Shown piece after piece: positions 1-64,000 of a stretch of 64,000 nucleotides of DNA. The notes beneath the pieces were generated by a model that saw only the letters and a program-made list of their open reading frames with translations, ran no database searches and was not told where the DNA came from. Origin of the DNA: Natrialba taiwanensis DSM 12281 (GTDB lineage Archaea > Halobacteriota > Halobacteria > Halobacteriales > Natrialbaceae); NCBI RefSeq assembly GCF_000337595.1, contig NZ_AOIL01000067.1, positions 3,203-67,202 on the forward strand, read 5' to 3'. Position 1 is the first letter of the stretch, and each line of letters opens with the position of its first letter. The translations under genes and the position numbers were made by a program.

Positions 1-224
1 CCGGGAAACGGCCAGAGGGGACGTGGCGGCGTGGGCCACGTCGTTCGCATTAATGACGAGGCGAGGGTACATATATAAGGCCGTCGTCTCGCAGGCGGCC
101 TGGTCCGTGTTGGTGTGTCTCGTAAGCAAGAAAATCACACCAGGGCTATCAAAGGAAGGAAACAACAGATAGAGGCCTCCTCTAGTCAATAGGACCGAGT
201 TCAGAAAGCGACTAAGGGGATAAC
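1..224 (+). other. Leader or unassigned transcript before the first gene
   Basis: No coding region is supported here. A strong TATA element at 68-79 should start a transcript near position 95-100, leaving about 125 nt before the first ATG. This is long for a haloarchaeon, where most messages are leaderless. Within it GGTGTG (about 114-119) can pair with CACACC (about 138-143) across a loop of roughly 18 nt. It may be a structured 5' leader or a small RNA. I could not match it to SRP RNA, RNase P RNA or a tRNA. Confidence 0.35.
68..79 (+). promoter_or_regulatory. TATA box
   Basis: The string acatatataagg is a good archaeal TATA element, preceded by a purine-rich stretch that could serve as BRE. 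It points rightwards, toward the small membrane protein gene at 225 and then hisD. Confidence 0.5.
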
Positions 225-518
225 ATGGAACGTGACCGATACGATTTACCGGCCGCAGTCATAGCGAAGGATATGGATCGATCGGGGTTTGTCAAACTCT
301 CGGTGGTTGCGTTCGGACTCGTTATTCTGAGTTTCTTCGTGCGCGGGTTCAGCCAGCTTGCGTTCGGCCGTGGCGTTGCAGATGTGCTCCAGGCACCGAT
401 TGCGATCGTGGGGTTTGGGCTGTTGGTGTATTTATTCGTGCGTGCGACACTCGATGCGGTGGGGGTCTGGAAAATCGAAGAGTCAGATAGCGAGTCAGGA
501 CCGGGACAACGCGGCTAA
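225..518 (+). CDS. Small two-helix membrane protein, unknown function
   Basis: 97 residues. Two hydrophobic segments are visible, at about residues 25-45 and 55-75, separated by a short loop with a Phe/Arg-rich patch. The C-terminal tail is acidic and Ser-rich (about residues 84-97), as is common for cytoplasmic tails in haloarchaea. I do not recognise the family. It lies 45 nt upstream of hisD on the same strand, so co-transcription is possible, but no functional link to histidine synthesis is evident. The ATG at 225 is preceded by an AAGGGG-like purine run, which may act as a ribosome-binding site given the long leader. Confidence 0.6.
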   Translation: MERDRYDLPAAVIAKDMDRSGFVKLSVVAFGLVILSFFVRGFSQLAFGRGVADVLQAPIAIVGFGLLVYLFVRATLDAVGVWKIEESDSESGPGQRG

Positions 519-563
519 CGCGGGAAGGAAACCGTTTTTCGACTGCCGCCCTAACCCAGTGGT

Positions 564-1877
564 ATGACAATTGACGTGCGTGAGATCGCCGACCTCGGGC
601 CGGATGATCGGGTTGCGTTCTTTGATCGGGACGCCGGCATCGAGGCGGTCAGGGGAGACGTTCGAGAAATCGTCGATCGCGTTCACGAGGAGGGAGACGT
701 CGCCGTTCGCGAGTTCACAAGTGAGTTCGACGGCGTCGAAGTCGGGAATCTCGAGATCACGGACGAGTGTGAGCGCGCGTACGAGGGGCTCGATGCGGAG
801 CTCCGTGAGGCAATCGAGGCGGCGGCGGCGAACGTCAGGGAGTTTCACGAGGCGCAGGTGCCGGAGGATTGGCGACGAGAGTTCAGCGAGGGACGAGAGC
901 TCGGTCGTCGGTTCCGACCGATTGAACGCGTTGGCGTCTACGTTCCTGGCGGGGAAGCGGCGTACCCGTCGAGTGCGATCATGGGCGTCGTCCCGGCCGT
1001 CGTCGCGGGCGTCGAGCACGTAACGGTAGTGACGCCGCCGGCGGACGAATTAAATCCGGCGACGCTGGGAGCGATCCACGCTGCGGGTGCGGATGCAGTC
1101 TACAGTGTGGGGGGCGCACAGGCGATCGCCGCGCTGGCGTATGGGACGGAGACAATCACGCGCGTACAGAAGATCGTTGGCCCGGGGAACAAGTGGGTTA
1201 CAGCGGCCAAGGCCGAGGTCCGTGGCGATGTCGAGATCGATTTTCTGGCGGGACCGAGCGAGGTCGTCGTCATCGCGGACGAGACCGCCGATCCCGAACT
1301 CGTCGCGGCCGAGCTGATAGCCCAGGCCGAGCACGACCCGAACGCGTCGGTCGTTGCTGTCACCGATGACGAGGAGACGGGGGCAGCAATTGCCGCGGCA
1401 GTGGACGCGCAGGCCAGCTCGCGCGAGCGCGAAGATGTGATTCGCGAGGCGCTTGCGAACGAGGCGAGTGGCATCCTTCGCGCGCGCTCGATGAGCGAAG
1501 CGATCCTGTTCACGGAGGAATACGCACCGGAGCACCTCTCGATTCTTGCAGCGGACGACGAGGCGGTGCTCGCGCGTGTCGACAGCGCCGGCAGCGTTTT
1601 CTTGGGGTCCGAAACGCCCGTTGCGGCCGGTGATTACGCCAGTGGCACGAATCACGTGCTTCCGACGAACGGTGGTGCACACGTCACAGGTGGGCTTTCG
1701 GTCGAGACGTTCCTGCGATCGACGACGGTACAGCGGCTTTCGGCTTCAGGCCTGGCCGAGTTGGGTGAGACGATCACGACGCTGGCCGACGCGGAGGGAC
1801 TCGAGGCACACGCAGCGAGTGTGCGAACGTGCATCGAGGGGGCTGAAGCCGAGACGGAGCCGACCGGTTCGGAGTAA
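564..1877 (+). CDS. hisD: Histidinol dehydrogenase
   Basis: 437 residues, the usual family length. HisD carries out the last two steps of histidine synthesis, oxidising L-histidinol to L-histidine with two NAD+ and a zinc ion. Visible signatures are RVGVYVPGG (about residue 119), the long block KIVGPGNKWVTAAK, FLAGPSEVVVIADE, the AQAEHDP segment with zinc/catalytic residues, the APEHLS motif holding the catalytic Glu-His pair, and SGTNHVLPT. All key motifs look intact. The start ATG at 564 fits a leaderless message, since a T-rich element lies about 30 nt upstream. The acidic C-terminal tail is typical for halophiles. No other his gene is adjacent, in line with the scattered his genes of haloarchaea. 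Confidence 0.97.
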   Translation: MTIDVREIADLGPDDRVAFFDRDAGIEAVRGDVREIVDRVHEEGDVAVREFTSEFDGVEVGNLEITDECERAYEGLDAELREAIEAAAANVREFHEAQVPEDWRREFSEGRELGRRFRPIERVGVYVPGGEAAYPSSAIMGVVPAVVAGVEHVTVVTPPADELNPATLGAIHAAGADAVYSVGGAQAIAALAYGTETITRVQKIVGPGNKWVTAAKAEVRGDVEIDFLAGPSEVVVIADETADPELVAAELIAQAEHDPNASVVAVTDDEETGAAIAAAVDAQASSREREDVIREALANEASGILRARSMSEAILFTEEYAPEHLSILAADDEAVLARVDSAGSVFLGSETPVAAGDYASGTNHVLPTNGGAHVTGGLSVETFLRSTTVQRLSASGLAELGETITTLADAEGLEAHAASVRTCIEGAEAETEPTGSE

Positions 1878-1973
1878 CGCGAGGCGTAATCGGAGCCTAC
1901 AGAACTTGAATGACCTGGCTACTCCGCAGCCTGGTTTTACGTAGCTACGTCTCGAACCCTATCGTAGATACCA

Positions 1974-2207
1974 ATGCAACCGCGTGAGGTCGACCCTACC
2001 GATGAGCGAGTTCTCGAGCGCAACTACGATTATGCACAGCGAAACGTTCGGCTTCTCGCGATGTGGTACGAGTGCGATGTCGAGCAGATGCTCGTGTTGC
2101 TGGCCGAGCACGGAATCGAACTCTCCAGGAACGACCGTCTTGAGTTCGGAACGCAGTATCGAGCAGCCAGGGATCGGTTCGAACGGGATGGTGAGTGGAC
2201 TCACTGA
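1974..2207 (+). CDS. Small conserved-looking haloarchaeal protein
   Basis: 77 residues, highly charged and likely helical, with no membrane segment or signal peptide. I see no motif that gives a function. A TATA-like element (ggttttacgtag, about 1930) sits some 40 nt upstream of the ATG, consistent with a short or absent leader. It lies between hisD and the Fe-S carrier gene on the same strand, but the gaps (96 and 62 nt) suggest separate promoters. The pattern of acidic residues and its reading frame make it a credible gene rather than a shadow. Confidence 0.6.
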   Translation: MQPREVDPTDERVLERNYDYAQRNVRLLAMWYECDVEQMLVLLAEHGIELSRNDRLEFGTQYRAARDRFERDGEWTH

Positions 2208-2269
2208 GGTAAGCGAGAGCGAGTTCCGAGGGCGTCAAGGTTAACATCGTTGCCCGGGAATGAGTGTGT

Positions 2270-2641
2270 ATGAGCACGGACAGCATGGACGGTGGACAGC
2301 AAACGCAGCCGGAGATCGAGGTCACGGAAGAGGCAGCGACGCAGGCGCTTTCGCTGCTCGAAGGCGAGGGGATGGATGCCGGAGAGGCGGGACTTCGACT
2401 GTTCGTCCAACAGGGCGGTTGTGCGGGACTTTCGTACGGAATGCGATTCGACGATGCGCCGGACGAGGACGACACGATCTACGAGCACCACGAGCTGCGT
2501 GTGTTCGTCGATCCGGCGAGTATGAACTATATCGAGGGCAGTGTGCTCGATTACGAGAGCGGGCTCCAGGCGGAAGGCTTCCACGTGGAGAACCCGAACG
2601 TCGTCAGTGAGTGTGGCTGTGGTGAGTCGTTCCGGACGTAA
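2270..2641 (+). CDS. IscA/ErpA/HesB-type iron-sulfur cluster carrier
   Basis: 123 residues from the ATG at 2270. An in-frame GTG at 2264 is less likely. A-type carriers bind [4Fe-4S] or [2Fe-2S] clusters through three cysteines and pass them to apo-proteins. Here those are the Cys in QQGGCAGLSYGM (about residue 50) and the pair in SECGCGESF at the extreme C terminus, in the usual C-x(n)-C-x-C pattern. The first 20 residues are a family-atypical acidic, Gln-rich extension. The gene stands alone. A BolA gene, which often works in the same Fe-S trafficking pathway, is 40 kb away at 42651. Confidence 0.92.
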   Translation: MSTDSMDGGQQTQPEIEVTEEAATQALSLLEGEGMDAGEAGLRLFVQQGGCAGLSYGMRFDDAPDEDDTIYEHHELRVFVDPASMNYIEGSVLDYESGLQAEGFHVENPNVVSECGCGESFRT

Positions 2642-2828
2642 GCCCGCTCGGTGATCATTGCTCGGTGCTCCGGTGTTCGTTGAGGGGCGGAGCAGAAATC
2701 GAGTTCAGACGGCTGCTAGTTCGAGAGGTCGAGAAATCGGCCGGAGAAACTGTCCGAGATGGGCCGTGGTTGTGGCTCGTTTTCCTGTCGTGGCCAGTAG
2801 TTACTGCGTCTGCCCGCTTAGAACGGTG

Positions 2829-3029
2829 TCACGCTTCGAGTTCAAACGCGACGGTGACTTCGGCCTGGTACTCGCGGTTGTCTGCGGTGGCAACTTCGAC
2901 GCCGAGTTCGTCGACTTCGATCCATTGGACGTTCTGGAGGGTTTCCTCGGCGCGGTCGATTGCGTTGTCGGCGGCGGTATCGAAGCCCTCGGTACTCGTT
3001 CCGATGAGCGTGATCTTCTTGAAGACCAT
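2829..3029 (-). CDS. Dodecin, flavin-storage protein
   Basis: 66 residues from [12 protein letters not shown]. Longer in-frame upstream ORF sequence (to 3185) is low-complexity and not part of the protein. Dodecins form hollow dodecamers that bind flavin pairs. In Halobacterium salinarum dodecin, Trp36 stacks on the flavin and Gln55 binds the isoalloxazine edge. Counting here gives Trp at 36 (VQWIEV) and Gln at 55 (EYQAEV), so both key residues are retained at identical positions. The beta-alpha-beta-beta layout is also as expected. The likely role is riboflavin or lumichrome sequestration, protecting the cell from flavin photochemistry. Confidence 0.93.
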
Positions 3030-3224
3030 GGCTGCCTGTGCTACACCGTCGGTACCTGTAAAGCTAGTGCCGGCGTGAGAACGGGGTGAGAGCGGTGATT
3101 CGAGTGAGTGTGGGGCTGAGTGGGTGTGGGCGAGTAGGGACGTGAGCGAGCAAGTGGGCGTGAGAGGAGGAAATCGGGTGAGCAAGTGGATGAATACTGT
3201 GCCGGCGTACCGCCGAATCGTGGG

Positions 3225-3878
3225 TTATCGGCTATCGAGGCGATCCCGGATCGCTCCCGTCACGTCCGAAAGGTACGCGCCGCCCCACAGTGCGACGATG
3301 ATCGCACCGATGGAGTTGAAGATGAGATCGAGCATCGTGTCGTCGAGGCCGTACTGGGTGAGAACGGCGTTCATACCGAGGGCATCTGCCGTGAGCGCGA
3401 TCGCGAACTCGAGGACTTCCCAGAGGACGCCGAACGCGAGGACGAAAAGCAGGATGAAGATGGCGACGAACCGCGGAGGGAAGTGAATTCCTGACGAGTG
3501 TTCATCGAGTGCACGGACCGTTGCGTAGCCGACGCCGGCGACGAGTGAGGACGACAGCGCGTGAGTGACGTGGTCCCACCACCAGACTTGGCTGTAGAAC
3601 GTCGTAGTCGTCCCGGGTAGTCCGACGGTTCCGAGGGCGTGGAGGAACACTGCGCTGGTGATCCAGAGCGTGAGTCGGGGATCCATGGGAATGCCGTAGT
3701 CGCGTTCGAGGATGGACGGCAATCGTGTGACGACGAGCGCAACGCCGGTGTTGATAACGATGCCCCCGTTGGCTCGCTCGAGGCCGATAAACAGCATCCC
3801 GATCAGCCCGAGTTCCATGAGATGCGTGAGCTGGCGCTGGCGACGCGAGGACAGGCGAAGGGAATCGAGTTCAAACAT
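3225..3878 (-). CDS. Multi-pass membrane protein, DUF2238/YjdF-like
   Basis: 217 residues with five or six hydrophobic segments. Conserved-looking features are WWWDHVTHALSSSLVA (about residue 98), the WEVLEFAIA helix and LDDTMLDLIFNSIGAI near the C terminus. The last resembles the D-T-x-x-D-L-x-x-N-x-x-G signature I associate with the YjdF/DUF2238 membrane family. That assignment is from memory. It is the last gene of a three-gene leftward operon and its start overlaps the end of the preceding gene by 8 nt, so translational coupling is likely. Function unknown. Confidence 0.75.
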   Translation of the reverse strand: MFELDSLRLSSRRQRQLTHLMELGLIGMLFIGLERANGGIVINTGVALVVTRLPSILERDYGIPMDPRLTLWITSAVFLHALGTVGLPGTTTTFYSQVWWWDHVTHALSSSLVAGVGYATVRALDEHSSGIHFPPRFVAIFILLFVLAFGVLWEVLEFAIALTADALGMNAVLTQYGLDDTMLDLIFNSIGAIIVALWGGAYLSDVTGAIRDRLDSR

Positions 3879-4767
3879 GGTCTCGGTGGTCTTCGTCTTC
3901 TGCTTCGGGGTCCGATTCTACGCGGGGAGCCGGCTCTGAGGGTGAGGGAGGAGGAGAAGTCGAATCAGGTCCTGGCTTTGGGTCTGACTCGTCAGTGTGA
4001 GCTGGCTCGGATTCTGCTTCCGACGCCGGTGATGTCGTCTTGGGGTCGTCACGACCCGAAACTGAACTCGGGGAACTCGGAGTGCCCGGGTCTGATTGCG
4101 AGTTCGGTGGTGTTGCAGCCGACGGGATGGAGTAGGACTGATCGAGACGGCCGAGTCGTCTGAAGTAGACTTCGAAGACGATGCCACTCCCGAGGCCGGC
4201 GACGGCGGAGTAGACGAACTCCCACATGATTTCGTCGTGGGTGCCGGTAAAGGGAGTATCGAGGAGGCCGCCAATGCTCCATCGAAGGAGAGCCCACAGG
4301 GCGGCCGCGGAGAGGGTCGAGACGACGACGAAGATGACGGCGAAACCGGGCGTCATGCGGACGGTGGTAAACATCTGGAGTTCGACGGCGAGGACGAGTG
4401 CGATGGCCGCGACGGAGAGATACGATGCGAAGTGGCCTGTTAGCCCGGTGGCGTCGAGTGCCATGCCGAGGATCGGGAGGGCTGCGAGTAACAGGACCTC
4501 CCAGGGGAGCATCACGAGCGGAGAGCGGAAGGCAATCGATGGGAGGAGCGCAAGAACGAGGAGTGTCGCTGCGAACGTCGTCCAGAGGACCTCGCCGAGG
4601 AGCAACTCGCTGAGTCCGATGCCGGCGATGGCGATGACGAGTAGCCACGAGGCGATCGCGTTGGTTCGCCCGTCGGCGATCAACGTATCGAGAGTTGACC
4701 GAGACACGAACGGCTGTAGCGGTCGGGCGTACAAAAACGTACGTAACCGGCACTGTTCGTGCGCCAC
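3871..4767 (-). CDS. Membrane protein with long disordered acidic tail
   Basis: 298 residues. Residues about 35-200 hold six or so transmembrane segments, including a Leu/Ala-rich pair (TFAATLLVLALLPSI and LPWEVLLLAALPILGMAL). From about residue 215 to the end the chain is Pro/Ser/Glu/Asp-rich and surely disordered. It follows the DUF457-like gene after 8 nt and overlaps the next gene by 8 nt, so the three form one operon. I do not recognise the family. The tail could be a cytoplasmic interaction region. The start is the first ATG, and no later Met precedes the first membrane helix. Confidence 0.7.
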   Translation of the reverse strand: MAHEQCRLRTFLYARPLQPFVSRSTLDTLIADGRTNAIASWLLVIAIAGIGLSELLLGEVLWTTFAATLLVLALLPSIAFRSPLVMLPWEVLLLAALPILGMALDATGLTGHFASYLSVAAIALVLAVELQMFTTVRMTPGFAVIFVVVSTLSAAALWALLRWSIGGLLDTPFTGTHDEIMWEFVYSAVAGLGSGIVFEVYFRRLGRLDQSYSIPSAATPPNSQSDPGTPSSPSSVSGRDDPKTTSPASEAESEPAHTDESDPKPGPDSTSPPPSPSEPAPRVESDPEAEDEDHRDHV

Positions 4768-4775
4768 AGCGATAC

Positions 4776-5870
4776 TTAGACGGAACCGAGTAGAGAGAGA
4801 TAGACGATGACGTATGCGAGGAGTGCGCTCGTGATGGCGGCGAGCCCCGTGAGTGCGGTTGCAAGCAGCGACTCCGTTCGTGGAAGCGATGGGAGAGCTG
4901 GTTGCAACTGCGGATGGCGGGCCACTGAGACCGGTGACCGCAGCGTGATACCGGAGAGGAGGCCGACGCTGAGGATCGAAAAGACGAAGTGATAGGACAC
5001 ATCGAGCGTTGGCGGTGTCGTCACGACTGCGGCGAGTCCGTATCCCACGGCGAGGCCAGCCCGTGGATCGATCGCTGCGAACGCGCTGCGGTCGGTGAGG
5101 CGACAGAAGGTGATCGCCGCCAGCCAGATGGTGCCGAGTTCGATCGCGAACGCGGCGAGGAGGTGAAGCGTCGGGTCGGAGTGGAGGACGACTCGGGACG
5201 CGAGGAGGGTCGAGTCGGCGGGAAAGAACCAGTCGGGTGGCGAACCGGTGACGAGGTCGCCCCAGGGGTGAGACCAGAGTCCCCAGAGAGCGGCGAGCGT
5301 AAGGGTCGAGGGAGAGATCGCGGGGAGTGAAACGGAGTTCAGGTCGGGGGTGTCTACGAGTGCGGAGGCGAGTGTCGATGCGCGGACACTGGCGAGGGAG
5401 AGGAGTGTGCCGGTCCCGAGAAAGAGGCTCATAACGAAGGCGGCGAGCGGGCCGGAACGGAGGAGTGCCGTCAGGACGAGGAGACCGAAAAGCGAGAGTG
5501 AGGCGAGTGCGGCGAGCGCGGCGAGCGCGCTACCGATCGGTCGGCGGGGGCGGTCCGGCTCTCGCGTTTGCATCGCGAACGCAACGAGTCCGAACGCGGG
5601 GGCGGCGACTGCACCGACGAGGAGCGAGTGGGTCACGGAACGGTGAACGGTTCGGCTCGCGTTCCAGAACGCGGTCGGCACACTGAGAGCGCCGTCGGCG
5701 AGCAGCCAGTGGCCGAGGCCGGTCAGGGCGTACAGGATGTCGATATCCGGCAGTGCGCCGAACGCACCGGCGATGACGGCGACGAAGAGCGCGTGTTGGC
5801 ACGGCCAGCCACGCCAGTCGGCGATGAGGCCGGCGACGGCGAACGCGAGCAGAGCGTGACCGACGAACAC
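4776..5870 (-). CDS. Membrane-bound metal-dependent hydrolase, YdjM/DUF457-like
   Basis: 364 residues. The N terminus (GHALLAFAVAGLI, then GALPDIDILYAL at about residue 38) and the VHRSVTHSLLVGA segment (about residue 75) carry the His and Asp residues that are typical of the LexA-regulated YdjM/DUF457 family of inner-membrane hydrolases. At least six further hydrophobic segments follow. The biochemical substrate of this family is not established. It is the first gene of a leftward operon with two more membrane proteins. A divergent aminotransferase gene starts 121 nt away, so the promoter must lie between 5871 and 5991. Confidence 0.82.
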   Translation of the reverse strand: MFVGHALLAFAVAGLIADWRGWPCQHALFVAVIAGAFGALPDIDILYALTGLGHWLLADGALSVPTAFWNASRTVHRSVTHSLLVGAVAAPAFGLVAFAMQTREPDRPRRPIGSALAALAALASLSLFGLLVLTALLRSGPLAAFVMSLFLGTGTLLSLASVRASTLASALVDTPDLNSVSLPAISPSTLTLAALWGLWSHPWGDLVTGSPPDWFFPADSTLLASRVVLHSDPTLHLLAAFAIELGTIWLAAITFCRLTDRSAFAAIDPRAGLAVGYGLAAVVTTPPTLDVSYHFVFSILSVGLLSGITLRSPVSVARHPQLQPALPSLPRTESLLATALTGLAAITSALLAYVIVYLSLLGSV

Positions 5871-5991
5871 GACGTATCGGGTACGCGATGACTCCTCTTA
5901 AGCGACTCGCACGTTGGGTGTCGCATGTGAGAAAGCGACCGAGGTCGCCGCTGTCGGTAAGTCTTTGCGAGTGGCACTCGAGCACACACCC

Positions 5992-7203
5992 ATGGCACAG
6001 GAACCGTCGATCGAGACGGATCGAGCGCCAGCCGTCGGCGAACTCACACCACCGGATCGAACGCTGATGGGACCGGGGCCGAGCGACGTGCACCCGCGTG
6101 TGCGTCGGGCGATGAGTACGCCGCTCGTCGGCCATCTCGATCCGTCGTTCGTCGAGATTATGGACGACGTGCAGGAGTTGCTTCGGTATACGTTCCGGAC
6201 GGACAACGAGTGGACGATTCCGGTTTCGGGGACGGGGTCGGCAGCGATGGAAGCCGCGATCGGGAACGTCGTCGAGCCCGGCGACACGATGTTGGTTCCG
6301 ACGAACGGCTATTTCGGCGGTCGCATGGCCTCGATGGCGCGCCGCGCGGGCGGCGAGGTCGTCGAGGTCGACGCCCCGTGGGGCGAACCGCTCGATCCCG
6401 ACGATGTTGCCGACGCGCTCGCCGCGCACGATCCCGACGTTTTCGGTTTCATCCACGCCGAGACGAGCACGGGCGTTCGCCAGCCCGACGTTCCGGAACT
6501 CACCGCCGCGGCGCACGACCACGACGCGCTGGTGATCGCCGATACCGTCACCTCCATCGGCGGGGTCGAACTCCGCGTCGACGAGTGGGACATCGACGTC
6601 GCCTACGCCGGCCCGCAGAAGTGTCTCTCCTGTCCGCCGGGTGCGAGTCCGCTCACCCTCTCGGACGAGGCCATGGAAAAGGTCCTCGCACGCGAGGAGG
6701 ACTCCCGGTCGTGGTACCTCGATCTCTCCTTACTCGAGGGCTACTGGGGCGAGGAACGCGCCTACCATCACACCGCACCGATCACGAACGTCTACGCGAT
6801 TCGGGAGGCGCTTCGACTCGTCGCCGAGGAGGGCATCGAGGAACGCTGGGCGCGCCACGAACGCCTCGCCGGCGCGTTGAAGGCCGGCGTGGAAGGGATG
6901 GGCCTCGAGATGAACGCACCCGACGAGTTCTGGTTGCCGAGTCTCAACGCAGTCCGCGTTCCCGACGGGGTCGACGACGGCGAAGTCTGTGCCGAACTGC
7001 TCGACCGCTACGATCTCGAAATCGCGAGCGGCCTCGGCGATCTCGACGGGGATATTTTCCGCATCGGCTGTATGGGCTACTCCGCGCGCCCGGAGAACGT
7101 GATTTACGTCGTGACGGCCCTGGGTGACGTGCTCGAGTCACTCGGGGCGACGGTCGATCCGGGCGCTGGCGTGACGGCGACACGGCGGGCGCTCTCGGAG
7201 TAG
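5992..7203 (+). CDS. Class V pyridoxal-phosphate aminotransferase (alanine-glyoxylate / serine-pyruvate type)
   Basis: 403 residues from MAQEPSIETD. The reading frame extends to 5914, but the upstream part is not protein-like. Family marks are LMGPGPSDVHPRVRRAM near the N terminus, GTGSAAMEAAIGNVVEPGD (about residue 78), the DTVTSIGG segment with the PLP-contacting Asp (about 182) and the Schiff-base Lys in GPQKCLSCPPG (about 207). The enzyme probably transfers an amino group from alanine or serine to glyoxylate or pyruvate in the cytosol. Substrate choice cannot be decided from sequence. A 2-aminoethylphosphonate or purine-linked aminotransferase is a less likely alternative. Confidence 0.92.
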   Translation: MAQEPSIETDRAPAVGELTPPDRTLMGPGPSDVHPRVRRAMSTPLVGHLDPSFVEIMDDVQELLRYTFRTDNEWTIPVSGTGSAAMEAAIGNVVEPGDTMLVPTNGYFGGRMASMARRAGGEVVEVDAPWGEPLDPDDVADALAAHDPDVFGFIHAETSTGVRQPDVPELTAAAHDHDALVIADTVTSIGGVELRVDEWDIDVAYAGPQKCLSCPPGASPLTLSDEAMEKVLAREEDSRSWYLDLSLLEGYWGEERAYHHTAPITNVYAIREALRLVAEEGIEERWARHERLAGALKAGVEGMGLEMNAPDEFWLPSLNAVRVPDGVDDGEVCAELLDRYDLEIASGLGDLDGDIFRIGCMGYSARPENVIYVVTALGDVLESLGATVDPGAGVTATRRALSE

Positions 7204-7303
7204 CACGAAAAACGAGGAAAGTGATCCCGGGTAGGGCTTGGGAGTCGGTTGCGGGCGATTCGGGTGGTGTTCGGGCGGTCAAACCCGGTGGGTCACCGCT
7301 GGG

Positions 7304-7618
7304 TCACGCCGAGACGCGGGGCCCTGGCGGCGCACGTTCGACCTGATAGTCGTCGCCGTCGACGACGATGATCGCCCACTCGTAGCTGGGGTTCGTCCGA
7401 CGGAGTTCAGCTTCGAGATCGTCGGCGTCCTCGGGCTGGGCGACGAAACAGTGAAACTGTCCCGATGACGATGACGAACGCGGAAGCTCTGCGTTCTCGA
7501 GGACTGTGTTTACGTGGACGACTTTCCACGCGCGCTCGGCCCGGAAGTCGGGGCCGGTTCCTTCGACGGTGTATCCGAGCTCTGCGAAGATCGACCTGGC
7601 CTGCTCGACGAGCCGCAT
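7304..7618 (-). CDS. Conserved haloarchaeal protein, DUF7116-like
   Basis: 104 residues from MRLVEQARSIFAELGYTVEG. The Met five codons upstream (7633) is possible. The mixed alpha/beta pattern with a conserved-looking AERAWKVVHVN core and a short Ser-rich insertion (about residue 47-52) resembles a small haloarchaeal family I remember as DUF7116. Function is unknown. No signal peptide or membrane segment is seen. It is convergent with the aminotransferase gene at its left, with 100 nt between the two. Confidence 0.65.
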   Translation of the reverse strand: MRLVEQARSIFAELGYTVEGTGPDFRAERAWKVVHVNTVLENAELPRSSSSSGQFHCFVAQPEDADDLEAELRRTNPSYEWAIIVVDGDDYQVERAPPGPRVSA

Positions 7619-7887
7619 GTTAACAGGACCCATTCATAGAAGTCTACGGTACCCACCGACATAAATGTTGGTCTGGAATAGAAAGCCAGCCGTTGCTATC
7701 TGAACCGGAGTTCAACGCAGTGTTTTATTGACAATGTTTATCTACTGATCGGTACTCGATTCGGTAATATCCAATTAGGAAGCGATGTTACCAGCGCTGG
7801 TCGAGCGCGTAGATACCGTCACCGAAAGTGACCGGAGAGTGAGAGAAGACGGATTTCACGTGCGGCAGCAGCGACACTGAACTCGTG

Positions 7888-8133
7888 TTATTCGTGGGCA
7901 GCGTCCCACTCGGTCGGCTTCCGGAAGTTCCCACACCGATTGCACTTGATTCGTCCCATCGAGTCCATGGCGTTATCGATGCGCTCGCAGTTCGTACAGA
8001 ACCATCCGTACCGACTCTCGGCGTCGCTCGTCTCGTAGACAACCAGAAACGGCCCTTTCGATCCTCTGTCACCGTCGGTCTCCGAGACAAAGACGGTGCC
8101 GGCGTCCTCGGTCGTGATCGATCGCAGCGCCAT
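7888..8133 (-). CDS. Small zinc-ribbon protein, DUF5816-like
   Basis: 81 residues. Two Cys-x2-Cys knuckles (CTNC at about residue 46 and CNRC at about 64) are separated by IDNAMDSMGRIK, as in small zinc ribbons. The N-terminal part is beta-rich (VFVSETDG, PFLVVYET). I associate this layout with a haloarchaeal family annotated DUF5816. Its role is unknown, but nucleic-acid or protein binding is a common fate of such ribbons. One copy of the repeated word CTGAACTCG lies just after the stop codon at 7877-7885. Confidence 0.7.
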   Translation of the reverse strand: MALRSITTEDAGTVFVSETDGDRGSKGPFLVVYETSDAESRYGWFCTNCERIDNAMDSMGRIKCNRCGNFRKPTEWDAAHE

Positions 8134-8263
8134 GGGAACCGGTAGTCACGCGCCCAATAAAGGACTTCTGTCCGACTCGAGCAAAACCGGGATGAGACGC
8201 TCACCCACGTGAGAGTAGCGCTAACTGAAACCTTTACCCGCACGGAACTCGTCCGATGCTGTA

Positions 8264-8674
8264 ATGGCGCTTGTCGTGGTTCCCGTTCGGTATCCGCTAA
8301 CGAAACACTCACGACGAACGCTCGAACGGGCCATCGATATCGCCCGCGAGCGCGAGGCGGCGTTGACAGTTCTGCACGTGGACCTCTACCAGAACGGGAA
8401 GAAAGTGACGCGTATCGATCTGAAAAATACCGTCGAGCGATCGATCGGGCCCGTCGAAAACGCCCGGTACGTCGTTCGGACCGGATTTCTCGTCGAGGAG
8501 AGTATTCTCGACGAGGTGGCGGCGGAGGATGCAGATGTCGTCGTCGTCGGCAGCCAACAGGCGAGTCGATTCCGCCGGCTCTTCCGCCGGCTGACGGATA
8601 ACCCGGATATCGACCGCTACCTCCGGACCCATCTCGACTGTGAGGTAATCACCGTCGAGAGCGCCCGCGCATAG
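8264..8674 (+). CDS. Universal stress protein (UspA family)
   Basis: 136 residues with a single Usp domain. It begins with the typical strand MALVVVPVRYPLTKHSRRTLERA, has the VLHVDL strand, and DADVVVVGSQQAS in place of the G-x2-G-x9-G(S/T) ATP-binding run. That motif is only partly present, so this may be a non-nucleotide-binding Usp. A TATA-like tttaccc about 30 nt upstream of the ATG fits a leaderless start. It faces the mscS-like gene convergently, 38 nt apart. Confidence 0.88.
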   Translation: MALVVVPVRYPLTKHSRRTLERAIDIAREREAALTVLHVDLYQNGKKVTRIDLKNTVERSIGPVENARYVVRTGFLVEESILDEVAAEDADVVVVGSQQASRFRRLFRRLTDNPDIDRYLRTHLDCEVITVESARA

Positions 8675-8712
8675 CCTGCCCCGTCCGCCCAGAGACGCTA
8701 CGATCTCGGAAC

Positions 8713-9699
8713 TTATCCCTCGTTTCCATCCGACACCACCGACTCACCGTGGGACGGCGCGGCTGAACTCGAGTCCTCGTCGGCTGTCTCGGATTCGTCG
8801 AAAACGATCCGTGCAGTCCCGCTTTGCTCGTTAAACACGTGATGCTGGTGCGGATAGGCGAACTCGACATCGAGTTCAGCGAAGCGCTCGCGGACCGCCG
8901 ACTGTACTCGCGATCGGGCGACCATCCGTTTGTAGGGTTGTTCGACCCAGAACGAGAGTCGGAGCAGGATACCGCTGTCGGCGTAGGATTCGATCGTACA
9001 GACGGGGGCGGCCGCGTACCGTGCGCTTCCGATACGGATATCGGGGCCGCCGGCGATAACCGTCTCGACGCTGCGTGCGGCGCGTTCGGCGTGACGGCGC
9101 GCGGCGTCGACGTCGCTCTCGTACGTGATTTCGAACTCGACGTCGATCCGAGTGCGTTCGTCTTCGGCTGAGTAATTGATCACGTCGCGGGTGTAGATTT
9201 CGGAGTTCGGAATGACCAGCAGCGTATTCTCGAGGGTGAATATTTTCGTATAGCGGATCGTGATGTCCTCGACGAATCCAGTGTGGCCGACATCGGCGAT
9301 TTCGATCATGTCGCCGATCTCGTAGGGACGGTCTGCGAGAACGAAGATACCGGTGATGAAACTGCTGACGAGCGGTGCGATGACGACGGCAATCACGGCG
9401 GAGATGACGGTCACTGAGAGGAGGATCTGCGTGTTGCCGATATCGAGGATACTGGCAGCGACGCCCAGTGTTAGCAACAGGACAGCCGCTCGAACGCCGC
9501 GCAGGACGGTTCGGGTGACGCTCGGACGGTCGATACGGCGAGCGACCGTGCGGCCGGTAAGTCGTACGACGACCTTCGAGAGGTACCACCCGATGACGAG
9601 GACCAGAAGCGCCCCGACGAGTTCGGTCGCACCGAATGGGAGGTAGCCCTGGACTCTCTCGAACGGCTCACTTGCAACTCCCGGCCAACCCTCACGCAT
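8713..9699 (-). CDS. Mechanosensitive ion channel, MscS family
   Basis: 328 residues. Three hydrophobic helices occupy about residues 20-120 (ELVGALLVLVIGWYLSKVVVRL, AAVLLLTLGVAASIL, VISAVIAVVIAPLVSSFITG). They are followed by the MscS beta domain with DRPYEIGDMIEIADVGHTGFVEDITIRYTKI and the LVIPNSEIYTRDVINYS block, then the alpha/beta C-terminal domain and an acidic tail. Such channels open under membrane tension to release solutes after hypo-osmotic shock, which is a frequent threat for halophiles. Start choice: the first ATG is used. It gives a short N terminus before the first helix, as in small MscS proteins. Confidence 0.93.
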   Translation of the reverse strand: MREGWPGVASEPFERVQGYLPFGATELVGALLVLVIGWYLSKVVVRLTGRTVARRIDRPSVTRTVLRGVRAAVLLLTLGVAASILDIGNTQILLSVTVISAVIAVVIAPLVSSFITGIFVLADRPYEIGDMIEIADVGHTGFVEDITIRYTKIFTLENTLLVIPNSEIYTRDVINYSAEDERTRIDVEFEITYESDVDAARRHAERAARSVETVIAGGPDIRIGSARYAAAPVCTIESYADSGILLRLSFWVEQPYKRMVARSRVQSAVRERFAELDVEFAYPHQHHVFNEQSGTARIVFDESETADEDSSSAAPSHGESVVSDGNEG

Positions 9700-9873
9700 G
9701 AGATGACAGTCATGGCGGGAGTGGTTAAGGGTTCTGTCCGCCCACGAGCGGATGAAACGCGGTGATCAGTACCCGGGAATGCGAATCACACTGTGCCTGA
9801 GACCGGACCGATCGCGGGCCACAACGGATGTCGGGCCGAACAACCTAATTTCGAAAACAGATGCTACTCGATA

Positions 9874-9884
9874 CATAATAAATC
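9874..9884 (+). promoter_or_regulatory. AT-rich promoter element of the trmB-like gene
   Basis: The run cataataaatc lies about 34 nt before the ATG at 9914, the right spacing for a leaderless haloarchaeal transcript. It supports 9914, not the open-frame start at 9752, as the true start. Confidence 0.45.
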
Positions 9885-9913
9885 ATTTAGCCATCGGGAT
9901 CGTAGGGTGTGCT

Positions 9914-10978
9914 ATGGCATCAGACGAACTGCGCTCGACGGTCGAGCGTGTCGGGGACCGGTTCAACCTCGGCGAGTACGAGATCGACGCCTACCTGACC
10001 GTCCTCGAACACGGCCAGCTGACGGCAAGTGAAATCGCCGATCGAACCGACATTCCTCAGCCCCGCGTCTACGATACTGTCCGGAGTCTCAGTGACCGCG
10101 GTCTCGTGGAACTCCGCGAGTCCCGCCCGATGAAAGTCGTCGCGATCGACCCCGGGGAGGCGTTCGACGACGTCCAGAGTTCGCTCGAGCAGATGATCGA
10201 CGAACTCGAGGCACGCTACACCGCGCCGGCACGGGACACCGAGGCAGTCTCGCTGGTCAAGTCGCGATCGACAATCCTCCGATACCTGGAGGAGGTTATC
10301 GACGCGGCGGAATACGAACTCTCGCTGTCGCTCACGCCAGGGCTGTTGACGCGGTTCGAGGACGAACTCCGGGCGGCGATCGATGCTGGTGTCAGCGTGG
10401 ATCTGATCGTCACGCCGGCCACTGAAGCACCCGATCCGGACGAGTTCGACTATCGGGAGGTTGCGACGACGGCCCGGGCTCGACGCGGGATCACGACGCC
10501 GGTGATCGCCGTCGCGGACGGGAACTATTCGGTGTATGCGACGCAGGATGCGCTGCGTGACGACCAGGACCGGTACGGCGTCATCTTCAATCGGTCGTCG
10601 CTCGGGTTCCTGGTTTCGGGCTTCTTCGGCACTGTTCTCTGGACGACCGCCGAGCGGACGCTCGGTGAGGACGGGTCGAAGCGGACCTATCCACGCAAGT
10701 ACGCCTCGATCCGGCGCTGTGTGAAGGACTTGATGGAGGACGGCGGCGAGTTCTACGCGACGATCGAGGGTCGTGATGTGGATGTCGGCGGAACGCGGAT
10801 CGTTCGCGGACGAGTTCTCGATATTTCCTTCGAGGTCAGCGAGGAGGTCGCGAGTCTGACGGTCGAGACCGAAAGCGGCGAGGAAGTCACGGTTGGTGGC
10901 CGCGTCGCGGCACTCGAGGACATCGAGGGTCACGAGATCCACATCGGTCGTGACGAGCCGCCGGCAATCGAGGAGTGA
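9914..10978 (+). CDS. TrmB-family sugar-sensing transcription regulator
   Basis: 354 residues from [15 protein letters not shown]. An N-terminal winged helix (about 15-85; [20 protein letters not shown] is the recognition part) is followed by a short coiled linker. The C-terminal TrmB domain (about 105-350) in characterised members binds maltose, trehalose or glucose. TrmB proteins repress or activate sugar-transport and central-carbon genes. The neighbouring ABC importer, oxidoreductase and isomerase on the same strand are the likely targets. The start at 9914 is backed by an AT-rich element 34 nt upstream. The actual sugar ligand cannot be read from the sequence. Confidence 0.9.
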
Positions 10979-11305
10979 GTGCGACGGGGTCGACGAGAGT
11001 GGCGGGACGGAGCGATGAGGGCGGCGGGACGGAGGGCGGAGGGTAGCGAGTAGTGACGACGGAGCGATGATCCCAGGCGACTCTGTGGCGCGCAAAACGA
11101 CTGTTTGTTTCTGTCCCCGGTAACGGCTAACTTCGGTCGATAGCGGTGCCCGTAATAGCGTATTATACGAGTCGGCGAACGTGACTCTCTGGAGTAAGGG
11201 CTCGTGTGCAAGCCAATCACTAAGATACCAAGCAGTATTGTATTACGTCGGATGGGTCGAGATACCGTGGACCAGGATCCGAGCCCGGACCCGAATCCGA
11301 ACCCC
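10979..11305. other. Intergenic region before the sugar ABC operon
   Basis: No gene is supported. The first third has imperfect repeats of gcgggacggag. Further on are a TATA-like gtattatacg at about 11159 and the short inverted repeat ACTC-TCTG-GAGT at 11184-11195. The region probably carries the promoter and operator of the binding-protein gene. Confidence 0.5.
11184..11195. promoter_or_regulatory. Candidate operator, ACTC-TCTG-GAGT
   Basis: A perfect 4+4 inverted repeat lying just downstream of a TATA-like element. Halobacterium TrmB is known to bind a TACT-N7/8-GAGTA palindrome. The right arm here (GGAGTAA) fits that, but the left arm and spacing fit less well. It is offered only as a candidate for regulation by the adjacent TrmB-like protein. 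Confidence 0.25.
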
Positions 11306-12790
11306 ATGCAGCCGAGTACGCTGCGGGACGAACGGGGTCGCACTCGTCGGCAGCGGCTTTCTCGCCGCGCGTTCGTGGCCACAGCCTCGGCGACGGCGCT
11401 CGGAGCGACGGCGATCGCAGGCTGTCTCGGCGGCGGACCGGGGCCGAACACAGTTGTCATGACCGGAGCGACCGATTTCGAGGGCATTCTGCACACGCCG
11501 GACGACGAGCCAGACGTGCAGGAGGCCCTTTGGGAGGCGGGGCTCGACGAGGACATCAGGGTCGAAGTCCAGACGGTCGTCAGCGACTCCGTCCAGCGAA
11601 TGCAGGAGGCCCAGTCGACGCTCCAGGCCGGGCGCGCCCCACCGGACATCCACATGATGGACACTGGCTGGACGATCCCCTTCATCCTCCGCGAGCAGAC
11701 GACGAATCTGACGGAAGAGTTCCCCGACGATGTCGTCGATCGCGTCGAGGAGAACTATCTGGAGGAAATCCTCGAAACGGCGCGCCACCCGGAAACCGGG
11801 GATATTCACGGGTTGCCGCTGTTTCCGGACTTCGGCATGATGCTGTACCGCCGGGATCTGATGGAAGACGCCGGCCACGATACGAGCGACTGGGCGAGCA
11901 ACCCGCCGACGTGGGAAACGTTCGCCGGAGCGGTCGCCGACGCCCAGTCGGAAGCCGGGCTCGACTTCGGATTTACGACCCAGGCGGCCGCCTACGAGGG
12001 ACTCGCGTGTTGTACGTTCAACGAAGTCATGTCGACCTGGGGCGGCGGCTACTTCGGCGGCACGGAAACCCTGTTTACGGCGGGCGACCGGCCGATCACC
12101 GTTACCGACGACGCCGTGATCGATGCCCTCAGAATGATGCGCACGTTCATCCACGGCGACGAGGACGAACACGCACTCGAGGGCTATCCGCAGATCTGTC
12201 CCTCCGCTATCGTCCAGTGGTCCGAGGACGAATCGCTCGCCTCCTTCTCGAGCGGTGACGCCGTCGCCCACCGAAACTGGCCCTACGCGATCGCGGAAAC
12301 CGGCGGCGACGACGCATTCGGGGAGAACCTCGGCATCACGACACAACCATACGCCGTCTCCGAAGACGACGCTGAACTCGAGGGCGTCGGCGGAACGGCC
12401 GCCGCACTCGGCGGCTGGAATCTCGCTCTCAGTCCCTACACCGACAAAACGGAGCAAGCGCTGCAGGTCCTGGAAGCGTTCACACACGACGAGGTCATGC
12501 TCACCATCTTCGAACTCCAGGGCTTTCTCCCGCCGAATCTTGACCTGGTTGCGGATGCAAATCCCGACGAAATCGGCCCCGTTGCCCGCTACGTCGAACA
12601 GATTCAGATGGCGGGGGAAAACGCCGTTCCCCGGCCGGTCACGGACCTATGGCCGGAGCAATCAGCACTCATCTTCCAGGAGGTAAACGCAGTCTACCGC
12701 GGCGCAAAAGCGCCGACCGCTGCGATGGACGAGTTAGCGTCTCGCCTCGAGCGGAGCGAATCGGAGGTGGCAGCACAACATGGCGGGTGA
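11306..12790 (+). CDS. Carbohydrate ABC transporter substrate-binding lipoprotein (family 1), Tat-exported
   Basis: 494 residues from MQPSTLRDERG. In-frame starts at 11252 or 11204 are possible. A twin-arginine signal (SRRAFVATASATALGATA) ends in a lipobox IAGC, so the protein should be folded before export and anchored by lipid on the cell surface, as is usual in haloarchaea. The mature part has the family 1 solute-binding pattern with many aromatic residues (GYFGGTETLFTAGDRP, QWSEDESLASFSSGDAV, RNWPYAI) for sugar stacking. It overlaps the first permease gene by 11 nt. Substrate is probably an oligosaccharide or glycoside. Confidence 0.92.
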   Translation: MQPSTLRDERGRTRRQRLSRRAFVATASATALGATAIAGCLGGGPGPNTVVMTGATDFEGILHTPDDEPDVQEALWEAGLDEDIRVEVQTVVSDSVQRMQEAQSTLQAGRAPPDIHMMDTGWTIPFILREQTTNLTEEFPDDVVDRVEENYLEEILETARHPETGDIHGLPLFPDFGMMLYRRDLMEDAGHDTSDWASNPPTWETFAGAVADAQSEAGLDFGFTTQAAAYEGLACCTFNEVMSTWGGGYFGGTETLFTAGDRPITVTDDAVIDALRMMRTFIHGDEDEHALEGYPQICPSAIVQWSEDESLASFSSGDAVAHRNWPYAIAETGGDDAFGENLGITTQPYAVSEDDAELEGVGGTAAALGGWNLALSPYTDKTEQALQVLEAFTHDEVMLTIFELQGFLPPNLDLVADANPDEIGPVARYVEQIQMAGENAVPRPVTDLWPEQSALIFQEVNAVYRGAKAPTAAMDELASRLERSESEVAAQHGG

Positions 12791-13859
12791 GCCAGAAGCG
12801 GGTGCTGGGAACGGCACCGAAACCGGTGACCCCGGTCACGGCGGTCTGGGAAGCCACCCGGACCGGGAGACCGACCAGAAACGGACCGGCAATCCCGTGA
12901 TCAACTGGATGGAAAACCTGAGCGAGGCGGCGTACGCCTATCTCCTCTTGCTCCCCGCGTTCGCCCTGCTCACGCTGATCGCTTTCTACCCGCTCATCCG
13001 AACGTTCATTATGTCCCTCCGTCGGGACGAAACGCGCGGCGCGGACCCCCTCGGGGGGGTCGTCGGAATCGATAACTACGTCGACATTCTCACCGGCAAC
13101 GCCAGGCTCGCCCGACAGTTCGTGGATATCTCGCTGTCGTCGTCGTTCCCGTTTGTCGAACTCGGCGTCCCGTTCTTGCAACAAGCACTGTTCGTGACGC
13201 TCGGCTTTGCAATCCTCAGCGTCTTCTTCGAGACGGTTATCGGCTTCGGACAGGCCTACGTGCTCGACCAGGACTTCCGTGGCCGACGCTGGGTTCGCGT
13301 CGCAATCATCCTCCCGTGGGCAGTCCCCATCGTAATCCAGGGGATGATCTTCTACCTGCTGTTCCAGCCCGGAGTCGGCTTCGGCAGTGACCTCATGCAG
13401 TGGCTCGGTATCTTCGGGCCGAACCCGCTCGCCGACAGCCAGGATGCGTTCATCATCATCCTCGTGGCGGACATCTGGAAATCCGCGGCGTTCATGGCCC
13501 TGCTGATCCTGGCCGGGTTACAGAGCATCGATCGGAGCCTGTACGACGTCGCTCGCGTCGCGGGCGCATCGCCGTGGCAACGATTCAAGATGATCACACT
13601 CCCGCTCGTGTTGCCCGCACTCCTCGTCGCCATGCTGTTTCGCACGATGGACGCCATGCGCGTCTACGGGCTGATCGAGTCGACTGCCGGCTGTGCGTCC
13701 GTCCCCTCGCTCACCTGCCTCGTCGTCGAAGCCATGTTCGGCGGCACACGAATCTTCGCCACGGCGGCCGCCGTCGCGTTCGCAACCGCGCTCGTGATCG
13801 GACTGATCATCTCGGTGTACGTGTTCTTCTTCCGCGACACCGAGGGAGGGCTCTACTGA
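12780..13859 (+). CDS. Sugar ABC transporter permease (MalF/UgpA type)
   Basis: 359 residues. After a disordered acidic N terminus of about 40 residues come six transmembrane segments, beginning with AYAYLLLLPAFALLTLIAFYPLI. The EAA loop that contacts the ATPase is DVARVAGASPWQRFKMITLPLVLPAL (about residues 255-280). Its ATG overlaps the stop region of the binding-protein gene by 11 nt and its own stop overlaps the next permease start in ATGA, so the set is translationally coupled. With its partner it forms the membrane channel of the importer. Confidence 0.93.
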   Translation: MAGEPEAGAGNGTETGDPGHGGLGSHPDRETDQKRTGNPVINWMENLSEAAYAYLLLLPAFALLTLIAFYPLIRTFIMSLRRDETRGADPLGGVVGIDNYVDILTGNARLARQFVDISLSSSFPFVELGVPFLQQALFVTLGFAILSVFFETVIGFGQAYVLDQDFRGRRWVRVAIILPWAVPIVIQGMIFYLLFQPGVGFGSDLMQWLGIFGPNPLADSQDAFIIILVADIWKSAAFMALLILAGLQSIDRSLYDVARVAGASPWQRFKMITLPLVLPALLVAMLFRTMDAMRVYGLIESTAGCASVPSLTCLVVEAMFGGTRIFATAAAVAFATALVIGLIISVYVFFFRDTEGGLY

Positions 13860-14965
13860 TGACCGACGACAGCACACCCACGGACCACCGACGACAACGC
13901 CATCAGAACCAGAACCAGTACCAGTACCAGCACCAACACCAGTACCGGCACCAACACCAACACACCGACGAAGACAAACACCGCCCCGCCGAAACGGACG
14001 GCGGCCAACCCACCGATCGCCAGTCGGACAGCGTGCTTGTCGACGGCGAGGACGCCGAACTCGACCGCGGCCCCCTCCAGCGCTGGGTCGCAAACTCTAT
14101 CTCGAACCCCGGCCGCGCCTACCGCGCGATGTTTTACACCGCGACGATATTCTTCCTGTTTACGACGCTGTTCCCCTTCTACTGGCTGCTCATGGTCGCG
14201 CTGACGCCGGAAGGGCGACAACAGGATATTATCCTCACCCCGAACGGATTCAATCCCGGATCGTTCGTCGAGGTCTTTCAGGTGCTGCCGTTTTACCGGT
14301 ATATGTTCAACAGTTTCGTCATCGCGACCGCCTCGACCATCGTCGTCCTGGTCATCGCGAGCCTCGCCGGTTACGCATTCGGCCGCCTCGAGTTCCCCGG
14401 CAGAGTGCCGTTGATGTTGCTCGTGCTGGTGATCTCCTTTTTCCCACCGGCCGCGTTCTTCATCCCGTTGAACGACCTGTTCAATACGTCGTTCTTCGTC
14501 CTCGAACCGATCACGGGCAACGGCACGCTCTACAACACGCCCGGCGCGATGGTGTTGCCGCTGTCGGCGATCTTCATGCCGCTGGCGATTTTTATCCTGA
14601 CGACGTTCTACTCGCAGATCCCGGACGGCTTGGAGGACGCTGCGCGGGTGGAAGGGACGACCAGACTCGGCGCGCTGTTCCGAGTCATCATCCCGCTGTC
14701 GGCCCCCGGCGTGGCGACCGCCGGCGTGTTGACCTTCATCGCGGTCTACAACGAGTTCTTCTTCTCGTTTCTGATGACCGACGGCCAGCCGGAGAACTGG
14801 GCCCCGATTCTCGAGGGAATCCTCGGCTATCAGGGCCAGTATCAGGTGATGTATCACTTGATGGCGGCGGCGAGTATCATCGGGGTCATTCCGGTCGCGA
14901 TTCTCGTGATCCTCGCACAGGAAAAGATCGTTAGCGGGCTCACTGCGGGTGCGCTCAAGGAATAA
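13859..14965 (+). CDS. Sugar ABC transporter permease (MalG/UgpE type) with His/Gln-rich N terminus
   Basis: 368 residues from the ATGA overlap at 13859. Residues about 10-35 are an unusual run of alternating Gln, His, Tyr and Asn encoded by a near-perfect 6-bp repeat. An acidic linker follows, then six membrane segments start at about residue 90 (AMFYTATIFFLFTTLFPFYW). The EAA loop is LEDAARVEGTTRLGALFRVIIPLSAPG. It partners the preceding permease. The His/Gln stretch is cytoplasmic by topology and is not part of the family. It may be a recent repeat expansion or could bind metal. Confidence 0.92.
   Translation: MTDDSTPTDHRRQRHQNQNQYQYQHQHQYRHQHQHTDEDKHRPAETDGGQPTDRQSDSVLVDGEDAELDRGPLQRWVANSISNPGRAYRAMFYTATIFFLFTTLFPFYWLLMVALTPEGRQQDIILTPNGFNPGSFVEVFQVLPFYRYMFNSFVIATASTIVVLVIASLAGYAFGRLEFPGRVPLMLLVLVISFFPPAAFFIPLNDLFNTSFFVLEPITGNGTLYNTPGAMVLPLSAIFMPLAIFILTTFYSQIPDGLEDAARVEGTTRLGALFRVIIPLSAPGVATAGVLTFIAVYNEFFFSFLMTDGQPENWAPILEGILGYQGQYQVMYHLMAAASIIGVIPVAILVILAQEKIVSGLTAGALKE
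13899..13966 (+). repeat. Hexamer microsatellite in a coding region
   Basis: About eleven degenerate units of a 6-bp motif of the form (A/G)(A/T/C)ACCA, reading as Gln-Tyr, Gln-His or Gln-Asn pairs in the second permease. Because the unit is six bases, gain or loss of copies keeps the frame, so it changes tail length without switching the gene off. Confidence 0.7.
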
Positions 14966-14997
14966 CCGTAATCGACAGTACCCTACACCCTACCACT

Positions 14998-16185
14998 ATG
15001 GCACGAGTTCAACTCGAACACGTCACGAAACGCTACGAAGATATCACTGCCGTCGACGATGTCTCGATGGAGATCGAGGACGGCGAATTCGTCACGTTCG
15101 TCGGGCCCTCGGGCTGTGGAAAGTCGACGACGATGGAGACCGTCGCGGGACTCACGAAGCCGACAGAGGGCCAAGTGTACATCGGCGAGAAGGACGTGAC
15201 GACGCTCGCACCCAAGGACCGCGGCGTCGCGATGGTCTTCCAGAACATCGCGCTGTTTCCCCACATGAACGTCTTCGAGAACATTTCCTTCGGGCTTCGC
15301 CTCCGGAAGTACGACGACGAGGAGGTGAGCCGCCGCGTCGAGCAGGCAGCGGATATCGTCCAACTCGAGGGCATGCTCGATCGAATGCCGGACGAGATGT
15401 CCGGCGGCCAGCGCCAGCGGGTCGCAATCGCCCGCGCGATCGTTCGCAACCCGGACGTCTTCCTGATGGACGAGCCGCTCGCGAATCTGGACGCGAAACT
15501 GCGCGTGCACATGCGGACCGAACTCCAGCGGCTCCACCGCGAGCTGGGGACGACGATCATCTACGTCACCCACGACCAGGCCGAGGCAATGACGATGTCG
15601 AACCGGATCGCCGTCCTCAACGAGGGACGCCTCCAGCAACTCGCCCCGCCGCTCGAGTGTTACAACCGGCCTGCGAACCTGTTCGTCGCCGGCTTCATCG
15701 GCTCGCCGTCGATGAACTTCATGGAGGGCGAACTGACCGAGGCCGGATTCCAGTCCGACAACGTCGATGTTGAACTCGAACCGGAGCAGGTTCCGGGAGT
15801 CGGGGTCGGCGACGAACTCACACTGGGTGTTCGCCCGGAGGACGTTCATATCGCGGAAACAGCGGACATGATCAGCGAGCAAACCGCGCGAATCGGGGCG
15901 GAGACCGACGTGATCGAACCGATGGGTGACGAGATATTCGTCTACCTACTCCTCTCGGAGACGGCAGGGCATTCGATGGAGCAGGATCCTGCGTCCGCCC
16001 CGGATCAACTGCTCATGAGTGTCACACCGGATACGGATATTCGCGCCGGAACAACCGTCGATGTCGTTCTCGATCGATCGAAACTCCATCTCTTCGAGAC
16101 GGCAACCGGCGATGCGCTCCGTCACGGACTGACGGATCGCTCCGAACCCGATACCGGGACGACGCCGACGGAGGCCGATAGCTGA
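14998..16185 (+). CDS. Sugar ABC transporter ATP-binding protein (MalK/MsmK/UgpC type)
   Basis: 395 residues. Walker A GPSGCGKST (about residue 38), the Q-loop in VFQNIALFPHMNVFENI, the ABC signature SGGQRQRVAIARAI (about 136), Walker B VFLMDEPLANLDAK and the switch His in VTHDQAEAMT are all intact. From about residue 240 the C-terminal part is the TOBE/OB regulatory domain that in MalK-type ATPases allows one ATPase to serve several importers. It follows the permease genes after 32 nt. An acidic Glu/Thr tail closes the protein. It energises import of the sugar bound by the adjacent lipoprotein. Confidence 0.95.
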   Translation: MARVQLEHVTKRYEDITAVDDVSMEIEDGEFVTFVGPSGCGKSTTMETVAGLTKPTEGQVYIGEKDVTTLAPKDRGVAMVFQNIALFPHMNVFENISFGLRLRKYDDEEVSRRVEQAADIVQLEGMLDRMPDEMSGGQRQRVAIARAIVRNPDVFLMDEPLANLDAKLRVHMRTELQRLHRELGTTIIYVTHDQAEAMTMSNRIAVLNEGRLQQLAPPLECYNRPANLFVAGFIGSPSMNFMEGELTEAGFQSDNVDVELEPEQVPGVGVGDELTLGVRPEDVHIAETADMISEQTARIGAETDVIEPMGDEIFVYLLLSETAGHSMEQDPASAPDQLLMSVTPDTDIRAGTTVDVVLDRSKLHLFETATGDALRHGLTDRSEPDTGTTPTEADS

Positions 16186-16191
16186 CTGAAA

Positions 16192-16214
16192 ACCACCAAT
16201 GGACAAAAGGTGGT
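16192..16214 (+). terminator. Short hairpin after the ATPase gene
   Basis: ACCACC (16192-16197) pairs with GGTGGT (16209-16214) across an 11-nt loop, 6 nt after the ATPase stop codon. There is no clear T tract afterwards, so a terminator role is only suggested. Confidence 0.25.
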
Positions 16215-16249
16215 CCAGAACGAAGATTCGATATAGCGACAAAGGATGT

Positions 16250-16266
16250 ATTGGTTCGAAACCAAT
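16250..16266. promoter_or_regulatory. Perfect inverted repeat ATTGGTT-CGA-AACCAAT
   Basis: Seven-base arms around a 3-base centre, in the 180 nt between the ABC ATPase and oxidoreductase genes. It is the best operator-like site in the sugar locus. The regulator that would bind it is unknown. Confidence 0.4.
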
Positions 16267-16365
16267 CGTGTGCCTCCCGCCGGTGACTGATGGGAAACCG
16301 GGATCTCCGCAGCCACTTCCCGTCGGATCAAGACGGGAGAGACATCGGCGACTTCCCCACCTCCA

Positions 16366-17436
16366 ATGACAGACGATCTCACTGACATCAAAACCGGTAT
16401 CGTCGGCCTCGGAAACATCGGACAGTATCACGCCGAACGGCTTCGTGAACTCGGTGTTCCGTTAGTCGGCGGCATGGACGTCGCGGCGGAAGCGCGGCGA
16501 CGATTCGCCAGACGCTATGATGTCGACGTGTACGAAGACCAGCAGGATCTGTACGAGACCATCGATGCGGTCGTCATCACGACGCCGAACAAGTTTCACG
16601 AGGAGTACGCTATCGCTGCCTTCGACCGGGATATCCACGTCCTGCTCGAAAAGCCCCTCGCACACAGCTACGAGAGCGCACAGCGGATCGCAACGGCGGC
16701 GAGAGAATCCGATAGCTACTGCATGGTCGGCTTCAACAATCGCTTTGCAAACACCGTCCAAATCGTGAAAAACCGAATCGACCGCGGTGAACTCGGCGAA
16801 GTGACTCACGTCGAGGCGAACTACGTCCGGCGGCGCGGGATTCCCGGTCGCGGCTCGTGGTTCACCCGGCGACAGATCGCCGGGGGCGGAGCGCTCATCG
16901 ACCTCGGCGTTCACGCGATCGATCTCGCACTGTACCTGCTCGGATACCCTGATGTCGAGGAGGTAACCGGCGTCGATCGAAGCGAGTTCGGCTCGCGCGA
17001 GGAATACGCCTATCTCGAGATGTGGGGGGACGATACGGGGCCGCGAGGGTTCGATGTCGACGACTCGGCGAGTGCGTTCGTTCGCTGTCCGGGAAAGCGA
17101 ACGATCAGTCTCGAGGTGGCGTGGGCGACGAATCGGCCGACGAACCACGAGTTCATCGTTCGAGGCACGAGTGCGGCTGCCCGGTTCGATCTCCTCGAAG
17201 GGGATCTGACGATCCATTCGGCGAGTACGTCGGGGCCGGATCACCTCGAAAATACGTCGATCGAGGCGCGACAGAACGACACGCATACGGCGGAACAGCG
17301 GGCGTTTTTCAATCGGATCGTTCGCGACAATGGCAGCAATGAGACCGTCGATCAGGCGCTGTCGGTACAGCAGATCATCGACAGCATCTACCGGTCGAGT
17401 GAAGAGGGGAAAACGGTGACACTCGACGACGTGTGA
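16366..17436 (+). CDS. Gfo/Idh/MocA-family NAD(P)-dependent sugar oxidoreductase
   Basis: 356 residues. The N-terminal Rossmann fold starts with TGIVGLGNIGQYHAERL (about residue 10). EKPLAHS (about 95) carries the conserved Lys of the family, and the C-terminal alpha/beta domain has GGGALIDLGVHAIDLALYLLG with the catalytic-type D-x3-H. Such enzymes oxidise or reduce ring hydroxyls of sugars, inositols or glycosides. Placed between the ABC importer and an isomerase/epimerase, it probably acts on the imported sugar. Oxidation at C3 of a glycoside is one possible first step, as in bacterial 3-keto pathways, but this is inference. Confidence 0.92.
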   Translation: MTDDLTDIKTGIVGLGNIGQYHAERLRELGVPLVGGMDVAAEARRRFARRYDVDVYEDQQDLYETIDAVVITTPNKFHEEYAIAAFDRDIHVLLEKPLAHSYESAQRIATAARESDSYCMVGFNNRFANTVQIVKNRIDRGELGEVTHVEANYVRRRGIPGRGSWFTRRQIAGGGALIDLGVHAIDLALYLLGYPDVEEVTGVDRSEFGSREEYAYLEMWGDDTGPRGFDVDDSASAFVRCPGKRTISLEVAWATNRPTNHEFIVRGTSAAARFDLLEGDLTIHSASTSGPDHLENTSIEARQNDTHTAEQRAFFNRIVRDNGSNETVDQALSVQQIIDSIYRSSEEGKTVTLDDV

Positions 17437-17593
17437 GCGTGCCGGTTCGCCGATCCGCCGATCCGACGGACTGCTGTCAGTCAGTGCCGTCGCACCTGCG
17501 ACCCGTCCTGCGTCCTTCGAGTGCGCCGGGAAATCGGGACAGCGGACCGTACCGTGGCGGCTGGATCGACGTGTAGCGATCAGTATCGTACCC

Positions 17594-17605
17594 GCATTTT
17601 ATTTC
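17594..17605 (+). promoter_or_regulatory. TATA element of the isomerase gene
   Basis: cgcattttattt ends about 25 nt before the ATG at 17630, matching the spacing of leaderless haloarchaeal promoters. It implies that the isomerase gene has its own promoter in addition to any read-through from the oxidoreductase. Confidence 0.45.
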
Positions 17606-17629
17606 ATCGTCCACCGTTCGTCAGCCCGT

Positions 17630-18598
17630 ATGCAACTCGGCGTTCACACCCCACCGCTTGCCGACGAATCGCTCGAGGGCGCGCTATCGTACCTCGACGA
17701 GCAGGGCGTCGACGCGATCGAACCCGGCGTCGGCGGTCACCCCGGCCAGGATCATCTGCCGCGTGCGGAGTATCTCGACGACGAGACGGCCCAGCAGGAA
17801 CTACAGGACCTGTTCGCAACGTACGAGATGGAGATCAGCGCCCTCGCGGTACACAACAATCCGCTGCACCCCGACGACGAACGTGCGGCGACCGCAGATA
17901 CCGAACTCCGCGAGGCGATTACGCTCGCCGACCAACTCGATGTCGGCGTCGTCACCTGTTTCTCGGGGCTGCCGGCCGGCGGACCGAACGACGAAGTGCC
18001 GAACTGGATCACCGCGCCCTGGCCGCCCGAACACGACGAGGCGCTTTCCTACCAGTGGGAGCAGGCGACCGACTACTGGACGGATATCGCGGCACACGCC
18101 GATACCCATGGCGTCGATGTCGCGATCGAGATGCATCCGAATATGCTGGTCTACGAGCCCCACGGAATGGCTCGGCTCCGCGAGGAAACTGGCGACCGAA
18201 TCGGCACGAATTTCGACCCGTCGCACCTCTACTGGCAGGGCATCACGATCACCGATGCCATCAGGTACCTGGGCGAACGCGATGCGATCCACCACGTCCA
18301 CGCCAAAGATACGCAAATTTACGACGCACAGGCGCGGGAAAAGGGCGTTCTCGATACGACAGCCTACGACGACGAGCCGAACCGATCGTGGCTGTTTCGC
18401 TCCGTCGGCTACGGCCACGACGAATCACACTGGAAGGACATCATCTCGACGCTTCGGATGGTCGGCTACGACGGCACGCTCAGCATCGAACACGAGGACT
18501 CGCTGACGAGTTCACGCGAGGGGCTGGAGAAGGCGATCGATCTCTTAGAGCGTGCGATATTCGAGACTGAGCCGGGGGAGGCCTACTGGGCGGAGTGA
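17630..18598 (+). CDS. Sugar phosphate isomerase/epimerase, xylose-isomerase-like TIM barrel
   Basis: 322 residues. It starts MQLGVHTPPLADESLEGA. Metal-site motifs typical of the AP-endonuclease-2/xylose isomerase-like barrel are seen: HNNPLHP (about 80), VAIEMHPNMLVY (Glu and His, about 163), TNFDPSHLYWQG (Asp, His), HHVHAKDT (about 222) and SIEHEDS (Glu, about 285). Family members are isomerases, epimerases, dehydratases and, more recently, 3-keto-glycoside lyases. Together with the oxidoreductase and importer it makes a compact catabolic locus. The exact reaction is not decidable from sequence. Confidence 0.9.
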   Translation: MQLGVHTPPLADESLEGALSYLDEQGVDAIEPGVGGHPGQDHLPRAEYLDDETAQQELQDLFATYEMEISALAVHNNPLHPDDERAATADTELREAITLADQLDVGVVTCFSGLPAGGPNDEVPNWITAPWPPEHDEALSYQWEQATDYWTDIAAHADTHGVDVAIEMHPNMLVYEPHGMARLREETGDRIGTNFDPSHLYWQGITITDAIRYLGERDAIHHVHAKDTQIYDAQAREKGVLDTTAYDDEPNRSWLFRSVGYGHDESHWKDIISTLRMVGYDGTLSIEHEDSLTSSREGLEKAIDLLERAIFETEPGEAYWAE

Positions 18599-18693
18599 CT
18601 GGTGCTTGTGGCTGGTGAAGCGAAATCTGACGGAGTGGGGACAGCCAGTGACTACGGAACCACGGCTCGTGGCCACGAACAGAACCCAGCCCT

Positions 18694-19059
18694 TTACTCG
18701 TCGACAGCCCCAACGGACTCGTCCTCGTCGGCGGTGGCCCCCTCATCGAGGTCGACAGTCCCATCGCTGTAGACGGTCACCGTGTACCCCTCGTACTCCA
18801 GCCGAACGTGGCCGGGAGCGGCTGATTGTGAACTCGAGGATGGAGCGCCATCAGGGGTAGTGTCGGGCCCCGAGCCGGTGCTATGAAAGAGTGCATCGAG
18901 CGCTTCCGGATTAATGGCGGCATACAGCGGGTCGTATGCCGGGGGCTCGATGTCGGTGGGGGCAACTCCCTCGCGTGCAGCGATCGCTTCGATGATCGCC
19001 TGGCTGAGAGAGACCGCTCCCTCGAACTCGGGCGGCGACTGGTCGTCCGGGGAGGACAT
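18694..19059 (-). CDS. HalOD1 output-domain protein
   Basis: 121 residues. The segment SLSQAIIEAIAAREGVAPTD followed by EPPAYDPLYAAINPEALDALF matches the haloarchaeal output domain HalOD1. This domain appears either alone or attached to receiver domains in signal transduction. A Ser-rich linker (about 62-82) leads to a C-terminal beta segment, VRLEYEGYTVTVYSDGTVDL, which completes the usual domain. It stands alone, convergent with the isomerase gene. Target and signal are unknown. Confidence 0.85.
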   Translation of the reverse strand: MSSPDDQSPPEFEGAVSLSQAIIEAIAAREGVAPTDIEPPAYDPLYAAINPEALDALFHSTGSGPDTTPDGAPSSSSQSAAPGHVRLEYEGYTVTVYSDGTVDLDEGATADEDESVGAVDE

Positions 19060-19302
19060 ATCGAACGCTAAGGGATTCCAGGGGATAAGGGTGATGGCAG
19101 TCCTCGCTGCGGTAGAGACCGATCACAGACGCTCTCTATGGGAATGTATCGATCGTTCAGTGAAGCAGAAAAACGGAACGTAGCAACACATATATTTGTC
19201 ATTCGAACCGGTAACAGTCCGGAGAGCGGGCAACCAGCGACGGCGGTGGTCGTTCCGGTCACGACCAACGTGGCAGACCTGCCGATCGCGAGTGTCGGTG
19301 CA
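19060..19302. other. Intergenic region between the HalOD1 and PAP2 genes
   Basis: No coding sequence is supported. A TATA-like cacatatatttg at about 19189-19200 is present, but no gene follows it at the expected distance on the plus strand. It may drive an unannotated short transcript, or be chance. Confidence 0.3.
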
Positions 19303-20130
19303 TCATCCGATCGACCGTCTGAGATCACGGATAGAGTAGGATCGGCCGATATAGACACTGATGAGCGCAAGCACTGTTCCGGCGACGACATCGGAGAACC
19401 AGTGGATGCCGAGATACATCGTCGCGACGGCGATACTGATCGCGAGGACACCCGAAACGGGGACCCACAGCGGGTACTTCTCGCGCGTCAGCCACGCGAG
19501 GAAGAAGACGGTCATCGACAGAGACGTGTGCAGTGAGGGAAAGACGTTCGTACTCTGATTCACCTGGTTCGTCAGGCGGCGCATCTGTGGAAACCCGTCG
19601 TAGAGAAGTCCCTCGAACAACAGCGGATCGAAGTTCCGCGGGCCGTAGGCGATGAAGAGGACGTAACACGCGAGACCGATCGTGTAGTTCACGGTGAACG
19701 CGAGCAACAGCGTCGAGAGATCGTCCATCGTCTCGAGTGCGAAGTATGCGACGATCGGGAACAACAGCAGGAAGGCGTATCCGTAGATGTACACGAAGGC
19801 GAAGAACGATGTGAGTTCCGGTGACTGGAACGTCTGGAGCACTGCGACCGGATTCACCGGGAACAACAGCTGCTCGAGTTCGAACAGTTGCGGGGTGATG
19901 TTGTTCCCGAGCACGCGATGCTCGATGCGGACGGCGATGTCGACTGTCGACCAGCGCAAAAATAAGACGAGTGCAAGCGCCGCAACCGGGAGGAGGCACA
20001 TCTCAAGTCGCCATCGAACGTCCAGCAACGCGGTGACGAGTCGGCGCGGCCCGATGACGACGAGTGCCGCCGTCACGAGCATTGTGGCGACCACGAGGGC
20101 GAGTTGGAGTACGACGCTGGCGAGAGCCAT
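19303..20130 (-). CDS. PAP2-superfamily membrane phosphatase/transferase
   Basis: 275 residues with about six membrane segments. The PAP2 active-site pieces are FPSLHTSLSMTVFF (about residue 197, PSLHTS) and YLGIHWFSDVVAG (about 240), holding the two catalytic His residues and the Asp. The first PAP2 motif (K-x6-RP) is not obvious. That places it nearer to the Aur1/inositolphosphotransferase-like branch than to classical lipid phosphatases. Likely substrates are polyprenyl or archaeal lipid phosphates at the outer face of the membrane. Confidence 0.87.
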   Translation of the reverse strand: MALASVVLQLALVVATMLVTAALVVIGPRRLVTALLDVRWRLEMCLLPVAALALVLFLRWSTVDIAVRIEHRVLGNNITPQLFELEQLLFPVNPVAVLQTFQSPELTSFFAFVYIYGYAFLLLFPIVAYFALETMDDLSTLLLAFTVNYTIGLACYVLFIAYGPRNFDPLLFEGLLYDGFPQMRRLTNQVNQSTNVFPSLHTSLSMTVFFLAWLTREKYPLWVPVSGVLAISIAVATMYLGIHWFSDVVAGTVLALISVYIGRSYSIRDLRRSIG

Positions 20131-20343
20131 ACGGGAGCCTAGCTACAGCAGGAGGGGATTAATAGCGTCCGGTCGATACCGGAGCAGGCGGCGGTCCGCA
20201 ACGCAATATTGAACTCGAATCGGTCGCGGAGCTATCGTCACAACTGCAACGATTTTCGTTCCGATCCCGTCGCTGTCGTGCGATCGGCTGTACAGTGCCT
20301 TGACCTTGCAGCGGCTCCGATCACAGCAGCCACCGGAAAACAG

Positions 20344-22167
20344 CTACCGGAGTAACACGCCGTCCTCGTACCGATACCCGATCTCATCGAACAGTCGCCG
20401 GACCCGTTCGACATCGAGTTCACCGTCGGTTCCGGGAAATCCAGCCAGTGATAGCGGCTCCGATCGATCGTCGCCGTCGCGGTAGCCGAGCAACGATTCC
20501 TGCGTCGTCGGGGCCGTCGCCAATCCGTCGAAGAGTTCGGAGACGATGTACTCGCGGTCGATCAGCCGCGAGAGAATCCGCCGCACGTTCGGGTTGCCGA
20601 GTTCGGGGTGGTGCGTGTTGTAGCCGATCAGGTACATCGACGTACTCGGTGCCGTGAGCAGCGATATCGCGTTGTCGTCGGCGAGTGATTCGATCTGCTC
20701 CGGCGGGAGGGGGCTTGCGGTGACGTCGACATCGCCAGCAAGCAGTGCATCGACCATCGTGCCAACGTTCGGCGAAAGATTGTATCTGAGGCCCTCGAAC
20801 TGGGGGAATCCATCGAGGACGGCGGGCACGTTGGTCGACACCGAATCCCGGAGAACGTGATCCGCGACCGGCTCGAGAACGAGTTCCTCCGGTCCCGCCT
20901 CGCTGAACTCGAGGAGGCCGGAGCCGACAGGTGCGTCGTTGTTGGTCGTCAGTGCTCTGGTCTGGCGTTCGGCGACGAGTTCGGAACGGGGTTCCCAGAT
21001 GTGTTCGGGGAGAATCGGGACGGTGAGAAATTGGGCGGCAGCGGGGGCGGTGGTGGTTCCGAACGGGATTTCGAGTGTGAGTCCATCGACAACCTCGATC
21101 TGATCGGGCGTGTCGACGAGCGTCTGGCGGCCGCGATACCGGGGTGCAGGGATGCCGCTGTCGGCTGTACCGAGCGACGTGTCGGCCAGAAGCCGGAACG
21201 TGAAGGCGACATCGTCGGCATCGAGCGGTTCGCCGTCGTGCCAGGTGAGCCCCGGGCGAAGCGAGACCGTCGCGCTGAGTCGACCGGTATCGTCCCAGCG
21301 AACGTCGTCAGCGAGCCACGGAACGTACTCCTCCGGGGGGACGGGTTCTGCGTTCGACGGGGAGTGTGCCGATGCGACTCCGGCGGCTCCCTCCCAACTC
21401 TCACTCGGCCGGCGGACGAGCGGGGCGTACACCAGATCGAGCAGTCCGGGGACGCGATTTCGATCGACCGCGATCGGGTTCAGCCGATCCGTTAGGCCGT
21501 CGCCGTAGATCCCGACCGTAAGCGGCCCATCGCGATCGCCCGCAGCGGCGGGCGCAGTCGAAAGCAGATCGATGAACTCGATCGCGCGCTGCGGCGGAGC
21601 GGGGGCATCGATCGACTGGCGGGTGCCACCGATCCGGTCCGGGTATGCGACGACGGTAAACGGAGTCGTCTCCGCGAGGTACTCGAACAACTCGGCGAGC
21701 GTCTCACGGCGCGTTTCTCCACTCTCCGTTCGCTGTTGCTCCAGGAGATCATCGGCTGTGACAGACGAGAAGTGAAACGGATTCTGCCAGCCGCCCTCGC
21801 TGACGAACTGCGAGTGCAAGAGCCCGTACAGATCGTCGAACTCGTCGAATCCCGGATACCTGATGACGAACACGTCGTACTCTCCCTCGAGAAGCACGTC
21901 CCGATACAGCTCCGACTCGGTGATCGGCTCGGGAGACACATCGATGCCGGCCGCCTCGACGTTCTCCCGGAATCGACTCACGATCATCGACGCCATCGCG
22001 TCGTCGTCCGCCGGGACCGTCTTGATCGTGAGCGAGACCTGGTCGGGACCGTTGTTTTCTGCACGCGACCAGAATCGCTCCGCACAGCCGGCGAGCGCGC
22101 TCACGCCGAGTCCGCCTGCGCCCGCCAGGAGGTGTCGCCGCGTCAGCGGCGGAGCGCCTCGCGTCAT
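20344..22167 (-). CDS. Oligopeptide/nickel-type ABC substrate-binding lipoprotein (family 5)
   Basis: 607 residues from MTRGAPPLTRRHLLAG. The open frame runs 39 codons further upstream, but the Tat signal sets the start. The twin-arginine signal TRRHLLAGAGGLGVSALAGC ends in a lipobox Cys. The mature protein has the family 5 layout: LRPGLTWHDGEPLDADDVAFTFRLLAD (about residue 310) and, near the C terminus, GYNTHHPELGNPNVRRILSRLIDREYIV. No permease or ATPase gene is near, so this is an orphan receptor that must share a transporter or act in sensing. Peptides, metal chelates or glycosides are all possible ligands. Confidence 0.9.
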   Translation of the reverse strand: MTRGAPPLTRRHLLAGAGGLGVSALAGCAERFWSRAENNGPDQVSLTIKTVPADDDAMASMIVSRFRENVEAAGIDVSPEPITESELYRDVLLEGEYDVFVIRYPGFDEFDDLYGLLHSQFVSEGGWQNPFHFSSVTADDLLEQQRTESGETRRETLAELFEYLAETTPFTVVAYPDRIGGTRQSIDAPAPPQRAIEFIDLLSTAPAAAGDRDGPLTVGIYGDGLTDRLNPIAVDRNRVPGLLDLVYAPLVRRPSESWEGAAGVASAHSPSNAEPVPPEEYVPWLADDVRWDDTGRLSATVSLRPGLTWHDGEPLDADDVAFTFRLLADTSLGTADSGIPAPRYRGRQTLVDTPDQIEVVDGLTLEIPFGTTTAPAAAQFLTVPILPEHIWEPRSELVAERQTRALTTNNDAPVGSGLLEFSEAGPEELVLEPVADHVLRDSVSTNVPAVLDGFPQFEGLRYNLSPNVGTMVDALLAGDVDVTASPLPPEQIESLADDNAISLLTAPSTSMYLIGYNTHHPELGNPNVRRILSRLIDREYIVSELFDGLATAPTTQESLLGYRDGDDRSEPLSLAGFPGTDGELDVERVRRLFDEIGYRYEDGVLLR

Positions 22168-22628
22168 ATCGAGACTGATACGCAACCGCGATGTATAGGA
22201 CTTCCCTTCACAGCGACACGTCAGCGCTGCCGACCGAAAGACGAACTCGTGGAGTACCTCCTGAATCCGACTCACGACTCCCAACTCCGAGCGCTACGTC
22301 GAGCAGTGAACGCAGTACACTCCGTGCCGATTCCGAACGGGTCGCCAAACCAGCAGCAGGCACTCGATTCGAACGCTCAGTAGGCGATGACTATCACGAG
22401 TTCAGGATTGTTGCAGACCGATGACGTTCTTTCCTCCGTTCGTATGCCCGCCATAACAATAGCTGAATCCGAGTACTATCGATTCGTGGCACCAGTTCGC
22501 ACGTTCCGGATCGATCGAGCGGTCCGGGTGGGCCAGGAATCGTCCGCGCGGTGGACGAGTACTCGATGGCCCGAGCGCTCGAGAACTCGACCGATCGCGG
22601 AACGGGTGGACGACCACGAGAGACAACC
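22168..22628. other. Divergent promoter region between the binding-protein gene and cetZ
   Basis: About 460 nt without a supported gene. Short frames here lack halophile composition. One copy of the word CGAGTTCAG (reverse complement CTGAACTCG) is at 22397-22405. Promoters for both flanking genes are expected here, but no decisive TATA box could be chosen for cetZ. Confidence 0.4.
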
Positions 22629-23789
22629 ATGAAGCTCGCACTCATCGGCTTTGGGCAAGCAGGCGGAAAGATCGTCGACGAGTTCCTGGCGTACGACAGC
22701 GCCATCGACAACAGTTTCGTCGAGGCTGCAATCGCGGTGAACTCCGCGACGACGGATCTCCAGGGACTCGATTACATTCCACAGGAGAACCGCATTCTCA
22801 TCGGGCAGACGCGCGTGAAGGGACACGGCGTCGGTGCGGACAACGAACTCGGAGCGGAGGTAACCGAGGCAGACATCGACGAGATTCAGGGCGCGATCGA
22901 CCGCGTCCCGGTCCACGAAATCGACGCGTTCCTGATCGTCGCCGGCATGGGCGGCGGCACCGGCTCCGGTGGCGCACCCGTGCTCGCACGCCACCTGAAA
23001 CGCATCTACACCGAGCCCGTCTACGGACTCGGAATCCTCCCCGGGACGGACGAGGGCGGCATCTACACCCTCAACGCCGCACGATCGTTCAAGACGCTCG
23101 TTGACGAGGTCGACAACCTGCTCGTCTTCGACAACGACGCCTGGCGCAGCGCCGGCGAATCCGTCGGCAGCGGCTACGACCGGATCAACCACGAAATCGT
23201 TGAGCGGTTTGGACTGCTGTTCGCCGCCGGCGAGGTCGGCCAGAACGACCACGTCGCCGAGAGCGTCGTCGACTCCTCGGAGATCATCAACACGCTCGAG
23301 AGCGGCGTCTCGACCATCGGTTACGCCAGCGAAACCGTCGAGTCCGCGAACGACGGGCTGCTCTCGTCGTTTCGCTCCGACACCGAGTTCGACGAAGGCA
23401 CCGCAACGAACCGGATGACGAGCCTCGTCCGGAAGGCGACGCTCGGGCGGCTCACCCTCCCGTGTGACGCCGCAAGCGCCGACCGCGGCCTCGTCGTCGC
23501 GACCGGCTCGCCGGAGCACCTGAACCGCAAGGGCGTCGAACGCGGTCGCCAGTGGCTCGAAGACGAAACCGGCAGCATGGAAATCCGCGGCGGCGACTAC
23601 CCGCTCCCCGGCCGCGACGATGTCGGCGCGATCGTCCTCCTCTCGGGCGTGACCGCCGTCCCGCGGATCGACCAACTCCAGCAGGTCGCGATCGAAGCCC
23701 AGGAAACAACCGAATCGGTCCGGGCAAACGCACAGGAAGACTTCGCCACGCTGGTCGACACCAGCGGTGAACTCGACGCGCTGTTTTGA
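22629..23789 (+). CDS. cetZ: CetZ tubulin/FtsZ-superfamily cytoskeletal GTPase
   Basis: 386 residues from MKLALIGFGQAGGKIVDEFL. Upstream in-frame residues are not protein-like. The GTP-binding tubulin signature is GMGGGTGSGGAP (about residue 105). The loop with FDNDAWR and the GYDRINHEIVERFGLLFAAGEVG segment are typical of CetZ, not of FtsZ. CetZ proteins of haloarchaea control cell shape and rod/motile forms (shown for CetZ1 in Haloferax). The paralogue class cannot be fixed without alignment. The acidic tail is short. It stands alone on its strand. Confidence 0.94.
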   Translation: MKLALIGFGQAGGKIVDEFLAYDSAIDNSFVEAAIAVNSATTDLQGLDYIPQENRILIGQTRVKGHGVGADNELGAEVTEADIDEIQGAIDRVPVHEIDAFLIVAGMGGGTGSGGAPVLARHLKRIYTEPVYGLGILPGTDEGGIYTLNAARSFKTLVDEVDNLLVFDNDAWRSAGESVGSGYDRINHEIVERFGLLFAAGEVGQNDHVAESVVDSSEIINTLESGVSTIGYASETVESANDGLLSSFRSDTEFDEGTATNRMTSLVRKATLGRLTLPCDAASADRGLVVATGSPEHLNRKGVERGRQWLEDETGSMEIRGGDYPLPGRDDVGAIVLLSGVTAVPRIDQLQQVAIEAQETTESVRANAQEDFATLVDTSGELDALF

Positions 23790-24217
23790 GACGGTCAGAT
23801 TTCGCCAAGTGCAGTGACGCGTATTTTTGTGTTCTTTCCGGTCGGAGAGATTGAGTCAGCCTCGACCGTCTGCAACGCTGCGTTCGTTCGTGAGAGGAGA
23901 GAGGCGATCATAAACACCGGCCAGGCTACTAATCCGGGTCACTATGCACCCTCCCCTCTCGGCCGCGCCCCTGCCCCCTCTCGGCCGCGCAATGATCGTT
24001 TAACCGCCCGTCATCGAGCGGCGAAGCGCCCGAAAAGGGTACCAGTCGACGTATTACCAGTGCAGCGGTACTGATGCTGAACGCTCCGACAAAATCGAAT
24101 CGACGGCTGGTTGCCGGCGGCGTCAGTCACCATAACCATACAATAACGAACTATGATATGATCGACCGATCGGGTATACCAAGACAGCACTGGACTGGCT
24201 GGGGGGCAAAAACATCG
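23790..24217. other. Intergenic region downstream of cetZ
   Basis: No gene is supported. It has a C-rich segment with two copies of CCCCTCTCGGCCGCGC and AT-rich patches near 24130-24160 that may be the promoter of the zinc-ribbon gene. Confidence 0.4.
23953..23990 (+). repeat. Direct repeat of 16 bp
   Basis: CCCCTCTCGGCCGCGC occurs at 23953-23968 and again at 23975-23990, a period of 22 bp. It lies 160 nt after the cetZ stop codon. Role unknown. Confidence 0.7.
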
Positions 24218-24367
24218 ATGCGAGAGGCAGTCAAATCCGTCCTTCTCGGACGCGACAGGACGACAACGATCGAGGAGTGTCGTCGCTGCGGGCGGACGAC
24301 CGACACACCCGATACCGTCTGCCCAACCTGCGGTTGTACGGAAATCGTCACGTATCGAATCGAGTAA
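24218..24367 (+). CDS. Small zinc-ribbon protein
   Basis: 49 residues from MREAVKSVLLGRD. An upstream Met at 24158 would add 20 residues that look less conserved. The C-terminal half has two Cys-x2-Cys knuckles, ECRRCGRTT and CPTCGCTEI, forming a rubredoxin-like or zinc-ribbon fold. Tiny zinc proteins of this kind are common in haloarchaea, often as regulators or subunits of larger complexes. Function unknown. It is convergent with the pterin kinase gene, with a GA-repeat in the 60-nt gap. Confidence 0.65.
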   Translation: MREAVKSVLLGRDRTTTIEECRRCGRTTDTPDTVCPTCGCTEIVTYRIE

Positions 24368-24395
24368 TCCGACAGCAAGCTTCTGGAGCGAGTCG

Positions 24396-24424
24396 CGAGA
24401 GAGAAAGAGAGAGAGAGAGAGAGA
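24396..24424 (+). repeat. GA dinucleotide microsatellite
   Basis: An almost pure (GA)n tract of about 29 nt with one AA interruption, in the gap between two convergent genes. On the minus strand it reads as a CT run just past the mptE-like stop codon. It could assist termination or be a neutral slippage tract. Confidence 0.7.
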
Positions 24425-24427
24425 CCC

Positions 24428-25120
24428 TTACGCCAGTGGCAACGCATCGATCGCCTCTCGTCGCCCATCAAGCACACCGAACCGCTCCTCACGGCGGCTC
24501 TCGAGCCACCGGAGCAACCGTTCCGCCCATGCAAGCTTCCGCGCTTTCATCGAACTCACCGTCTCGTCGTCGAAATCCCACCCGACGAAAGCCAACCGGG
24601 CCGCGCCAAGGTGATCCGCAAGAAACGCCGCCCGGTCGCCGTCGGTGAACCCCCCGAAATTCCGGACCGGTCCCCGCGGCTCCACCTGCGTCGTCGGCAG
24701 GACGAACTCGTCGGCACAATCCGGCACGACGCGCCGAATCGCCGGCACATTATCACCGTGGGCGTGAACGGCCACCGGAACACCGTCTGCGGTCAGTCGT
24801 CGAACCGTCTCCGGGTTCTTATCCAGGTCCGTCACCATACAGTCCACCTCGATGCCGTTCGACGCGAGCACGTCGACCGCTGTTGAGGCCGCGACGACGA
24901 TGTCGGCGGCCCGCGCTCGGTCGAGTTCAGCGTCGGTTTCGAGCGACGGGCCGGCACCCGCGATCGCGACGGTCGCACCGTCGACCGGCGAAAGCGTGTC
25001 GAGATCGAACGACGTCGTGAGCGAGGCGAGCACGTCGCGGGCCCGCTCGTCGCCGCTGCGTTCGTAGCCGAACTCGCGACGGATTCGCTCGTAGACGGGG
25101 TTCCAGGAATCGAATTCCAT
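24428..25120 (-). CDS. mptE: 6-hydroxymethyl-7,8-dihydropterin pyrophosphokinase, MptE-like
   Basis: 230 residues. It belongs to the archaeal DUF115/MptE group, which puts a diphosphate on 6-hydroxymethyl-dihydropterin in folate or methanopterin synthesis and replaces bacterial FolK. Family features are GATVAIAGAGPSLETD (about residue 47), VAASTAVDVLASNGIEVDCMVTDLDKNPE (about 76), VHAHGDN (about 117), the FGGFTDGDRAAF block and FVGWDFDD. The folP gene lies 184 nt upstream on the same strand, which strongly supports the role. MptE activity has been shown for methanogen and haloarchaeal homologues. Here it is by homology. Confidence 0.9.
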   Translation of the reverse strand: MEFDSWNPVYERIRREFGYERSGDERARDVLASLTTSFDLDTLSPVDGATVAIAGAGPSLETDAELDRARAADIVVAASTAVDVLASNGIEVDCMVTDLDKNPETVRRLTADGVPVAVHAHGDNVPAIRRVVPDCADEFVLPTTQVEPRGPVRNFGGFTDGDRAAFLADHLGAARLAFVGWDFDDETVSSMKARKLAWAERLLRWLESRREERFGVLDGRREAIDALPLA

Positions 25121-25304
25121 TATCGAGGGATGGGCGCGCGTACAGTTGTGTGATTCGGCTTTGGCTGCCTAGCGTCGCCACTTCGGAGCGTAACACCACA
25201 ATAATTCCGTGTTGTGGGCCGGGGGTCGCCTCCAAAGTACCCCTACCCGGGAGGCCGCCCGGCGTCCAGTCTTCCATTTCGAAGCCTTCGGTATAAGCTT
25301 TCTC
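25121..25304 (-). other. Structured GC-rich leader or small RNA between folP and mptE
   Basis: A TATA-like element lies at about 25288-25298 (CTTATACC on the minus strand). A transcript starting about 25 nt later would begin with GC-rich DNA able to fold (for example GCCTCC with GGAGGC, and GGGG with CCCC). No credible peptide is encoded. The ATG at 25277 would lie upstream of the predicted transcript start. It may be the mptE leader or an independent RNA. Confidence 0.3.
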
Positions 25305-26591
25305 TTACGACAGTAGATTGTCGAGTTCACGTCCGAGTCTGCCACTATCCCCGCTAGACGACCTAAGCCGACGAGAAACGGCTGAAAGCCCGGCTATCGT
25401 TCCGACCAGGAGCGAACGGTTGTCGGCCGTCTCGAACAGTGTGACGGGCGTCGTGTGGCCCCCGCCGTCGCCGTCGGCGCTCGTACCACGACGGCCACCG
25501 CGTCCACGATCACTAGTGCGAACGCTTGCACGCTCCGAGCGAACGGTTTCGACGGCTGCCGCCACCTGCTCGCGCTGGCTTGCAGACAGCCCCTCGAATT
25601 CGAACGCGTGCGGCTGGAACGCAGTTGCAATCGCGGTGTCAACGCCTCGCTCGTCAAGGTGGCGACGGAACGTTCGCGTCGAATCGATATCGAGTTTCGA
25701 AACGGCGACGGACTCGGTTGTCGAACTCGCCCGTTCGGTGAACGCAGCGCCGATACGCGCCGCGTCGCGCGTTTCTGCCACGTCGTGGGTTCGGATCACG
25801 TGGGCACCGCGTTCGACCGCCATCGAGGTTGCTGCGAGACTAACTGGGAGTCGATCCTCGGTCTCGCGGTCTGCAATCGCACCGAGGAAGTTCTTCCGGT
25901 TGATCGAGACCAGCATCGGCTGTCCGAGCGCGCGGAACTCGCGGAGCCGTCGGAACGTCTCTCGGTCGTCTTCGAGCGTCTGCGCCTCGCTCCAGCCGCC
26001 GAACGCGGGATCGAGAATCGTCTTGTCCGTGAGTCCGTTCTGTTTGAGCGCCTCATAGACCTGATCGACGTAGTCGGCCTCGGCTGCCCACGACGGGGAT
26101 TTTCGGGCCGCCCAGTCGGTTTCCTCGACCGCGCCGGGGCGCTCGAGATCCGGCGGGCTTGCCATTTTCGCGACAGGTGCATCGTGGTCTGTACAGACTG
26201 CAGGCAACTCGGGATCGGCGAACCCGGCGATGTCGTTGACCATGTCGAACCCCTGCGAGAGGGCGGCGTCCGCGACCTCGTGGTAGCGCGTTTCGATCGA
26301 GAAGATCGCATCGCCGGAGACGCTTTCAATCGTTTCGAGGGCGACGTGAAGACGGTCGAGTTCGTCCTCGGCCGAGAGCACGTCGAAGCGTTTGTTCGCC
26401 GATTCGAGACCGATATCGACGATGTCGGCACCCTCGTCGATCAGTTCCTCGTCGACGTACCGGGCCGCCTCGCCGGGGTCGTCGTAGACGCTCGGATCGT
26501 AGGGCGACTCCTCGCTAACGTTCAACACACCCATGATCCGCGGCGGGAACTCGTCGCCGATGCCGAGTCCGGCCGCGTCGACACTGTTCAT
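25305..26591 (-). CDS. folP: Dihydropteroate synthase with C-terminal extension
   Basis: 428 residues. The TIM barrel (about 1-285) starts with the pterin-binding block RIMGVLNVSEESPYD. It continues with ADIVDIGLESAN (about 55), FDMVNDIAG (about 114), ILDPAFGGWSEAQ, MLVSINRKNFLG and GAHVIRTHDV, the usual DHPS order. It condenses dihydropterin diphosphate with p-aminobenzoate. The last 140 residues form an extra region with its own secondary structure (FRRHLDERGVDTAIATAF) and a Gly/Arg-rich linker. Haloarchaeal FolP proteins are often multidomain, and this extension is not a recognisable FolC. Neighbouring mptE supplies its substrate. Confidence 0.9.
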   Translation of the reverse strand: MNSVDAAGLGIGDEFPPRIMGVLNVSEESPYDPSVYDDPGEAARYVDEELIDEGADIVDIGLESANKRFDVLSAEDELDRLHVALETIESVSGDAIFSIETRYHEVADAALSQGFDMVNDIAGFADPELPAVCTDHDAPVAKMASPPDLERPGAVEETDWAARKSPSWAAEADYVDQVYEALKQNGLTDKTILDPAFGGWSEAQTLEDDRETFRRLREFRALGQPMLVSINRKNFLGAIADRETEDRLPVSLAATSMAVERGAHVIRTHDVAETRDAARIGAAFTERASSTTESVAVSKLDIDSTRTFRRHLDERGVDTAIATAFQPHAFEFEGLSASQREQVAAAVETVRSERASVRTSDRGRGGRRGTSADGDGGGHTTPVTLFETADNRSLLVGTIAGLSAVSRRLRSSSGDSGRLGRELDNLLS

Positions 26592-26862
26592 ACCCCGAGT
26601 GAGGAGCGAAGACTGAAAATCGACGCGGTTGCGGCGAAGCGGCTACGCACGGATCACGTTACGAACGATGTTCGAATGATGAGAAACAGTCCTTCGGAGC
26701 GTCATACTGGAACCAGCCTAGCGAAGAGTGAGGGTACCTGAGGCAGTGACCGTCCACTGACCACCGGTGACAACTGGATCTGAGTTAAAACGACTAGAGG
26801 CGGCTGATTACAACCAAAGATGACCGATAACGGTGAATTCGAATGTTGACCGTCACTGAGAG
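26592..26862. other. Intergenic region between folP and orc1/cdc6
   Basis: 270 nt. No gene is supported. It contains the folP promoter on the minus strand and the end of the orc1/cdc6 transcript. No ORB-like repeat is visible on this side. Confidence 0.4.
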
Positions 26863-28146
26863 TTATGCCCAGTGACCCACACTCGATTGCTCGTCGTCCG
26901 TATCCTGGGACTCCTCGCTCGCTCCCTCCTCCAGGGGTGCGAGTCGTGAATCACGCAACAGGACCTTCTTCACTATCGACGGATTCTCGAGCAACCGATG
27001 TTTCGCGTGCGCCCCGCGTCCGCGTCCCCGGCCCTCGCGTTCGGACTGGATCACGTTGAGGAAGTTCTGCTCCTGGAGGATCTCCTGCACGCGGCGTTCC
27101 GAGAGCACATCGAAGTCGAGTCGGTTCGCGACTTCCTTGTACTGGTTGTAGATGATCTTCGTCGGGAACTCCTTTTCCGTGCTGTTCTCGGTGAGCAGCG
27201 TCAGCGAATACAGAATCGCTTTTGCCTGCTGTGGCGAACCCTCGATGAGTTCGTTGAACCGGTCGGCTTCGGTCTTCTCTTTGGCGTCGCGGACGTGATC
27301 TGCCGTCACGCGCGTGGCGTTTTGCTTTTTTGCGATCCGACCCGCGTTTCGGAGGATGTCGATCGCCTTGCGCGCGTCCCCGTGTTCTTGCGCGGCGAGC
27401 GCTGCGGTCAGCGGAATTACATCCCCCGAGAGCACGCCGTCGTGGAACGCGTCGCGGCGCTTTTCGAGGATTTCGACCAGTTGATTCGCGTCGTACGGCG
27501 AGAAGACGAGTTCGTCGCGGGAGAGGCTCGATTTGACGCGTTCGGAGAGATGGTCGGGAAAGTCTATCTTGTTCGAGATGCCGATGATGCCGATGCTCGA
27601 ATCCGAGATGCGGCGGTTCTCGCCCGCCCGCGAGAGTTTGCGCAGGACTTCGTCGTCTTCGAGCATGTCGATCTCGTCGAGAATAACGATCGTCACGTCG
27701 GTGCACTGGTCGACGGCTTGCCAGAGGCGTTTGTAGTAGTCGCCGGTGCCCAGGCCGCGGTCGGGAATGGTGATGCCGCTCTGGTTCGAGTCGTTGACAA
27801 TCTGGGCGATCGTCTTGATGATCGACGCCTCGGTGTTCTGTTCGCCACAGTCGATGAAGGCGTACTTTACTGTCACGTCGTCGCGTCGGGCCTCCGAGAT
27901 CACGCGCTTTGTCACCGAGCGCGAGATGAGCGACTTTCCGGTGCCGGTCTTGCCGAAGATGAACAGGTGGTTTGGCTCGCTCCCGAAAATGGCCGGGTTC
28001 AGCGCGTCCGCCACCCGTTGCATCTGCTCGTCGCGGCCGACGATGCGGTCCGGGCCGGGCAGATGCGTGATTTCGAGCAATCGCTCGTCGGCAAAGACCG
28101 GATCGTCGTACCGAAAGAGCGGGTCACGATCGTCGTTGGCGGACAT
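26863..28146 (-). CDS. Orc1/Cdc6 replication initiator
   Basis: 427 residues. The AAA+ part has Walker A GKTGTGKSLIS (about residue 65), Walker B VTIVILDEIDML (about 148), sensor-1 GIIGISNKIDF and the arginine-containing lid region. The C-terminal winged helix (about 310-400) binds origin DNA. These proteins bind ORB repeats and load MCM. Haloarchaea have many orc genes, each often tied to its own adjacent origin. The 0.9 kb non-coding region upstream with four repeats supports this one being origin-linked. The tail is acidic and Ser-rich. Confidence 0.96.
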   Translation of the reverse strand: MSANDDRDPLFRYDDPVFADERLLEITHLPGPDRIVGRDEQMQRVADALNPAIFGSEPNHLFIFGKTGTGKSLISRSVTKRVISEARRDDVTVKYAFIDCGEQNTEASIIKTIAQIVNDSNQSGITIPDRGLGTGDYYKRLWQAVDQCTDVTIVILDEIDMLEDDEVLRKLSRAGENRRISDSSIGIIGISNKIDFPDHLSERVKSSLSRDELVFSPYDANQLVEILEKRRDAFHDGVLSGDVIPLTAALAAQEHGDARKAIDILRNAGRIAKKQNATRVTADHVRDAKEKTEADRFNELIEGSPQQAKAILYSLTLLTENSTEKEFPTKIIYNQYKEVANRLDFDVLSERRVQEILQEQNFLNVIQSEREGRGRGRGAHAKHRLLENPSIVKKVLLRDSRLAPLEEGASEESQDTDDEQSSVGHWA

Positions 28147-28197
28147 TGCAGTACCGGGTGTCTTCCAACTGGACTGAAATAAAGGTATGGAGATCGA

Positions 28198-28209
28198 TCG
28201 CGGATGTAA
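28198..28209 (+). repeat. Origin repeat copy 1 (TCGCGGATGTAA)
   Basis: First direct copy, 52 nt before the orc1/cdc6 start. It lacks the C tract seen before copies 2 and 3, so it may be a mini-ORB that also regulates the orc gene. Confidence 0.75.
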
Positions 28210-28347
28210 ATAAGGGCTGTTCGAGCCTCAAGCGCCACAATAGAAGCAGTACGAAGGATAGGACCGGAATAGCCGGCCTCGCGCTTCTAACGACACCCGT
28301 GAGAGCGTGGAAGCACGCACGATGACCCCACGCCCCCGACACCCCCG

Positions 28348-28359
28348 TCGCGGATGTAA
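28348..28359 (+). repeat. Origin repeat copy 2
   Basis: Direct copy preceded by ACACCCCCG, giving a longer ORB-like element from about 28341 to 28364. Confidence 0.8.
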
Positions 28360-28531
28360 ATCCACGACACAGAAGCGCGATCCGAGCGCAAAAACAGGCG
28401 CTGAGAATCCGTTTCCGGAACCGGAGTCAGTCACCTAACTGGCGGAGAATCCGTACGATTTCAGTGATAAAACTAGGAGCAGCGTTTCGACGGTGGCTGG
28501 CGCGGCTGGTACGTCGGGACACACACCCCCG

Positions 28532-28543
28532 TCGCGGATGTAA
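28532..28543 (+). repeat. Origin repeat copy 3
   Basis: Direct copy preceded by ACACACCCCCG. It faces copy 4 across about 70 nt of AT-rich DNA, the classic arrangement of an origin core. Confidence 0.8.
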
Positions 28544-28614
28544 CGCCGAGAGGGGTGGGGTGGTATTCTCGCAAGCCCTTATTTCGGAAAATATGGTGGG
28601 TTTCGAAGCGGATT

Positions 28615-28626
28615 TTACATCCGCGA
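28615..28626 (-). repeat. Origin repeat copy 4, inverted
   Basis: TTACATCCGCGA on the plus strand. On the minus strand it is preceded by ACACACCTGTT, similar to the C-tract flank of copies 2 and 3. Confidence 0.8.
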
Positions 28627-28840
28627 AACAGGTGTGTTGTCACACAGACCCTCCCCACGCAAACGGCGTTACAAACGCGAGGGTGGTGTGTCCCTGTTCC
28701 ACAACGCGACAACATGTTCGCTATCCCGCCGATTTGTGCCTTCGAACGCTTCTTGCGGACGGGAGCGTGGGTTCGATACGGGTGAAAGAGAGGAACACAA
28801 CACGAAAGCGGGAAACGAGACGGTATGAGACAATCTCTAT

Positions 28841-28891
28841 CTAGTAGATCTAGCTAGTCTAGCTAGTCTAGTTAGACTAGAACCGTTCTAG
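28841..28891. repeat. Cluster of eight CTAG sites
   Basis: CTAG occurs at 28841, 28850, 28854, 28859, 28863, 28868, 28877 and 28888, with the 9-mer TCTAGCTAG repeated. CTAG is rare in haloarchaeal DNA and elsewhere in this window occurs only about once per few kilobases. The cluster lies at the edge of the candidate origin. Confidence 0.9.
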
Positions 28892-29085
28892 ACAAGAGAA
28901 ACAGAACACAACAGCCATGAGGGAACACAACAGCCACAAGATATCCGAACAGAAGCCGCCAATACTCTCACGATGGACGACCCGACAGCAACGGCAGTCG
29001 ATCATAACGGCAACTCGACCGCACTAACGAACACGTCACTTTTGACCGCTCGCTCGATACTCTGTACACACCCACTCCAGCCGTC

Positions 29086-29871
29086 ATGACCGACACTCAC
29101 TCCTCTTCGAACGGATCCGACGCATCCACTCTGGACCACCGAACGCCGCCAGCAGTCGCCGTCGTCGACGCCAAATTCTCCGGCAACGTCGGCACCATCG
29201 CCAGGGCCATGAAGAACTTCGGATTCTCCGATCTGCTGCTCGTCGACCCACCAGAACTCGACCCCGACGGCGAGGCCTACGGCTTCGCCGGCCACGCCCG
29301 CGAGGACATCCTCCCGAACGCGACCGAACTCTCCTTCGACGAACTCGTCTCGTCCTACCACACCATCGGCTGTACCGCCGTCACCAACGAAGACGACCGC
29401 AGCCATATTCGATTTCCGTTCTCGACGCCCGCTGAACTCGCCGACCGGCTCCCGACCGTCGACGCGCCGACCGCGCTCGTTTTCGGGCGCGAACGCGTTG
29501 GCCTGACCAACGACGAACTCGCTCGAATCGACGAGATTTGTTCGATTCCAGCGAACGAGGAGTACCCCGTCCTCAACCTCGGCCAGGCCGCGACGGTCAC
29601 GCTCTACGAGCTCCGATCGCTCGCGCTCGAGGCGGACGAGACGCAACTCCCCGATGTCGACCGAGTTCGTGCGTCCGAACAGACGATCGATCGGGTCTAC
29701 GACCAGTGGAGCGAATTACTCGAAACGATCAACCACCCGCCCGAAAAGCGCGAGAAGACGATGCGGATGCTCCGTCGCATCTACGGTCGCGCCGACCTCA
29801 CGGAGCGCGAGGCGAACTCGCTCCTCGGTCTGGTTCGTCGGGCGGCGGAGCGACCGGCGGAACAGGACTGA
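29086..29871 (+). CDS. SpoU-family RNA 2'-O-methyltransferase, TrmJ-like
   Basis: 261 residues. After about 20 acidic residues the SPOUT fold begins with VAVVDAKFSGNVGTIARAMKNFG (motif 1). It continues with ALVFGRERVGLTNDEL (motif 2, about 130) and SIPANEEYPVLNLGQAATVTLYE (motif 3, about 150), which form the knotted SAM site. Length and the C-terminal helical region match TrmJ, which 2'-O-methylates nucleotide 32 in tRNA. Specificity in haloarchaea is by homology only. The gene lies next to the candidate origin and is read away from it. Confidence 0.9.
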   Translation: MTDTHSSSNGSDASTLDHRTPPAVAVVDAKFSGNVGTIARAMKNFGFSDLLLVDPPELDPDGEAYGFAGHAREDILPNATELSFDELVSSYHTIGCTAVTNEDDRSHIRFPFSTPAELADRLPTVDAPTALVFGRERVGLTNDELARIDEICSIPANEEYPVLNLGQAATVTLYELRSLALEADETQLPDVDRVRASEQTIDRVYDQWSELLETINHPPEKREKTMRMLRRIYGRADLTEREANSLLGLVRRAAERPAEQD

Positions 29872-30038
29872 AGGCGAACCGATCACTATTCGTTCAGTAC
29901 TGTGAACGTAATACGGAGCGGCCGAGTACCCGAGTAGCGGCGTTCGACCCTTCCAACCCGATACGTCACCGCAAGCGATACGAGGATAACGAGTGCCCCG
30001 TCAGTAACCAGATCTACGGACGACGCGCGACGACGAGC
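29872..30038. other. Convergent gap with an inverted repeat
   Basis: Between the trmJ-like and gatE stop codons. CGTTCA-GTACTG-TGAACG near 29890-29907 is an inverted repeat with six-base arms that could mark transcript ends on both strands. Nothing else is seen. Confidence 0.35.
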
Positions 30039-31943
30039 TCACGCTCGCTTTTGAATCTCCTCGCGGAGCAACTGACTCACGAGGTCGCCGTCTGCCTTCC
30101 CGCGAAGCGCACCCATGCACTCGCCCATGAGCCCGGAGAACGCCTGCATTCCCTCCGCTTCGACCTGTTCTTCGTTTCGTTCGACGACTTCGACGACGGC
30201 CTCGCGAACCGCCGCCTCGTCGGCCCCGCCCAGTCCTGCTTCCTCGGCGGCCTCCTCGGCGGTCCGATCGGGCTCCGCCGCCAGCGCGGTCAATAGATCC
30301 GGCACTCCCTCGTTCGGCAGGTCGCCGCTCTCGACCATCTCGAGGACCGACACGATGTGGGTCTCCGTGAGGTTCTCGACGGGCACGCCGTCGCGCCGGA
30401 GTTCAGTGAGCGTCGATTCGAGCGTCGTCGCGGCAAGCGTGGGATCGACGCCGTCGCCGTCACCGCCGGCGACTACCTCCTCGAACAGCGGCATGTGCTT
30501 GCCGTAGGCGACCTGCTCGGCCAGTCCCTCGCTCAGACTGAACTCGTCCTGGTAGCGCTCGACCTTCTCGGTCAGGAGTTCGGGTTCGGGGACCTCGCTT
30601 GGGTCCGGTTCGACCGGCGGCACGTCCGTTTCGGGGTACATCCGCGCCGCACCGGGAAGCGGGCGCAGATAGCGGGTCGTGCCGTCGTCGTTCGCGCCGC
30701 GGGTTTCCTCGGGAACGCCCTCGAGCGCGGCCCCCGCGCGTTCGGCGGCGGCCTGGATCGCCGCCTCGGCCACGTCGGTATCGGCGGCGACGATAGCGAC
30801 GGCGTCCTCGGGTCCTGCGCCGACCGCGTCGCGCAGCGCCGCGACCTCGTCGTCGGTCACGCCGTAGGCCGGGAGTTCGTCGGTGTGGAAGATGCCGCCC
30901 GCGCCATGGCGCTTGGCGTGATCTGAGAGTTCGGTGCCGAGTCGCCGGTCAGGGGCGATCTCTCGGCCGACGAGTTCGTCGAAGCCGTAGAGGGGGACGC
31001 CCACGACCGACCCGCCGTCGTCGAGCGCGCCGGCGATGACGCCGCTGTCGGTGTCCTCGAAGACGGCGGTCACGTCCTGCACCTCGCCCACGGACGCTTC
31101 CCGGGCTTCGAGTTCGTCGCGGATGGCGACGAGTTCGACCTGGCGGGCGGCCTCGGTGCGGACGATGTCGTCGATGTCGTCGAGACTCTGGACGCCTTTA
31201 ATTTCGACGCGTGCACCCTCCGCAATGGAGACGTTGACGTCCTGGCGGATCGTTCCGAGGCCGCGCTTGACCTTGCCCGTCGAGCGCAGGAGCATCCCGA
31301 TGCGCTCTGCGGCTTCGAGCGCCTGTTCGGGCGTCGAGATGTCCGGTCGCGTGCCGATTTCGACCAGCGGGATGCCGAGCCGATCCAGACTGTAGCGCAC
31401 GCCGTCGTCGGTCTCTTCGACGCGCTGGGCGCTTTCTTCTTCCAACATGAGATCCTCGATGCCGACCGCGCCCTCGCTGGTCTCGATCTCGCCGTCGGTC
31501 GCCATAAGCGTCGAGCGCTGGAAGCCAGAGGTGTTCGAGCCGTCGACGACGATCTTGCGCATGACGTGGGCCTGGTCGACCGGCGACATGTCCATCAACT
31601 GAGCGATCTCGAGGACGGCCTCGAGCGCCTCCGAATCCAGTTCGTGAGGCGGCTCGTCGTCCTCCTCGACGAGACAGGTCGAATCGTACGCGAGATAGCT
31701 GAACTCGCGGTCGACGCGGCTCTCTTCGAGGGCGGCCTCGTCGATCTCGCCGAGTTCGCTCCGGGTCGGGTGGAGGTAGCGCGTGAACGCCCGCGCTGCC
31801 TCCTCGGGTTCGCGAAGGGCAGTCGGACACTGACAGAACAGTTTCGTCGCCGTATCGAGTTGCTGGTGGATTTCCAGCCCGGCGACGAGGCCGAGTTCGT
31901 CGTAATCGTACTCGGACTCGGTCTCGCGTTCGCGTGTAGTCAT
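30039..31943 (-). CDS. gatE: Glutamyl-tRNA(Gln) amidotransferase subunit E
   Basis: 634 residues, the normal GatE size. GatDE is the archaeal enzyme that converts Glu-tRNA(Gln) to Gln-tRNA(Gln). Visible parts are the cradle domain start (LVAGLEIHQQLDTATKLFCQCPT), the conserved RKIVVDGSNTSGFQRSTL and GTIRQDVNVSI, and an AspRS-like insert (about 280-410). The helical and YqeY-like tail (about 460-634) binds tRNA (SGLMGECMGALRGKADGDLV). The partner gatD is not in this window. The N-terminal acidic run is a halophile addition. Start at 31943 is the only plausible one. Confidence 0.96.
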   Translation of the reverse strand: MTTRERETESEYDYDELGLVAGLEIHQQLDTATKLFCQCPTALREPEEAARAFTRYLHPTRSELGEIDEAALEESRVDREFSYLAYDSTCLVEEDDEPPHELDSEALEAVLEIAQLMDMSPVDQAHVMRKIVVDGSNTSGFQRSTLMATDGEIETSEGAVGIEDLMLEEESAQRVEETDDGVRYSLDRLGIPLVEIGTRPDISTPEQALEAAERIGMLLRSTGKVKRGLGTIRQDVNVSIAEGARVEIKGVQSLDDIDDIVRTEAARQVELVAIRDELEAREASVGEVQDVTAVFEDTDSGVIAGALDDGGSVVGVPLYGFDELVGREIAPDRRLGTELSDHAKRHGAGGIFHTDELPAYGVTDDEVAALRDAVGAGPEDAVAIVAADTDVAEAAIQAAAERAGAALEGVPEETRGANDDGTTRYLRPLPGAARMYPETDVPPVEPDPSEVPEPELLTEKVERYQDEFSLSEGLAEQVAYGKHMPLFEEVVAGGDGDGVDPTLAATTLESTLTELRRDGVPVENLTETHIVSVLEMVESGDLPNEGVPDLLTALAAEPDRTAEEAAEEAGLGGADEAAVREAVVEVVERNEEQVEAEGMQAFSGLMGECMGALRGKADGDLVSQLLREEIQKRA

Positions 31944-32000
31944 TGCGCGGTAGTCGGTGACGGAGGGGTAAAAAACCGTCCAGTTGCGGTCTGGTCGCGT

Positions 32001-33620
32001 CTAGTCGTCCGACGACTCGCGCGGCGGCGTTGGGCCGTCCGCCGCGTCGTCCGCAGGGGCCGTTCCGTCGTCCGGCATCGTCGCATCCGCGGGCCGTCCA
32101 GCGTCCCGGGGCCGTTCGGTGCGTTCCGTCTCCGAAAGCGCGGTTGCGACGCCCTCGAGCACGCTCTCGGGTGGCACCTCGACCCCGCGCTTCCGGCAGG
32201 CCTCGTACCGCGTTCGCGCCGCCTCGCTCGTCCCCGCCTCGCTCGTCGTCCCCTCTCCGCCCGTACTCGCCCCGCTTCGATCGGCGAACTGCTGCGTGTC
32301 CACGACGACGGGCTGCTCGACGGACGCGACGAGTTCGAGAACGCGCCCGGTTTCGCCGCCCAGTGCGGGATCCGCGAGGACCGTCGCGTCGGCGGCGTCG
32401 ATGCACGCGTCGAGTTCATCCCGAGCGTCGGCGGAAAGCGGCGCGAAGGGATCGACGCGGATCGTCTCGACGCCCGCTGAACTCGACTCGCCGGTGAGTC
32501 GCCGAGCGGCTTCCTCCGCGGCATCGCCGGGTGTGACGGGGCCGATGGAGAGATCGAGTTCGGCGGCGGCGAGTCGAGAGAGGACGCCGGCAGCGGCCGT
32601 GCCGGTGCCGATAAGGTGGATGCGAGCGGGCGTCGAGCGGGGGTTGTCGGTATCCTCGTTATCGTAACTCCCGTCCTCGACGTCCGTGGCGATCGAGTCT
32701 CGCACAGTAGCGTCGGGAAGCGCCGTCACCGTTTCCGTCCCCGTGATCGGGTTCGTCGTCACCGTCGCCGTCGCGTCGAAGGCCTCGGCGAGGGCGTCGG
32801 TCGTGAGCACGTTCGAGGGCGCGCCAACGTCGTGTACCGCGCCGTCCGCCAGCAACACGAGGCGGTCGCAGTACCGCGCTGCGAGATCCAGGTCGTGGAT
32901 CGCCGCGACGGCCGTCCTCCCCGAACCGACGAGTTCGCGGACGAGTTCGAGCGTTTCGACCTGGTGGTTCACGTCGAGGCTGGCCGTGGGTTCGTCGAGC
33001 AACAACGTGGGCGTCTCCTGGGCGATGGCGCGCGCGAGGACGACGCGCTGGCGCTGGCCGCCGCTGATCTCGTCGATCGGCCTGTCCGCCAGTTTCGCCG
33101 TCCGCGTCCGCTCGAGCGCTCGTTCGACCGCGGCGCGGTCCGCGGGCGTCGGCGACGAAAACCGGGAGCGATGTGGGTGTCGCCCCATTTCGACCACGTC
33201 TCGAACCGGAAACGAAAACGACAGCGAGGTGTCCTGCGGGACGACCGCGACGAGCCGACTGGACGCCCGGGAAGAGACGCTGTGAACGTCGACTTCGTCC
33301 ACGGCGACCGTTCCCGCGTCGGGTTCGAGCGCCCCGCTGATCGCTCGCAGGAGCGTCGTCTTGCCGGCTCCGTTCGGCCCGACGACGCCGACGAACTCGC
33401 CCGGCTCGATCGAGAGGGAGACGTTCCTGAGCACGGGCACGTCGCCGAACGACAGCGAGAGACCGTCGACGGTAATCGACGCCGGTTCGAGTGCTGCTGT
33501 CGCCATCTCTGTCTCCGCTGCCGTCGCTGACTCTGTCTCCGTCTCTGTCGCCGACTCTACTGCGTTCTCGCGTGCGCGCTCACCCGCGTCGGCGTCGTTC
33601 GGCGTCGGCGATTCGGTCAC
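32001..33620 (-). CDS. btuD: Cobalamin/heme-type ABC transporter ATPase with C-terminal extension
   Basis: 539 residues. The ATPase domain spans about 47-290, with Walker A GPNGAGKTT, signature SGGQRQRVVLARAI, Walker B LLLDEPTASLD and switch His in AIHDLDLAA. About 45 Thr/Glu/Ser/Ala-rich residues precede it. A Met at residue 39 (33506) is an alternative start. From about 330 to the end is an extra domain beginning ARIHLIGTGTAAAGVLSRL, with DATVLADPALGG later, resembling a Rossmann-like module. Its role is unknown. Its start overlaps the btuC stop by 4 nt. The set probably imports cobalamin or another corrinoid. Confidence 0.88.
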   Translation of the reverse strand: MTESPTPNDADAGERARENAVESATETETESATAAETEMATAALEPASITVDGLSLSFGDVPVLRNVSLSIEPGEFVGVVGPNGAGKTTLLRAISGALEPDAGTVAVDEVDVHSVSSRASSRLVAVVPQDTSLSFSFPVRDVVEMGRHPHRSRFSSPTPADRAAVERALERTRTAKLADRPIDEISGGQRQRVVLARAIAQETPTLLLDEPTASLDVNHQVETLELVRELVGSGRTAVAAIHDLDLAARYCDRLVLLADGAVHDVGAPSNVLTTDALAEAFDATATVTTNPITGTETVTALPDATVRDSIATDVEDGSYDNEDTDNPRSTPARIHLIGTGTAAAGVLSRLAAAELDLSIGPVTPGDAAEEAARRLTGESSSAGVETIRVDPFAPLSADARDELDACIDAADATVLADPALGGETGRVLELVASVEQPVVVDTQQFADRSGASTGGEGTTSEAGTSEAARTRYEACRKRGVEVPPESVLEGVATALSETERTERPRDAGRPADATMPDDGTAPADDAADGPTPPRESSDD

Positions 33621-34714
33621 AGCGAGTGCACCTCCCGGCGAACGAGCAAGAAGAGGAAAAACGGCGCGCCGACGAACGCGGTGACGATGCCGACGGGGAC
33701 CTCGGCCGGGCCGATGCGAGCGATCGTGTCCGTTGCAACGAGGAACGACGCCCCGGCGAGCGCGCTCGTCGGGAGCAAAATCCGGTGATCCGGACCGACG
33801 ATCAGCCGCATGATGTGGGGAACGACGAGGCCGACGAAGCCGATGACGCCGGCGACCGCGACGCCCGCCGCGGTGATGACACTCGAGAGCGCGAGCAGGA
33901 GGAGCTTGGTCCGTTCCACGTCCACGCCGAGGTGGTGGGCGTCCTCCTCGCCGAGCAAGAGCACGTTTAACTCGCGGGCGTAGGCCCCGAGAACGAAGAC
34001 GCCGAGCAGCGCCACCGGCAGCGCGAAGCGAACGTCGCCCCAGGTGGTGTTGCTCAGGTGGCCCATCATCCAGACGACGGCCCGTCGTAAGTCGTCGCCG
34101 CTGTGGACCAGCATGTACGAGATCAGCGCGCCCAGAAAGGCCTGAATCGCGACGCCGGCCAAAAGCAGCGTCGCGACCGGCGTTCGCCCACCCTCGGTTG
34201 CAATCCCGTAGACGAGAAACGCGGTCCCGAGCGCGCCGACGAACGCCGAGAGGTGAACGCTCGAAAACGGCGCGAGCACGGGAAACGCGATCGCGGCGAC
34301 GGCTCCCGCCGCAGCCCCCGAGGAGACGCCGATGATCGAGGGGTCCGCGAGCGGATTCCGGAAGAACCCCTGCATGACCGTCCCCGCGGCGGCCAGCGAG
34401 AAGCCGACCGTCGCGGCCAGCGCGATCCGTGGGAGCCGAATCGTCTCGACGATCAACTGGTGTGAGCCCGCCACCTCGAAATCGAAGACGCCGGTGAACT
34501 CGAGCGTTGGTACCGTCGTTGAGAAACCGAGCACCGGAACGCTGGTGGTACTCGTCGACACCCCGGTAGGAACGGCGATCGCGTTGAGCGCGGCCATCGC
34601 GACCGTTACCGGATCGATCCTGACCGGGCCGAGCGCGGCGCTACCGAGTGCGACGACGACGAGCAAAACCGTCAACCCCGCCGACCACGACGCCGTCCGG
34701 CCCGGTCGGTACAT
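33617..34714 (-). CDS. btuC: BtuC-type ABC transporter permease
   Basis: 365 residues with about ten membrane helices, of the FecCD/BtuC family. Landmarks are RLPRIALAATVGFSLAAAGTVMQGFFRNPLADPSIIGVSSGAA (about 90-130) and the C-terminal GFVGLVVPHIMRLIVGPDHR that holds the coupling helix for the ATPase. It is the first gene of the leftward btuCD pair and overlaps btuD in ATGA. Divergent btuF lies 60 nt away. The ATG at 34714 is 30 nt from a shared TATA element, fitting a leaderless message. Substrate could also be a siderophore or heme. Confidence 0.9.
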   Translation of the reverse strand: MYRPGRTASWSAGLTVLLVVVALGSAALGPVRIDPVTVAMAALNAIAVPTGVSTSTTSVPVLGFSTTVPTLEFTGVFDFEVAGSHQLIVETIRLPRIALAATVGFSLAAAGTVMQGFFRNPLADPSIIGVSSGAAAGAVAAIAFPVLAPFSSVHLSAFVGALGTAFLVYGIATEGGRTPVATLLLAGVAIQAFLGALISYMLVHSGDDLRRAVVWMMGHLSNTTWGDVRFALPVALLGVFVLGAYARELNVLLLGEEDAHHLGVDVERTKLLLLALSSVITAAGVAVAGVIGFVGLVVPHIMRLIVGPDHRILLPTSALAGASFLVATDTIARIGPAEVPVGIVTAFVGAPFFLFLLVRREVHSL

Positions 34715-34740
34715 ACGCTACAACCACGATTGCTTTAGCC

Positions 34741-34749
34741 AAATATTTG
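34741..34749. promoter_or_regulatory. Shared palindromic TATA element between btuC and btuF
   Basis: AAATATTTG sits with its centre about 30 nt from both the btuF ATG (34775) and the btuC ATG (34714). AAATATTT is self-complementary, so one element could serve both directions with leaderless transcripts. Confidence 0.55.
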
Positions 34750-34774
34750 TTGAAGTACGCCCCATCACGGTGCA

Positions 34775-35950
34775 ATGCGACGCCATTTCATCCTCGCACT
34801 GACCGTCATCGCCGTGGTCGCTGCAGCCGTGGCCGCGCCCGCAGCGGCTGCCGGCTCGTTCGCACAGCCACAGACGCAGACACACCCTCAGTCACAGGAG
34901 CAGGCACAGGCGCAGGCACAGCCACAAACCGCAATCCAAACGCAGAACGACACGCCAACCTGTGACTACCCGATTGGGGTGACCGACGCGACGGGCGAGA
35001 CGATCACGATCGACGAGGCGCCCGACTCCGTCGTCGCGCTCCAGGCCAGCGACGCCCAGACGATGGTCGAAATCGGCGCGGCGGACCGCCTCGACGGTCT
35101 CCCGTATAGCCCCGCGACGAGCGAACTCGACCGCGGCGACAGGGCCAACGTCGGCGACGGCTGGGACGTCGATCACGAACAGGTTATCGCCGCCGACCCG
35201 GACCTCGTCCTGGCCGCGAACGCGACAAACGAAGACGACATCGAAACCCTGCGCGAGGAAGCCGGCCTCACCGTCTACCACTTCTCCGAAGCCGAATCCA
35301 TCGACGACGTTCGCCAGAACGTCTTCCGGACCGGCGAACTCGTCGGCGAGTGCGAGGGCGCACAGGACACCGTCGACTGGATGGACGACCAACTCGAAGT
35401 CGTCGACGCCGCGCTCGAAGACGCCGACCGGCCGCTCGCGTACTACGCGATGCCCGATGGCTGGACCGCCGGTTCGAATACGTTCGTCCACGACGTGCTG
35501 ACGACTGCAGGACTCGAGAACGTCGCCGAGGAGGCCGGCATCGAGGGCTACCGAGACATCAACTCGGAGACGGTGGTCGACGAGGATCCTGAATGGATCA
35601 TCTACCCCGACGACGCAAACGATGAGCCACCGATCCCAGACGCACTCCAGGCGACCACCGCCGCCGAACAGGACAACGTCGTCGCCGTCAACGCGAACCA
35701 GCTGAACCAGCCCGCACCCCACGTCGTCTCCGCAGTCGTCTCCATCGTCGAAGAGATCCACCCCGAAGCCTACGAGGAAGCCAGCGCCGAACTCGAGAGT
35801 TCACCCGCCGCGAACGATAGCGGGACGGATGGAGACGGGAGCGACGACGCCGATGGCGGCGACTCGATCCCCGGATTCGGCGTGCCAGCGGCTATCGGTG
35901 CCGCTCTCGCCGCGCTCGCTATGATCGGCGCTCGAACGCGACTTCGGTGA
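34775..35950 (+). CDS. btuF: Cobalamin-type substrate-binding protein with PGF-CTERM anchor
   Basis: 391 residues. A Sec-type signal peptide (about 1-26, [18 protein letters not shown]) is followed by a Gln-rich linker of about 30 residues and then the BtuF/FepB-like fold (about 60-335; [35 protein letters not shown]). The C-terminal end has a Ser/Asp/Gly-rich spacer and [27 protein letters not shown], a PGF-CTERM signal processed by archaeosortase A for lipid anchoring. Divergent btuC and btuD complete the importer. Ligand by context is a corrinoid, but siderophore binding is not excluded. Confidence 0.9.
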
Positions 35951-36014
35951 TGTTGCGCTCCGGCACCGACCGAAGTTGAAAAAGGTTTACTCACCCCCCG
36001 ACACACGAACGAGC

Positions 36015-36296
36015 ATGGTCGAGAACGTGATCTGGCCCGCCTATCTCGATGTTGCCCTCTCGCGGGCCGACGGACGGCGCGTGTCGGAGGACTTGGCAGT
36101 CGAGGAGCCATCAGTCGACGAAATCGCAAAGGCCGTCCAACAGATCGGCTACGACGCGACGATCGAACGGGACAAGGCCTACTCGCGGGAGCCGTGGGCC
36201 GACCGCGGCCGGGTCGTCGTCCGCGGTGCGGACGATTCGTCGAAGAACGACCTTGTCCAGGCCGTGGCGGCGTACGTCGTCGCGATGCGCGAGTAA
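36015..36296 (+). CDS. srp19: Signal recognition particle 19 kDa protein
   Basis: 93 residues from [23 protein letters not shown]19 binds helices 6 and 8 of SRP RNA and helps recruit SRP54 for co-translational targeting. The family pattern is clear: an N-terminal VIWPAYLD strand, [13 protein letters not shown], a central [28 protein letters not shown] loop, and GRVVV before the last helix. A T-rich element about 30 nt upstream fits a leaderless start. The next gene is gar1, a common haloarchaeal neighbour. Confidence 0.95.
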
Positions 36297-36348
36297 CCGA
36301 GTACCCGAGACGCAACGCCCATACTCACCGGCCCCGACTGAACTCGTA

Positions 36349-36612
36349 ATGAAACGAATCGGAACGGTCGTTCGCACGTCCCAGGGATTGGCGGTGCTGC
36401 GAGCAGATGCCACCGAGAACAGCACCGACGATGGCGCGGCTGAAGACGAACGCAGCCACCGGATCGGCACGACTGCGCTCAATGACTCCCTCGCGGAAGT
36501 CGGCCGCGTCGTCGACGTCTTCGGTCCCGTCGACCAGCCGTATCTGGCCGTCACACCGGACGACGACGTACACCTGCCGTCGCTCGTCGGTTCGACGCTG
36601 TACGCCAGATAA
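36349..36612 (+). CDS. gar1: H/ACA RNP subunit Gar1
   Basis: 87 residues from MKRIGTVVRTSQGLAVLRA. Gar1 is a small beta-barrel that binds Cbf5 in H/ACA particles, which guide pseudouridine formation in rRNA. The core GRVVDVFGPVDQPYLAVTP is diagnostic. Residues about 25-45 are an acidic insertion. A copy of CTGAACTCG lies just 3 nt before its ATG (36338-36346), where a leader would be. It is convergent with trkA and 52 nt after srp19. Confidence 0.9.
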   Translation: MKRIGTVVRTSQGLAVLRADATENSTDDGAAEDERSHRIGTTALNDSLAEVGRVVDVFGPVDQPYLAVTPDDDVHLPSLVGSTLYAR

Positions 36613-36724
36613 CGCCGCGGAGCAACGTGCCCAGCCACCGCCTTGCTCTCAATCTGTTGCAACTGCAGCACTGTTCGTCCCGCGAAACCGGATGCACTCA
36701 CCGCGAAATCGGAAGAACTGACCG

Positions 36725-38059
36725 TCAGAGTTGCGCAGAAATTTCGTCAGCCACCGCAGTGGCCATGAACACAATCACGCGGTCCCCGGTTTGGATGACG
36801 GTTCCGCCGCGAGGCGTTCGGAGCGTTCCGCCGCGAATCACTGCGCCGACGACGAACTCTTGTGGCAGTTCGGTATCCGCGCCCTGGATCGTACTGCCGG
36901 CCAAGAGACTCTCCTCGTCGACTTCGATTTCGAGAACTTCCGCCTCGTCGTGCTCCAGGACAGCGACCTTCTCTGGGCCGCCCTCGTAGATCGTTTGAAG
37001 TATCTCTCCGGCCACGATATCCTGCGGATGAACCACCACGTCGAGCCCCGTCGATTCGAACAGGTCGATGACATCGCGATTATCGACAACTTCGACGGTT
37101 TGCTCCACGCCCAGTTCACGAGCCAGTTTTGCAAGCAGGTAGTTCGTGTCGTCGTCGACTGTCCCGACGAGCAGGTCCGCCTCGGCGAGGTGGTCCCGCG
37201 CGAATCCGTCGACATCCGTCGCGTCGGCTTCGACGACGGTCGAGGTGCCCAACTGATTGGCAAGCTGGGAAACTCGTTCCGGATCGTGCTCGATGACCTC
37301 CGGAGCGAACCCGCGGTCTTCGAACAGTCGAGCGACGTTGTATCCGAGGGAGTCACCGCCGGCAATAACGATGTCATCATCCGGTTGCAGCGTCGGTCGG
37401 TCGGAAACGTCCTTCGCAAACCGGCTCACGCCGTGGGTGCTGCCGATGACGACGAGACAATCGTCCGCTTTGATGACCGTCTCGCCGTTCGGAATGAGCA
37501 ACTCCCCATCGCGGATGATCGCGGCGAACGTCACCGACGGGTACTGATCGGCCTCGGCGACAGACTGTCCGGAGATGGGCGTCTCCGCTCCGATGTCGAA
37601 CTCGGCGACCTCCGCCGCTCCGTCGGCGAACATATCGACGGCCTTTGCCCCCGGTAATACGACGGACCGAACGAGCGACTGCGCAGCGAGCAAATCGATA
37701 CACAACATCGCATCTACGCCGAGGCCTTTGTCGAACGATTGCCAGGCTCGATAGAGACCGACATCCTTGACTCGGGCGATCGTATGCGGATCGGTGGCCT
37801 CTTTCGCCGCATTGCAGACCATCACGTTGGCCGCATCGCTATCGGTACTTGCCACGACGATATCCGCTTCGGACAGGCCCGCCTCATCGAGCGTGCCGAC
37901 GGATCGACCGTCACCGACAACGCCTGCAAGCGCCGCGTCAGCGGTGAGTGAATCGACCCGTTCCGAATCGCGGTCGATGACCGTCACAGCGTGCGAATCG
38001 GCGAGGTCGTGTGCAATGTTGGTCCCAACGTCACCCGCACCGACGATGAGGATGCGCAT
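36725..38059 (-). CDS. trkA: TrkA-type potassium uptake regulator (two RCK units)
   Basis: 444 residues from MRILIVGAGDVGTNIAHDLA. The open frame runs 250 codons further upstream, but that part is not protein-like. Two NAD-binding RCK_N domains (about 1-120 and 228-345; second motif IAGGDSLGYNVARLFED) alternate with two RCK_C ligand domains (about 140-218 and 360-444). TrkA is the cytosolic regulator of TrkH-type K+ channels. Potassium is the main osmolyte of haloarchaea, so this is a core salt-in function. No trkH gene is adjacent. Confidence 0.95.
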   Translation of the reverse strand: MRILIVGAGDVGTNIAHDLADSHAVTVIDRDSERVDSLTADAALAGVVGDGRSVGTLDEAGLSEADIVVASTDSDAANVMVCNAAKEATDPHTIARVKDVGLYRAWQSFDKGLGVDAMLCIDLLAAQSLVRSVVLPGAKAVDMFADGAAEVAEFDIGAETPISGQSVAEADQYPSVTFAAIIRDGELLIPNGETVIKADDCLVVIGSTHGVSRFAKDVSDRPTLQPDDDIVIAGGDSLGYNVARLFEDRGFAPEVIEHDPERVSQLANQLGTSTVVEADATDVDGFARDHLAEADLLVGTVDDDTNYLLAKLARELGVEQTVEVVDNRDVIDLFESTGLDVVVHPQDIVAGEILQTIYEGGPEKVAVLEHDEAEVLEIEVDEESLLAGSTIQGADTELPQEFVVGAVIRGGTLRTPRGGTVIQTGDRVIVFMATAVADEISAQL

Positions 38060-38284
38060 AGTTTTACTTCTCAAAGAATGGAAATAAATCTTGTGGGGAC
38101 GTGTCAATGAGAACCGTACTGCTACGCCCTTCTCCGTCGTCGCGACGAGTTCAGCCGTCGACCGTACCCCCTCAACCGTCCACCGCACATCCCAAACGGG
38201 AACCCGTTCACCGCACGACCGCGAACGGCGACGACCGAGCCGGAGACGAAAACACCCATACCACCACGCGCCAAACCTCGCGCC

Positions 38285-39316
38285 ATGAACGACCGGATGC
38301 GAGTCGGTGCTGCCGTCGGCGTAACCGTCTTGCTGTTTCTCGGCGTCCAACTCGGCGCCCTGGCCCTTACGGAACCGTTCTACGAATCCGGCCACCAGGC
38401 CGTCGAGAATCCCGATGACCCCACCAATAGTATCGCCTATATCGCAGTTATTCTCGTCGCAACCGCACTCATGCTCGCCGCCTTCAAGTACGACCTCCAG
38501 GGGCTCATCCGCGCGCTCATCATCGGCGTCAGCGTCATGATCGCCTGGTACGTCTTCGCCGAACTCGTGCCGCCGGTGGTCACCGCCGGTGCGGCGGGCG
38601 TGAACGTCCTCGCCGTCCTCGCCGCGGTCGGCGTCGGGGCCGCGCTCCTGTTCTATCCCGAGTGGTACGTCATCGACATCGCGGGCGTGTTGATGGGGGC
38701 AGGAGCGGCCGCCCTCTTCGGGATCAGTTTCGGCCTCCTTCCGGCACTCTTGCTCCTCTCGGTGCTCGCCATCTACGATGCCATCAGCGTCTACGGCACC
38801 GAGCATATGCTCGATCTCGCCGAGGGCGTCATGGACCTCAAAATCCCGGTCGTACTCGTCATTCCGACGACGCTGTCGTACTCGTATCTTGCGTCTGCAG
38901 ACGAGCGCGAGGACGGTACCGGTGACGGCGACGGTCAGGGTGAGGACACTCCCGACACCGACACCAGCGCCGAAACGACACCCGAGACCACCCCAGAAGA
39001 TGCTTCAGATGCGCGGGAGGGCCAGCGCGACGCGCTGTTCATCGGACTCGGGGATGCCGTCATTCCGACGATCCTCGTCGTCAGCGCCGCCTACTTCGTC
39101 GACAAAGGAGCCCTCGATGTCCCCGGACTCACGCTGAATCTGCCGGCACTTGGCGCACTTTTGGGAACGATGGCGGGGCTCATTGCGCTCATGGCGATGG
39201 TTGTCCGCGGCCGGGCACACGCCGGCCTGCCGCTGCTCAACGGCGGTGCCATCGGCGGCTATCTCATCGGTGCGCTCGCGAGCGGCCTGTCGATCGCGGC
39301 CGCGCTCGGTCTGTAA
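38285..39316 (+). CDS. Presenilin-like intramembrane aspartyl protease (A22 family)
   Basis: 343 residues with nine predicted membrane segments. The two catalytic Asp motifs are present: YD in LAIYDAISVYG (about residue 160) and GxGD in FIGLGDAVIP (about 254). An acidic, Thr-rich cytoplasmic loop of about 35 residues (210-245) lies between them, as in presenilins. Archaeal members cleave transmembrane substrates, and the best studied is from Methanoculleus (PSH). The substrate in haloarchaea is unknown. The gene is divergent from trkA. Confidence 0.9.
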   Translation: MNDRMRVGAAVGVTVLLFLGVQLGALALTEPFYESGHQAVENPDDPTNSIAYIAVILVATALMLAAFKYDLQGLIRALIIGVSVMIAWYVFAELVPPVVTAGAAGVNVLAVLAAVGVGAALLFYPEWYVIDIAGVLMGAGAAALFGISFGLLPALLLLSVLAIYDAISVYGTEHMLDLAEGVMDLKIPVVLVIPTTLSYSYLASADEREDGTGDGDGQGEDTPDTDTSAETTPETTPEDASDAREGQRDALFIGLGDAVIPTILVVSAAYFVDKGALDVPGLTLNLPALGALLGTMAGLIALMAMVVRGRAHAGLPLLNGGAIGGYLIGALASGLSIAAALGL

Positions 39317-39412
39317 GGTGTACGGTGCCCATTTTGTCGTCGCGGTCTCGCCTGTCGTCGGTGCGGTTCGATAATCGCTTGCGACCGTTCTCCAGAACTC
39401 GAACACCCACAC

Positions 39413-40114
39413 CTACTCTTCGACGAGTTCAGCGTCGCCGGCTTCCCGGTCGAGGCCGTCTCCGTGCTCGACCCCGTCGATAAGCGTATCGATCCGACCG
39501 ACCTCGTCCTCGCGTTGCAGGCGCTGGATATCCGGCGCGATGCCGACAAGGACGAGATGGTCGCCCTCGCTGGTGAGCTGGGTAACGTCGACGAAAATAT
39601 CGACCTCGCCGATACTGGCGTGGGTCGCCGTCCCCGGAAACGTCTCGACGGTAACTGGCTGACCAAACGGCTCGGCAGTCCGTCGCTCGACGACGCGATC
39701 GTCGATCGTGAACTCGTCGTACTTGTTCTGAACGCGGCCCACGAGTTCGGCATTGGACATGTCACTGATGGGGTTGAGTTGCGTATCGAGGAATCCGATC
39801 TGGGGCGTCGTCGCGACGCCGAAGACGCCGGCTGCTGGCGTCTCGTCGCCGAAGAGACCGGCGAGCGCATCGATCGTCCGCGTATACTCACTTGCGTAGT
39901 TCGTCGCCTCGATAGGCCGGCCGGCAACCGTCTCGGTTTCGATCACTTCTCGCGTGCCTCGATACTCGTAGTCGGCGGTTTCGAGGGCTGTCGACGAGAC
40001 GATCGCCGGCGTCGCAGAAACCGAGGTTACGTCTTCGAGCATGCCGCCGAGACAGCCGGCTGACAGTCCCAGCCCGCTCACTGCGGCGGCTGCGACGAAC
40101 GCCCGGCGATCCAT
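39413..40114 (-). CDS. Haloarchaeal lipoprotein, DUF6517-like
   Basis: 233 residues from MDRRAFVAAAAVSGLGLSAGC. The open frame continues upstream but the Tat signal sets the start. A twin-arginine signal with lipobox Cys is followed by a beta-rich domain (VSATPAIVSSTALETADYEYRGTRE; FVDVTQLTSEGDHLVLVGIAPD). The overall pattern resembles a lipoprotein family I remember as DUF6517. Function is unknown. It should sit on the outer face of the membrane. An acidic C terminus is as usual. Confidence 0.8.
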   Translation of the reverse strand: MDRRAFVAAAAVSGLGLSAGCLGGMLEDVTSVSATPAIVSSTALETADYEYRGTREVIETETVAGRPIEATNYASEYTRTIDALAGLFGDETPAAGVFGVATTPQIGFLDTQLNPISDMSNAELVGRVQNKYDEFTIDDRVVERRTAEPFGQPVTVETFPGTATHASIGEVDIFVDVTQLTSEGDHLVLVGIAPDIQRLQREDEVGRIDTLIDGVEHGDGLDREAGDAELVEE

Positions 40115-40211
40115 ACGCGCTCGACGACGAGCGCCGGCAAAATAGCCGCGCCTGCCATCACCCGGTGACGGCCCGATACCGCATACTGCGCTGTCGAATC
40201 TGCCCGCAGCG

Positions 40212-41780
40212 TTACTCCTTCTCGCCCTCGCCCGACGGCAACCGATACGTCGGTCCCTCGTCCGTATCCTGTACTTCGATTCCGAGCGCCTCGAGTTCGT
40301 CGCGCAGGTCGTCGGCGCGCTCGTAGTTGCCGCTGTCGCGCTCGCGTTCGCGCACGTCGAGCACGAGATCGACGACGTCGCCGGCGAGGGCGGCGTTGCC
40401 GGTCGTATCCCCGGTGAAGGAGAGTCCGAGGATGCTGCCCAGTTCTTCGAGGGCGTCGACGGCCTGGCGGAGACCGCGGTAGTCGTAGCCCTTGCCGTCG
40501 TCCGCTTTCTCACTCCCACTCTCACTCTCACTCTCGCTGCCGCCGACCGCCGGCTCGTACGCTTCGAGATGCCGATTCGCCGCCGAGGCGATAGACAGCA
40601 GCGCCGACTGCGCCTCGCGCGTATTGAAGTCGTCGTTCATCGCCATCCTGAACTCGTCGCGGGCCGTCTCGACGGCCGCGCGAAACTGCTCGTCTTCGAC
40701 TTTCGTCCGTGCGTCCGGCGAGTCGACGGCCTCGGCGGCCGCCTCGTGGGCGCGCTCGAGTTGGTCCCAGCGTTCCTCGGCCTCGGCGATGGTCTCGTCC
40801 GAGTAGAGCTGCGTGCTGTTGTACGAGCCCGCCGTCAGGAACGTCCGCAGGACGTTCGTCCCCCACCGGTCGACCGCCTCGTCGACGGTGACGAAGTTGC
40901 CCAGGCTCGAGGACATCTTCTCGTCGTCCATCTGGAAGAGTTCACAGTGGAGCCAGTAGTTGGCGAAGCGCTCGCCGGTCGCGGCTTCGGACTGGGCGAT
41001 TTCGTTTTCGTGGTGGGGAAAAACGAGGTCGCGGCCGCCGACGTGGATGTCGAGCGTCTCGTCCAGGTGGGTCATGCTCATCGCGGAGCACTCGATGTGC
41101 CAGCCGGGGCGGCCCTCGCCCCAGGGGGAGTCCCAGGTTTGCCCCGCGGGCGGGTCGCCGCCGTGGTCGACGCCCTCGTGGCGGTGTTCGGCGACCGCGT
41201 CCGCGTCGACGCCGTCGGCCTTCCAGAGCGCGAAGTCGGCGGGGTGGCGTTTCTCCGAGCGCTCGTCGGGATCGCCCTGGGACTCGATCTCGTCTATGTC
41301 CTGGTTCGAAAGCGTGCCGTAGTCCTCGAAGGCGGTCACGTCGAAATAGACCGAGCCGTTTGATTCGTAGGCGTAGTCCTTCTCGACCAGCGTCTCGACG
41401 AGGTCGATGATTTCGGGAACGTGCTCCGAAACGCGCGGGTAGACCTCCGCACGCAGGAGGTTGAGCGAGCGCATGTCCGCGAGCGTCCGCCCGATGTACG
41501 TCTCGGCCACGTCGGCCTCGTCCTCGCCCAGGTCGTCCTCGCCGACGCGGGCGACGATCTTCTCGTTTACGTCCGTGAAGTTCTCGACGTGGCGCACGTC
41601 GTAGCCGATGAACTCGAGCCAGCGGTGCATGACGTCGACGTGGACCCACGAGCGAGCGTGGCCCAGGTGGGGTGGGTCGGAGACCGTTAGGCCACAGTAG
41701 TAGAGCAAGACGTGCTCGGGGTCCTGTGGCTCGAACGGCTCCGTTTCACCCGTCAACGTGTTCGTCACGTGCAGGGTCAT
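40212..41780 (-). CDS. cysS: Cysteinyl-tRNA synthetase
   Basis: 522 residues. The class I catalytic site has YYCGLTVSDPPHLGHARSW (HIGH as HLGH, with the zinc Cys at its start, about residue 29), the zinc ligands in WHIECSAMS and FPHHENE, and the KMSKS loop as DDEKMSSSLGNF (about 292). The DALR-like anticodon domain and the C-terminal helices (ERDSGNYERADDLRDELEALGIEVQDT) are complete. A Ser/Glu-rich insertion at about residue 425-440 is encoded by a short repeat. A set of 31-bp repeats lies just upstream of the start. Confidence 0.97.
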   Translation of the reverse strand: MTLHVTNTLTGETEPFEPQDPEHVLLYYCGLTVSDPPHLGHARSWVHVDVMHRWLEFIGYDVRHVENFTDVNEKIVARVGEDDLGEDEADVAETYIGRTLADMRSLNLLRAEVYPRVSEHVPEIIDLVETLVEKDYAYESNGSVYFDVTAFEDYGTLSNQDIDEIESQGDPDERSEKRHPADFALWKADGVDADAVAEHRHEGVDHGGDPPAGQTWDSPWGEGRPGWHIECSAMSMTHLDETLDIHVGGRDLVFPHHENEIAQSEAATGERFANYWLHCELFQMDDEKMSSSLGNFVTVDEAVDRWGTNVLRTFLTAGSYNSTQLYSDETIAEAEERWDQLERAHEAAAEAVDSPDARTKVEDEQFRAAVETARDEFRMAMNDDFNTREAQSALLSIASAANRHLEAYEPAVGGSESESESGSEKADDGKGYDYRGLRQAVDALEELGSILGLSFTGDTTGNAALAGDVVDLVLDVRERERDSGNYERADDLRDELEALGIEVQDTDEGPTYRLPSGEGEKE

Positions 41781-41819
41781 TAGAGTGGTGTACCCGTGGC
41801 CCGTAGTTAAACGCTCTCC

Positions 41820-41922
41820 AATAGGACAACTATAGCCGAGTTATACCTCTAATGGGACAACTATAGCCGAGTTATACCTCTAATGGGACTACTATAGCCT
41901 ACTATAGTCGGGTTATATAGCG
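41820..41922. repeat. 31-bp tandem repeats with CTATAG palindromes upstream of cysS
   Basis: A unit containing GGACAACTATAGCCGAGTTA occurs at 41820-41850 and 41851-41881 with one difference, followed by a diverged third copy to about 41922. CTATAG appears four times here and once more near 41973. Each unit also has a TTATACCTC string that could act as a TATA box on one strand. It sits 40 nt before the cysS start. Confidence 0.85.
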
Positions 41923-42021
41923 TAAGTTGCGCCAATAGGGACGGTTGCTCTCCGATCCGGCTATCGTTGTTCTATAGCACCGTTTCGCAGCGCGATTCGG
42001 TTCTGTCAATCGGCCCGTCGT

Positions 42022-42534
42022 CTACGAACCGCCGACATTATCCCCACTCGGAACACGTTCGAGTGCATCCTCGACCGTCCGGACCGCGTTTGCGCCGTCG
42101 AGCCGGTCGACGATCACGATCAGCGTCTCGTCTCCGACAGCAGCCGCCACCGGGTTGATTTCGGCAAGTGCGAGTCTCTTGAGCGTCGCCGCCAGTGCCG
42201 TCGCGTCGACCGCACCCGTCGCGTAAATCGCCGTCAGATCGCCGCCGTTCGACCCGAACGGCGTGCCGCCGACGGTGACGAGTTCACTGGCGGGATCGTC
42301 GCCGTCGACGATTCCGATGCCGCTTTCCATTCTCACACTGATATCGATCGATTCGGGGTCGTACGCCGGCAGTTCGTCGGCGTACCGACGCAGTGCCGTC
42401 GCAATCGCGTCGATGTCGCCCTCGACATCGAGGAATCGCGCGGCGGCGGTGTAGTTAAGGACACCCGCTCGAAGGGCGGTGACGAGAAACGGGTGAGCCT
42501 CGACTACACGGCGCGTTTCGGCTGCCAGTGACAT
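42022..42534 (-). CDS. Conserved haloarchaeal protein, DUF7523-like
   Basis: 170 residues. The N-terminal half is helical (RRVVEAHPFLVTALRAGVLNYTAAARFLDVEGDIDAIATALRRYA), like a small DNA- or protein-binding bundle. The C-terminal half has two betas and helices in an ACT-like pattern (GGDLTAIYATGAVDATALAATLKRLAL and ETLIVIVDRLDGANAVRTVEDAL). I recall such proteins as DUF7523, but I cannot assign a function. It is divergent from bolA, 116 nt apart. Confidence 0.7.
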   Translation of the reverse strand: MSLAAETRRVVEAHPFLVTALRAGVLNYTAAARFLDVEGDIDAIATALRRYADELPAYDPESIDISVRMESGIGIVDGDDPASELVTVGGTPFGSNGGDLTAIYATGAVDATALAATLKRLALAEINPVAAAVGDETLIVIVDRLDGANAVRTVEDALERVPSGDNVGGS

Positions 42535-42650
42535 TCTGTCCGGGTGCTCGAACCCGGCGCGTATAAAGACGCCGACTGTCGCTCGGCTGCCGAGCGTTCG
42601 CCGACGCCGGCGACCGGGGCGCTTTTGCCCCGAGCGTCCAAGTTCTCTGT

Positions 42651-42896
42651 ATGGACCCAGCGGATGTCGCAGCCATCATCGAATCGGAACTCGCAGACGC
42701 CGAGGCAACGGTTTCGCGCGCCCGCGGCGAACACGACGACGATCACCTGACAGCGACCGTTGTCTCCCCCGCGTTCGAGGGCCAGTCGCTGGTCCAGCAA
42801 CACCAGCAGGTCTACGACGCCCTCGACGATCACATGACGACCGATATTCACGCACTTGAACTCTCGACGTACACGCCCGACGAGTACGAGGAGTGA
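42651..42896 (+). CDS. BolA-family protein
   Basis: 81 residues. The class II KH-like BolA fold is seen as DVAAIIESELADAEATVSR, DDHLTATVVSPAFEGQSLVQQHQQVYDAL and HALELSTYTPDEY. The conserved His near the C terminus (DIHALEL) and the FEGQSLVQQHQQVY helix are family marks. BolA proteins assist monothiol glutaredoxins in Fe-S cluster handling and can bind DNA. It stands alone, and the message is probably leaderless. Confidence 0.92.
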   Translation: MDPADVAAIIESELADAEATVSRARGEHDDDHLTATVVSPAFEGQSLVQQHQQVYDALDDHMTTDIHALELSTYTPDEYEE

Positions 42897-43058
42897 CTGA
42901 CGGGAATCGGAAGCCGGTGGTACTGACGAGTTCAGCCGAAGCCGCCGAAACCGTCGAGAATCGAGAGTTGTCGGTAGTCACCATGCAGCGCCGGACGGAT
43001 CTCCGACTCTCGAATCCGGAACCGCAGGTTTCTCCTTCGCTCCTGATAGGATAGTCGT

Positions 43059-43520
43059 ATGGAATCGCTTCACACCCGGATCAGACTGCTCTGGATCGCC
43101 GAGGTGACGATCGGTGCAGTCGTCCTCGGAATCGCCCTCGCCGCCGTCGATTCGCTGCTCACCAGCGTGCCGGTCGCCGCGCAGGCCGGGGTCGTCGTCG
43201 CGGGCATCGTCCTCGGGAGCGCCTACGCCGTTCGGCGCTACCAGGTCTGGCAGTTCGACCTCCAACCCGACGCGCTCTACCTCGAACGCGGTGTCGTGAC
43301 CTTCGTCGAAACCGCCGTCCCCTTCGTTCGCGTCCAGCACGTCGACACCCAGTTCGGGCCGATCGAACGCATCCTCGGCCTCTCGAGCGTCGTCGTCTAC
43401 ACCGCCGGCACGCGAAACGCCGACGTTCGCATTCCCGGTCTCACACCTGATCGAGCGCGCGAACTACAAGATACGCTTCGCGACCTCGCCGTCGAGAGCG
43501 AGGCCGACGACGCCGTCTGA
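43059..43520 (+). CDS. PH-domain membrane protein, YdbS-like
   Basis: 153 residues. Two membrane helices (about 10-30 and 35-58) precede a bacterial PH-like domain (bPH2) with ALYLERGVVTFVETAVPFVRVQHVDTQFGPIERILGLSSVVVYTAG. This helix-pair plus PH layout is typical of YdbS. It is followed after 10 nt by the larger YdbT-like gene, as in Bacillus, where the pair is linked to bacteriocin (sublancin/amylocyclicin) resistance. In archaea the role is unknown. A CTGAACTCG copy spans its stop codon (43517-43525). Confidence 0.88.
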   Translation: MESLHTRIRLLWIAEVTIGAVVLGIALAAVDSLLTSVPVAAQAGVVVAGIVLGSAYAVRRYQVWQFDLQPDALYLERGVVTFVETAVPFVRVQHVDTQFGPIERILGLSSVVVYTAGTRNADVRIPGLTPDRARELQDTLRDLAVESEADDAV

Positions 43521-43530
43521 ACTCGATAGT

Positions 43531-45237
43531 ATGAGTGACTCACTGAACCGACTGCATCCGCTCAGTGCGGTGACGTACGCCCTGCAGCACGGGTTCGTCT
43601 GGCTCTGGATTCCGGTGACGTTGCTGCTCGTTCTGGCGGGCGTGTTCGACCCGATTCGCGCCGGGTGGATCCCCTTCGTCGCACCGATCGGCTTTCTCGC
43701 AGGGGTCGCCTACGGTGTTGCCTATTACTACCGATTCGGATACGCCGTGACGCCGGACACCGTCGATGTCTCTTCCGGTGTCGTCGCCCGTCGGTCCCGC
43801 GAAATTCCCTACAGGCGCATCCAGAACGTCGACATCAAACAGGGCGTTATTCAGCGAGTGCTCGGTCTCGCCGTCGTCTCGATCGAAACCGCCGGCGGCG
43901 GCGACAGCGAAGCGACGCTAAACTTCGTCGGGGAGGCCGAGGCGACGCGGCTCCAGCGGGAGATACGCCGTCGGACTGCGGACAGCCGAGATCGGCAGCG
44001 GTCTCGGGACGAGCAGACAGCGGAATCGGAAGCGACGACCGACGCGAGTGAACTCGCCGATACTGGCCCGTCTGGCGAGTCGCCTTCGACGCCAGTTCGA
44101 ACGCCCGACGCCGAGTCATCCTCGCCGTCTGCGGGGCCCGAACCGAGCGAACCGGGTGAACCGAGTGACACGGGTACGAACGAGTTCAGTGAGCAGCGAC
44201 GGCACCCGCTGTTCGCCCTGCAGTCGCGCGAACTGTTGTTGTACTCGTTTACGTCGGTCCGGGCCGCGGCGGTTGCAGGGGTGATGTTCGTCTTCTTCCT
44301 CGCGACGGACTCGATTTTCGACTACCTGTTGACCGTGGCCGAACCGGTCGGCGGGCCGGCGGATCTCGGCAGCGGGACGGTGGGGAGTTACGGCGTCTTG
44401 ACACTGGTATCGTTACTGAACGCGATCGGCGTCACGTACCTGTTGAGCGTCGCCTACACGTTCGGAACGTACTACGACTTCCAGCTCGGCCGGGTCGGCG
44501 AGGACTTCGTCTACGAGCGCGGCCTGCTGCAGCGCTATAGCGGCTCCATTCCGTCGGAGAAGGTCCAGTCGGTGACGATTACGGACAATCCGCTCCAACG
44601 GCTGATCGGCTACGCCGGGCTGTGGGTCGAGACTGCAGGGTACGGCCCGGACAGTAACGGCGGCAGTCAGTCGGCCGTCCCGCTCGCCAGACGGGAACGC
44701 GTCCACACGTTCACGGAGAACCTGACCGGTGTCGAGACGCCGACGTTCCAGCGACCGCCACCGCTCGCCCGGCGGCGCTATCTCGCCCGCTACTCGCTGC
44801 TTGCCGGCCTGATCGTTCTGGTCGCGTTCGGAATTACGCAGGTGACGATCTTCGATCGCTGGTACCTCGCCGCCGTCGTCTTCCTCGCAGTCCCGCCGGC
44901 GGCGCACCTGCGCTATGTCCACCTCGGCTACTACGTCGGCGACGATCACATCGTGATTCGCCGCGGCTTCTGGAAACGACAGACGACCGTGATCCCCTAC
45001 TACCGCATCCAGACGGTCTCGACGCGCCGGTCGGTCTTCCAGCGTCGACTCGGCCTGGCCTCGCTCGTCATCGACACCGCGAGTTCGCGGACGATGACTC
45101 GATCCGCGCCCCGGATCTACGATATCGAACTTGCGGATGCGCGAGAGACCCATCAAACCAGTCGCGAGCGATTGCAAACGGCGCTCCGGGAGCGTGCGGC
45201 CGCGGACGATCCGGGTGTTTCGGTGGATTTTACCTGA
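43531..45237 (+). CDS. Large PH-domain membrane protein, YdbT-like
   Basis: 568 residues. Three bPH2-type repeats alternate with helix pairs. The first PH is at about 70-145 (DTVDVSSGVVARRSREIPYRRIQNVDIKQ), the second about 320-390 (FVYERGLLQRYSGSIPSEKVQSVTI) and the third about 470-550 (HIVIRRGFWKRQTTVIPYYRIQTVSTRRS). A disordered Ser/Pro/Glu linker (about 155-225) separates the first unit from the rest. It pairs with the preceding YdbS-like gene in an operon. Membrane-stress or cell-surface defence is a guess from bacterial relatives. Confidence 0.88.
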   Translation: MSDSLNRLHPLSAVTYALQHGFVWLWIPVTLLLVLAGVFDPIRAGWIPFVAPIGFLAGVAYGVAYYYRFGYAVTPDTVDVSSGVVARRSREIPYRRIQNVDIKQGVIQRVLGLAVVSIETAGGGDSEATLNFVGEAEATRLQREIRRRTADSRDRQRSRDEQTAESEATTDASELADTGPSGESPSTPVRTPDAESSSPSAGPEPSEPGEPSDTGTNEFSEQRRHPLFALQSRELLLYSFTSVRAAAVAGVMFVFFLATDSIFDYLLTVAEPVGGPADLGSGTVGSYGVLTLVSLLNAIGVTYLLSVAYTFGTYYDFQLGRVGEDFVYERGLLQRYSGSIPSEKVQSVTITDNPLQRLIGYAGLWVETAGYGPDSNGGSQSAVPLARRERVHTFTENLTGVETPTFQRPPPLARRRYLARYSLLAGLIVLVAFGITQVTIFDRWYLAAVVFLAVPPAAHLRYVHLGYYVGDDHIVIRRGFWKRQTTVIPYYRIQTVSTRRSVFQRRLGLASLVIDTASSRTMTRSAPRIYDIELADARETHQTSRERLQTALRERAAADDPGVSVDFT

Positions 45238-45257
45238 CTGACCGAGTGGCCCCGCGT

Positions 45258-46706
45258 ATGGGATCTACAGACGGTACCGACGGCGACGAACCCGGAGACA
45301 ACGGCGAGTTCCGCATCGAGGAGGACAGCCTCGGCGAGATGGAGGTTCCGACAGACGCCTACTGGGGCGCACAGACCCAGCGGGCGATCGAGAACTTTCC
45401 GATCTCGGGCATCTCGTTCAGTCGCCGCTTCGTCCGCGGACTCGGCGTCGTCAAGAAGGCCGCCGCACAGGCAAACCGCGACCTCGGCCTGATTGAAGAC
45501 GACGTCGCGCAGGCGATCATCGAGGCCGCAGACGAGGTCATCGCCGGCGAACACGACGACCAGTTCCCGGTCGACATCTTCCAGACCGGCTCCGGGACCT
45601 CGTCGAACATGAACGCCAACGAAGTTATCGCCAACCGCGCCGCCGAACTCATGGGCGCGGAGATCGGCGACCGCGTCGTGCACCCGAACGACCACGTCAA
45701 CTACGGCCAGTCCTCAAACGACGTGATCCCGACCGCGATGCACGTCGCCTCCCTCGAAGCCGTCGAGAAGGACGTCATCCCCGCGCTCGACACGCTCCGC
45801 GAGGCGCTCGAAGAGAAGGAAGACGAGTTCGACGACGTCGTCAAAACCGGCCGCACGCACCTACAGGACGCAACTCCCGTCACGCTCGGCCAGGAGTTCT
45901 CCGGCTATCGGACGCAGGTCGAAAAGGGACTCTCCCGCGTCGACAAGGCTCGCGAGCACCTCGCTGAACTCGCACTCGGCGGCACCGCAACGGGAACCGG
46001 CCTCAACACCCACGAAGAATTCCCTGGCCGAGCGGCTGAGTACATCACCAAGGAGACCGGCGTCCAGTTCCGCGAGGCCGACAACCACTTCGAGGCCCAG
46101 GCGGCCCACGACGCGATGAGCGAGGCTCACAGCGCACTCCGAGTGGTTGCGGGTTCGCTGAACAAGATCGCCAACGACCTACGCCTGCTCGCCTCCGGGC
46201 CGCGCAACGGTCTCGGCGAGATCGAACAGCCCGAGAACCAGCCCGGCTCCTCGATCATGCCCGGCAAGATCAACCCCGTCGTCGCCGAGGCTGTCAACCA
46301 GGTCCACAAACAGGTCGTCGGCAACGACGCCGCCGTCTCCGCCGGCGCTGCGGAGGGCCAGATCGATCTCAACCTCTACAAGCCCGTCCTGGCGCACAAT
46401 TTCCTCGAATCCGCCGAACTCATCTCGAACGCGAGCCAGGTCTTCGCCACCCGGTTTGTCGATCCGCTCGAGGCGAACGAGGAGTACTGCGCGGACCGCG
46501 TCGAACAGTCGATGGCGATGGCCACCTCGCTGAACGTCCACATCGGCTACGACAAGGCCAGCGAGGTCGCAAAGACCGCCCTCAAGGAAGGCAAGACCGT
46601 CCGAGAAGTCGTCCTCGAAAAGGGCTATCTTGACAAGGACGAGGCTGACGAAGTGCTCGATCCCGCGAAAATGACCGAACGCGGCATCCTCGGCCAGGAC
46701 GACTGA
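45258..46706 (+). CDS. fumC: Class II fumarate hydratase
   Basis: 482 residues from MGSTDGTDGDEPGD; an ATG at 45246 is possible. FumC hydrates fumarate to L-malate in the TCA cycle without iron. Signature regions are SSNMNANEVIANRA (about 118), HPNDHVNYGQSSNDVIPTAMH (about 140), GRTHLQDATPVTLGQEF and the superfamily motif GSSIMPGKINPVV (about 330). The first 20 residues are an acidic halophile tail. The only odd point is that the start region lacks a clear TATA element, since it follows the YdbT-like gene after 20 nt, so it may be co-transcribed. Confidence 0.96.
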   Translation: MGSTDGTDGDEPGDNGEFRIEEDSLGEMEVPTDAYWGAQTQRAIENFPISGISFSRRFVRGLGVVKKAAAQANRDLGLIEDDVAQAIIEAADEVIAGEHDDQFPVDIFQTGSGTSSNMNANEVIANRAAELMGAEIGDRVVHPNDHVNYGQSSNDVIPTAMHVASLEAVEKDVIPALDTLREALEEKEDEFDDVVKTGRTHLQDATPVTLGQEFSGYRTQVEKGLSRVDKAREHLAELALGGTATGTGLNTHEEFPGRAAEYITKETGVQFREADNHFEAQAAHDAMSEAHSALRVVAGSLNKIANDLRLLASGPRNGLGEIEQPENQPGSSIMPGKINPVVAEAVNQVHKQVVGNDAAVSAGAAEGQIDLNLYKPVLAHNFLESAELISNASQVFATRFVDPLEANEEYCADRVEQSMAMATSLNVHIGYDKASEVAKTALKEGKTVREVVLEKGYLDKDEADEVLDPAKMTERGILGQDD

Positions 46707-47024
46707 TCTGAGACTCCGTCTGACTGTCTTTGCTCTCGACTGCGCTTCTCTACTACCTCCTCTCCAACACCTCCCTCTGGAAGCTACTCTCCTTTCTGGC
46801 CCCTGATGCGAATTGTTGCGTTCTTCCTCCTCTCGTGTGCCCCACTCTCTGTGCTTGCACGTACCAACAATCGATGTACTCGTTTCTGCGTAGTATCAGC
46901 ACCTGACCAGTATTCCTTTCCGAACGCTCGATCACGAATCAGCCTAATGGAGCCGTATCACCGATGATTTCTGCGGAATAAAAATACCCAAGCAGTTTTG
47001 GGGGATGCTCGCGTCAGACATACT
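46707..47024. other. Intergenic region after fumC
   Basis: About 320 nt, C/T-rich on the plus strand just after fumC (tctcctttctggcccc and similar), perhaps a transcript end. An AT-rich ataaaaatacc at 46978-46988 lies about 40 nt before the zinc-finger ATG and is its likely TATA box. No gene is seen. Confidence 0.4.
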
Positions 47025-47258
47025 ATGCACACCTGTCGTAACTGCAACCAGTCGTTCCAGACTGAACTCGCACTCGAACTTCACCGCGACACCTGTCAGG
47101 ATGGACAACTATTCTGTCAGGTCTGTGGCGACCGTTTTCGAGAAGCCGACGCCACACAGGACGGATGGCACTACGAGTGCCCGAACGAGAACTGCGACGG
47201 CGACGGCCTCCAGCAGGATCTCTACCGCGTCGAAGACGTACGCGCTGCGACACACTGA
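47025..47258 (+). CDS. Small zinc-finger protein
   Basis: 77 residues from [22 protein letters not shown]2H2-type finger, Cys-x2-Cys-x12-His-x4-Cys (with RDTCQDGQ), is followed by a second CxxC pair (FCQVCGDRF) and [10 protein letters not shown]. One- and two-finger micro-proteins of this kind are frequent in haloarchaea, and some influence biofilm or swarming. A TATA element about 40 nt upstream supports the ATG at 47025 over the longer frame at 46998. Confidence 0.8.
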
Positions 47259-48816
47259 ACTCGGCCTCGTCCGTCACAGGCTACTCCGTTCTCTTCCTGT
47301 AGTCCTCGAGTGCTACCCCATTGACTCTTCCCTGTTTCAGTTCTCTACACTTCTTCGCACGCGGTTATGGTGGGCACCGTATTGATATAGCGATATTAGA
47401 TTTATTAGACCGAAACCACACACCATAAATATAAAACAACCAATAAGAAGCGCTGTATCACTACGTACTAGCGCCCGATTGCGACCGTCGCTTACCGTCG
47501 CCGACTGATCCAACACCTCCTCGCCGATCCGGTATTCACCCTCGAATCTGCGGGTCGGAAGACAGCACACCAATGGATACCGAAATATCCGTCTCGGTTT
47601 CCGAGTTCACCTGCAGTCCCCCGTCGCGTTCGGAGCTGTTCTCGAGGCCAGTAACGCTGGCTCGAACGGTGCATCAGTTGCCCTCGTTGTAGTCGACGCT
47701 CGAATTTGACGACACCTGTACTGTCGGTGTGGTTTCGCCACCTGAACTCCTCGCGAGGTATCGGTCTTCAATCCGGCTGTCGACCGAGGACGATCTCCCG
47801 CCTTCGGCAACGGTCCGCAACGGTCTGTGTCCGGTCTCCGCATCGAATTCGGACTGTCCGTTCTCGCCATTGCTGTAACAGTATTCCGAGGAGCTACTGC
47901 TTGCCGCACTGATCAGTTCGAAGACGGCACCGTCCGTTGCCGCTCTGTCTCTCCTCGCGGGATCACCTCCCCAACCGACTATGGCTGTCGATCGCGAGGA
48001 ATTCGAACCCAGACTGAACTCGCGGATGAGTGTCTCGCACTGCCATCCAGGGACCATCGTGACTTGTACGGTTCACCGCCGTACAAACGAACTGTGGACA
48101 CTCTAATCGGCCGCCTCGTTCGATCTTCGCTTTTCTATTCGTTCGGTGCCCCATCCGCTCACATACGTCTCACAGGTCCGTCTTCCGCTTTTCCTCACCG
48201 CTGAATCACTGGTCGTCCGTTGGCCACACGCTGCCGTGTCTTGACCTTGTTCTCGGTTCGAGAGCGTCGCAAGCCGAACCGGTCTGGGACACTACTCGCA
48301 CCGGCAGCACCGCAAAAAGAACCGATGACGGTCGCTACGAAACGCTCTATCCAAATTCACCCCATACTCCCTCTCAATAGTGTTGTCCCAACAAACTATA
48401 ACAGAGCCAGTCGTCTCCGCTTGATTCATATTCGCCTCCCTTGCTTTCCACTCGGATGGATCGACTCTCAATTCCATACGTCCAAACAGTGTGTATCGAT
48501 CTGTTCGCTGTCGTTCGGCGTGATTCTCGATCGAGAATCACGAGTACATTCAACCGAGAGATTCTGACTCCGCCATCGGGTTCGTCGTTTCTCCGTTTGC
48601 CAACACGGGCCGTTCTCTTCGCTCTCAAGCAGCATCAATATCCGAACTCATAGTACTGCTACGGAACGCTCTGTATCTTGATTTATGTCCTGTTATAGAT
48701 TCTAATCCCAATTTGAATCACTATAATTGCGTTACTAGTAGTGACAATAGATGAGATAAGCTTAGTTAGCTCGAATAATGGGAATATTGAATATCACGGC
48801 GTGTGATAACCATCGT
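47259..48816. other. Gene-poor, decayed 1.5-kb stretch
   Basis: No intact gene is supported. Base composition is lower in GC than the flanks. Short minus-strand frames at 47337-47573 (with the hydrophobic run TALLIGCFIFMVCGFGLINLI) and 47674-48057 (Ser-rich, with halophile-like VQVSSNSSVDYNEGN at its end) may be pieces of a broken membrane or secreted protein gene. It borders the recombinase module at 48817, so it may mark an insertion or deletion boundary. Confidence 0.5.
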
Positions 48817-49215
48817 ATGAGCGATTCGGCCGATTCATCTAGAAAAGCTGTTAAGACATACGTCCCAGCATATCAGAAAGACGAATGGCAATCTCACGCC
48901 GACGAACTCGATATGAGTCAGAGCGAGTTCGTTCGGACGATGGTCCAGGCCGGTCGAAAGGGCCTCGAGCCCGTAACAGCGGAACCCGAATCTCCGGGGT
49001 CAAACCCTGGGGGTAACGGCCTCGAAACACGGGTCCTCGAATTACTGTCAGCTGATACGTATTCGTGGGACGAACTCCTCGAGGCAGTCAGCGACGACAT
49101 CGAGTCACGACTCGACGAGACGCTTGAGCAACTGCAGGCGGACAACCGGATTCGATACAGTGGCCGCCACGGCGGCTACACGACGACCGGTGATGGTGAT
49201 AGTGATGGCAACTGA
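48817..49215 (+). CDS. DUF5805-like small protein paired with a recombinase
   Basis: 132 residues from MSDSADSSRKAVKTYVPAYQ. The N-terminal half (VKTYVPAYQKDEWQSHADELDMSQSEFVRTMVQAGRKGL) is a ribbon-helix-helix-like segment. The C-terminal half (ETRVLELLSADTYSWDELLEAVSDDIESRLDETLEQLQADNRIRYSGRHGGY) is a winged-helix-like fold. Both suggest DNA binding. The following tyrosine recombinase overlaps its end by 11 nt, so they are co-translated. It probably is an accessory or directionality factor. The DUF5805 name is from memory. Confidence 0.8.
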   Translation: MSDSADSSRKAVKTYVPAYQKDEWQSHADELDMSQSEFVRTMVQAGRKGLEPVTAEPESPGSNPGGNGLETRVLELLSADTYSWDELLEAVSDDIESRLDETLEQLQADNRIRYSGRHGGYTTTGDGDSDGN

Positions 49216-50242
49216 GGGAACCCAGGACGTGGATGCTCCGATCGCGTACTTCCTCGACGATCAGCGCTATCACGGGAAGAGCGAACGGACGCTCGAGGCC
49301 TACGAGCGCGTCCTTCGTGAATTCGAGTGCTTCGTCGAACAGGAGTTCGAGGCGATCGAGACCGTTGGGGAGGCAGACCGGCGGGCCTGTATGGCCTGGA
49401 TCCACTCCCTTCGCGGCCAGTTCGAATCGAGTACCATCGCGACGTATGCGTCCTATCTCAACCGCTTTTACGACTATATGACCCGTATCGGTGCGTTTGA
49501 CGAGAATCCAATGGCACTCGTCATGGAGGAACTGTCCGAATCTATCGATACGAACCCGACCAGACGCGACCTCTCCATCAGCGACATGCAGGCGTTCGTC
49601 ACCTCAATCGTGCATCCACTCGAGCGGGCTGTCGTTGTCATGCTGCTAAAGACGGGAATGCGCGTCGGCGAACTCTGTAACCTCGATTTACGAGATTTAC
49701 ACGGCGAGTTCACCTCGCTCGAACTCGAGTGGACGCCTCGAGTTGAACTCGACCAGCGGCCGTCGTCGGTATACGTGTCTGCGGAGCCGGCACGCGGGAC
49801 CGTGGTGAACGGCGAAGAGCGGACGGCCTCGAACAAGCGAAAGCGAGAGACCGTTATTCCGGTAGACACGGAGTTACAGGCCGTCTTGCGCGAGTGGTTG
49901 GCTATCCGCCCCGACCCGGTTTCACCGGCGAGGGCACTGTTTCTCGATACCGGTGAGACGTGGGGTGAGCGCTTGACGCCGTCCGATGTGCGCTATATCG
50001 TCGAGAAACACGCTCGCGAACAGGGGTGGTACCGAACTGGCGGCGGAACGACCGAAAACGTCACGCCGCATTACTTCCGGCACTTTTTCACGACCCACTT
50101 ACGTGACCGGACGGGGGATCGCGGCATCGTTCAGTATCTCCGCGGTGACGTTGCCGGCGACGTGATCGACACGTACACCCACAACTGGGGAGATCGTGTT
50201 CGAGAGACCTATCTCGACCATATTTACCGGGTAACGGTCTAG
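49205..50242 (+). CDS. Tyrosine-type site-specific recombinase/integrase
   Basis: 345 residues from MATEGTQDVDAPIAYFLDDQ; starts at 49193 or 49124 are in frame. The SAM-like core-binding domain (about 15-105) precedes the catalytic domain. Catalytic residues are Arg in LLKTGMRVGELCNLDLRDL (about 157), the HxxR segment in TPHYFRHFFTTHL (about 296) and Tyr in the WGDRVRETYLDHIY end region (His/Trp and nucleophile). All active-site parts look intact. It may integrate a mobile element, resolve chromosome dimers or drive a local inversion. No tRNA target or att repeats were seen. Confidence 0.9.
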   Translation: MATEGTQDVDAPIAYFLDDQRYHGKSERTLEAYERVLREFECFVEQEFEAIETVGEADRRACMAWIHSLRGQFESSTIATYASYLNRFYDYMTRIGAFDENPMALVMEELSESIDTNPTRRDLSISDMQAFVTSIVHPLERAVVVMLLKTGMRVGELCNLDLRDLHGEFTSLELEWTPRVELDQRPSSVYVSAEPARGTVVNGEERTASNKRKRETVIPVDTELQAVLREWLAIRPDPVSPARALFLDTGETWGERLTPSDVRYIVEKHAREQGWYRTGGGTTENVTPHYFRHFFTTHLRDRTGDRGIVQYLRGDVAGDVIDTYTHNWGDRVRETYLDHIYRVTV

Positions 50243-50606
50243 TTTCTGTCCGATGTGTCGGTACGAGTTCAGCGATCCACATGATATCGCTGTCTGTTCT
50301 CGGCCGTATAAATCATATTCAGATATATAGAACTCGGGGATTTCGACCCGCAGCGGTGGCTTGAATGCGAATGGAATCTGCTACTGCGGGTATTTGTCGG
50401 TGGTCGGCCTATGCTTGCCTGATGTCGGCTAGGTCGGTGCTGAATGCACGGAATGGATATTCGTTGCAGCCGGTTTCTTGACGTAGCAAATGAGCCGCGG
50501 GCGGAATCGGGCGCAATCTCAGAATCAGTGTCTCAATGTGTGAAACAAATAAGCGTCCAATAGAGCTGTTGCTCACGGCCGGGCGGTCACAGGGGACGGC
50601 CAAGCC
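50243..50606. other. Gap between recombinase and transposase
   Basis: Non-coding and AT-richer than average (cgtataaatcatattcagatatatagaac near 50304-50333). It includes CGAGTTCAG at 50264-50272. The left end of the insertion sequence should fall in its last 50 nt, near gctgttgctcacgg (50566-50579), but the exact terminus is not resolved. Confidence 0.4.
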
Positions 50607-52061
50607 TCAGTCAGGCGGATCGAGACCGTACCATTGCTTCGCTACGGTCAGGAACTGGTTCGCATCCACTCGCGGTGCGTACGTGTGGTTCTCGCCGTCG
50701 ATGGCAATCTTCACGAGGAGGTCCACCAGCCGCCAGACGTTATAGAGGACGCACGCGAACGCGAAGTTGAAGAACCGATAGTCGCGTTCCGTTGAGGTGG
50801 TTCGCACCATGAAGTGTTTCTGCTTCTTGAATCCGTTCTCGATACCCCAACGGTGGCGATACCACCGAATTAATCGCTCGATCATGTGGACGAACGCTCT
50901 CGCATCCATCTGCTGATCGTCGGCGTCACCGGCGGTCACGTAGGGGTGGTTCGTCTCGAACACCACGGTTTCGCCGGTGTCAACCTCTCCGTCCTGTGCT
51001 TTCTGCTTACGCTCTTCGACGTCCTCTTCGCGCTGGATGTCCGCGAGCAGCCGCGAGAACGACATCCCCTCGCTCGATTCGCCTTCTACGTCCTCTAACT
51101 CCCACTCGCCGCACATCTCCGTCCAGACTGCTGAGAGATCGTCGTCTTCGTGCTCGTCGTCGGAGTTCGATTGCTTCGGGAGGTAGACCTGCTTGCGCGT
51201 GGGTGTCCCATCGTCGGCTTTCTCCTCTGTGACGTGGAAGCGTTTGCCGTTGCGGTACATCCACTCGATGGTCTGCTTCGTCGCTAGTGGCGAAGATGCG
51301 TGTGGGATTCAGGTAGTGAACGTCGTACTCCTGGCAGGTGTCCTTCACCGGTTCGCTATCGAACTCACGGTCCATCATCACGAGGTCGATGTCGACCATC
51401 CCGGTCGTCTGCGACAGCAGCTTCTCGACGATCTCGTCCTTCGACTGACCGCGCACACGCGGGATCGCATCGAGTACGAGTGGGACATCCATCTCGACGA
51501 TTTTGAGCACCGCCCACTGGTAGTAGTCGCTACCGTCCTTGTAGCCGAGGATATCGTCCTCGTGGTCTTCTGGATCGCCAGTGAACGGAAAGCCCTTGGT
51601 CACGTCGATGGCCGCAAAGACTGACCCGTCGAGTTCGCCGTTCTGGCGAGCCCGTGCAATGAGCATCCGAGTGGTGTTCCGGAGCATCTCTCGGATCTCC
51701 GTGACGGAGAGTTTCCCGATCTGGTAGCGGTGGGTCGATCCAGTTGGGATACGCTCGCGCGTCGTATCGAGGGAGAACGAGGCCGGACCGCTGCGGGCGT
51801 ACATGTCCTCGCGCATCCCCATATAGGCATGTTGCTCCCAGAAGGCGTTCTCGTGGATCTCCCAGTTCTGTCCCCGATCGAGCGCGAAGGCGTCGGTCAC
51901 AAACGGTTTGGCCTGCTGCCAGACCTCGTCGGTCTTCTCGGCGATGAACTGGTGTTCGGGACGGCTGTCAGCATCTGATTCAGCCACTGCGTCAGTGTCG
52001 ATCCGATCGGAAAGCGGCTGAGGACTGGTGGAACTGAAGAGGAGTTAGCGCTCGTGAGCGC
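50560..52061 (-). mobile_element. Insertion sequence with IS4-like DDE transposase, ends approximate
   Basis: The element is defined by its transposase (50607-51987). GCTCACGGCCG on the left (50571) and GCTCACGAGCG at the right (minus strand of 52050-52060) match at 9 of 11 positions and may be degenerate terminal repeats. Target-site duplications were not found. Boundaries are estimates. Confidence 0.5.
50607..51987 (-). pseudogene. Frameshifted IS4-like transposase
   Basis: One protein of about 460 residues is split between two frames. The N-terminal part (51987 to about 51280) has the first catalytic Asp in VFAAIDVTKGFPFTG and the second in DIDLVMMDREFDS. The C-terminal part (about 51270 to 50607) has the Glu in WGIENGFKKQKHF. 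The switch occurs in ATSDEA|TIEWMYRNGKR, where a 2-nt loss (or 1-nt gain) fits best. No slippery run is present, so a programmed frameshift is unlikely and the element is probably dead. The exact IS family is uncertain; I ruled out ISH3 by memory of its N terminus. Confidence 0.85.
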
Positions 52062-52913
52062 TCAGGTATCGGCCTCCACTTCGCTCAGTTGTTTGACGAA
52101 TTCTGGGTCACGGTGGTCAGGGAACAGAGATTCAGATTCATTTAGCTCTGAGATCGTGTTCATATCTTCGGTACTCAGCTCGAAATCGAAGATATCGAAG
52201 TTCTCGACGATCCGCTCCTCATGGACTGACTTGGGGATTGCAACAATTCCTCGCTGTATCAGCCATCGAAGAACGACCTGTGCAGCCGATTTGCTATACT
52301 GCTCGCCGATCGAAACCAGCACGTCGTTCTCGAAGAGGTTGTTCCGTCCTTCAGCGAACGGCCCCCAGGACTCGTGCTGAATCTCATGCCTGCTCAGGAA
52401 CTCAGCGTCTTCGATCCGCTGGTAGAAGGGGTGTGTCTCGATCTGATTGACTGCAGGGACGACCTCGTTCTGGACGATCAGGTCGATCAAGCGATCCGGG
52501 TGGAAGTTGCTAACACCGATAGCCCGAATCTCGTCTTCGTGGTACAGGTCCTCCATTGCTCGCCATGACCCATGAACGTCACCGAAGGGCTGATGGATCA
52601 GATACAAATCCAGATAGTCCAGTCCCAGTCGATCGAGTGACCGTTCAAACGCCCGCTTCGTGCTTTCGTAGCCAGCATCCTGTATCCAGAGCTTTGTGGT
52701 GACGAACACGTCCTCTCTCGCCACATCGCTCGTCTCGATCGCTCTGCCGACAGCCTCTTCGTTCTCGTACCCGGCCGCAGTATCGATGAGACGATACCCG
52801 GTACGGAGAGCTTCGGAGACGCTTCGTTCACATACTTCGAGATCCTCGATCTGATACGTACCGAATCCGAGGATCGGCATTTCTACACCGTTGTTTAGCT
52901 TGACGGTTTCCAT
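52062..52913 (-). CDS. Aldo/keto reductase
   Basis: 283 residues from [20 protein letters not shown]. The longer start at 52943 is excluded because a TATA element (ctattataaaa, 52956-52966) would place the transcript start downstream of it. The catalytic tetrad is visible: Asp and Tyr in [15 protein letters not shown] (about 40-50), Lys in VTTKLW (about 73) and His in LIHQPFG (about 106). The NADPH site includes [13 protein letters not shown]. The enzyme reduces aldehydes or ketones, and its substrate is unknown. It ends next to the broken insertion sequence, within an accessory region. Confidence 0.9.
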
Positions 52914-53162
52914 TTCCACATTAGAGTGTAGACCGCACGCCATTTGGATTCAATGCTATTATAAAACCCCATTTAAGTCCCTTCGCCTAGCCCGAACACT
53001 CCTCCATAGAGCGTACCGGATAGCACCATCTCAGTAGAGACCCAGTAAGTGGTTCAAGCACGGAAGTACATATCGATATGACAATACTTGCGGGGAAACA
53101 GTGATAGTCAGATAGACATTGATTCTAGCAGATTTCGGATTCAGTAGGTCGGGAAGATACTG
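52914..53162. other. Promoter region of the aldo/keto reductase gene
   Basis: AT-rich DNA with the TATA element at 52956-52966 reading leftwards. The rest lies after the stop of the Bat-like regulator gene. No gene is seen. Confidence 0.5.
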
Positions 53163-53840
53163 TCACGTCGAAGGGTTCGTCAGCGATGGCTGTGTCCCGA
53201 TCGTTGACGTGATCAACTGGCGCTCCCCTCGGCGAAGAAGATTCGACATCGAGGGTTGAGAAATACCCATCTCCTCAGCCAACTCGCCGGCCGTGGTCTG
53301 TCGGGGATTATCGTAGTATCCGTGAGAGATAGCGAGTGCCAGTGCTTCGTATTGCCGGTCAGTTAGCCCGTACTGTGAGTGTTCATCTGGGGACCGAGAA
53401 TCCTGCGTGATCGAGATAAGATCGGCCCGGATGCCATTCTCATCGCAATGATCCCGCATATTATTGAACGACTCATAATCCCGAAAGATCTTCTTTTCGT
53501 ACCATCCCTCCGGAATGATAGTCGTCGGTTCTATTTGAGCCTTAGCGAACCGTCCGGGAACGAACGCTTCCGAAACAATATCCTCCAGTTTGACGTCGAG
53601 CTGATAGACGTCCCTGCCGCCCTCGCGTCCAAGGGGGGTTGTCCCTACTACTTCATCGAGAGCAATGAGACCATCTTCGGTAACACCATCAGCTGGGTCG
53701 AGATGGACGACGAACACCCGAGAGTCCCCACCATGACACAGGCCGTGTTCACACTCGAGTTGATTGGATGGTAACGATTCTGCGAAACTAACGAACGGAA
53801 GTGAGGGTGAACTGACGAGGAGTTCCGCAGTCACTGTCAT
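53163..53840 (-). CDS. Bat-like transcription regulator with C-terminal HTH-10 (copy A)
   Basis: 225 residues. The N-terminal beta-rich sensor domain (about 1-150; TVTAELLVSSPSLPFVSFAESLPSN, then FRDYESFNNMRDHCDENGIRADLISI) leads to the HTH-10 domain YGLTDRQYEALALAISHGYYDNPRQTTAGELAEEMGISQPSMSNLLRRGERQLI. This domain is characteristic of bacterio-opsin activator-like regulators in haloarchaea. It is clearly paralogous to the protein at 54968-55645. It is divergent from the SDR gene 155 nt away, whose promoter it may control. Confidence 0.9.
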   Translation of the reverse strand: MTVTAELLVSSPSLPFVSFAESLPSNQLECEHGLCHGGDSRVFVVHLDPADGVTEDGLIALDEVVGTTPLGREGGRDVYQLDVKLEDIVSEAFVPGRFAKAQIEPTTIIPEGWYEKKIFRDYESFNNMRDHCDENGIRADLISITQDSRSPDEHSQYGLTDRQYEALALAISHGYYDNPRQTTAGELAEEMGISQPSMSNLLRRGERQLITSTIGTQPSLTNPST

Positions 53841-53995
53841 AGGATGTAGGAGACGCTACTCAGACTTAATCCTCTAGATCGGTACAGCCGGTACTCATAT
53901 TCATTCATATCCTGTTGTGCCTCCACGAAAATGTATTTAAATGTCCTTCTATATTAGCACAGCACTCAGGACCGTAGACCCACTTTAATCAGAGG

Positions 53996-54967
53996 ATGGA
54001 AACGTCGACACAATCGGATGACTGGACTGCAACGGATATGCCCGACCAATCTGGCCGCACAGTCATCGTGACTGGCGCGAACAGTGGGCTAGGATTCGAA
54101 GCGACCAAGGCATTCACGCAGAGGGGTGCGCACGTCGTCATGGCATGCCGGAGTCTTGAGCGGGCAAACCGTGCACGGCGAGAAATTGAGTCAATGACCA
54201 CCGGCGCATCGTTGACGGTACTCGAACTTAATCTTGGAAGCCAGGCATCTATTCGGCAGTTCGCTACTGATTTCGATTCCGAGTTCGACCGACTTGATGT
54301 ACTTCTCAACAACGCTGGTGTGATGATGACGCCGTATTCGACAACAGAAAATGGATTCGAACTACAGTTCGGCGTTAACCATCTCGGACACTTTGCGCTC
54401 ACTGGACTCCTCGTTGATCACCTCATAGAGACGGACGGCGAGACGCGTATCGTCATGCAGAGCAGTGTAGCTCACAGAAATGGGACTGGCGAAATCGATT
54501 TCGACGATCTCAACGGAAGACAGTCCTACGGCCGATTCGAGGCGTATGCGCAGAGCAAACTCGCAAATCTGCTGTTCACTTACGAACTGGACCGTCGACT
54601 TCGCGCAATTGGGACCGATACGATTGCTGTCGCCGCTCATCCTGGCTTGTCGGCGACCGAACTCCCAGACGGCGACTCCGAGATGGAGACATCTACTATT
54701 CAAAAAATATACTCGAAATTTGTAAACACCTTCCTCACACAATCCGCCGCTACCGGCGCGCTTCCAGCGCTCTATGCAGCGACAGCGGTAAATGTTGACG
54801 GCGGTCACTACATTGGCCCGGACGGGTTCTTGGAAGTGCGAGGGAAACCGACCCACGTCGTCTCGAATGCAACATCGTACGACCACGCTACTGCACGCCG
54901 CCTTTGGGATATCTCTGAAGGGTTGACCGGAGTCACGTTTGAGCTTGAAGAACCACAGCTCGCATAG
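53996..54967 (+). CDS. Short-chain dehydrogenase/reductase, retinol-dehydrogenase-like
   Basis: 323 residues; a Met at residue 15 (54038) is an alternative start. The Rossmann motif TGANSGLGFEATKAF (about 24), NNAGVMMTP (about 104) and the active-site Tyr-x3-Lys in YAQSKLANLLFTYELDRRL (about 183) mark an extended SDR of the RDH/WWOX-like kind, using NADP(H). The AT-rich element gtatttaaatg is about 60 nt before the ATG. The gene is flanked on both sides by paralogous Bat-like regulators and its stop codon abuts the right-hand one with no gap. It may reduce a lipophilic aldehyde. Confidence 0.9.
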   Translation: METSTQSDDWTATDMPDQSGRTVIVTGANSGLGFEATKAFTQRGAHVVMACRSLERANRARREIESMTTGASLTVLELNLGSQASIRQFATDFDSEFDRLDVLLNNAGVMMTPYSTTENGFELQFGVNHLGHFALTGLLVDHLIETDGETRIVMQSSVAHRNGTGEIDFDDLNGRQSYGRFEAYAQSKLANLLFTYELDRRLRAIGTDTIAVAAHPGLSATELPDGDSEMETSTIQKIYSKFVNTFLTQSAATGALPALYAATAVNVDGGHYIGPDGFLEVRGKPTHVVSNATSYDHATARRLWDISEGLTGVTFELEEPQLA

Positions 54968-55645
54968 CTACTGGGCACGCGGATTTACTGCCAACATCGG
55001 ACCGAGGGTCTGACTGATGAGTTGCTTCTCGGCTCGGCGGAGGAGATCAGACGCAGATGGACCAGAGATCCCAAGTTCGTTAGCGAGATCCTGCGTTGAC
55101 AGAGTACGTGGCGAATCGTAATACCCCTGGGTGAACGCGATTGAAATCGCCTGATACTGTTTCTCTGTGAGTCCAAACTGATCTGGTTCTCCAGGGTTTT
55201 CGGGATCCGCTGCGATATTCAGTAAGTCGAACGAGATGTCATGGGCCGCGCAGAGGTCTCGGTACGTGTCAAGCGCATCGTAGTCGGAGAACACCTTCTG
55301 ATGGCGCAGCCCTTCGTCGGTAACCGTCGCGTTCATCAATACGCCTCTAAACATCTCGTGATCGTGAGAGGCAACGAGTCCAGATTCGTCGTCGATGGTC
55401 AATCGATAGAACCATCCTTCTGCTGTCCGTCCGATTTCTATCGCGTCAACGATTTCAGGTTGGGTATCGACACTCTGCTCGAACGCCTTTCGCCAGTTGT
55501 CGGCTACAGTCACTTCAACGAGAAGTCGTCCATCTTCGAGCGGGATTATATTGGAGATCGGCACGTTGTTACTTGGCATTGAACTCGCCAGACCAACTAA
55601 CGGGAGCGTTCGGTCCGCGAGGAGAATTTCTGCGATGATTGCCAT
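54968..55645 (-). CDS. Bat-like transcription regulator with C-terminal HTH-10 (copy B)
   Basis: 225 residues, the same length and layout as copy A at 53163-53840. The sensor part includes VVEVTVADNWRKAFEQ-type strands and VFSDYDALDTYRDLCAAHDISFDLLNI. The HTH-10 domain is FGLTEKQYQAISIAFTQGYYDSPRTLSTQDLANELGISGPSASDLLRRAEKQLI. By eye the two copies share many identities in the HTH region, fewer in the sensor region, so they probably sense different signals or form heterodimers. It is convergent with the SDR gene at zero distance. A TTAAATTT-like TATA lies about 30 nt before its start. Confidence 0.9.
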   Translation of the reverse strand: MAIIAEILLADRTLPLVGLASSMPSNNVPISNIIPLEDGRLLVEVTVADNWRKAFEQSVDTQPEIVDAIEIGRTAEGWFYRLTIDDESGLVASHDHEMFRGVLMNATVTDEGLRHQKVFSDYDALDTYRDLCAAHDISFDLLNIAADPENPGEPDQFGLTEKQYQAISIAFTQGYYDSPRTLSTQDLANELGISGPSASDLLRRAEKQLISQTLGPMLAVNPRAQ

Positions 55646-55776
55646 AGCGGATAATTGGAGCCGGGATGCTTAATTTACATCGGTGAAGGTACTCACATCG
55701 GGATTCTCACAGGAGTTGTTTCGAGAATACACTGTTTTGAATACTAGATACAGCAGAGGTCGGCTAGGTTGATTCG

Positions 55777-55838
55777 TCATGCACAGCTCCCGGCGTAATT
55801 TAGACTCCGGTGTTGCTTTCTATCCCAGCCGTGCATGA
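55777..55838. repeat. Imperfect inverted repeat with 12-bp arms
   Basis: TCATGCACAGCT (55777-55788) pairs with AGCCGTGCATGA (55827-55838) at 11 of 12 positions, loop 38 nt. Such structures occur at IS200/IS605-type ends and in short non-autonomous elements. No transposase is near. Confidence 0.6.
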
Positions 55839-55843
55839 GAAAT

Positions 55844-56029
55844 CTACCTGCCTGACTTCAGATGCTTGCAGTGACAAAGGAGCCATTGGCTTGAACTCTT
55901 CATCCAGTTGGTGTCGATGGCTCCGCCGACAGTGTAGCGGACAATGGGGGGATCGAACGGCAGTTGAAGTGCGTCGCCGGCCGGTATCTCCGTCTCGTGA
56001 ACTGTGACGGGAATGCCGGTGGCTGGCAT
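55844..56029 (-). pseudogene. Relic of a pgsB 3' segment
   Basis: The fragment reads IPVTVHETEIPAGDALQ on the minus strand, matching FPVTVHETETPADDVLQ near residue 350-365 of the adjacent PgsB. At DNA level, 55971-56018 and 56413-56461 agree at about 85 percent by eye with one gap, then diverge. It lacks the rest of the gene, so it is a partial duplication left next to the parent. Confidence 0.75.
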
Positions 56030-56177
56030 CTGTGTGTGCGTGTGTGGATGTGACTTCCGTGGTTACTCTACAATTCCTTTCCGGACGAATGCGCGGTAAG
56101 GTTCGATACAGAATCCGAGGCGGTTTGGAAGGAACGAGTGCAGTCGCCTCGGCCTCAAGAGTCTCGGTTATCGACGG

Positions 56178-57479
56178 TTAGTTGTCAGGAACCTCTACGG
56201 TCTTCGTCTGTTTGGGTGGTTTGGTGGATGCGTTGGACGAAGCCGCCTCATCTGTGGGGGTCTGTCGGGGTTCGTCGCTCTGATCTGCACTGTGCCATGT
56301 CTCGGCGGGGAGTTCGCGCTCCTCGATGGCGTCTTCGAGGTCACGCATGAACGTCGCGACGGTGTTGCCCATGATGTAGACGGGGCGTTCGTTCTCCAAC
56401 AGCGATTGGAGCACGTCGTCGGCTGGCGTCTCCGTCTCGTGAACCGTGACGGGGAACGCCGCCTTCCGAGCGAACGCACTCGTCGTTCCGCCGGCGACGT
56501 GGACGCGATCGAAGACCGGTTCGTCCCGATCGTACAGGTCATTGAGGTAGTGCAGGAACGAAACTGATCGCCCCCGTCTGTCGCCGCGGAGGTAAAGGAA
56601 CGGCTCGATGCGGTCTATTGCCGGGTCTTTTGCGAAGAGTGCTTGGCGTATCATCTCCGTACTCTGGACGTCGTTGACTTCCGCTGCGTTGTAGACGCGT
56701 CCGTCGGCGAGCTGTCGCCATTCGACGTCCATTTGGTTGCGATGCACTGCGAGTTCGTCGTCCGTCAGCGGGACTTCGTCGATAGCCCGCAGGATTTCGT
56801 TGAGCGCGTAGATCGACTCGATGCCGGGAATGTGTTCGTATTGTTCGGGGACTGTAACGTGGCTCACGGTCGCGTTTCGGCGGGCGATTTCGGTCTCGAG
56901 AAACTCCCGTATGTGTGGGTCCTGTTCGGCATTGATGACGTGGGTTCCTTCCGGGATTGCGCGGACCAACCCGCGAGCGACCTTGTACCGGTCGCTGCCG
57001 AGGGTCGACAGATGGTCCTCGCGAACGTTGCTCAGCACGACGACGTCGGGATCGACGAATCGATCGTTTACCATTCGGGTGGTATACGAGGTGATCGCCT
57101 GGTTTTCGACGACCAGTGCGTCGGCTGGCGTGTGCGAACGGATCTCCTGTTCGTTCTCGTAGAGCGTGACGCGGTGACCGCGAGAAATCGGGTGGGTCTC
57201 TCCCGAATGGATCGAGACCGGATGGTTTCCGGTTACCTTCGCGAGCACGTCGTACTCCCTGTTATAGAGGATGTCGTAGACCCATCGGGTGAGACTCGAT
57301 TTGCCGCGAGTTCCCGAGATCACGATCTGCGTATCGATACCGTCGAGTCGACGGCTATGGCGTATCCCGCGAAGACACGCGTGTTTCACATCGCGTACTG
57401 CGTTTTCGATCGTGTGTACGATGTCCGTTGTGCGAGTTATACCGAGTGGAGAGCTTGCGTTTTCCTGTTTGTCGCTCAT
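56178..57479 (-). CDS. pgsB: Poly-gamma-glutamate synthase ligase subunit PgsB/CapB
   Basis: 433 residues. PgsB is a Mur-ligase-like ATP-grasp enzyme that adds glutamate through an acyl phosphate. Visible features are the P-loop IVISGTRGKSSLTRW (about 52), LAKVTGNHPV, VVENQAITSY and SNVREDHLSTLGSD (about 150) with the Mg/ATP site residues, and GTHVINAEQDP. From about residue 390 the tail is Ser/Thr/Pro/Lys-rich and disordered. It overlaps pgsC by 4 nt (57476-57479). A partial copy of its end lies immediately downstream. The product would be extracellular gamma-PGA, known from Natrialba and relatives. Confidence 0.92.
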   Translation of the reverse strand: MSDKQENASSPLGITRTTDIVHTIENAVRDVKHACLRGIRHSRRLDGIDTQIVISGTRGKSSLTRWVYDILYNREYDVLAKVTGNHPVSIHSGETHPISRGHRVTLYENEQEIRSHTPADALVVENQAITSYTTRMVNDRFVDPDVVVLSNVREDHLSTLGSDRYKVARGLVRAIPEGTHVINAEQDPHIREFLETEIARRNATVSHVTVPEQYEHIPGIESIYALNEILRAIDEVPLTDDELAVHRNQMDVEWRQLADGRVYNAAEVNDVQSTEMIRQALFAKDPAIDRIEPFLYLRGDRRGRSVSFLHYLNDLYDRDEPVFDRVHVAGGTTSAFARKAAFPVTVHETETPADDVLQSLLENERPVYIMGNTVATFMRDLEDAIEERELPAETWHSADQSDEPRQTPTDEAASSNASTKPPKQTKTVEVPDN

Positions 57480-58636
57480 GCGAGCACCTGTCTGGTGTGA
57501 TAGTTGGCGATCGGTTGTCGACGCGTTTCGAGGCGATGTGCACAGTAGATCCCGAGCAGAACGGCACCGAGCAGGACGGCGAATTCGATGGCAGATACCG
57601 TGGTTAGGATGCCGGTTTCCCGCGGCTCGACGAACGTTCTCGTCCCGGAGAGGAGCAGGGCGTAAAGCGCTGCCCCGAGAGCGGCCGATTCGAGGCGTTC
57701 AGCGGGTGCGACGCGGTGGATGTTGTACGCGCTGATTCCCGCGAGCAGGACCGTAAAGTAAAGCGCGAAGCCGACGGTGACGGGGACGACGGCCGCGACG
57801 AGAACGCCGTACAGCATCGTCGTAACAACACTGAGGCTCAGCAAGACGCGCCCGTAGATCAGGGAGACCGCGTTGATTGCGGTGATGGCAGCGTAGACGA
57901 CGACCACACCGGCGAGGAACACGCCGAGCGTCCACGCGTTCGCGATCGAGAGGGTGACGAGAAGCGGAATCGCGATCAGTCCGCCGAGTCGGACACCCCA
58001 CCGGGCGTGTGCCAGCTCGGAGAGGACGAGCCCGCCGAGGAACAAGCAGAGCATCCAGACCCGAGCGATCGTCGTCGTCGTGGGAACCGGACCGGCGACC
58101 GCGTTCCGATACTGTGCGATGTCGGAGGCCGGTGTAAAGAGGATGGATGTGAGGCTCGGGCGGAGGTGCGTGGCGAGCGTCGGTGAAACGAGCGGAATCG
58201 CGGTGGCGACCAACCCGACGAAGAGTCCGGCGCTCACGAGGATATCGGTACGGCGATCCTCGCGGTCGAGTTTGTGATAGTTATACGCGGCGATACCGGG
58301 TAAAATGGTCCCGGTGAACGCGAGTTCGACCGTGGAGCCGAATAACGCCCAGCGGTCGAAAACGAGCGTGAGAGTTACCGGACCGAGTGCGCCGGCGGCG
58401 AGACTCACGAGCAGTAGTTGGCGGCCGTAAATGAGCGTATGCCGTCGAATAAGACCGACCAGATAGTACGCGGTAGTCGCCGTGATGAGGAAAAGCGGCA
58501 GTGCTTCGAACGAATACAGCGAGTACACGGCAAGAAGCGGGACGACGATCACGCCGCCCATTCGGAGCCCTCGGTACTGTGTGACGCCGATACCGATCGC
58601 AATTCCGAGAATCGTAATTGCTGCTGCAACGATCAT
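57476..58636 (-). CDS. pgsC: PgsC/CapC membrane subunit, internally duplicated
   Basis: 386 residues, about two and a half times the usual 150. Two homologous halves are seen: YRGLRMGGVIVVPLLAVYS with TLIYGRQLLLVSLAAG (about 20-95), and RWGVRLGGLIAIPLLVTLS with SLIYGRVLLSLSVVTT (about 210-285). Each is followed by a GI(A/S)AYN(Y/I)H(K/R) element (ILPGIAAYNYHKL, LLAGISAYNIHRV). Each half has about five membrane helices. PgsC anchors the polymerase and may form the export path for gamma-PGA. It is transcribed first and overlaps pgsB. No pgsA gene follows, so the locus looks incomplete or uses a distant PgsA. Confidence 0.9.
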   Translation of the reverse strand: MIVAAAITILGIAIGIGVTQYRGLRMGGVIVVPLLAVYSLYSFEALPLFLITATTAYYLVGLIRRHTLIYGRQLLLVSLAAGALGPVTLTLVFDRWALFGSTVELAFTGTILPGIAAYNYHKLDREDRRTDILVSAGLFVGLVATAIPLVSPTLATHLRPSLTSILFTPASDIAQYRNAVAGPVPTTTTIARVWMLCLFLGGLVLSELAHARWGVRLGGLIAIPLLVTLSIANAWTLGVFLAGVVVVYAAITAINAVSLIYGRVLLSLSVVTTMLYGVLVAAVVPVTVGFALYFTVLLAGISAYNIHRVAPAERLESAALGAALYALLLSGTRTFVEPRETGILTTVSAIEFAVLLGAVLLGIYCAHRLETRRQPIANYHTRQVLA

Positions 58637-59073
58637 GTACTACGCTCCGTTCCGGTTTTCGCAGATCTCTGCTCTCCAGTGTGGCTGTACCGAAGTTCGT
58701 ACCCGGTACGAATTGCCGTAGATTTTGTCATACACGCAAGTGGAAAGTTGCGATGACATCATCTTAATACTTTATACCATGTTCTTTAATTTTGTATTTT
58801 CAAAATAATTACTCTGTTGATACTATTGGCTATGAGCAATAGTGATATCCATTGGCATACTTCCTGGGAAGAAACAACAGGTAGTGCTATATTCTTAGAT
58901 ATCTGTAGTTAAACTCACCCCAACGAGTATATCGTTCTCCAGAGGCATGTCATAAATAACATATCAGGAAACAAATATGAGACATGTATGGTGGTTTATA
59001 TCCAAGCCACTTCATCACCGATTTCTCAGTGATTCCACACTGTCGGGCACACGGATGTCCCTGCTCCCAACGG
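58637..59073. other. AT-rich intergenic region upstream of pgsCB
   Basis: About 440 nt, markedly AT-rich between 58750 and 58990 (tttaattttgtattttcaaa and ataaataacatatc). It should contain the pgsC promoter on the minus strand and a gap after the HisG-like gene. No gene or repeat was found. The low GC suggests a recently acquired boundary. Confidence 0.5.
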
Positions 59074-60009
59074 TTACCGTTCGACGCCGAGTTCAGTATC
59101 GAGATCGCCGCCGTTCAATAACGCTCGAACGTCCCGGACTGCGGTAGTTACTTCGGGAGTGCTCTCTAGCAGGACGGTTTCACTCGGGAACAACTGTTCG
59201 CCGAGAAGCAGCCCGTGCTCGCGGGCGGTCGAACCCGTTACCGTCAGGTAGACGCCGACTCCGGTGTCGGCGATCGCCGCCTCCTCCTCGCGACCGTCGG
59301 CCGGATACCTGAACTCGACATCTTCGAGCGCGCTCGTCCCGAGGACGGCCCGGACGAGTCGCTCGTACCGCGGTTCGATACAGAGCGGGCCGTCGTACTC
59401 GGCGAGAAAGTCCCGGTCGAGCGATGTCGCAGACGGAACTGCTTCGGGACTGCCCATCAGCGTGTGATAGACGGTATCCCCGAGTCCGGTGACCACCTGT
59501 ACGTCAGTATCTACGGGATCGATCCGGGCGTTTACGTCGGCGATTCGGTCGAGCGGCTCGGGTCGGAGTTCGACGACTTCCTCCAGCACGAGGTCGGCGC
59601 TGTCGAACCCCAGTGCGAACTCGTGGGTGCGAAGCGAGCGAAACGGTTCCTCGCGTCCGACGAGTTGAATTGCGGTATCGTCGGTGGGCACGTCGAGACC
59701 GGTGGTGTCGTCGAGCGGGATCGTCACGCTGTCGAAGACGATCCGACGGGGCTTTCCGGCACGGGTGTCCCGAACGAGGGTGTACTCCGGTTCGGTCGGG
59801 TCGTCGACAGCGCTGTAGTCGGCGAGACGATGGTAGACGTTTCCCTCCGCAGCATCGAGCGTTCCCTTGGTCAGGGCCTTTTCGTGGCGAAGCGTCGACG
59901 AAATCTCGTCTGCGAGGTCGGCGATATCGAGTCGGCTTGCCAGGCGGTCGAGGACTGACTCGAGCGGTCGTCCTTTTCGAGGAACAGCGATCGGGATCGT
60001 CTCGCCCAT
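59074..60009 (-). CDS. HisG-like (ATP phosphoribosyltransferase fold) paralogue
   Basis: 311 residues from MGETIPIAVPRKGRPLESVL. The start and the segments FALGFDSADLVLEEVVELR (compare GITGxDxVxE) and EAAIADTGVGVYLTVTGSTAREHGLLL (about residue 250; compare LADAIVDxxxTGTTLRxNGL) follow the HisG fold. Catalytic loops are poorly kept and an acidic middle region is inserted. A true HisG role in histidine synthesis is doubtful. It may be a regulatory or degenerate member. It lies 132 nt downstream of the acidic coiled-coil gene on the same strand and probably shares its operon. Confidence 0.7.
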   Translation of the reverse strand: MGETIPIAVPRKGRPLESVLDRLASRLDIADLADEISSTLRHEKALTKGTLDAAEGNVYHRLADYSAVDDPTEPEYTLVRDTRAGKPRRIVFDSVTIPLDDTTGLDVPTDDTAIQLVGREEPFRSLRTHEFALGFDSADLVLEEVVELRPEPLDRIADVNARIDPVDTDVQVVTGLGDTVYHTLMGSPEAVPSATSLDRDFLAEYDGPLCIEPRYERLVRAVLGTSALEDVEFRYPADGREEEAAIADTGVGVYLTVTGSTAREHGLLLGEQLFPSETVLLESTPEVTTAVRDVRALLNGGDLDTELGVER

Positions 60010-60141
60010 CGATGAGTGCTCACCTGGCGAGAGATAAACGAGTTGCGTTTCGTGCGGTAGTTGTGTGGGTCCGTTTCGCAGGACGTTCACTGCTGTATCC
60101 TGTCGCCCGAGCGGTTGCCGAGATAATACAGCAGTGGAAAC

Positions 60142-62238
60142 TTACGAATCCGAGAACATCGATCCGAGCTGGTCGCGCCACTCCTGAATGTCGGTGACCT
60201 CCCCACGGACGTCGTCGAGTTCGTCTTCGACGGTTTCGAGGCCATCTTCGACCGTTTCGACATCTGATTCGACGGTCGACACGTCGGATTTGACGGCGTC
60301 GATCTCCGTCGAGAGATCGTCGATGGACGCGGACAGGTCGCTCTCGAGGCTGTCGACAGTTTCGTCGAGATCGTCGACGCGCGAATCGACGCTGGAAACG
60401 TCGTCGTCGACGCCGTCGAGGTCGGCTTCCAGTTGCTCGACATCGGAATCGACAGTATCGAGATCGGTCGCGACATCGTCCACATCGGTTTCGATGTGAT
60501 CGGCCCGAGAGTCGAGTTCGTCGACGGTGTCCGCGGTGGTCGCGAGGTCGTCCTCGATGTCGGTGGTCCACTCGGTCAGCGTTTCGACCTCGGTTTCGAG
60601 GCTCGCGACCTGCGAGTGGGTTCCCGAGAGGCGGTCGTCCATCGACGCAAGATCGTCCTCGAAGGCGGCGAGTTCACTTCTGAACTCGTCGATGATCTGC
60701 TCGTCGGTGCCGTTCTCGCCGAGGAACGTTTCGAGGGCGTCCGTGTAGGCGGCGACTTCCTCGACTCGGGACTGGAGGTGGTCGATTCGGGCGAGATCGG
60801 CGCTCGTCGGTGTGGTCGTATCGGGTTCGGCGGCTTCGTCGTCCGCGTCTGTGCTGTCGAGTTCAAGCTCGGTTCGGAGGACTGCGAGGTCGTCCTCGTC
60901 GAGATCGTCGTTGCGGATTTCGGCTGCGAGTTGCGCGCCGAGCGGGCGGGAAGTGTCTGCGTCTGTCTCTGTTCCCGCGCCCGGAGCCGCGTCAGATTCA
61001 GGCACCGCGTCGGTGTCGGACGAATCGGTTGAAGCGGCAGCAGCGTCCGTCTCCGTTTCCATCCCCGTCGGTGGGGCGTCAGCGTCACTCTCGGCGGTCT
61101 CGGGTTCCGCTTTCTCAGCCGACTCACCTGTTACCGGTGTCTCGTCGTCGCCGTCTTCGTCCGCGTCGGTCGCCGCAGCCGCGTCGTCCGCGACCTCGAG
61201 TTCGTCGGTGGTATCGGTATCGTCTTCCTCGGGTGCGGTGTTAGCCGGGTCGCCGCTGTCGTCCGTCTCGCTATCCAGATCGAGTTCGAGTCCCGGACCG
61301 TCATCGTCCGGTTCGAGTTCGAGCGTTTCGGCGTCGGATTCGTCCGCATCCGCGTCCGCATCTGCGTCGGCCGTCGACTCGTCGCTGAGTGCGCTCGATA
61401 TCGTTTCGTCCTCGTCGAGATCGGTGAGGTCGTCGTCCTCGAAGCCGAGGTCGATGTCCGGCGTCTCGCCGGATTCGTCACCGGACGACTCCGAGTCGGG
61501 TTCCGTGTCGATATCGCCGAGGTCCAGGTCCAGGTCCAGATCGCCGGACTCTTCGAGCGGGTCGGCCTCGTCGTCGGGCGTCAGATCGAGCGATTCGGTC
61601 TCGTCTTCGAGTTCAAAATCGAGGTCGCCATCGGAAGGCGTCTCGGCTGTGTCGTCGTCCATCTCGGTAGCTGTGTCTGCAGTCGGCTCGTCGGCACCGT
61701 CGGTCGCTTCGTCGGGACCAGGATCGGCGTCCATCGACTCTTCGTCGAGCCCCGGTACGGAGCCGGACTCACCGGCGATCATGTCTTTGACCGCCTGCGT
61801 GCGCTCGTCGGAGACGATGCTGTCGATGATGGCGTCATCGACCTCGTCACCGCCGGTGCTGGCGTCGGCCTCAGAACTGACCTCGACGATTTCCGGTTCG
61901 GTGAGGAATTCGGGGACCGTCTCCTCGTCGTCGATTCGAATGCCGTACACCGTCACGAGTTCGTCGCCCGACTCGAGTGTGTGGGTGAACTCGACGCGGT
62001 TATCCTGGAAGGCGGTCCAGTCCTCGCTGTAGTAGTCGGGATGGAACCCGACCTTGTCCATCGGGAACGATTCGGGGATGTCTTCGGAGAGTCGGAACGC
62101 GACCTGCTCGTCGTGCTCCGATTCGATCTCGAACCGGAGGGCAGGTACGGGAAACTCGTCCGCCGCGAACGTCTTTTGGACGGTCAATCCGTCGGCACTG
62201 ACCTCGATCACGTCGTCCGTGTCGGCGGTGCTACTCAT
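60142..62238 (-). CDS. Very acidic protein with conserved N-terminal domain and long coiled coil
   Basis: 698 residues. The first 130 form a beta-rich globular domain (FPVPALRFEIESEHDEQVAFRL, FPMDKVGFHPDYYSEDWTAF, ELVTVYGIRIDDEETVPEFL). Residues about 135-470 are extreme Asp/Glu/Ser/Thr-rich and disordered. Residues about 485-690 are a heptad-pattern coiled coil (VASLETEVETLTEW, VEQLEADLDGVDDD, VDSLESDLSASIDDL). It ends with a short hydrophobic-charged motif. I do not recognise the function. A scaffold or cell-envelope/chromosome-binding role is possible. The HisG-like gene follows it, which may be a conserved pair. Confidence 0.75.
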   Translation of the reverse strand: MSSTADTDDVIEVSADGLTVQKTFAADEFPVPALRFEIESEHDEQVAFRLSEDIPESFPMDKVGFHPDYYSEDWTAFQDNRVEFTHTLESGDELVTVYGIRIDDEETVPEFLTEPEIVEVSSEADASTGGDEVDDAIIDSIVSDERTQAVKDMIAGESGSVPGLDEESMDADPGPDEATDGADEPTADTATEMDDDTAETPSDGDLDFELEDETESLDLTPDDEADPLEESGDLDLDLDLGDIDTEPDSESSGDESGETPDIDLGFEDDDLTDLDEDETISSALSDESTADADADADADESDAETLELEPDDDGPGLELDLDSETDDSGDPANTAPEEDDTDTTDELEVADDAAAATDADEDGDDETPVTGESAEKAEPETAESDADAPPTGMETETDAAAASTDSSDTDAVPESDAAPGAGTETDADTSRPLGAQLAAEIRNDDLDEDDLAVLRTELELDSTDADDEAAEPDTTTPTSADLARIDHLQSRVEEVAAYTDALETFLGENGTDEQIIDEFRSELAAFEDDLASMDDRLSGTHSQVASLETEVETLTEWTTDIEDDLATTADTVDELDSRADHIETDVDDVATDLDTVDSDVEQLEADLDGVDDDVSSVDSRVDDLDETVDSLESDLSASIDDLSTEIDAVKSDVSTVESDVETVEDGLETVEDELDDVRGEVTDIQEWRDQLGSMFSDS

Positions 62239-62368
62239 GGGACCAATGTTACTAGACCATTACTATAAATGATACGGACGGTACCAGCTGCAATCACCGG
62301 CTAGCGTTTGCCATCGGCGGCTTCGATGTCGTGGTGTCAAATCGAGACACTGCGAGCGGGCCGACGAT
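62239..62368. other. Short gap between two minus-strand genes
   Basis: 130 nt between the acidic coiled-coil gene and the metallo-hydrolase gene. A TATA-like ctataaatg at about 62264-62272 may serve the coiled-coil gene. Nothing else seen. Confidence 0.4.
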
Positions 62369-63208
62369 TTACGCGGGGAGGTCGACCCGGTCGCCGATCT
62401 CGATAATCTCGAGTTCCCGCGGGTAGTCGAAGCTCTTCGCGTGGTGGTGGAGCACTTTCGGGTCCGCGGTCAGTCCTTTCCACATGCCCCAGTGAGTCGG
62501 TATCACGCGGTCGAGTTCGAGCGCGGCGGCCGTTTCGACGAGCTGGTTCTCGTCGTTGTACCAGCGCGTTCGCTTGGGTTCGCGGGTCTCCTTGTCCGGG
62601 ATCTGTCCGACGGTACCGAACGCGAGCACGCCGAGGTCGATGTCGTACGCCTCGCCGATGCGGTCGAACGCCTCGCCCGGTTTCGTGTCGCCGCCGTGGA
62701 AGACGGTTCCGGCGTCGTGTTCGAGGACGTAGCTCACGGGGTGGCTCGCGTCCGGGTCGTGGGCCGGCTCGACGTGCAGCGTGAACTCGCCGATTTCGAT
62801 GGTGTCACCCTCCGCCACTTCGGAGAGCTGGTCGTCGCGTACGTCCCACTCGTCGGTCCAGTGTTCGTCTTCGCGCGCGACCGCAAGGCTGTCGTCGGGC
62901 GCGTAGAAGGTCGCGCCCGTATTTTCGAGGATCGGTGCCTGGCTCGGCCCGTGAACGTGGTCCGTGTGCTCGTGCGTCGCGAGGACGGCGTCGGCCTCGG
63001 TCACGTCCGCGGGGGAGAACGGAACGGGGATCATCCGCACCGTCCGCGGCGGGTCGCCGAGTCCGACGTAGGGATCGATGAAGATCGTCGTTCCCTCGCG
63101 GCCCTTCACGATGAAGCCGTTACAGCCGAGGTACCAGATCGAGACGCCGTCCGGCGAGGCGTCTTCGACGTCGCGTACGAGCCAGTCGTCCCAGTCGCTG
63201 TGAACCAT
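62369..63208 (-). CDS. Metallo-beta-lactamase-fold hydrolase, UlaG-like
   Basis: 279 residues from MVHSDWDDWLVRDVEDASPD; the frame is open to 63280. The metal-binding motif is THEHTDHVHGPSQ (H-x-H-x-D-H, about residue 78). Later metal ligands are HDPDASHP, FHGGDTKPG and IPTHWGMWKG (about 245). The WYLGCNGFIVKGREGTTIFIDPYVG start matches UlaG/L-ascorbate-6-phosphate lactonase-type proteins and also general MBL hydrolases. Substrate is unknown. A sugar lactone or phosphodiester is possible. Confidence 0.88.
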   Translation of the reverse strand: MVHSDWDDWLVRDVEDASPDGVSIWYLGCNGFIVKGREGTTIFIDPYVGLGDPPRTVRMIPVPFSPADVTEADAVLATHEHTDHVHGPSQAPILENTGATFYAPDDSLAVAREDEHWTDEWDVRDDQLSEVAEGDTIEIGEFTLHVEPAHDPDASHPVSYVLEHDAGTVFHGGDTKPGEAFDRIGEAYDIDLGVLAFGTVGQIPDKETREPKRTRWYNDENQLVETAAALELDRVIPTHWGMWKGLTADPKVLHHHAKSFDYPRELEIIEIGDRVDLPA

Positions 63209-63365
63209 GGGTATCTGACTGCTGTGCGGACTGGCTGGGTAAGTGTTATTGTCTCCGTAGACTGATCGTCGGTGTGACATCGCGTCCGTAGCCTCGCGCT
63301 ACGGAGCCGCTGCTTTCGCTCGCCGGGACAACGCTAACGGAAATCACTCTTGGTGTCTGTCGGTG

Positions 63366-64000
63366 ATGTCGGATCAGCTACTCGGTTCGGAGCCACAGCG
63401 ACGGAGCATCCTGCAGACAATCGGCGGCGTCGGCGGCCTCGCACTGTTCAGTTCGGCGGCGTCAGGAACGACGGCCGACTCTGACGACTGCGCCCCCGGC
63501 GCATCCCGTCGTCCCGACTATCGACTTCCCGAATTACCCTACGCGTACGACGCCCTCGAACCGCACATCGACGCGCGCATCATGGAACTCCACCACGGCA
63601 AACACCACCAGTCGTACGTCGACAGCGCCAACGCGGCGGTCGAAGAACTCGAGGAAATGCGATCGAACGGGGATTTCGAGACTATTCGAGCGACGAAGCG
63701 AGACCTCTCGTTCAACCTTTCCGGCCACGTCAACCACACCGTCTTCTGGGCGAGCATGAGTCCCAACGGCGGCGGAACGCCAGACGGTGCCCTTGCGACG
63801 GCGATCGAGAACCAATTCGGCTCGTTCGAGGCGTTTCGGGCCGAGTTCACCGCGACTGCGACCGCGGTCGAAGGCGGCGGCTGGGCAATGTTGTTCTACG
63901 AACCGCTCGCGGACGCCCTGGTGATCGGCCAGGTCGAGGACCAAAACGAACTCGCCCATCAGGGCGCGACCCCGCTCTTGCCGCTCGATGTCTGGGAACA
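63366..64000 (+). CDS. Superoxide dismutase (Fe/Mn) with Tat signal, partial
   Basis: The gene runs off the end of the window, with 211 residues visible. It begins MSDQLLGSEPQRRSILQTIG, where RRSILQTIGGVGGLALFSSA is a twin-arginine signal with no lipobox. The mature part is a typical Fe/Mn SOD: LPELPYAYDALEPHIDARIM, first metal His in LHHGKHHQSYVD, second in LSGHVNHTVFW, and the catalytic-site Gly/Trp in EGGGWAMLFYEP. The Asp ligand PLDVWE is at the window edge, just visible. Haloarchaeal SODs are usually cytoplasmic, so an exported form is unusual. The start ATG at 63366 is the only one that gives the signal. Confidence 0.9.
   Translation, partial: MSDQLLGSEPQRRSILQTIGGVGGLALFSSAASGTTADSDDCAPGASRRPDYRLPELPYAYDALEPHIDARIMELHHGKHHQSYVDSANAAVEELEEMRSNGDFETIRATKRDLSFNLSGHVNHTVFWASMSPNGGGTPDGALATAIENQFGSFEAFRAEFTATATAVEGGGWAMLFYEPLADALVIGQVEDQNELAHQGATPLLPLDVWE

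What the first reader, a model, noticed from the sequence alone, without database searches (positions are those of the whole stretch)
28841..28891. Eight CTAG sites in 51 bp beside the candidate origin
The tetramer CTAG is strongly under-represented in haloarchaeal DNA and is scattered at roughly one per few kilobases elsewhere in this window, yet eight copies sit in 51 bp next to the orc1/cdc6 repeats. Haloarchaea have an orphan CTAG methyltransferase (Zim-type). In bacteria, a cluster of methylation sites at the origin (GATC with Dam/SeqA) times initiation. An analogous origin-linked methylation switch is plausible here. It could also be a chance AT-rich unwinding element.
Basis: partly seen in the sequence, partly recalled or inferred. 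Interest (0 to 1): 0.75.

Follow-up and report, generated by a model that had tools for sequence, protein, structure and literature searches.

The report
Clustered methylation sites at an archaeal origin
A tight cluster of eight copies of the normally avoided sequence CTAG sits in the easiest-to-melt part of a predicted DNA replication start site of a salt-loving archaeon (Natrialba), is kept in nearly all its relatives although the DNA around it changes, and may let DNA methylation help time replication, an idea first published in 2016 that these comparisons sharpen but do not prove.

Summary
Eight CTAG lie in 51 bp (28841-28891), while the rest of the window has 0.41 per kb, under half of expectation; 20,000 shuffles of the intergenic region never gave more than four in 51 bp. 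The array lies between divergent orc1/cdc6 and trmJ genes, 155 bp beyond five ORB-like repeats, on the least stable DNA of that region. In 43 of 44 Natrialbaceae with this orc1-trmJ arrangement a CTAG cluster occupies the same place; position and count persist while the sequence turns over. In this genome only four places have three close CTAG; two lie beside orc1 genes, the second being oriC1, where CTAGs fill the AT-rich gap between inverted ORBs. At oriC1 of eight of nine haloarchaeal families CTAG is several-fold denser in that gap than in its flanks. Equally unstable DNA elsewhere in the genome never holds more than two per 60 bp. The genome encodes an orphan M.MthZI-type CTAG methyltransferase. 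Blow et al. (2016) already reported CTAG clusters at haloarchaeal orc1 genes and proposed replication control, so this is a new member of a known kind. Methylation control is plausible but unproven: five methylase-bearing Halorubrum-like genomes lack the oriC1 cluster, and some methylase-free genomes keep clusters at secondary origins.

The parts
28841..28891 (.). CTAG array: eight CTAG in 51 bp, start-to-start spacings 9,4,5,4,5,9,11; partly a 9-bp tandem repeat TCTAGCTAG
   Evidence: same-place clusters in 43 of 44 Natrialbaceae orc1-trmJ loci
28823..28882 (.). least stable 60 bp of the orc1-trmJ intergenic region (nearest-neighbour sum -69.0), fifth least stable in the 64-kb window; candidate duplex unwinding element
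26863..28146 (-). orc1/cdc6-family initiator gene, 427 aa
   Evidence: TIGR02928 4e-123, Cdc6_lid, Cdc6_C; 100% identical to Natrialba asiatica over the best segment
28192..28210 (-). ORB-like repeat TTTACATCCGCGATCGATC
   Evidence: kept at about -55 from orc1 in most relatives
28342..28360 (-). ORB-like repeat TTTACATCCGCGACGGGGG with G-string
28526..28544 (-). ORB-like repeat GTTACATCCGCGACGGGGG with G-string
28614..28632 (+). ORB-like repeat TTTACATCCGCGAAACAGG, inverted to the previous one
28668..28686 (+). degenerate ORB-like repeat GTTACAAACGCGAGGGTGG; nearest ORB to the CTAG array
28473..28476 (.). single CTAG inside the ORB array, conserved at about -330 from orc1 in all six Natrialba sequences aligned
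29086..29871 (+). trmJ/SpoU-family RNA methyltransferase gene, divergent from orc1; synteny marker of this origin
   Evidence: TIGR00050 4.8e-53, PF00588; orc1-trmJ synteny in Natrialbaceae

Best explanation
The array is the CTAG-rich duplex unwinding element (DUE) of a predicted orc1-linked chromosomal origin, maintained by selection for a high local number of CTAG sites. Shown here: (i) it coincides with the least stable DNA beside the ORB array; (ii) the cluster is conserved in place and number while the sequence turns over; (iii) the same enrichment lies exactly between the inverted ORBs of oriC1 across haloarchaeal families; (iv) the genome has an orphan M.MthZI-type CTAG methyltransferase. 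Inferred: the sites carry m4C; firing turns them all hemimethylated at once; and their methylation state, read by a protein or acting directly on melting or initiator access, modulates re-initiation, like GATC/Dam/SeqA in logic but with unrelated parts. My confidence is about 0.85 that it is a selected, CTAG-specific origin component, and about 0.45 that methylation-dependent control of initiation is the reason.
For: Conserved clusters, 2-10 CTAG per 100 bp, at the same place in 43 of 44 Natrialbaceae intergenic regions, the window included. Natrialba species keep 8/8/8 or 5/5/5 sites at changed positions. The cluster lies in the least stable few percent of its intergenic region in nearly all (median 1.5% of windows less stable). 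Own-genome DNA of equal instability has 3.5 CTAG/kb and at most 2 per 60 bp. CTAG is the most over-represented tetramer in these intergenics (O/E 2.4) and in oriC1 cores of f1, f4 and the pooled other non-f5 families (O/E 2.8-3.0). oriC1 core versus flank CTAG/kb: 22 vs 2.0 (f1), 19 vs 0.6 (f4), 9-15 vs 0.6-2.7 (six other families). CTAG sites are among the few conserved blocks inside the oriC1 core of 13 Natrialbaceae. Genome-wide triple clusters are strongly orc-associated. MTase: 47% identical to M.MthZI over 346 aligned positions, in 264 of 292 genomes; no MjaI-type restriction enzyme in this genome and in only 3 of 145. In family f5 outside Halorubrum-like g33, MTase+ genomes have 11 CTAG in 8 oriC1 cores, MTase- genomes 0 in 6 (p=0.002, phylogeny not corrected). 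Blow et al. 2016 report CTAG density at orc1/cdc6 correlating with the MTase.
Against: Five MTase+ Halorubrum-like genomes have no CTAG in the oriC1 core, while 12 MTase- ones have 6 in total. Three MTase-free genomes still have triple CTAG 0.4-0.8 kb upstream of secondary orc genes (G065:C3, G169:C3, G185:C3). No methylation data, reader protein or origin-activity data exist for this locus. In Haloferax volcanii the MTase gene can be deleted, and CTAG is dense at only one of the chromosomal origins (PMC5867850). MTase loss, where listed, is confined to one family, so the correlation rests on few independent events. Part of the array is a tandem repeat, so slippage contributes.
Confidence: 0.45

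Rival explanations
1. Melting element only: the array is a DUE selected for low stability and TpA flexibility; CTAG is a structurally favoured word (stacked TpA kinks, palindromic) and methylation is incidental.
For: Array and relatives' clusters sit on the least stable DNA; CTAG density rises with instability genome-wide (0.1 to 5.6 per kb); clusters persist at secondary origins of three MTase-free genomes; H. hispanica's minimal oriC1 is an AT-rich region between inverted ORBs (PMC3936714).
Against: Equally unstable DNA elsewhere has at most 2 CTAG per 60 bp; other AT-rich palindromes are not enriched in these intergenics (TTAA 0.2, TATA 0.9, ATAT 1.2 O/E); oriC1 cores of family f5 have the same GC content (0.48) but no CTAG enrichment over dinucleotide expectation (O/E 1.04).
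Confidence: 0.27
2. Binding array for a CTAG-recognising protein that does not depend on methylation (origin architecture factor, or a regulator of orc1/trmJ transcription).
For: In 13 Natrialbaceae oriC1 cores individual CTAGs, often as oriented CTAGTAA, are conserved blocks spaced 10, 20-22 and 31 bp, as for a protein reading one helix face; phasing z about 10 in that family.
Against: The window array and its homologues show no helical phasing (z -1.3) and no shared extension (CTAGTAA 13 vs TTACTAG 13); outside Natrialbaceae phasing is weak (z 2.3-2.4) and one of eight control words did as well (AGAA z 2.9).
Confidence: 0.2
3. Neutral tandem-repeat slippage or chance in AT-rich intergenic DNA, or a mobile-element scar.
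For: Tandem Repeats Finder finds period 9, 4.6 copies; CTAG is cited as a target of some IS elements (PMC6471742).
Against: Shuffle tests; same-place clusters in 43 of 44 species with varied spacing patterns; no IS-like repeat at the array.
Confidence: 0.04

Closest known systems
CTAG motif clusters at orc1/cdc6 in Haloarchaea with a conserved orphan m4C MTase (Blow et al. 2016, PLoS Genet, PMC4752239, Fig. 6D)
   Same: Same motif, same kind of site (upstream of orc1/cdc6, often several per genome), same kind of orphan CTAG MTase, same proposed role.
   Different: They report motif density around orc1 starts. Here: base-level placement on the unwinding element, turnover with retained count in 44 loci, controls for DNA stability, oriC1 core-versus-flank contrast by family, phasing in Natrialbaceae oriC1, and exceptions to the MTase correlation.
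oriC GATC cluster with Dam/SeqA (Escherichia coli)
   Same: Cluster of palindromic methylation sites at an origin; orphan methyltransferase.
   Different: m4C rather than m6A, CTAG rather than GATC; no known SeqA-like reader; initiator and ORBs are Orc1/Cdc6-type; CTAG is rare genome-wide.
oriC2 of Haloferax volcanii (Ouellette et al. 2018, PMC5867850)
   Same: Raised CTAG density at a haloarchaeal origin; MTase HVO_0794 shown to make C(m4)TAG.
   Different: There GATC is enriched even more and the other origins lack enrichment; the authors doubt a role in replication. Here oriC1 and the orc1-trmJ origin both carry CTAG clusters and the orc1-trmJ intergenics are not GATC-enriched (O/E 1.09).
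oriC1 of Haloarcula hispanica (PMC3936714)
   Same: AT-rich core between inverted ORBs with G-strings is the minimal origin; CTAGs of oriC1 loci across families fall in the equivalent core here.
   Different: CTAG was not tested there; the window's origin has a different ORB type and its CTAG array lies outside the ORB array.

Membership tests
Haloarchaeal CTAG clusters at orc1/cdc6 origins (Blow et al. 2016) | CTAG cluster in non-coding DNA upstream of orc1/cdc6, far above local expectation | tested here: met
Haloarchaeal CTAG clusters at orc1/cdc6 origins (Blow et al. 2016) | conserved at the orthologous place in several species | tested here: met
   43 of 44 Natrialbaceae loci
Haloarchaeal CTAG clusters at orc1/cdc6 origins (Blow et al. 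2016) | clusters at more than one orc1 gene of the genome | tested here: met
   oriC1 at G000:C52 as well
Haloarchaeal CTAG clusters at orc1/cdc6 origins (Blow et al. 2016) | genome encodes the orphan CTAG MTase | tested here: met
   M.MthZI orthologue at G000:C42:21631-22698, 47% identity; no MjaI-type REase
Haloarchaeal CTAG clusters at orc1/cdc6 origins (Blow et al. 2016) | cluster presence correlates with MTase presence across genomes | tested here: inconclusive
   f5 non-g33: 11 CTAG in 8 cores vs 0 in 6; g33: 0 in 5 MTase+ vs 6 in 12 MTase-; clusters at secondary orcs of MTase- genomes
Haloarchaeal CTAG clusters at orc1/cdc6 origins (Blow et al. 2016) | the sites are m4C-methylated | not testable with these tools
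   no methylome data held
orc1/cdc6-linked haloarchaeal replication origin | orc1/cdc6 gene with adjacent inverted ORB repeats bearing G-strings and an AT-rich element | tested here: met
orc1/cdc6-linked haloarchaeal replication origin | initiation activity (ARS or marker-frequency peak) | not testable with these tools
   no experimental data for this locus
Dam/SeqA-type origin sequestration | reader protein binding hemimethylated site pairs on one helix face | tested here: inconclusive
   only the spacing side could be tested: window array not phased; Natrialbaceae oriC1 strongly phased but as one shared arrangement; weak elsewhere

The most novel reading that the evidence does not exclude
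Haloarchaea run an m4C counterpart of Dam/SeqA: CTAG sites kept inside the unwinding element of their main origins, in Natrialbaceae oriC1 on one face of the helix (10/21/31-bp spacing), are read in the hemimethylated state by an unknown protein that blocks re-melting. Clades that loosen their dependence on the methylase lose the oriC1 cluster.
Probability: 0.2. Interest if true: 0.85.

Novelty: new member of a known kind. Interest (0 to 1): 0.5.

Why it matters
How archaea prevent re-initiation at their several origins is open, and no archaeal counterpart of Dam/SeqA has been demonstrated (own knowledge and the papers read here). This locus and oriC1 give short, defined targets (8 and about 9 CTAG in the unwinding element), a single candidate enzyme and natural loss lineages, so the 2016 hypothesis can be tested directly by site replacement and MTase deletion.

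Tried and rejected
Tandem slippage or chance as a full account: rejected by shuffles and cross-species conservation. Low stability alone: rejected as sufficient, since equally unstable DNA has at most 2 CTAG per 60 bp. Helical phasing of the window array: looked for, absent. A DnaA-trio-like 3-nt register: the spacings 9,4,5,4,5,9,11 show none. A conserved gene next to the MTase that might encode a reader: none shared across the order, only neighbours within Natrialbaceae. A restriction partner: MjaI-family enzyme absent from this genome. First guess that plasmid pFV1 carried the reference CTAG MTase was wrong; it is on pFZ1. For the cluster-versus-orc tally some oriC1 gene starts were estimated by hand from partial matches.

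Full report
OBSERVATION. All eight CTAGs are present at the stated coordinates. CTAG is avoided in the rest of the window (0.41 per kb; 26 seen against 62 from a second-order Markov model). Shuffles of the 939-bp intergenic region gave at most 4 CTAG in 51 bp (20,000 shuffles), and shuffles of only the local 91 bp at most 6 (50,000). Part of the array is a degenerate 9-bp tandem repeat, so slippage probably helped to build it.

SETTING. The window comes from Natrialba: its Orc1 is 100% identical to that of N. asiatica over the best segment. The array lies between a leftward orc1/cdc6 gene (26863-28146; TIGR02928) and a rightward trmJ gene (29086-29871). Five ORB-like repeats (consensus TTTACATCCGCGA plus G-string) lie between orc1 and the array, three in one orientation and two in the other. 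The array is 155 bp beyond the last one. It coincides with the least stable 60 bp of the intergenic region and is the fifth least stable place in the 64 kb; none of the other 14 least stable places has more than two CTAG within about 120 bp.

CONSERVATION. 43 relatives in Natrialbaceae plus the window keep orc1-trmJ synteny. All but one, an incomplete MAG locus (L092), have a CTAG cluster, usually 600-1000 bp upstream of orc1, with 2 to 10 sites per 100 bp. The five-ORB layout is kept in most, and the cluster is always on the far side of the ORBs. In an alignment of six Natrialba sequences the array region is one of the least conserved parts, yet three species keep eight sites and three keep five, at different positions. 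In nearly every species the cluster overlaps the least stable DNA (median 1.5% of windows less stable). CTAG is the most over-represented tetramer in these intergenics (O/E 2.4), while TTAA, TATA and ATAT are at 0.2, 0.9 and 1.2. This pattern, site number kept and sequence lost, is what selection for a local number of CTAG sites predicts.

GENOME-WIDE SPECIFICITY. Only four places in this 4.6-Mb assembly have three CTAGs with gaps of at most 14 bp; two are beside orc genes. Over 13 Natrialbaceae genomes, 15 of 35 such clusters lie within 2 kb upstream of an orc gene against 0.33% expected (some oriC1 gene starts in that tally were estimated by hand). Own-genome DNA as unstable as the array (80 windows) has 3.5 CTAG per kb and never more than two per 60 bp.

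ORIC1. The second origin-linked cluster in this genome is at oriC1: nine CTAGs between the inverted canonical ORBs. I surveyed oriC1 in genomes across the order and found a usable inverted ORB pair in 94. CTAG per kb in the gap between ORBs versus the 400-bp flanks is 22 vs 2.0 in f1, 19 vs 0.6 in f4 and 9-15 vs 0.6-2.7 in six other families, but only 3.2 vs 0.7 in family f5, although the gap's GC content is the same. At least three CTAGs occur in 45 of 72 non-f5 cores and in none of 22 f5 cores (relatedness not corrected). In the 13 Natrialbaceae cores the CTAGs are among the few alignable blocks, spaced 31, 10, 20-22, 20 and about 49 bp. That is helical phasing (z about 10), but it is one shared family arrangement; outside the family the signal is weak (z 2.3-2.4) and a control word did as well. 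Four Natrialbaceae genomes have the oriC1-type orc gene without an inverted ORB pair, and there the CTAG cluster is missing too, so the cluster follows the origin element rather than the gene. In Haloarcula hispanica the AT-rich region between inverted ORBs is the experimentally defined minimal oriC1 (PMC3936714).

METHYLTRANSFERASE. The genome encodes a 356-aa N4/N6 MTase 47% identical over 346 aligned positions to M.MthZI of plasmid pFZ1, a characterised m4C CTAG enzyme (characterisation cited in PMC5867850; that the pFZ1 gene is M.MthZI is my own knowledge plus its MjaI-family restriction partner next door). It is in 264 of 292 genomes of the order; the 20 MTase-lacking genomes that were listed all belong to family f5 (8 more are unlisted). 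No MjaI-type CTAG restriction enzyme was found here, and only 3 of 145 genomes have one. No neighbouring gene is conserved across the order. Within f5 outside the Halorubrum-like genus g33, MTase-bearing genomes have 11 CTAGs in 8 oriC1 cores and MTase-free ones none in 6. In g33 the relation fails: 0 in 5 MTase+ genomes, 6 in 12 MTase- genomes. Three MTase-free genomes keep triple CTAGs 0.4-0.8 kb upstream of secondary orc genes. The link with the methylase is therefore suggestive, driven by few evolutionary events, and has exceptions.

MECHANISM. Best reading: a CTAG-rich unwinding element whose sites are substrates of the orphan methylase. Firing would make the whole cluster hemimethylated at once, so that methylation state can report 'just replicated'; a reader protein, or a direct effect on melting or initiator access, would then limit re-firing. 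The DNA anatomy, conservation and enzyme are shown here. Methylation of these sites, a reader and any effect on initiation are inference. The main rival is a melting element in which CTAG is favoured structurally; it is weakened by the stability-matched control and by the f5 cores, but not excluded.

KNOWN OR NEW. Blow et al. 2016 (PMC4752239) already reported CTAG clusters at orc1/cdc6 genes in Haloarchaea, correlated with the orphan MTase, and proposed replication control (the body text prints CATG, the figure legend CTAG). Ouellette et al. 2018 (PMC5867850) doubted this for H. volcanii. The finding is a new, unusually dense member of that known kind. What seems added, as far as the held literature shows, is placement on the unwinding element at two origin types, turnover with retained count, stability-matched controls, phasing in Natrialbaceae oriC1, and the exceptions to the MTase correlation.

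LIMITS. MTase absence rests on E<=1e-70 in genomes at least 95% complete. Stability was a simple nearest-neighbour sum without salt correction. Phylogenetic non-independence was reduced (distinct patterns, family splits) but not modelled. No origin activity or methylation data exist for this locus.

Noticed in passing
L225-L240 (oriC1 of Natrialbaceae), own genome G000:C52 about 67940-68070: CTAG sites in Natrialbaceae oriC1 are spaced 10, 20-22 and 31 bp (helical register), often as CTAGTAA in one orientation only (34 vs 0); not seen at the window's array.
   Followed up: partly
window 28793-28802, 28904-28913, 28923-28932: Three copies of GAACACAACA flank the CTAG array on both sides; not analysed across relatives.
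   Followed up: no
G065:C3:770-788, G169:C3:254797-254819, G185:C3:95224-95252: Genomes lacking the CTAG MTase still have triple CTAGs 0.4-0.8 kb upstream of secondary orc genes, perhaps on acquired replicons.
   Followed up: partly
G003:C1:3489313-3489337 and G023:C1:1314810-1314834: Two genera share a similar non-origin triple, CTAGAATTGTACTAGGACAATCTAG and CTAGATTTGTACTAGCACAATCTAG, possibly a conserved regulatory site.
   Followed up: no
G017:C1, six places (583610, 732756, 1194852, 1235992, 3004975, 3703654): A repeated element carries CTAGTAAGTTCTAGGGTCCTAG or a close variant; it inflates non-origin clusters in that genome and looks like a mobile repeat.
   Followed up: no
L329 (G003:C2:281215-281265): Five CTAGs in 51 bp about 270 bp upstream of a gene that reads like a MATE-type multidrug exporter, far from any orc gene: the densest non-origin cluster seen.
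   Followed up: partly
L339-L342: Four Natrialbaceae genomes (G011, G017, G061, G118) have the oriC1-type orc gene without an inverted ORB pair or CTAG cluster, suggesting loss or relocation of oriC1.
   Followed up: partly
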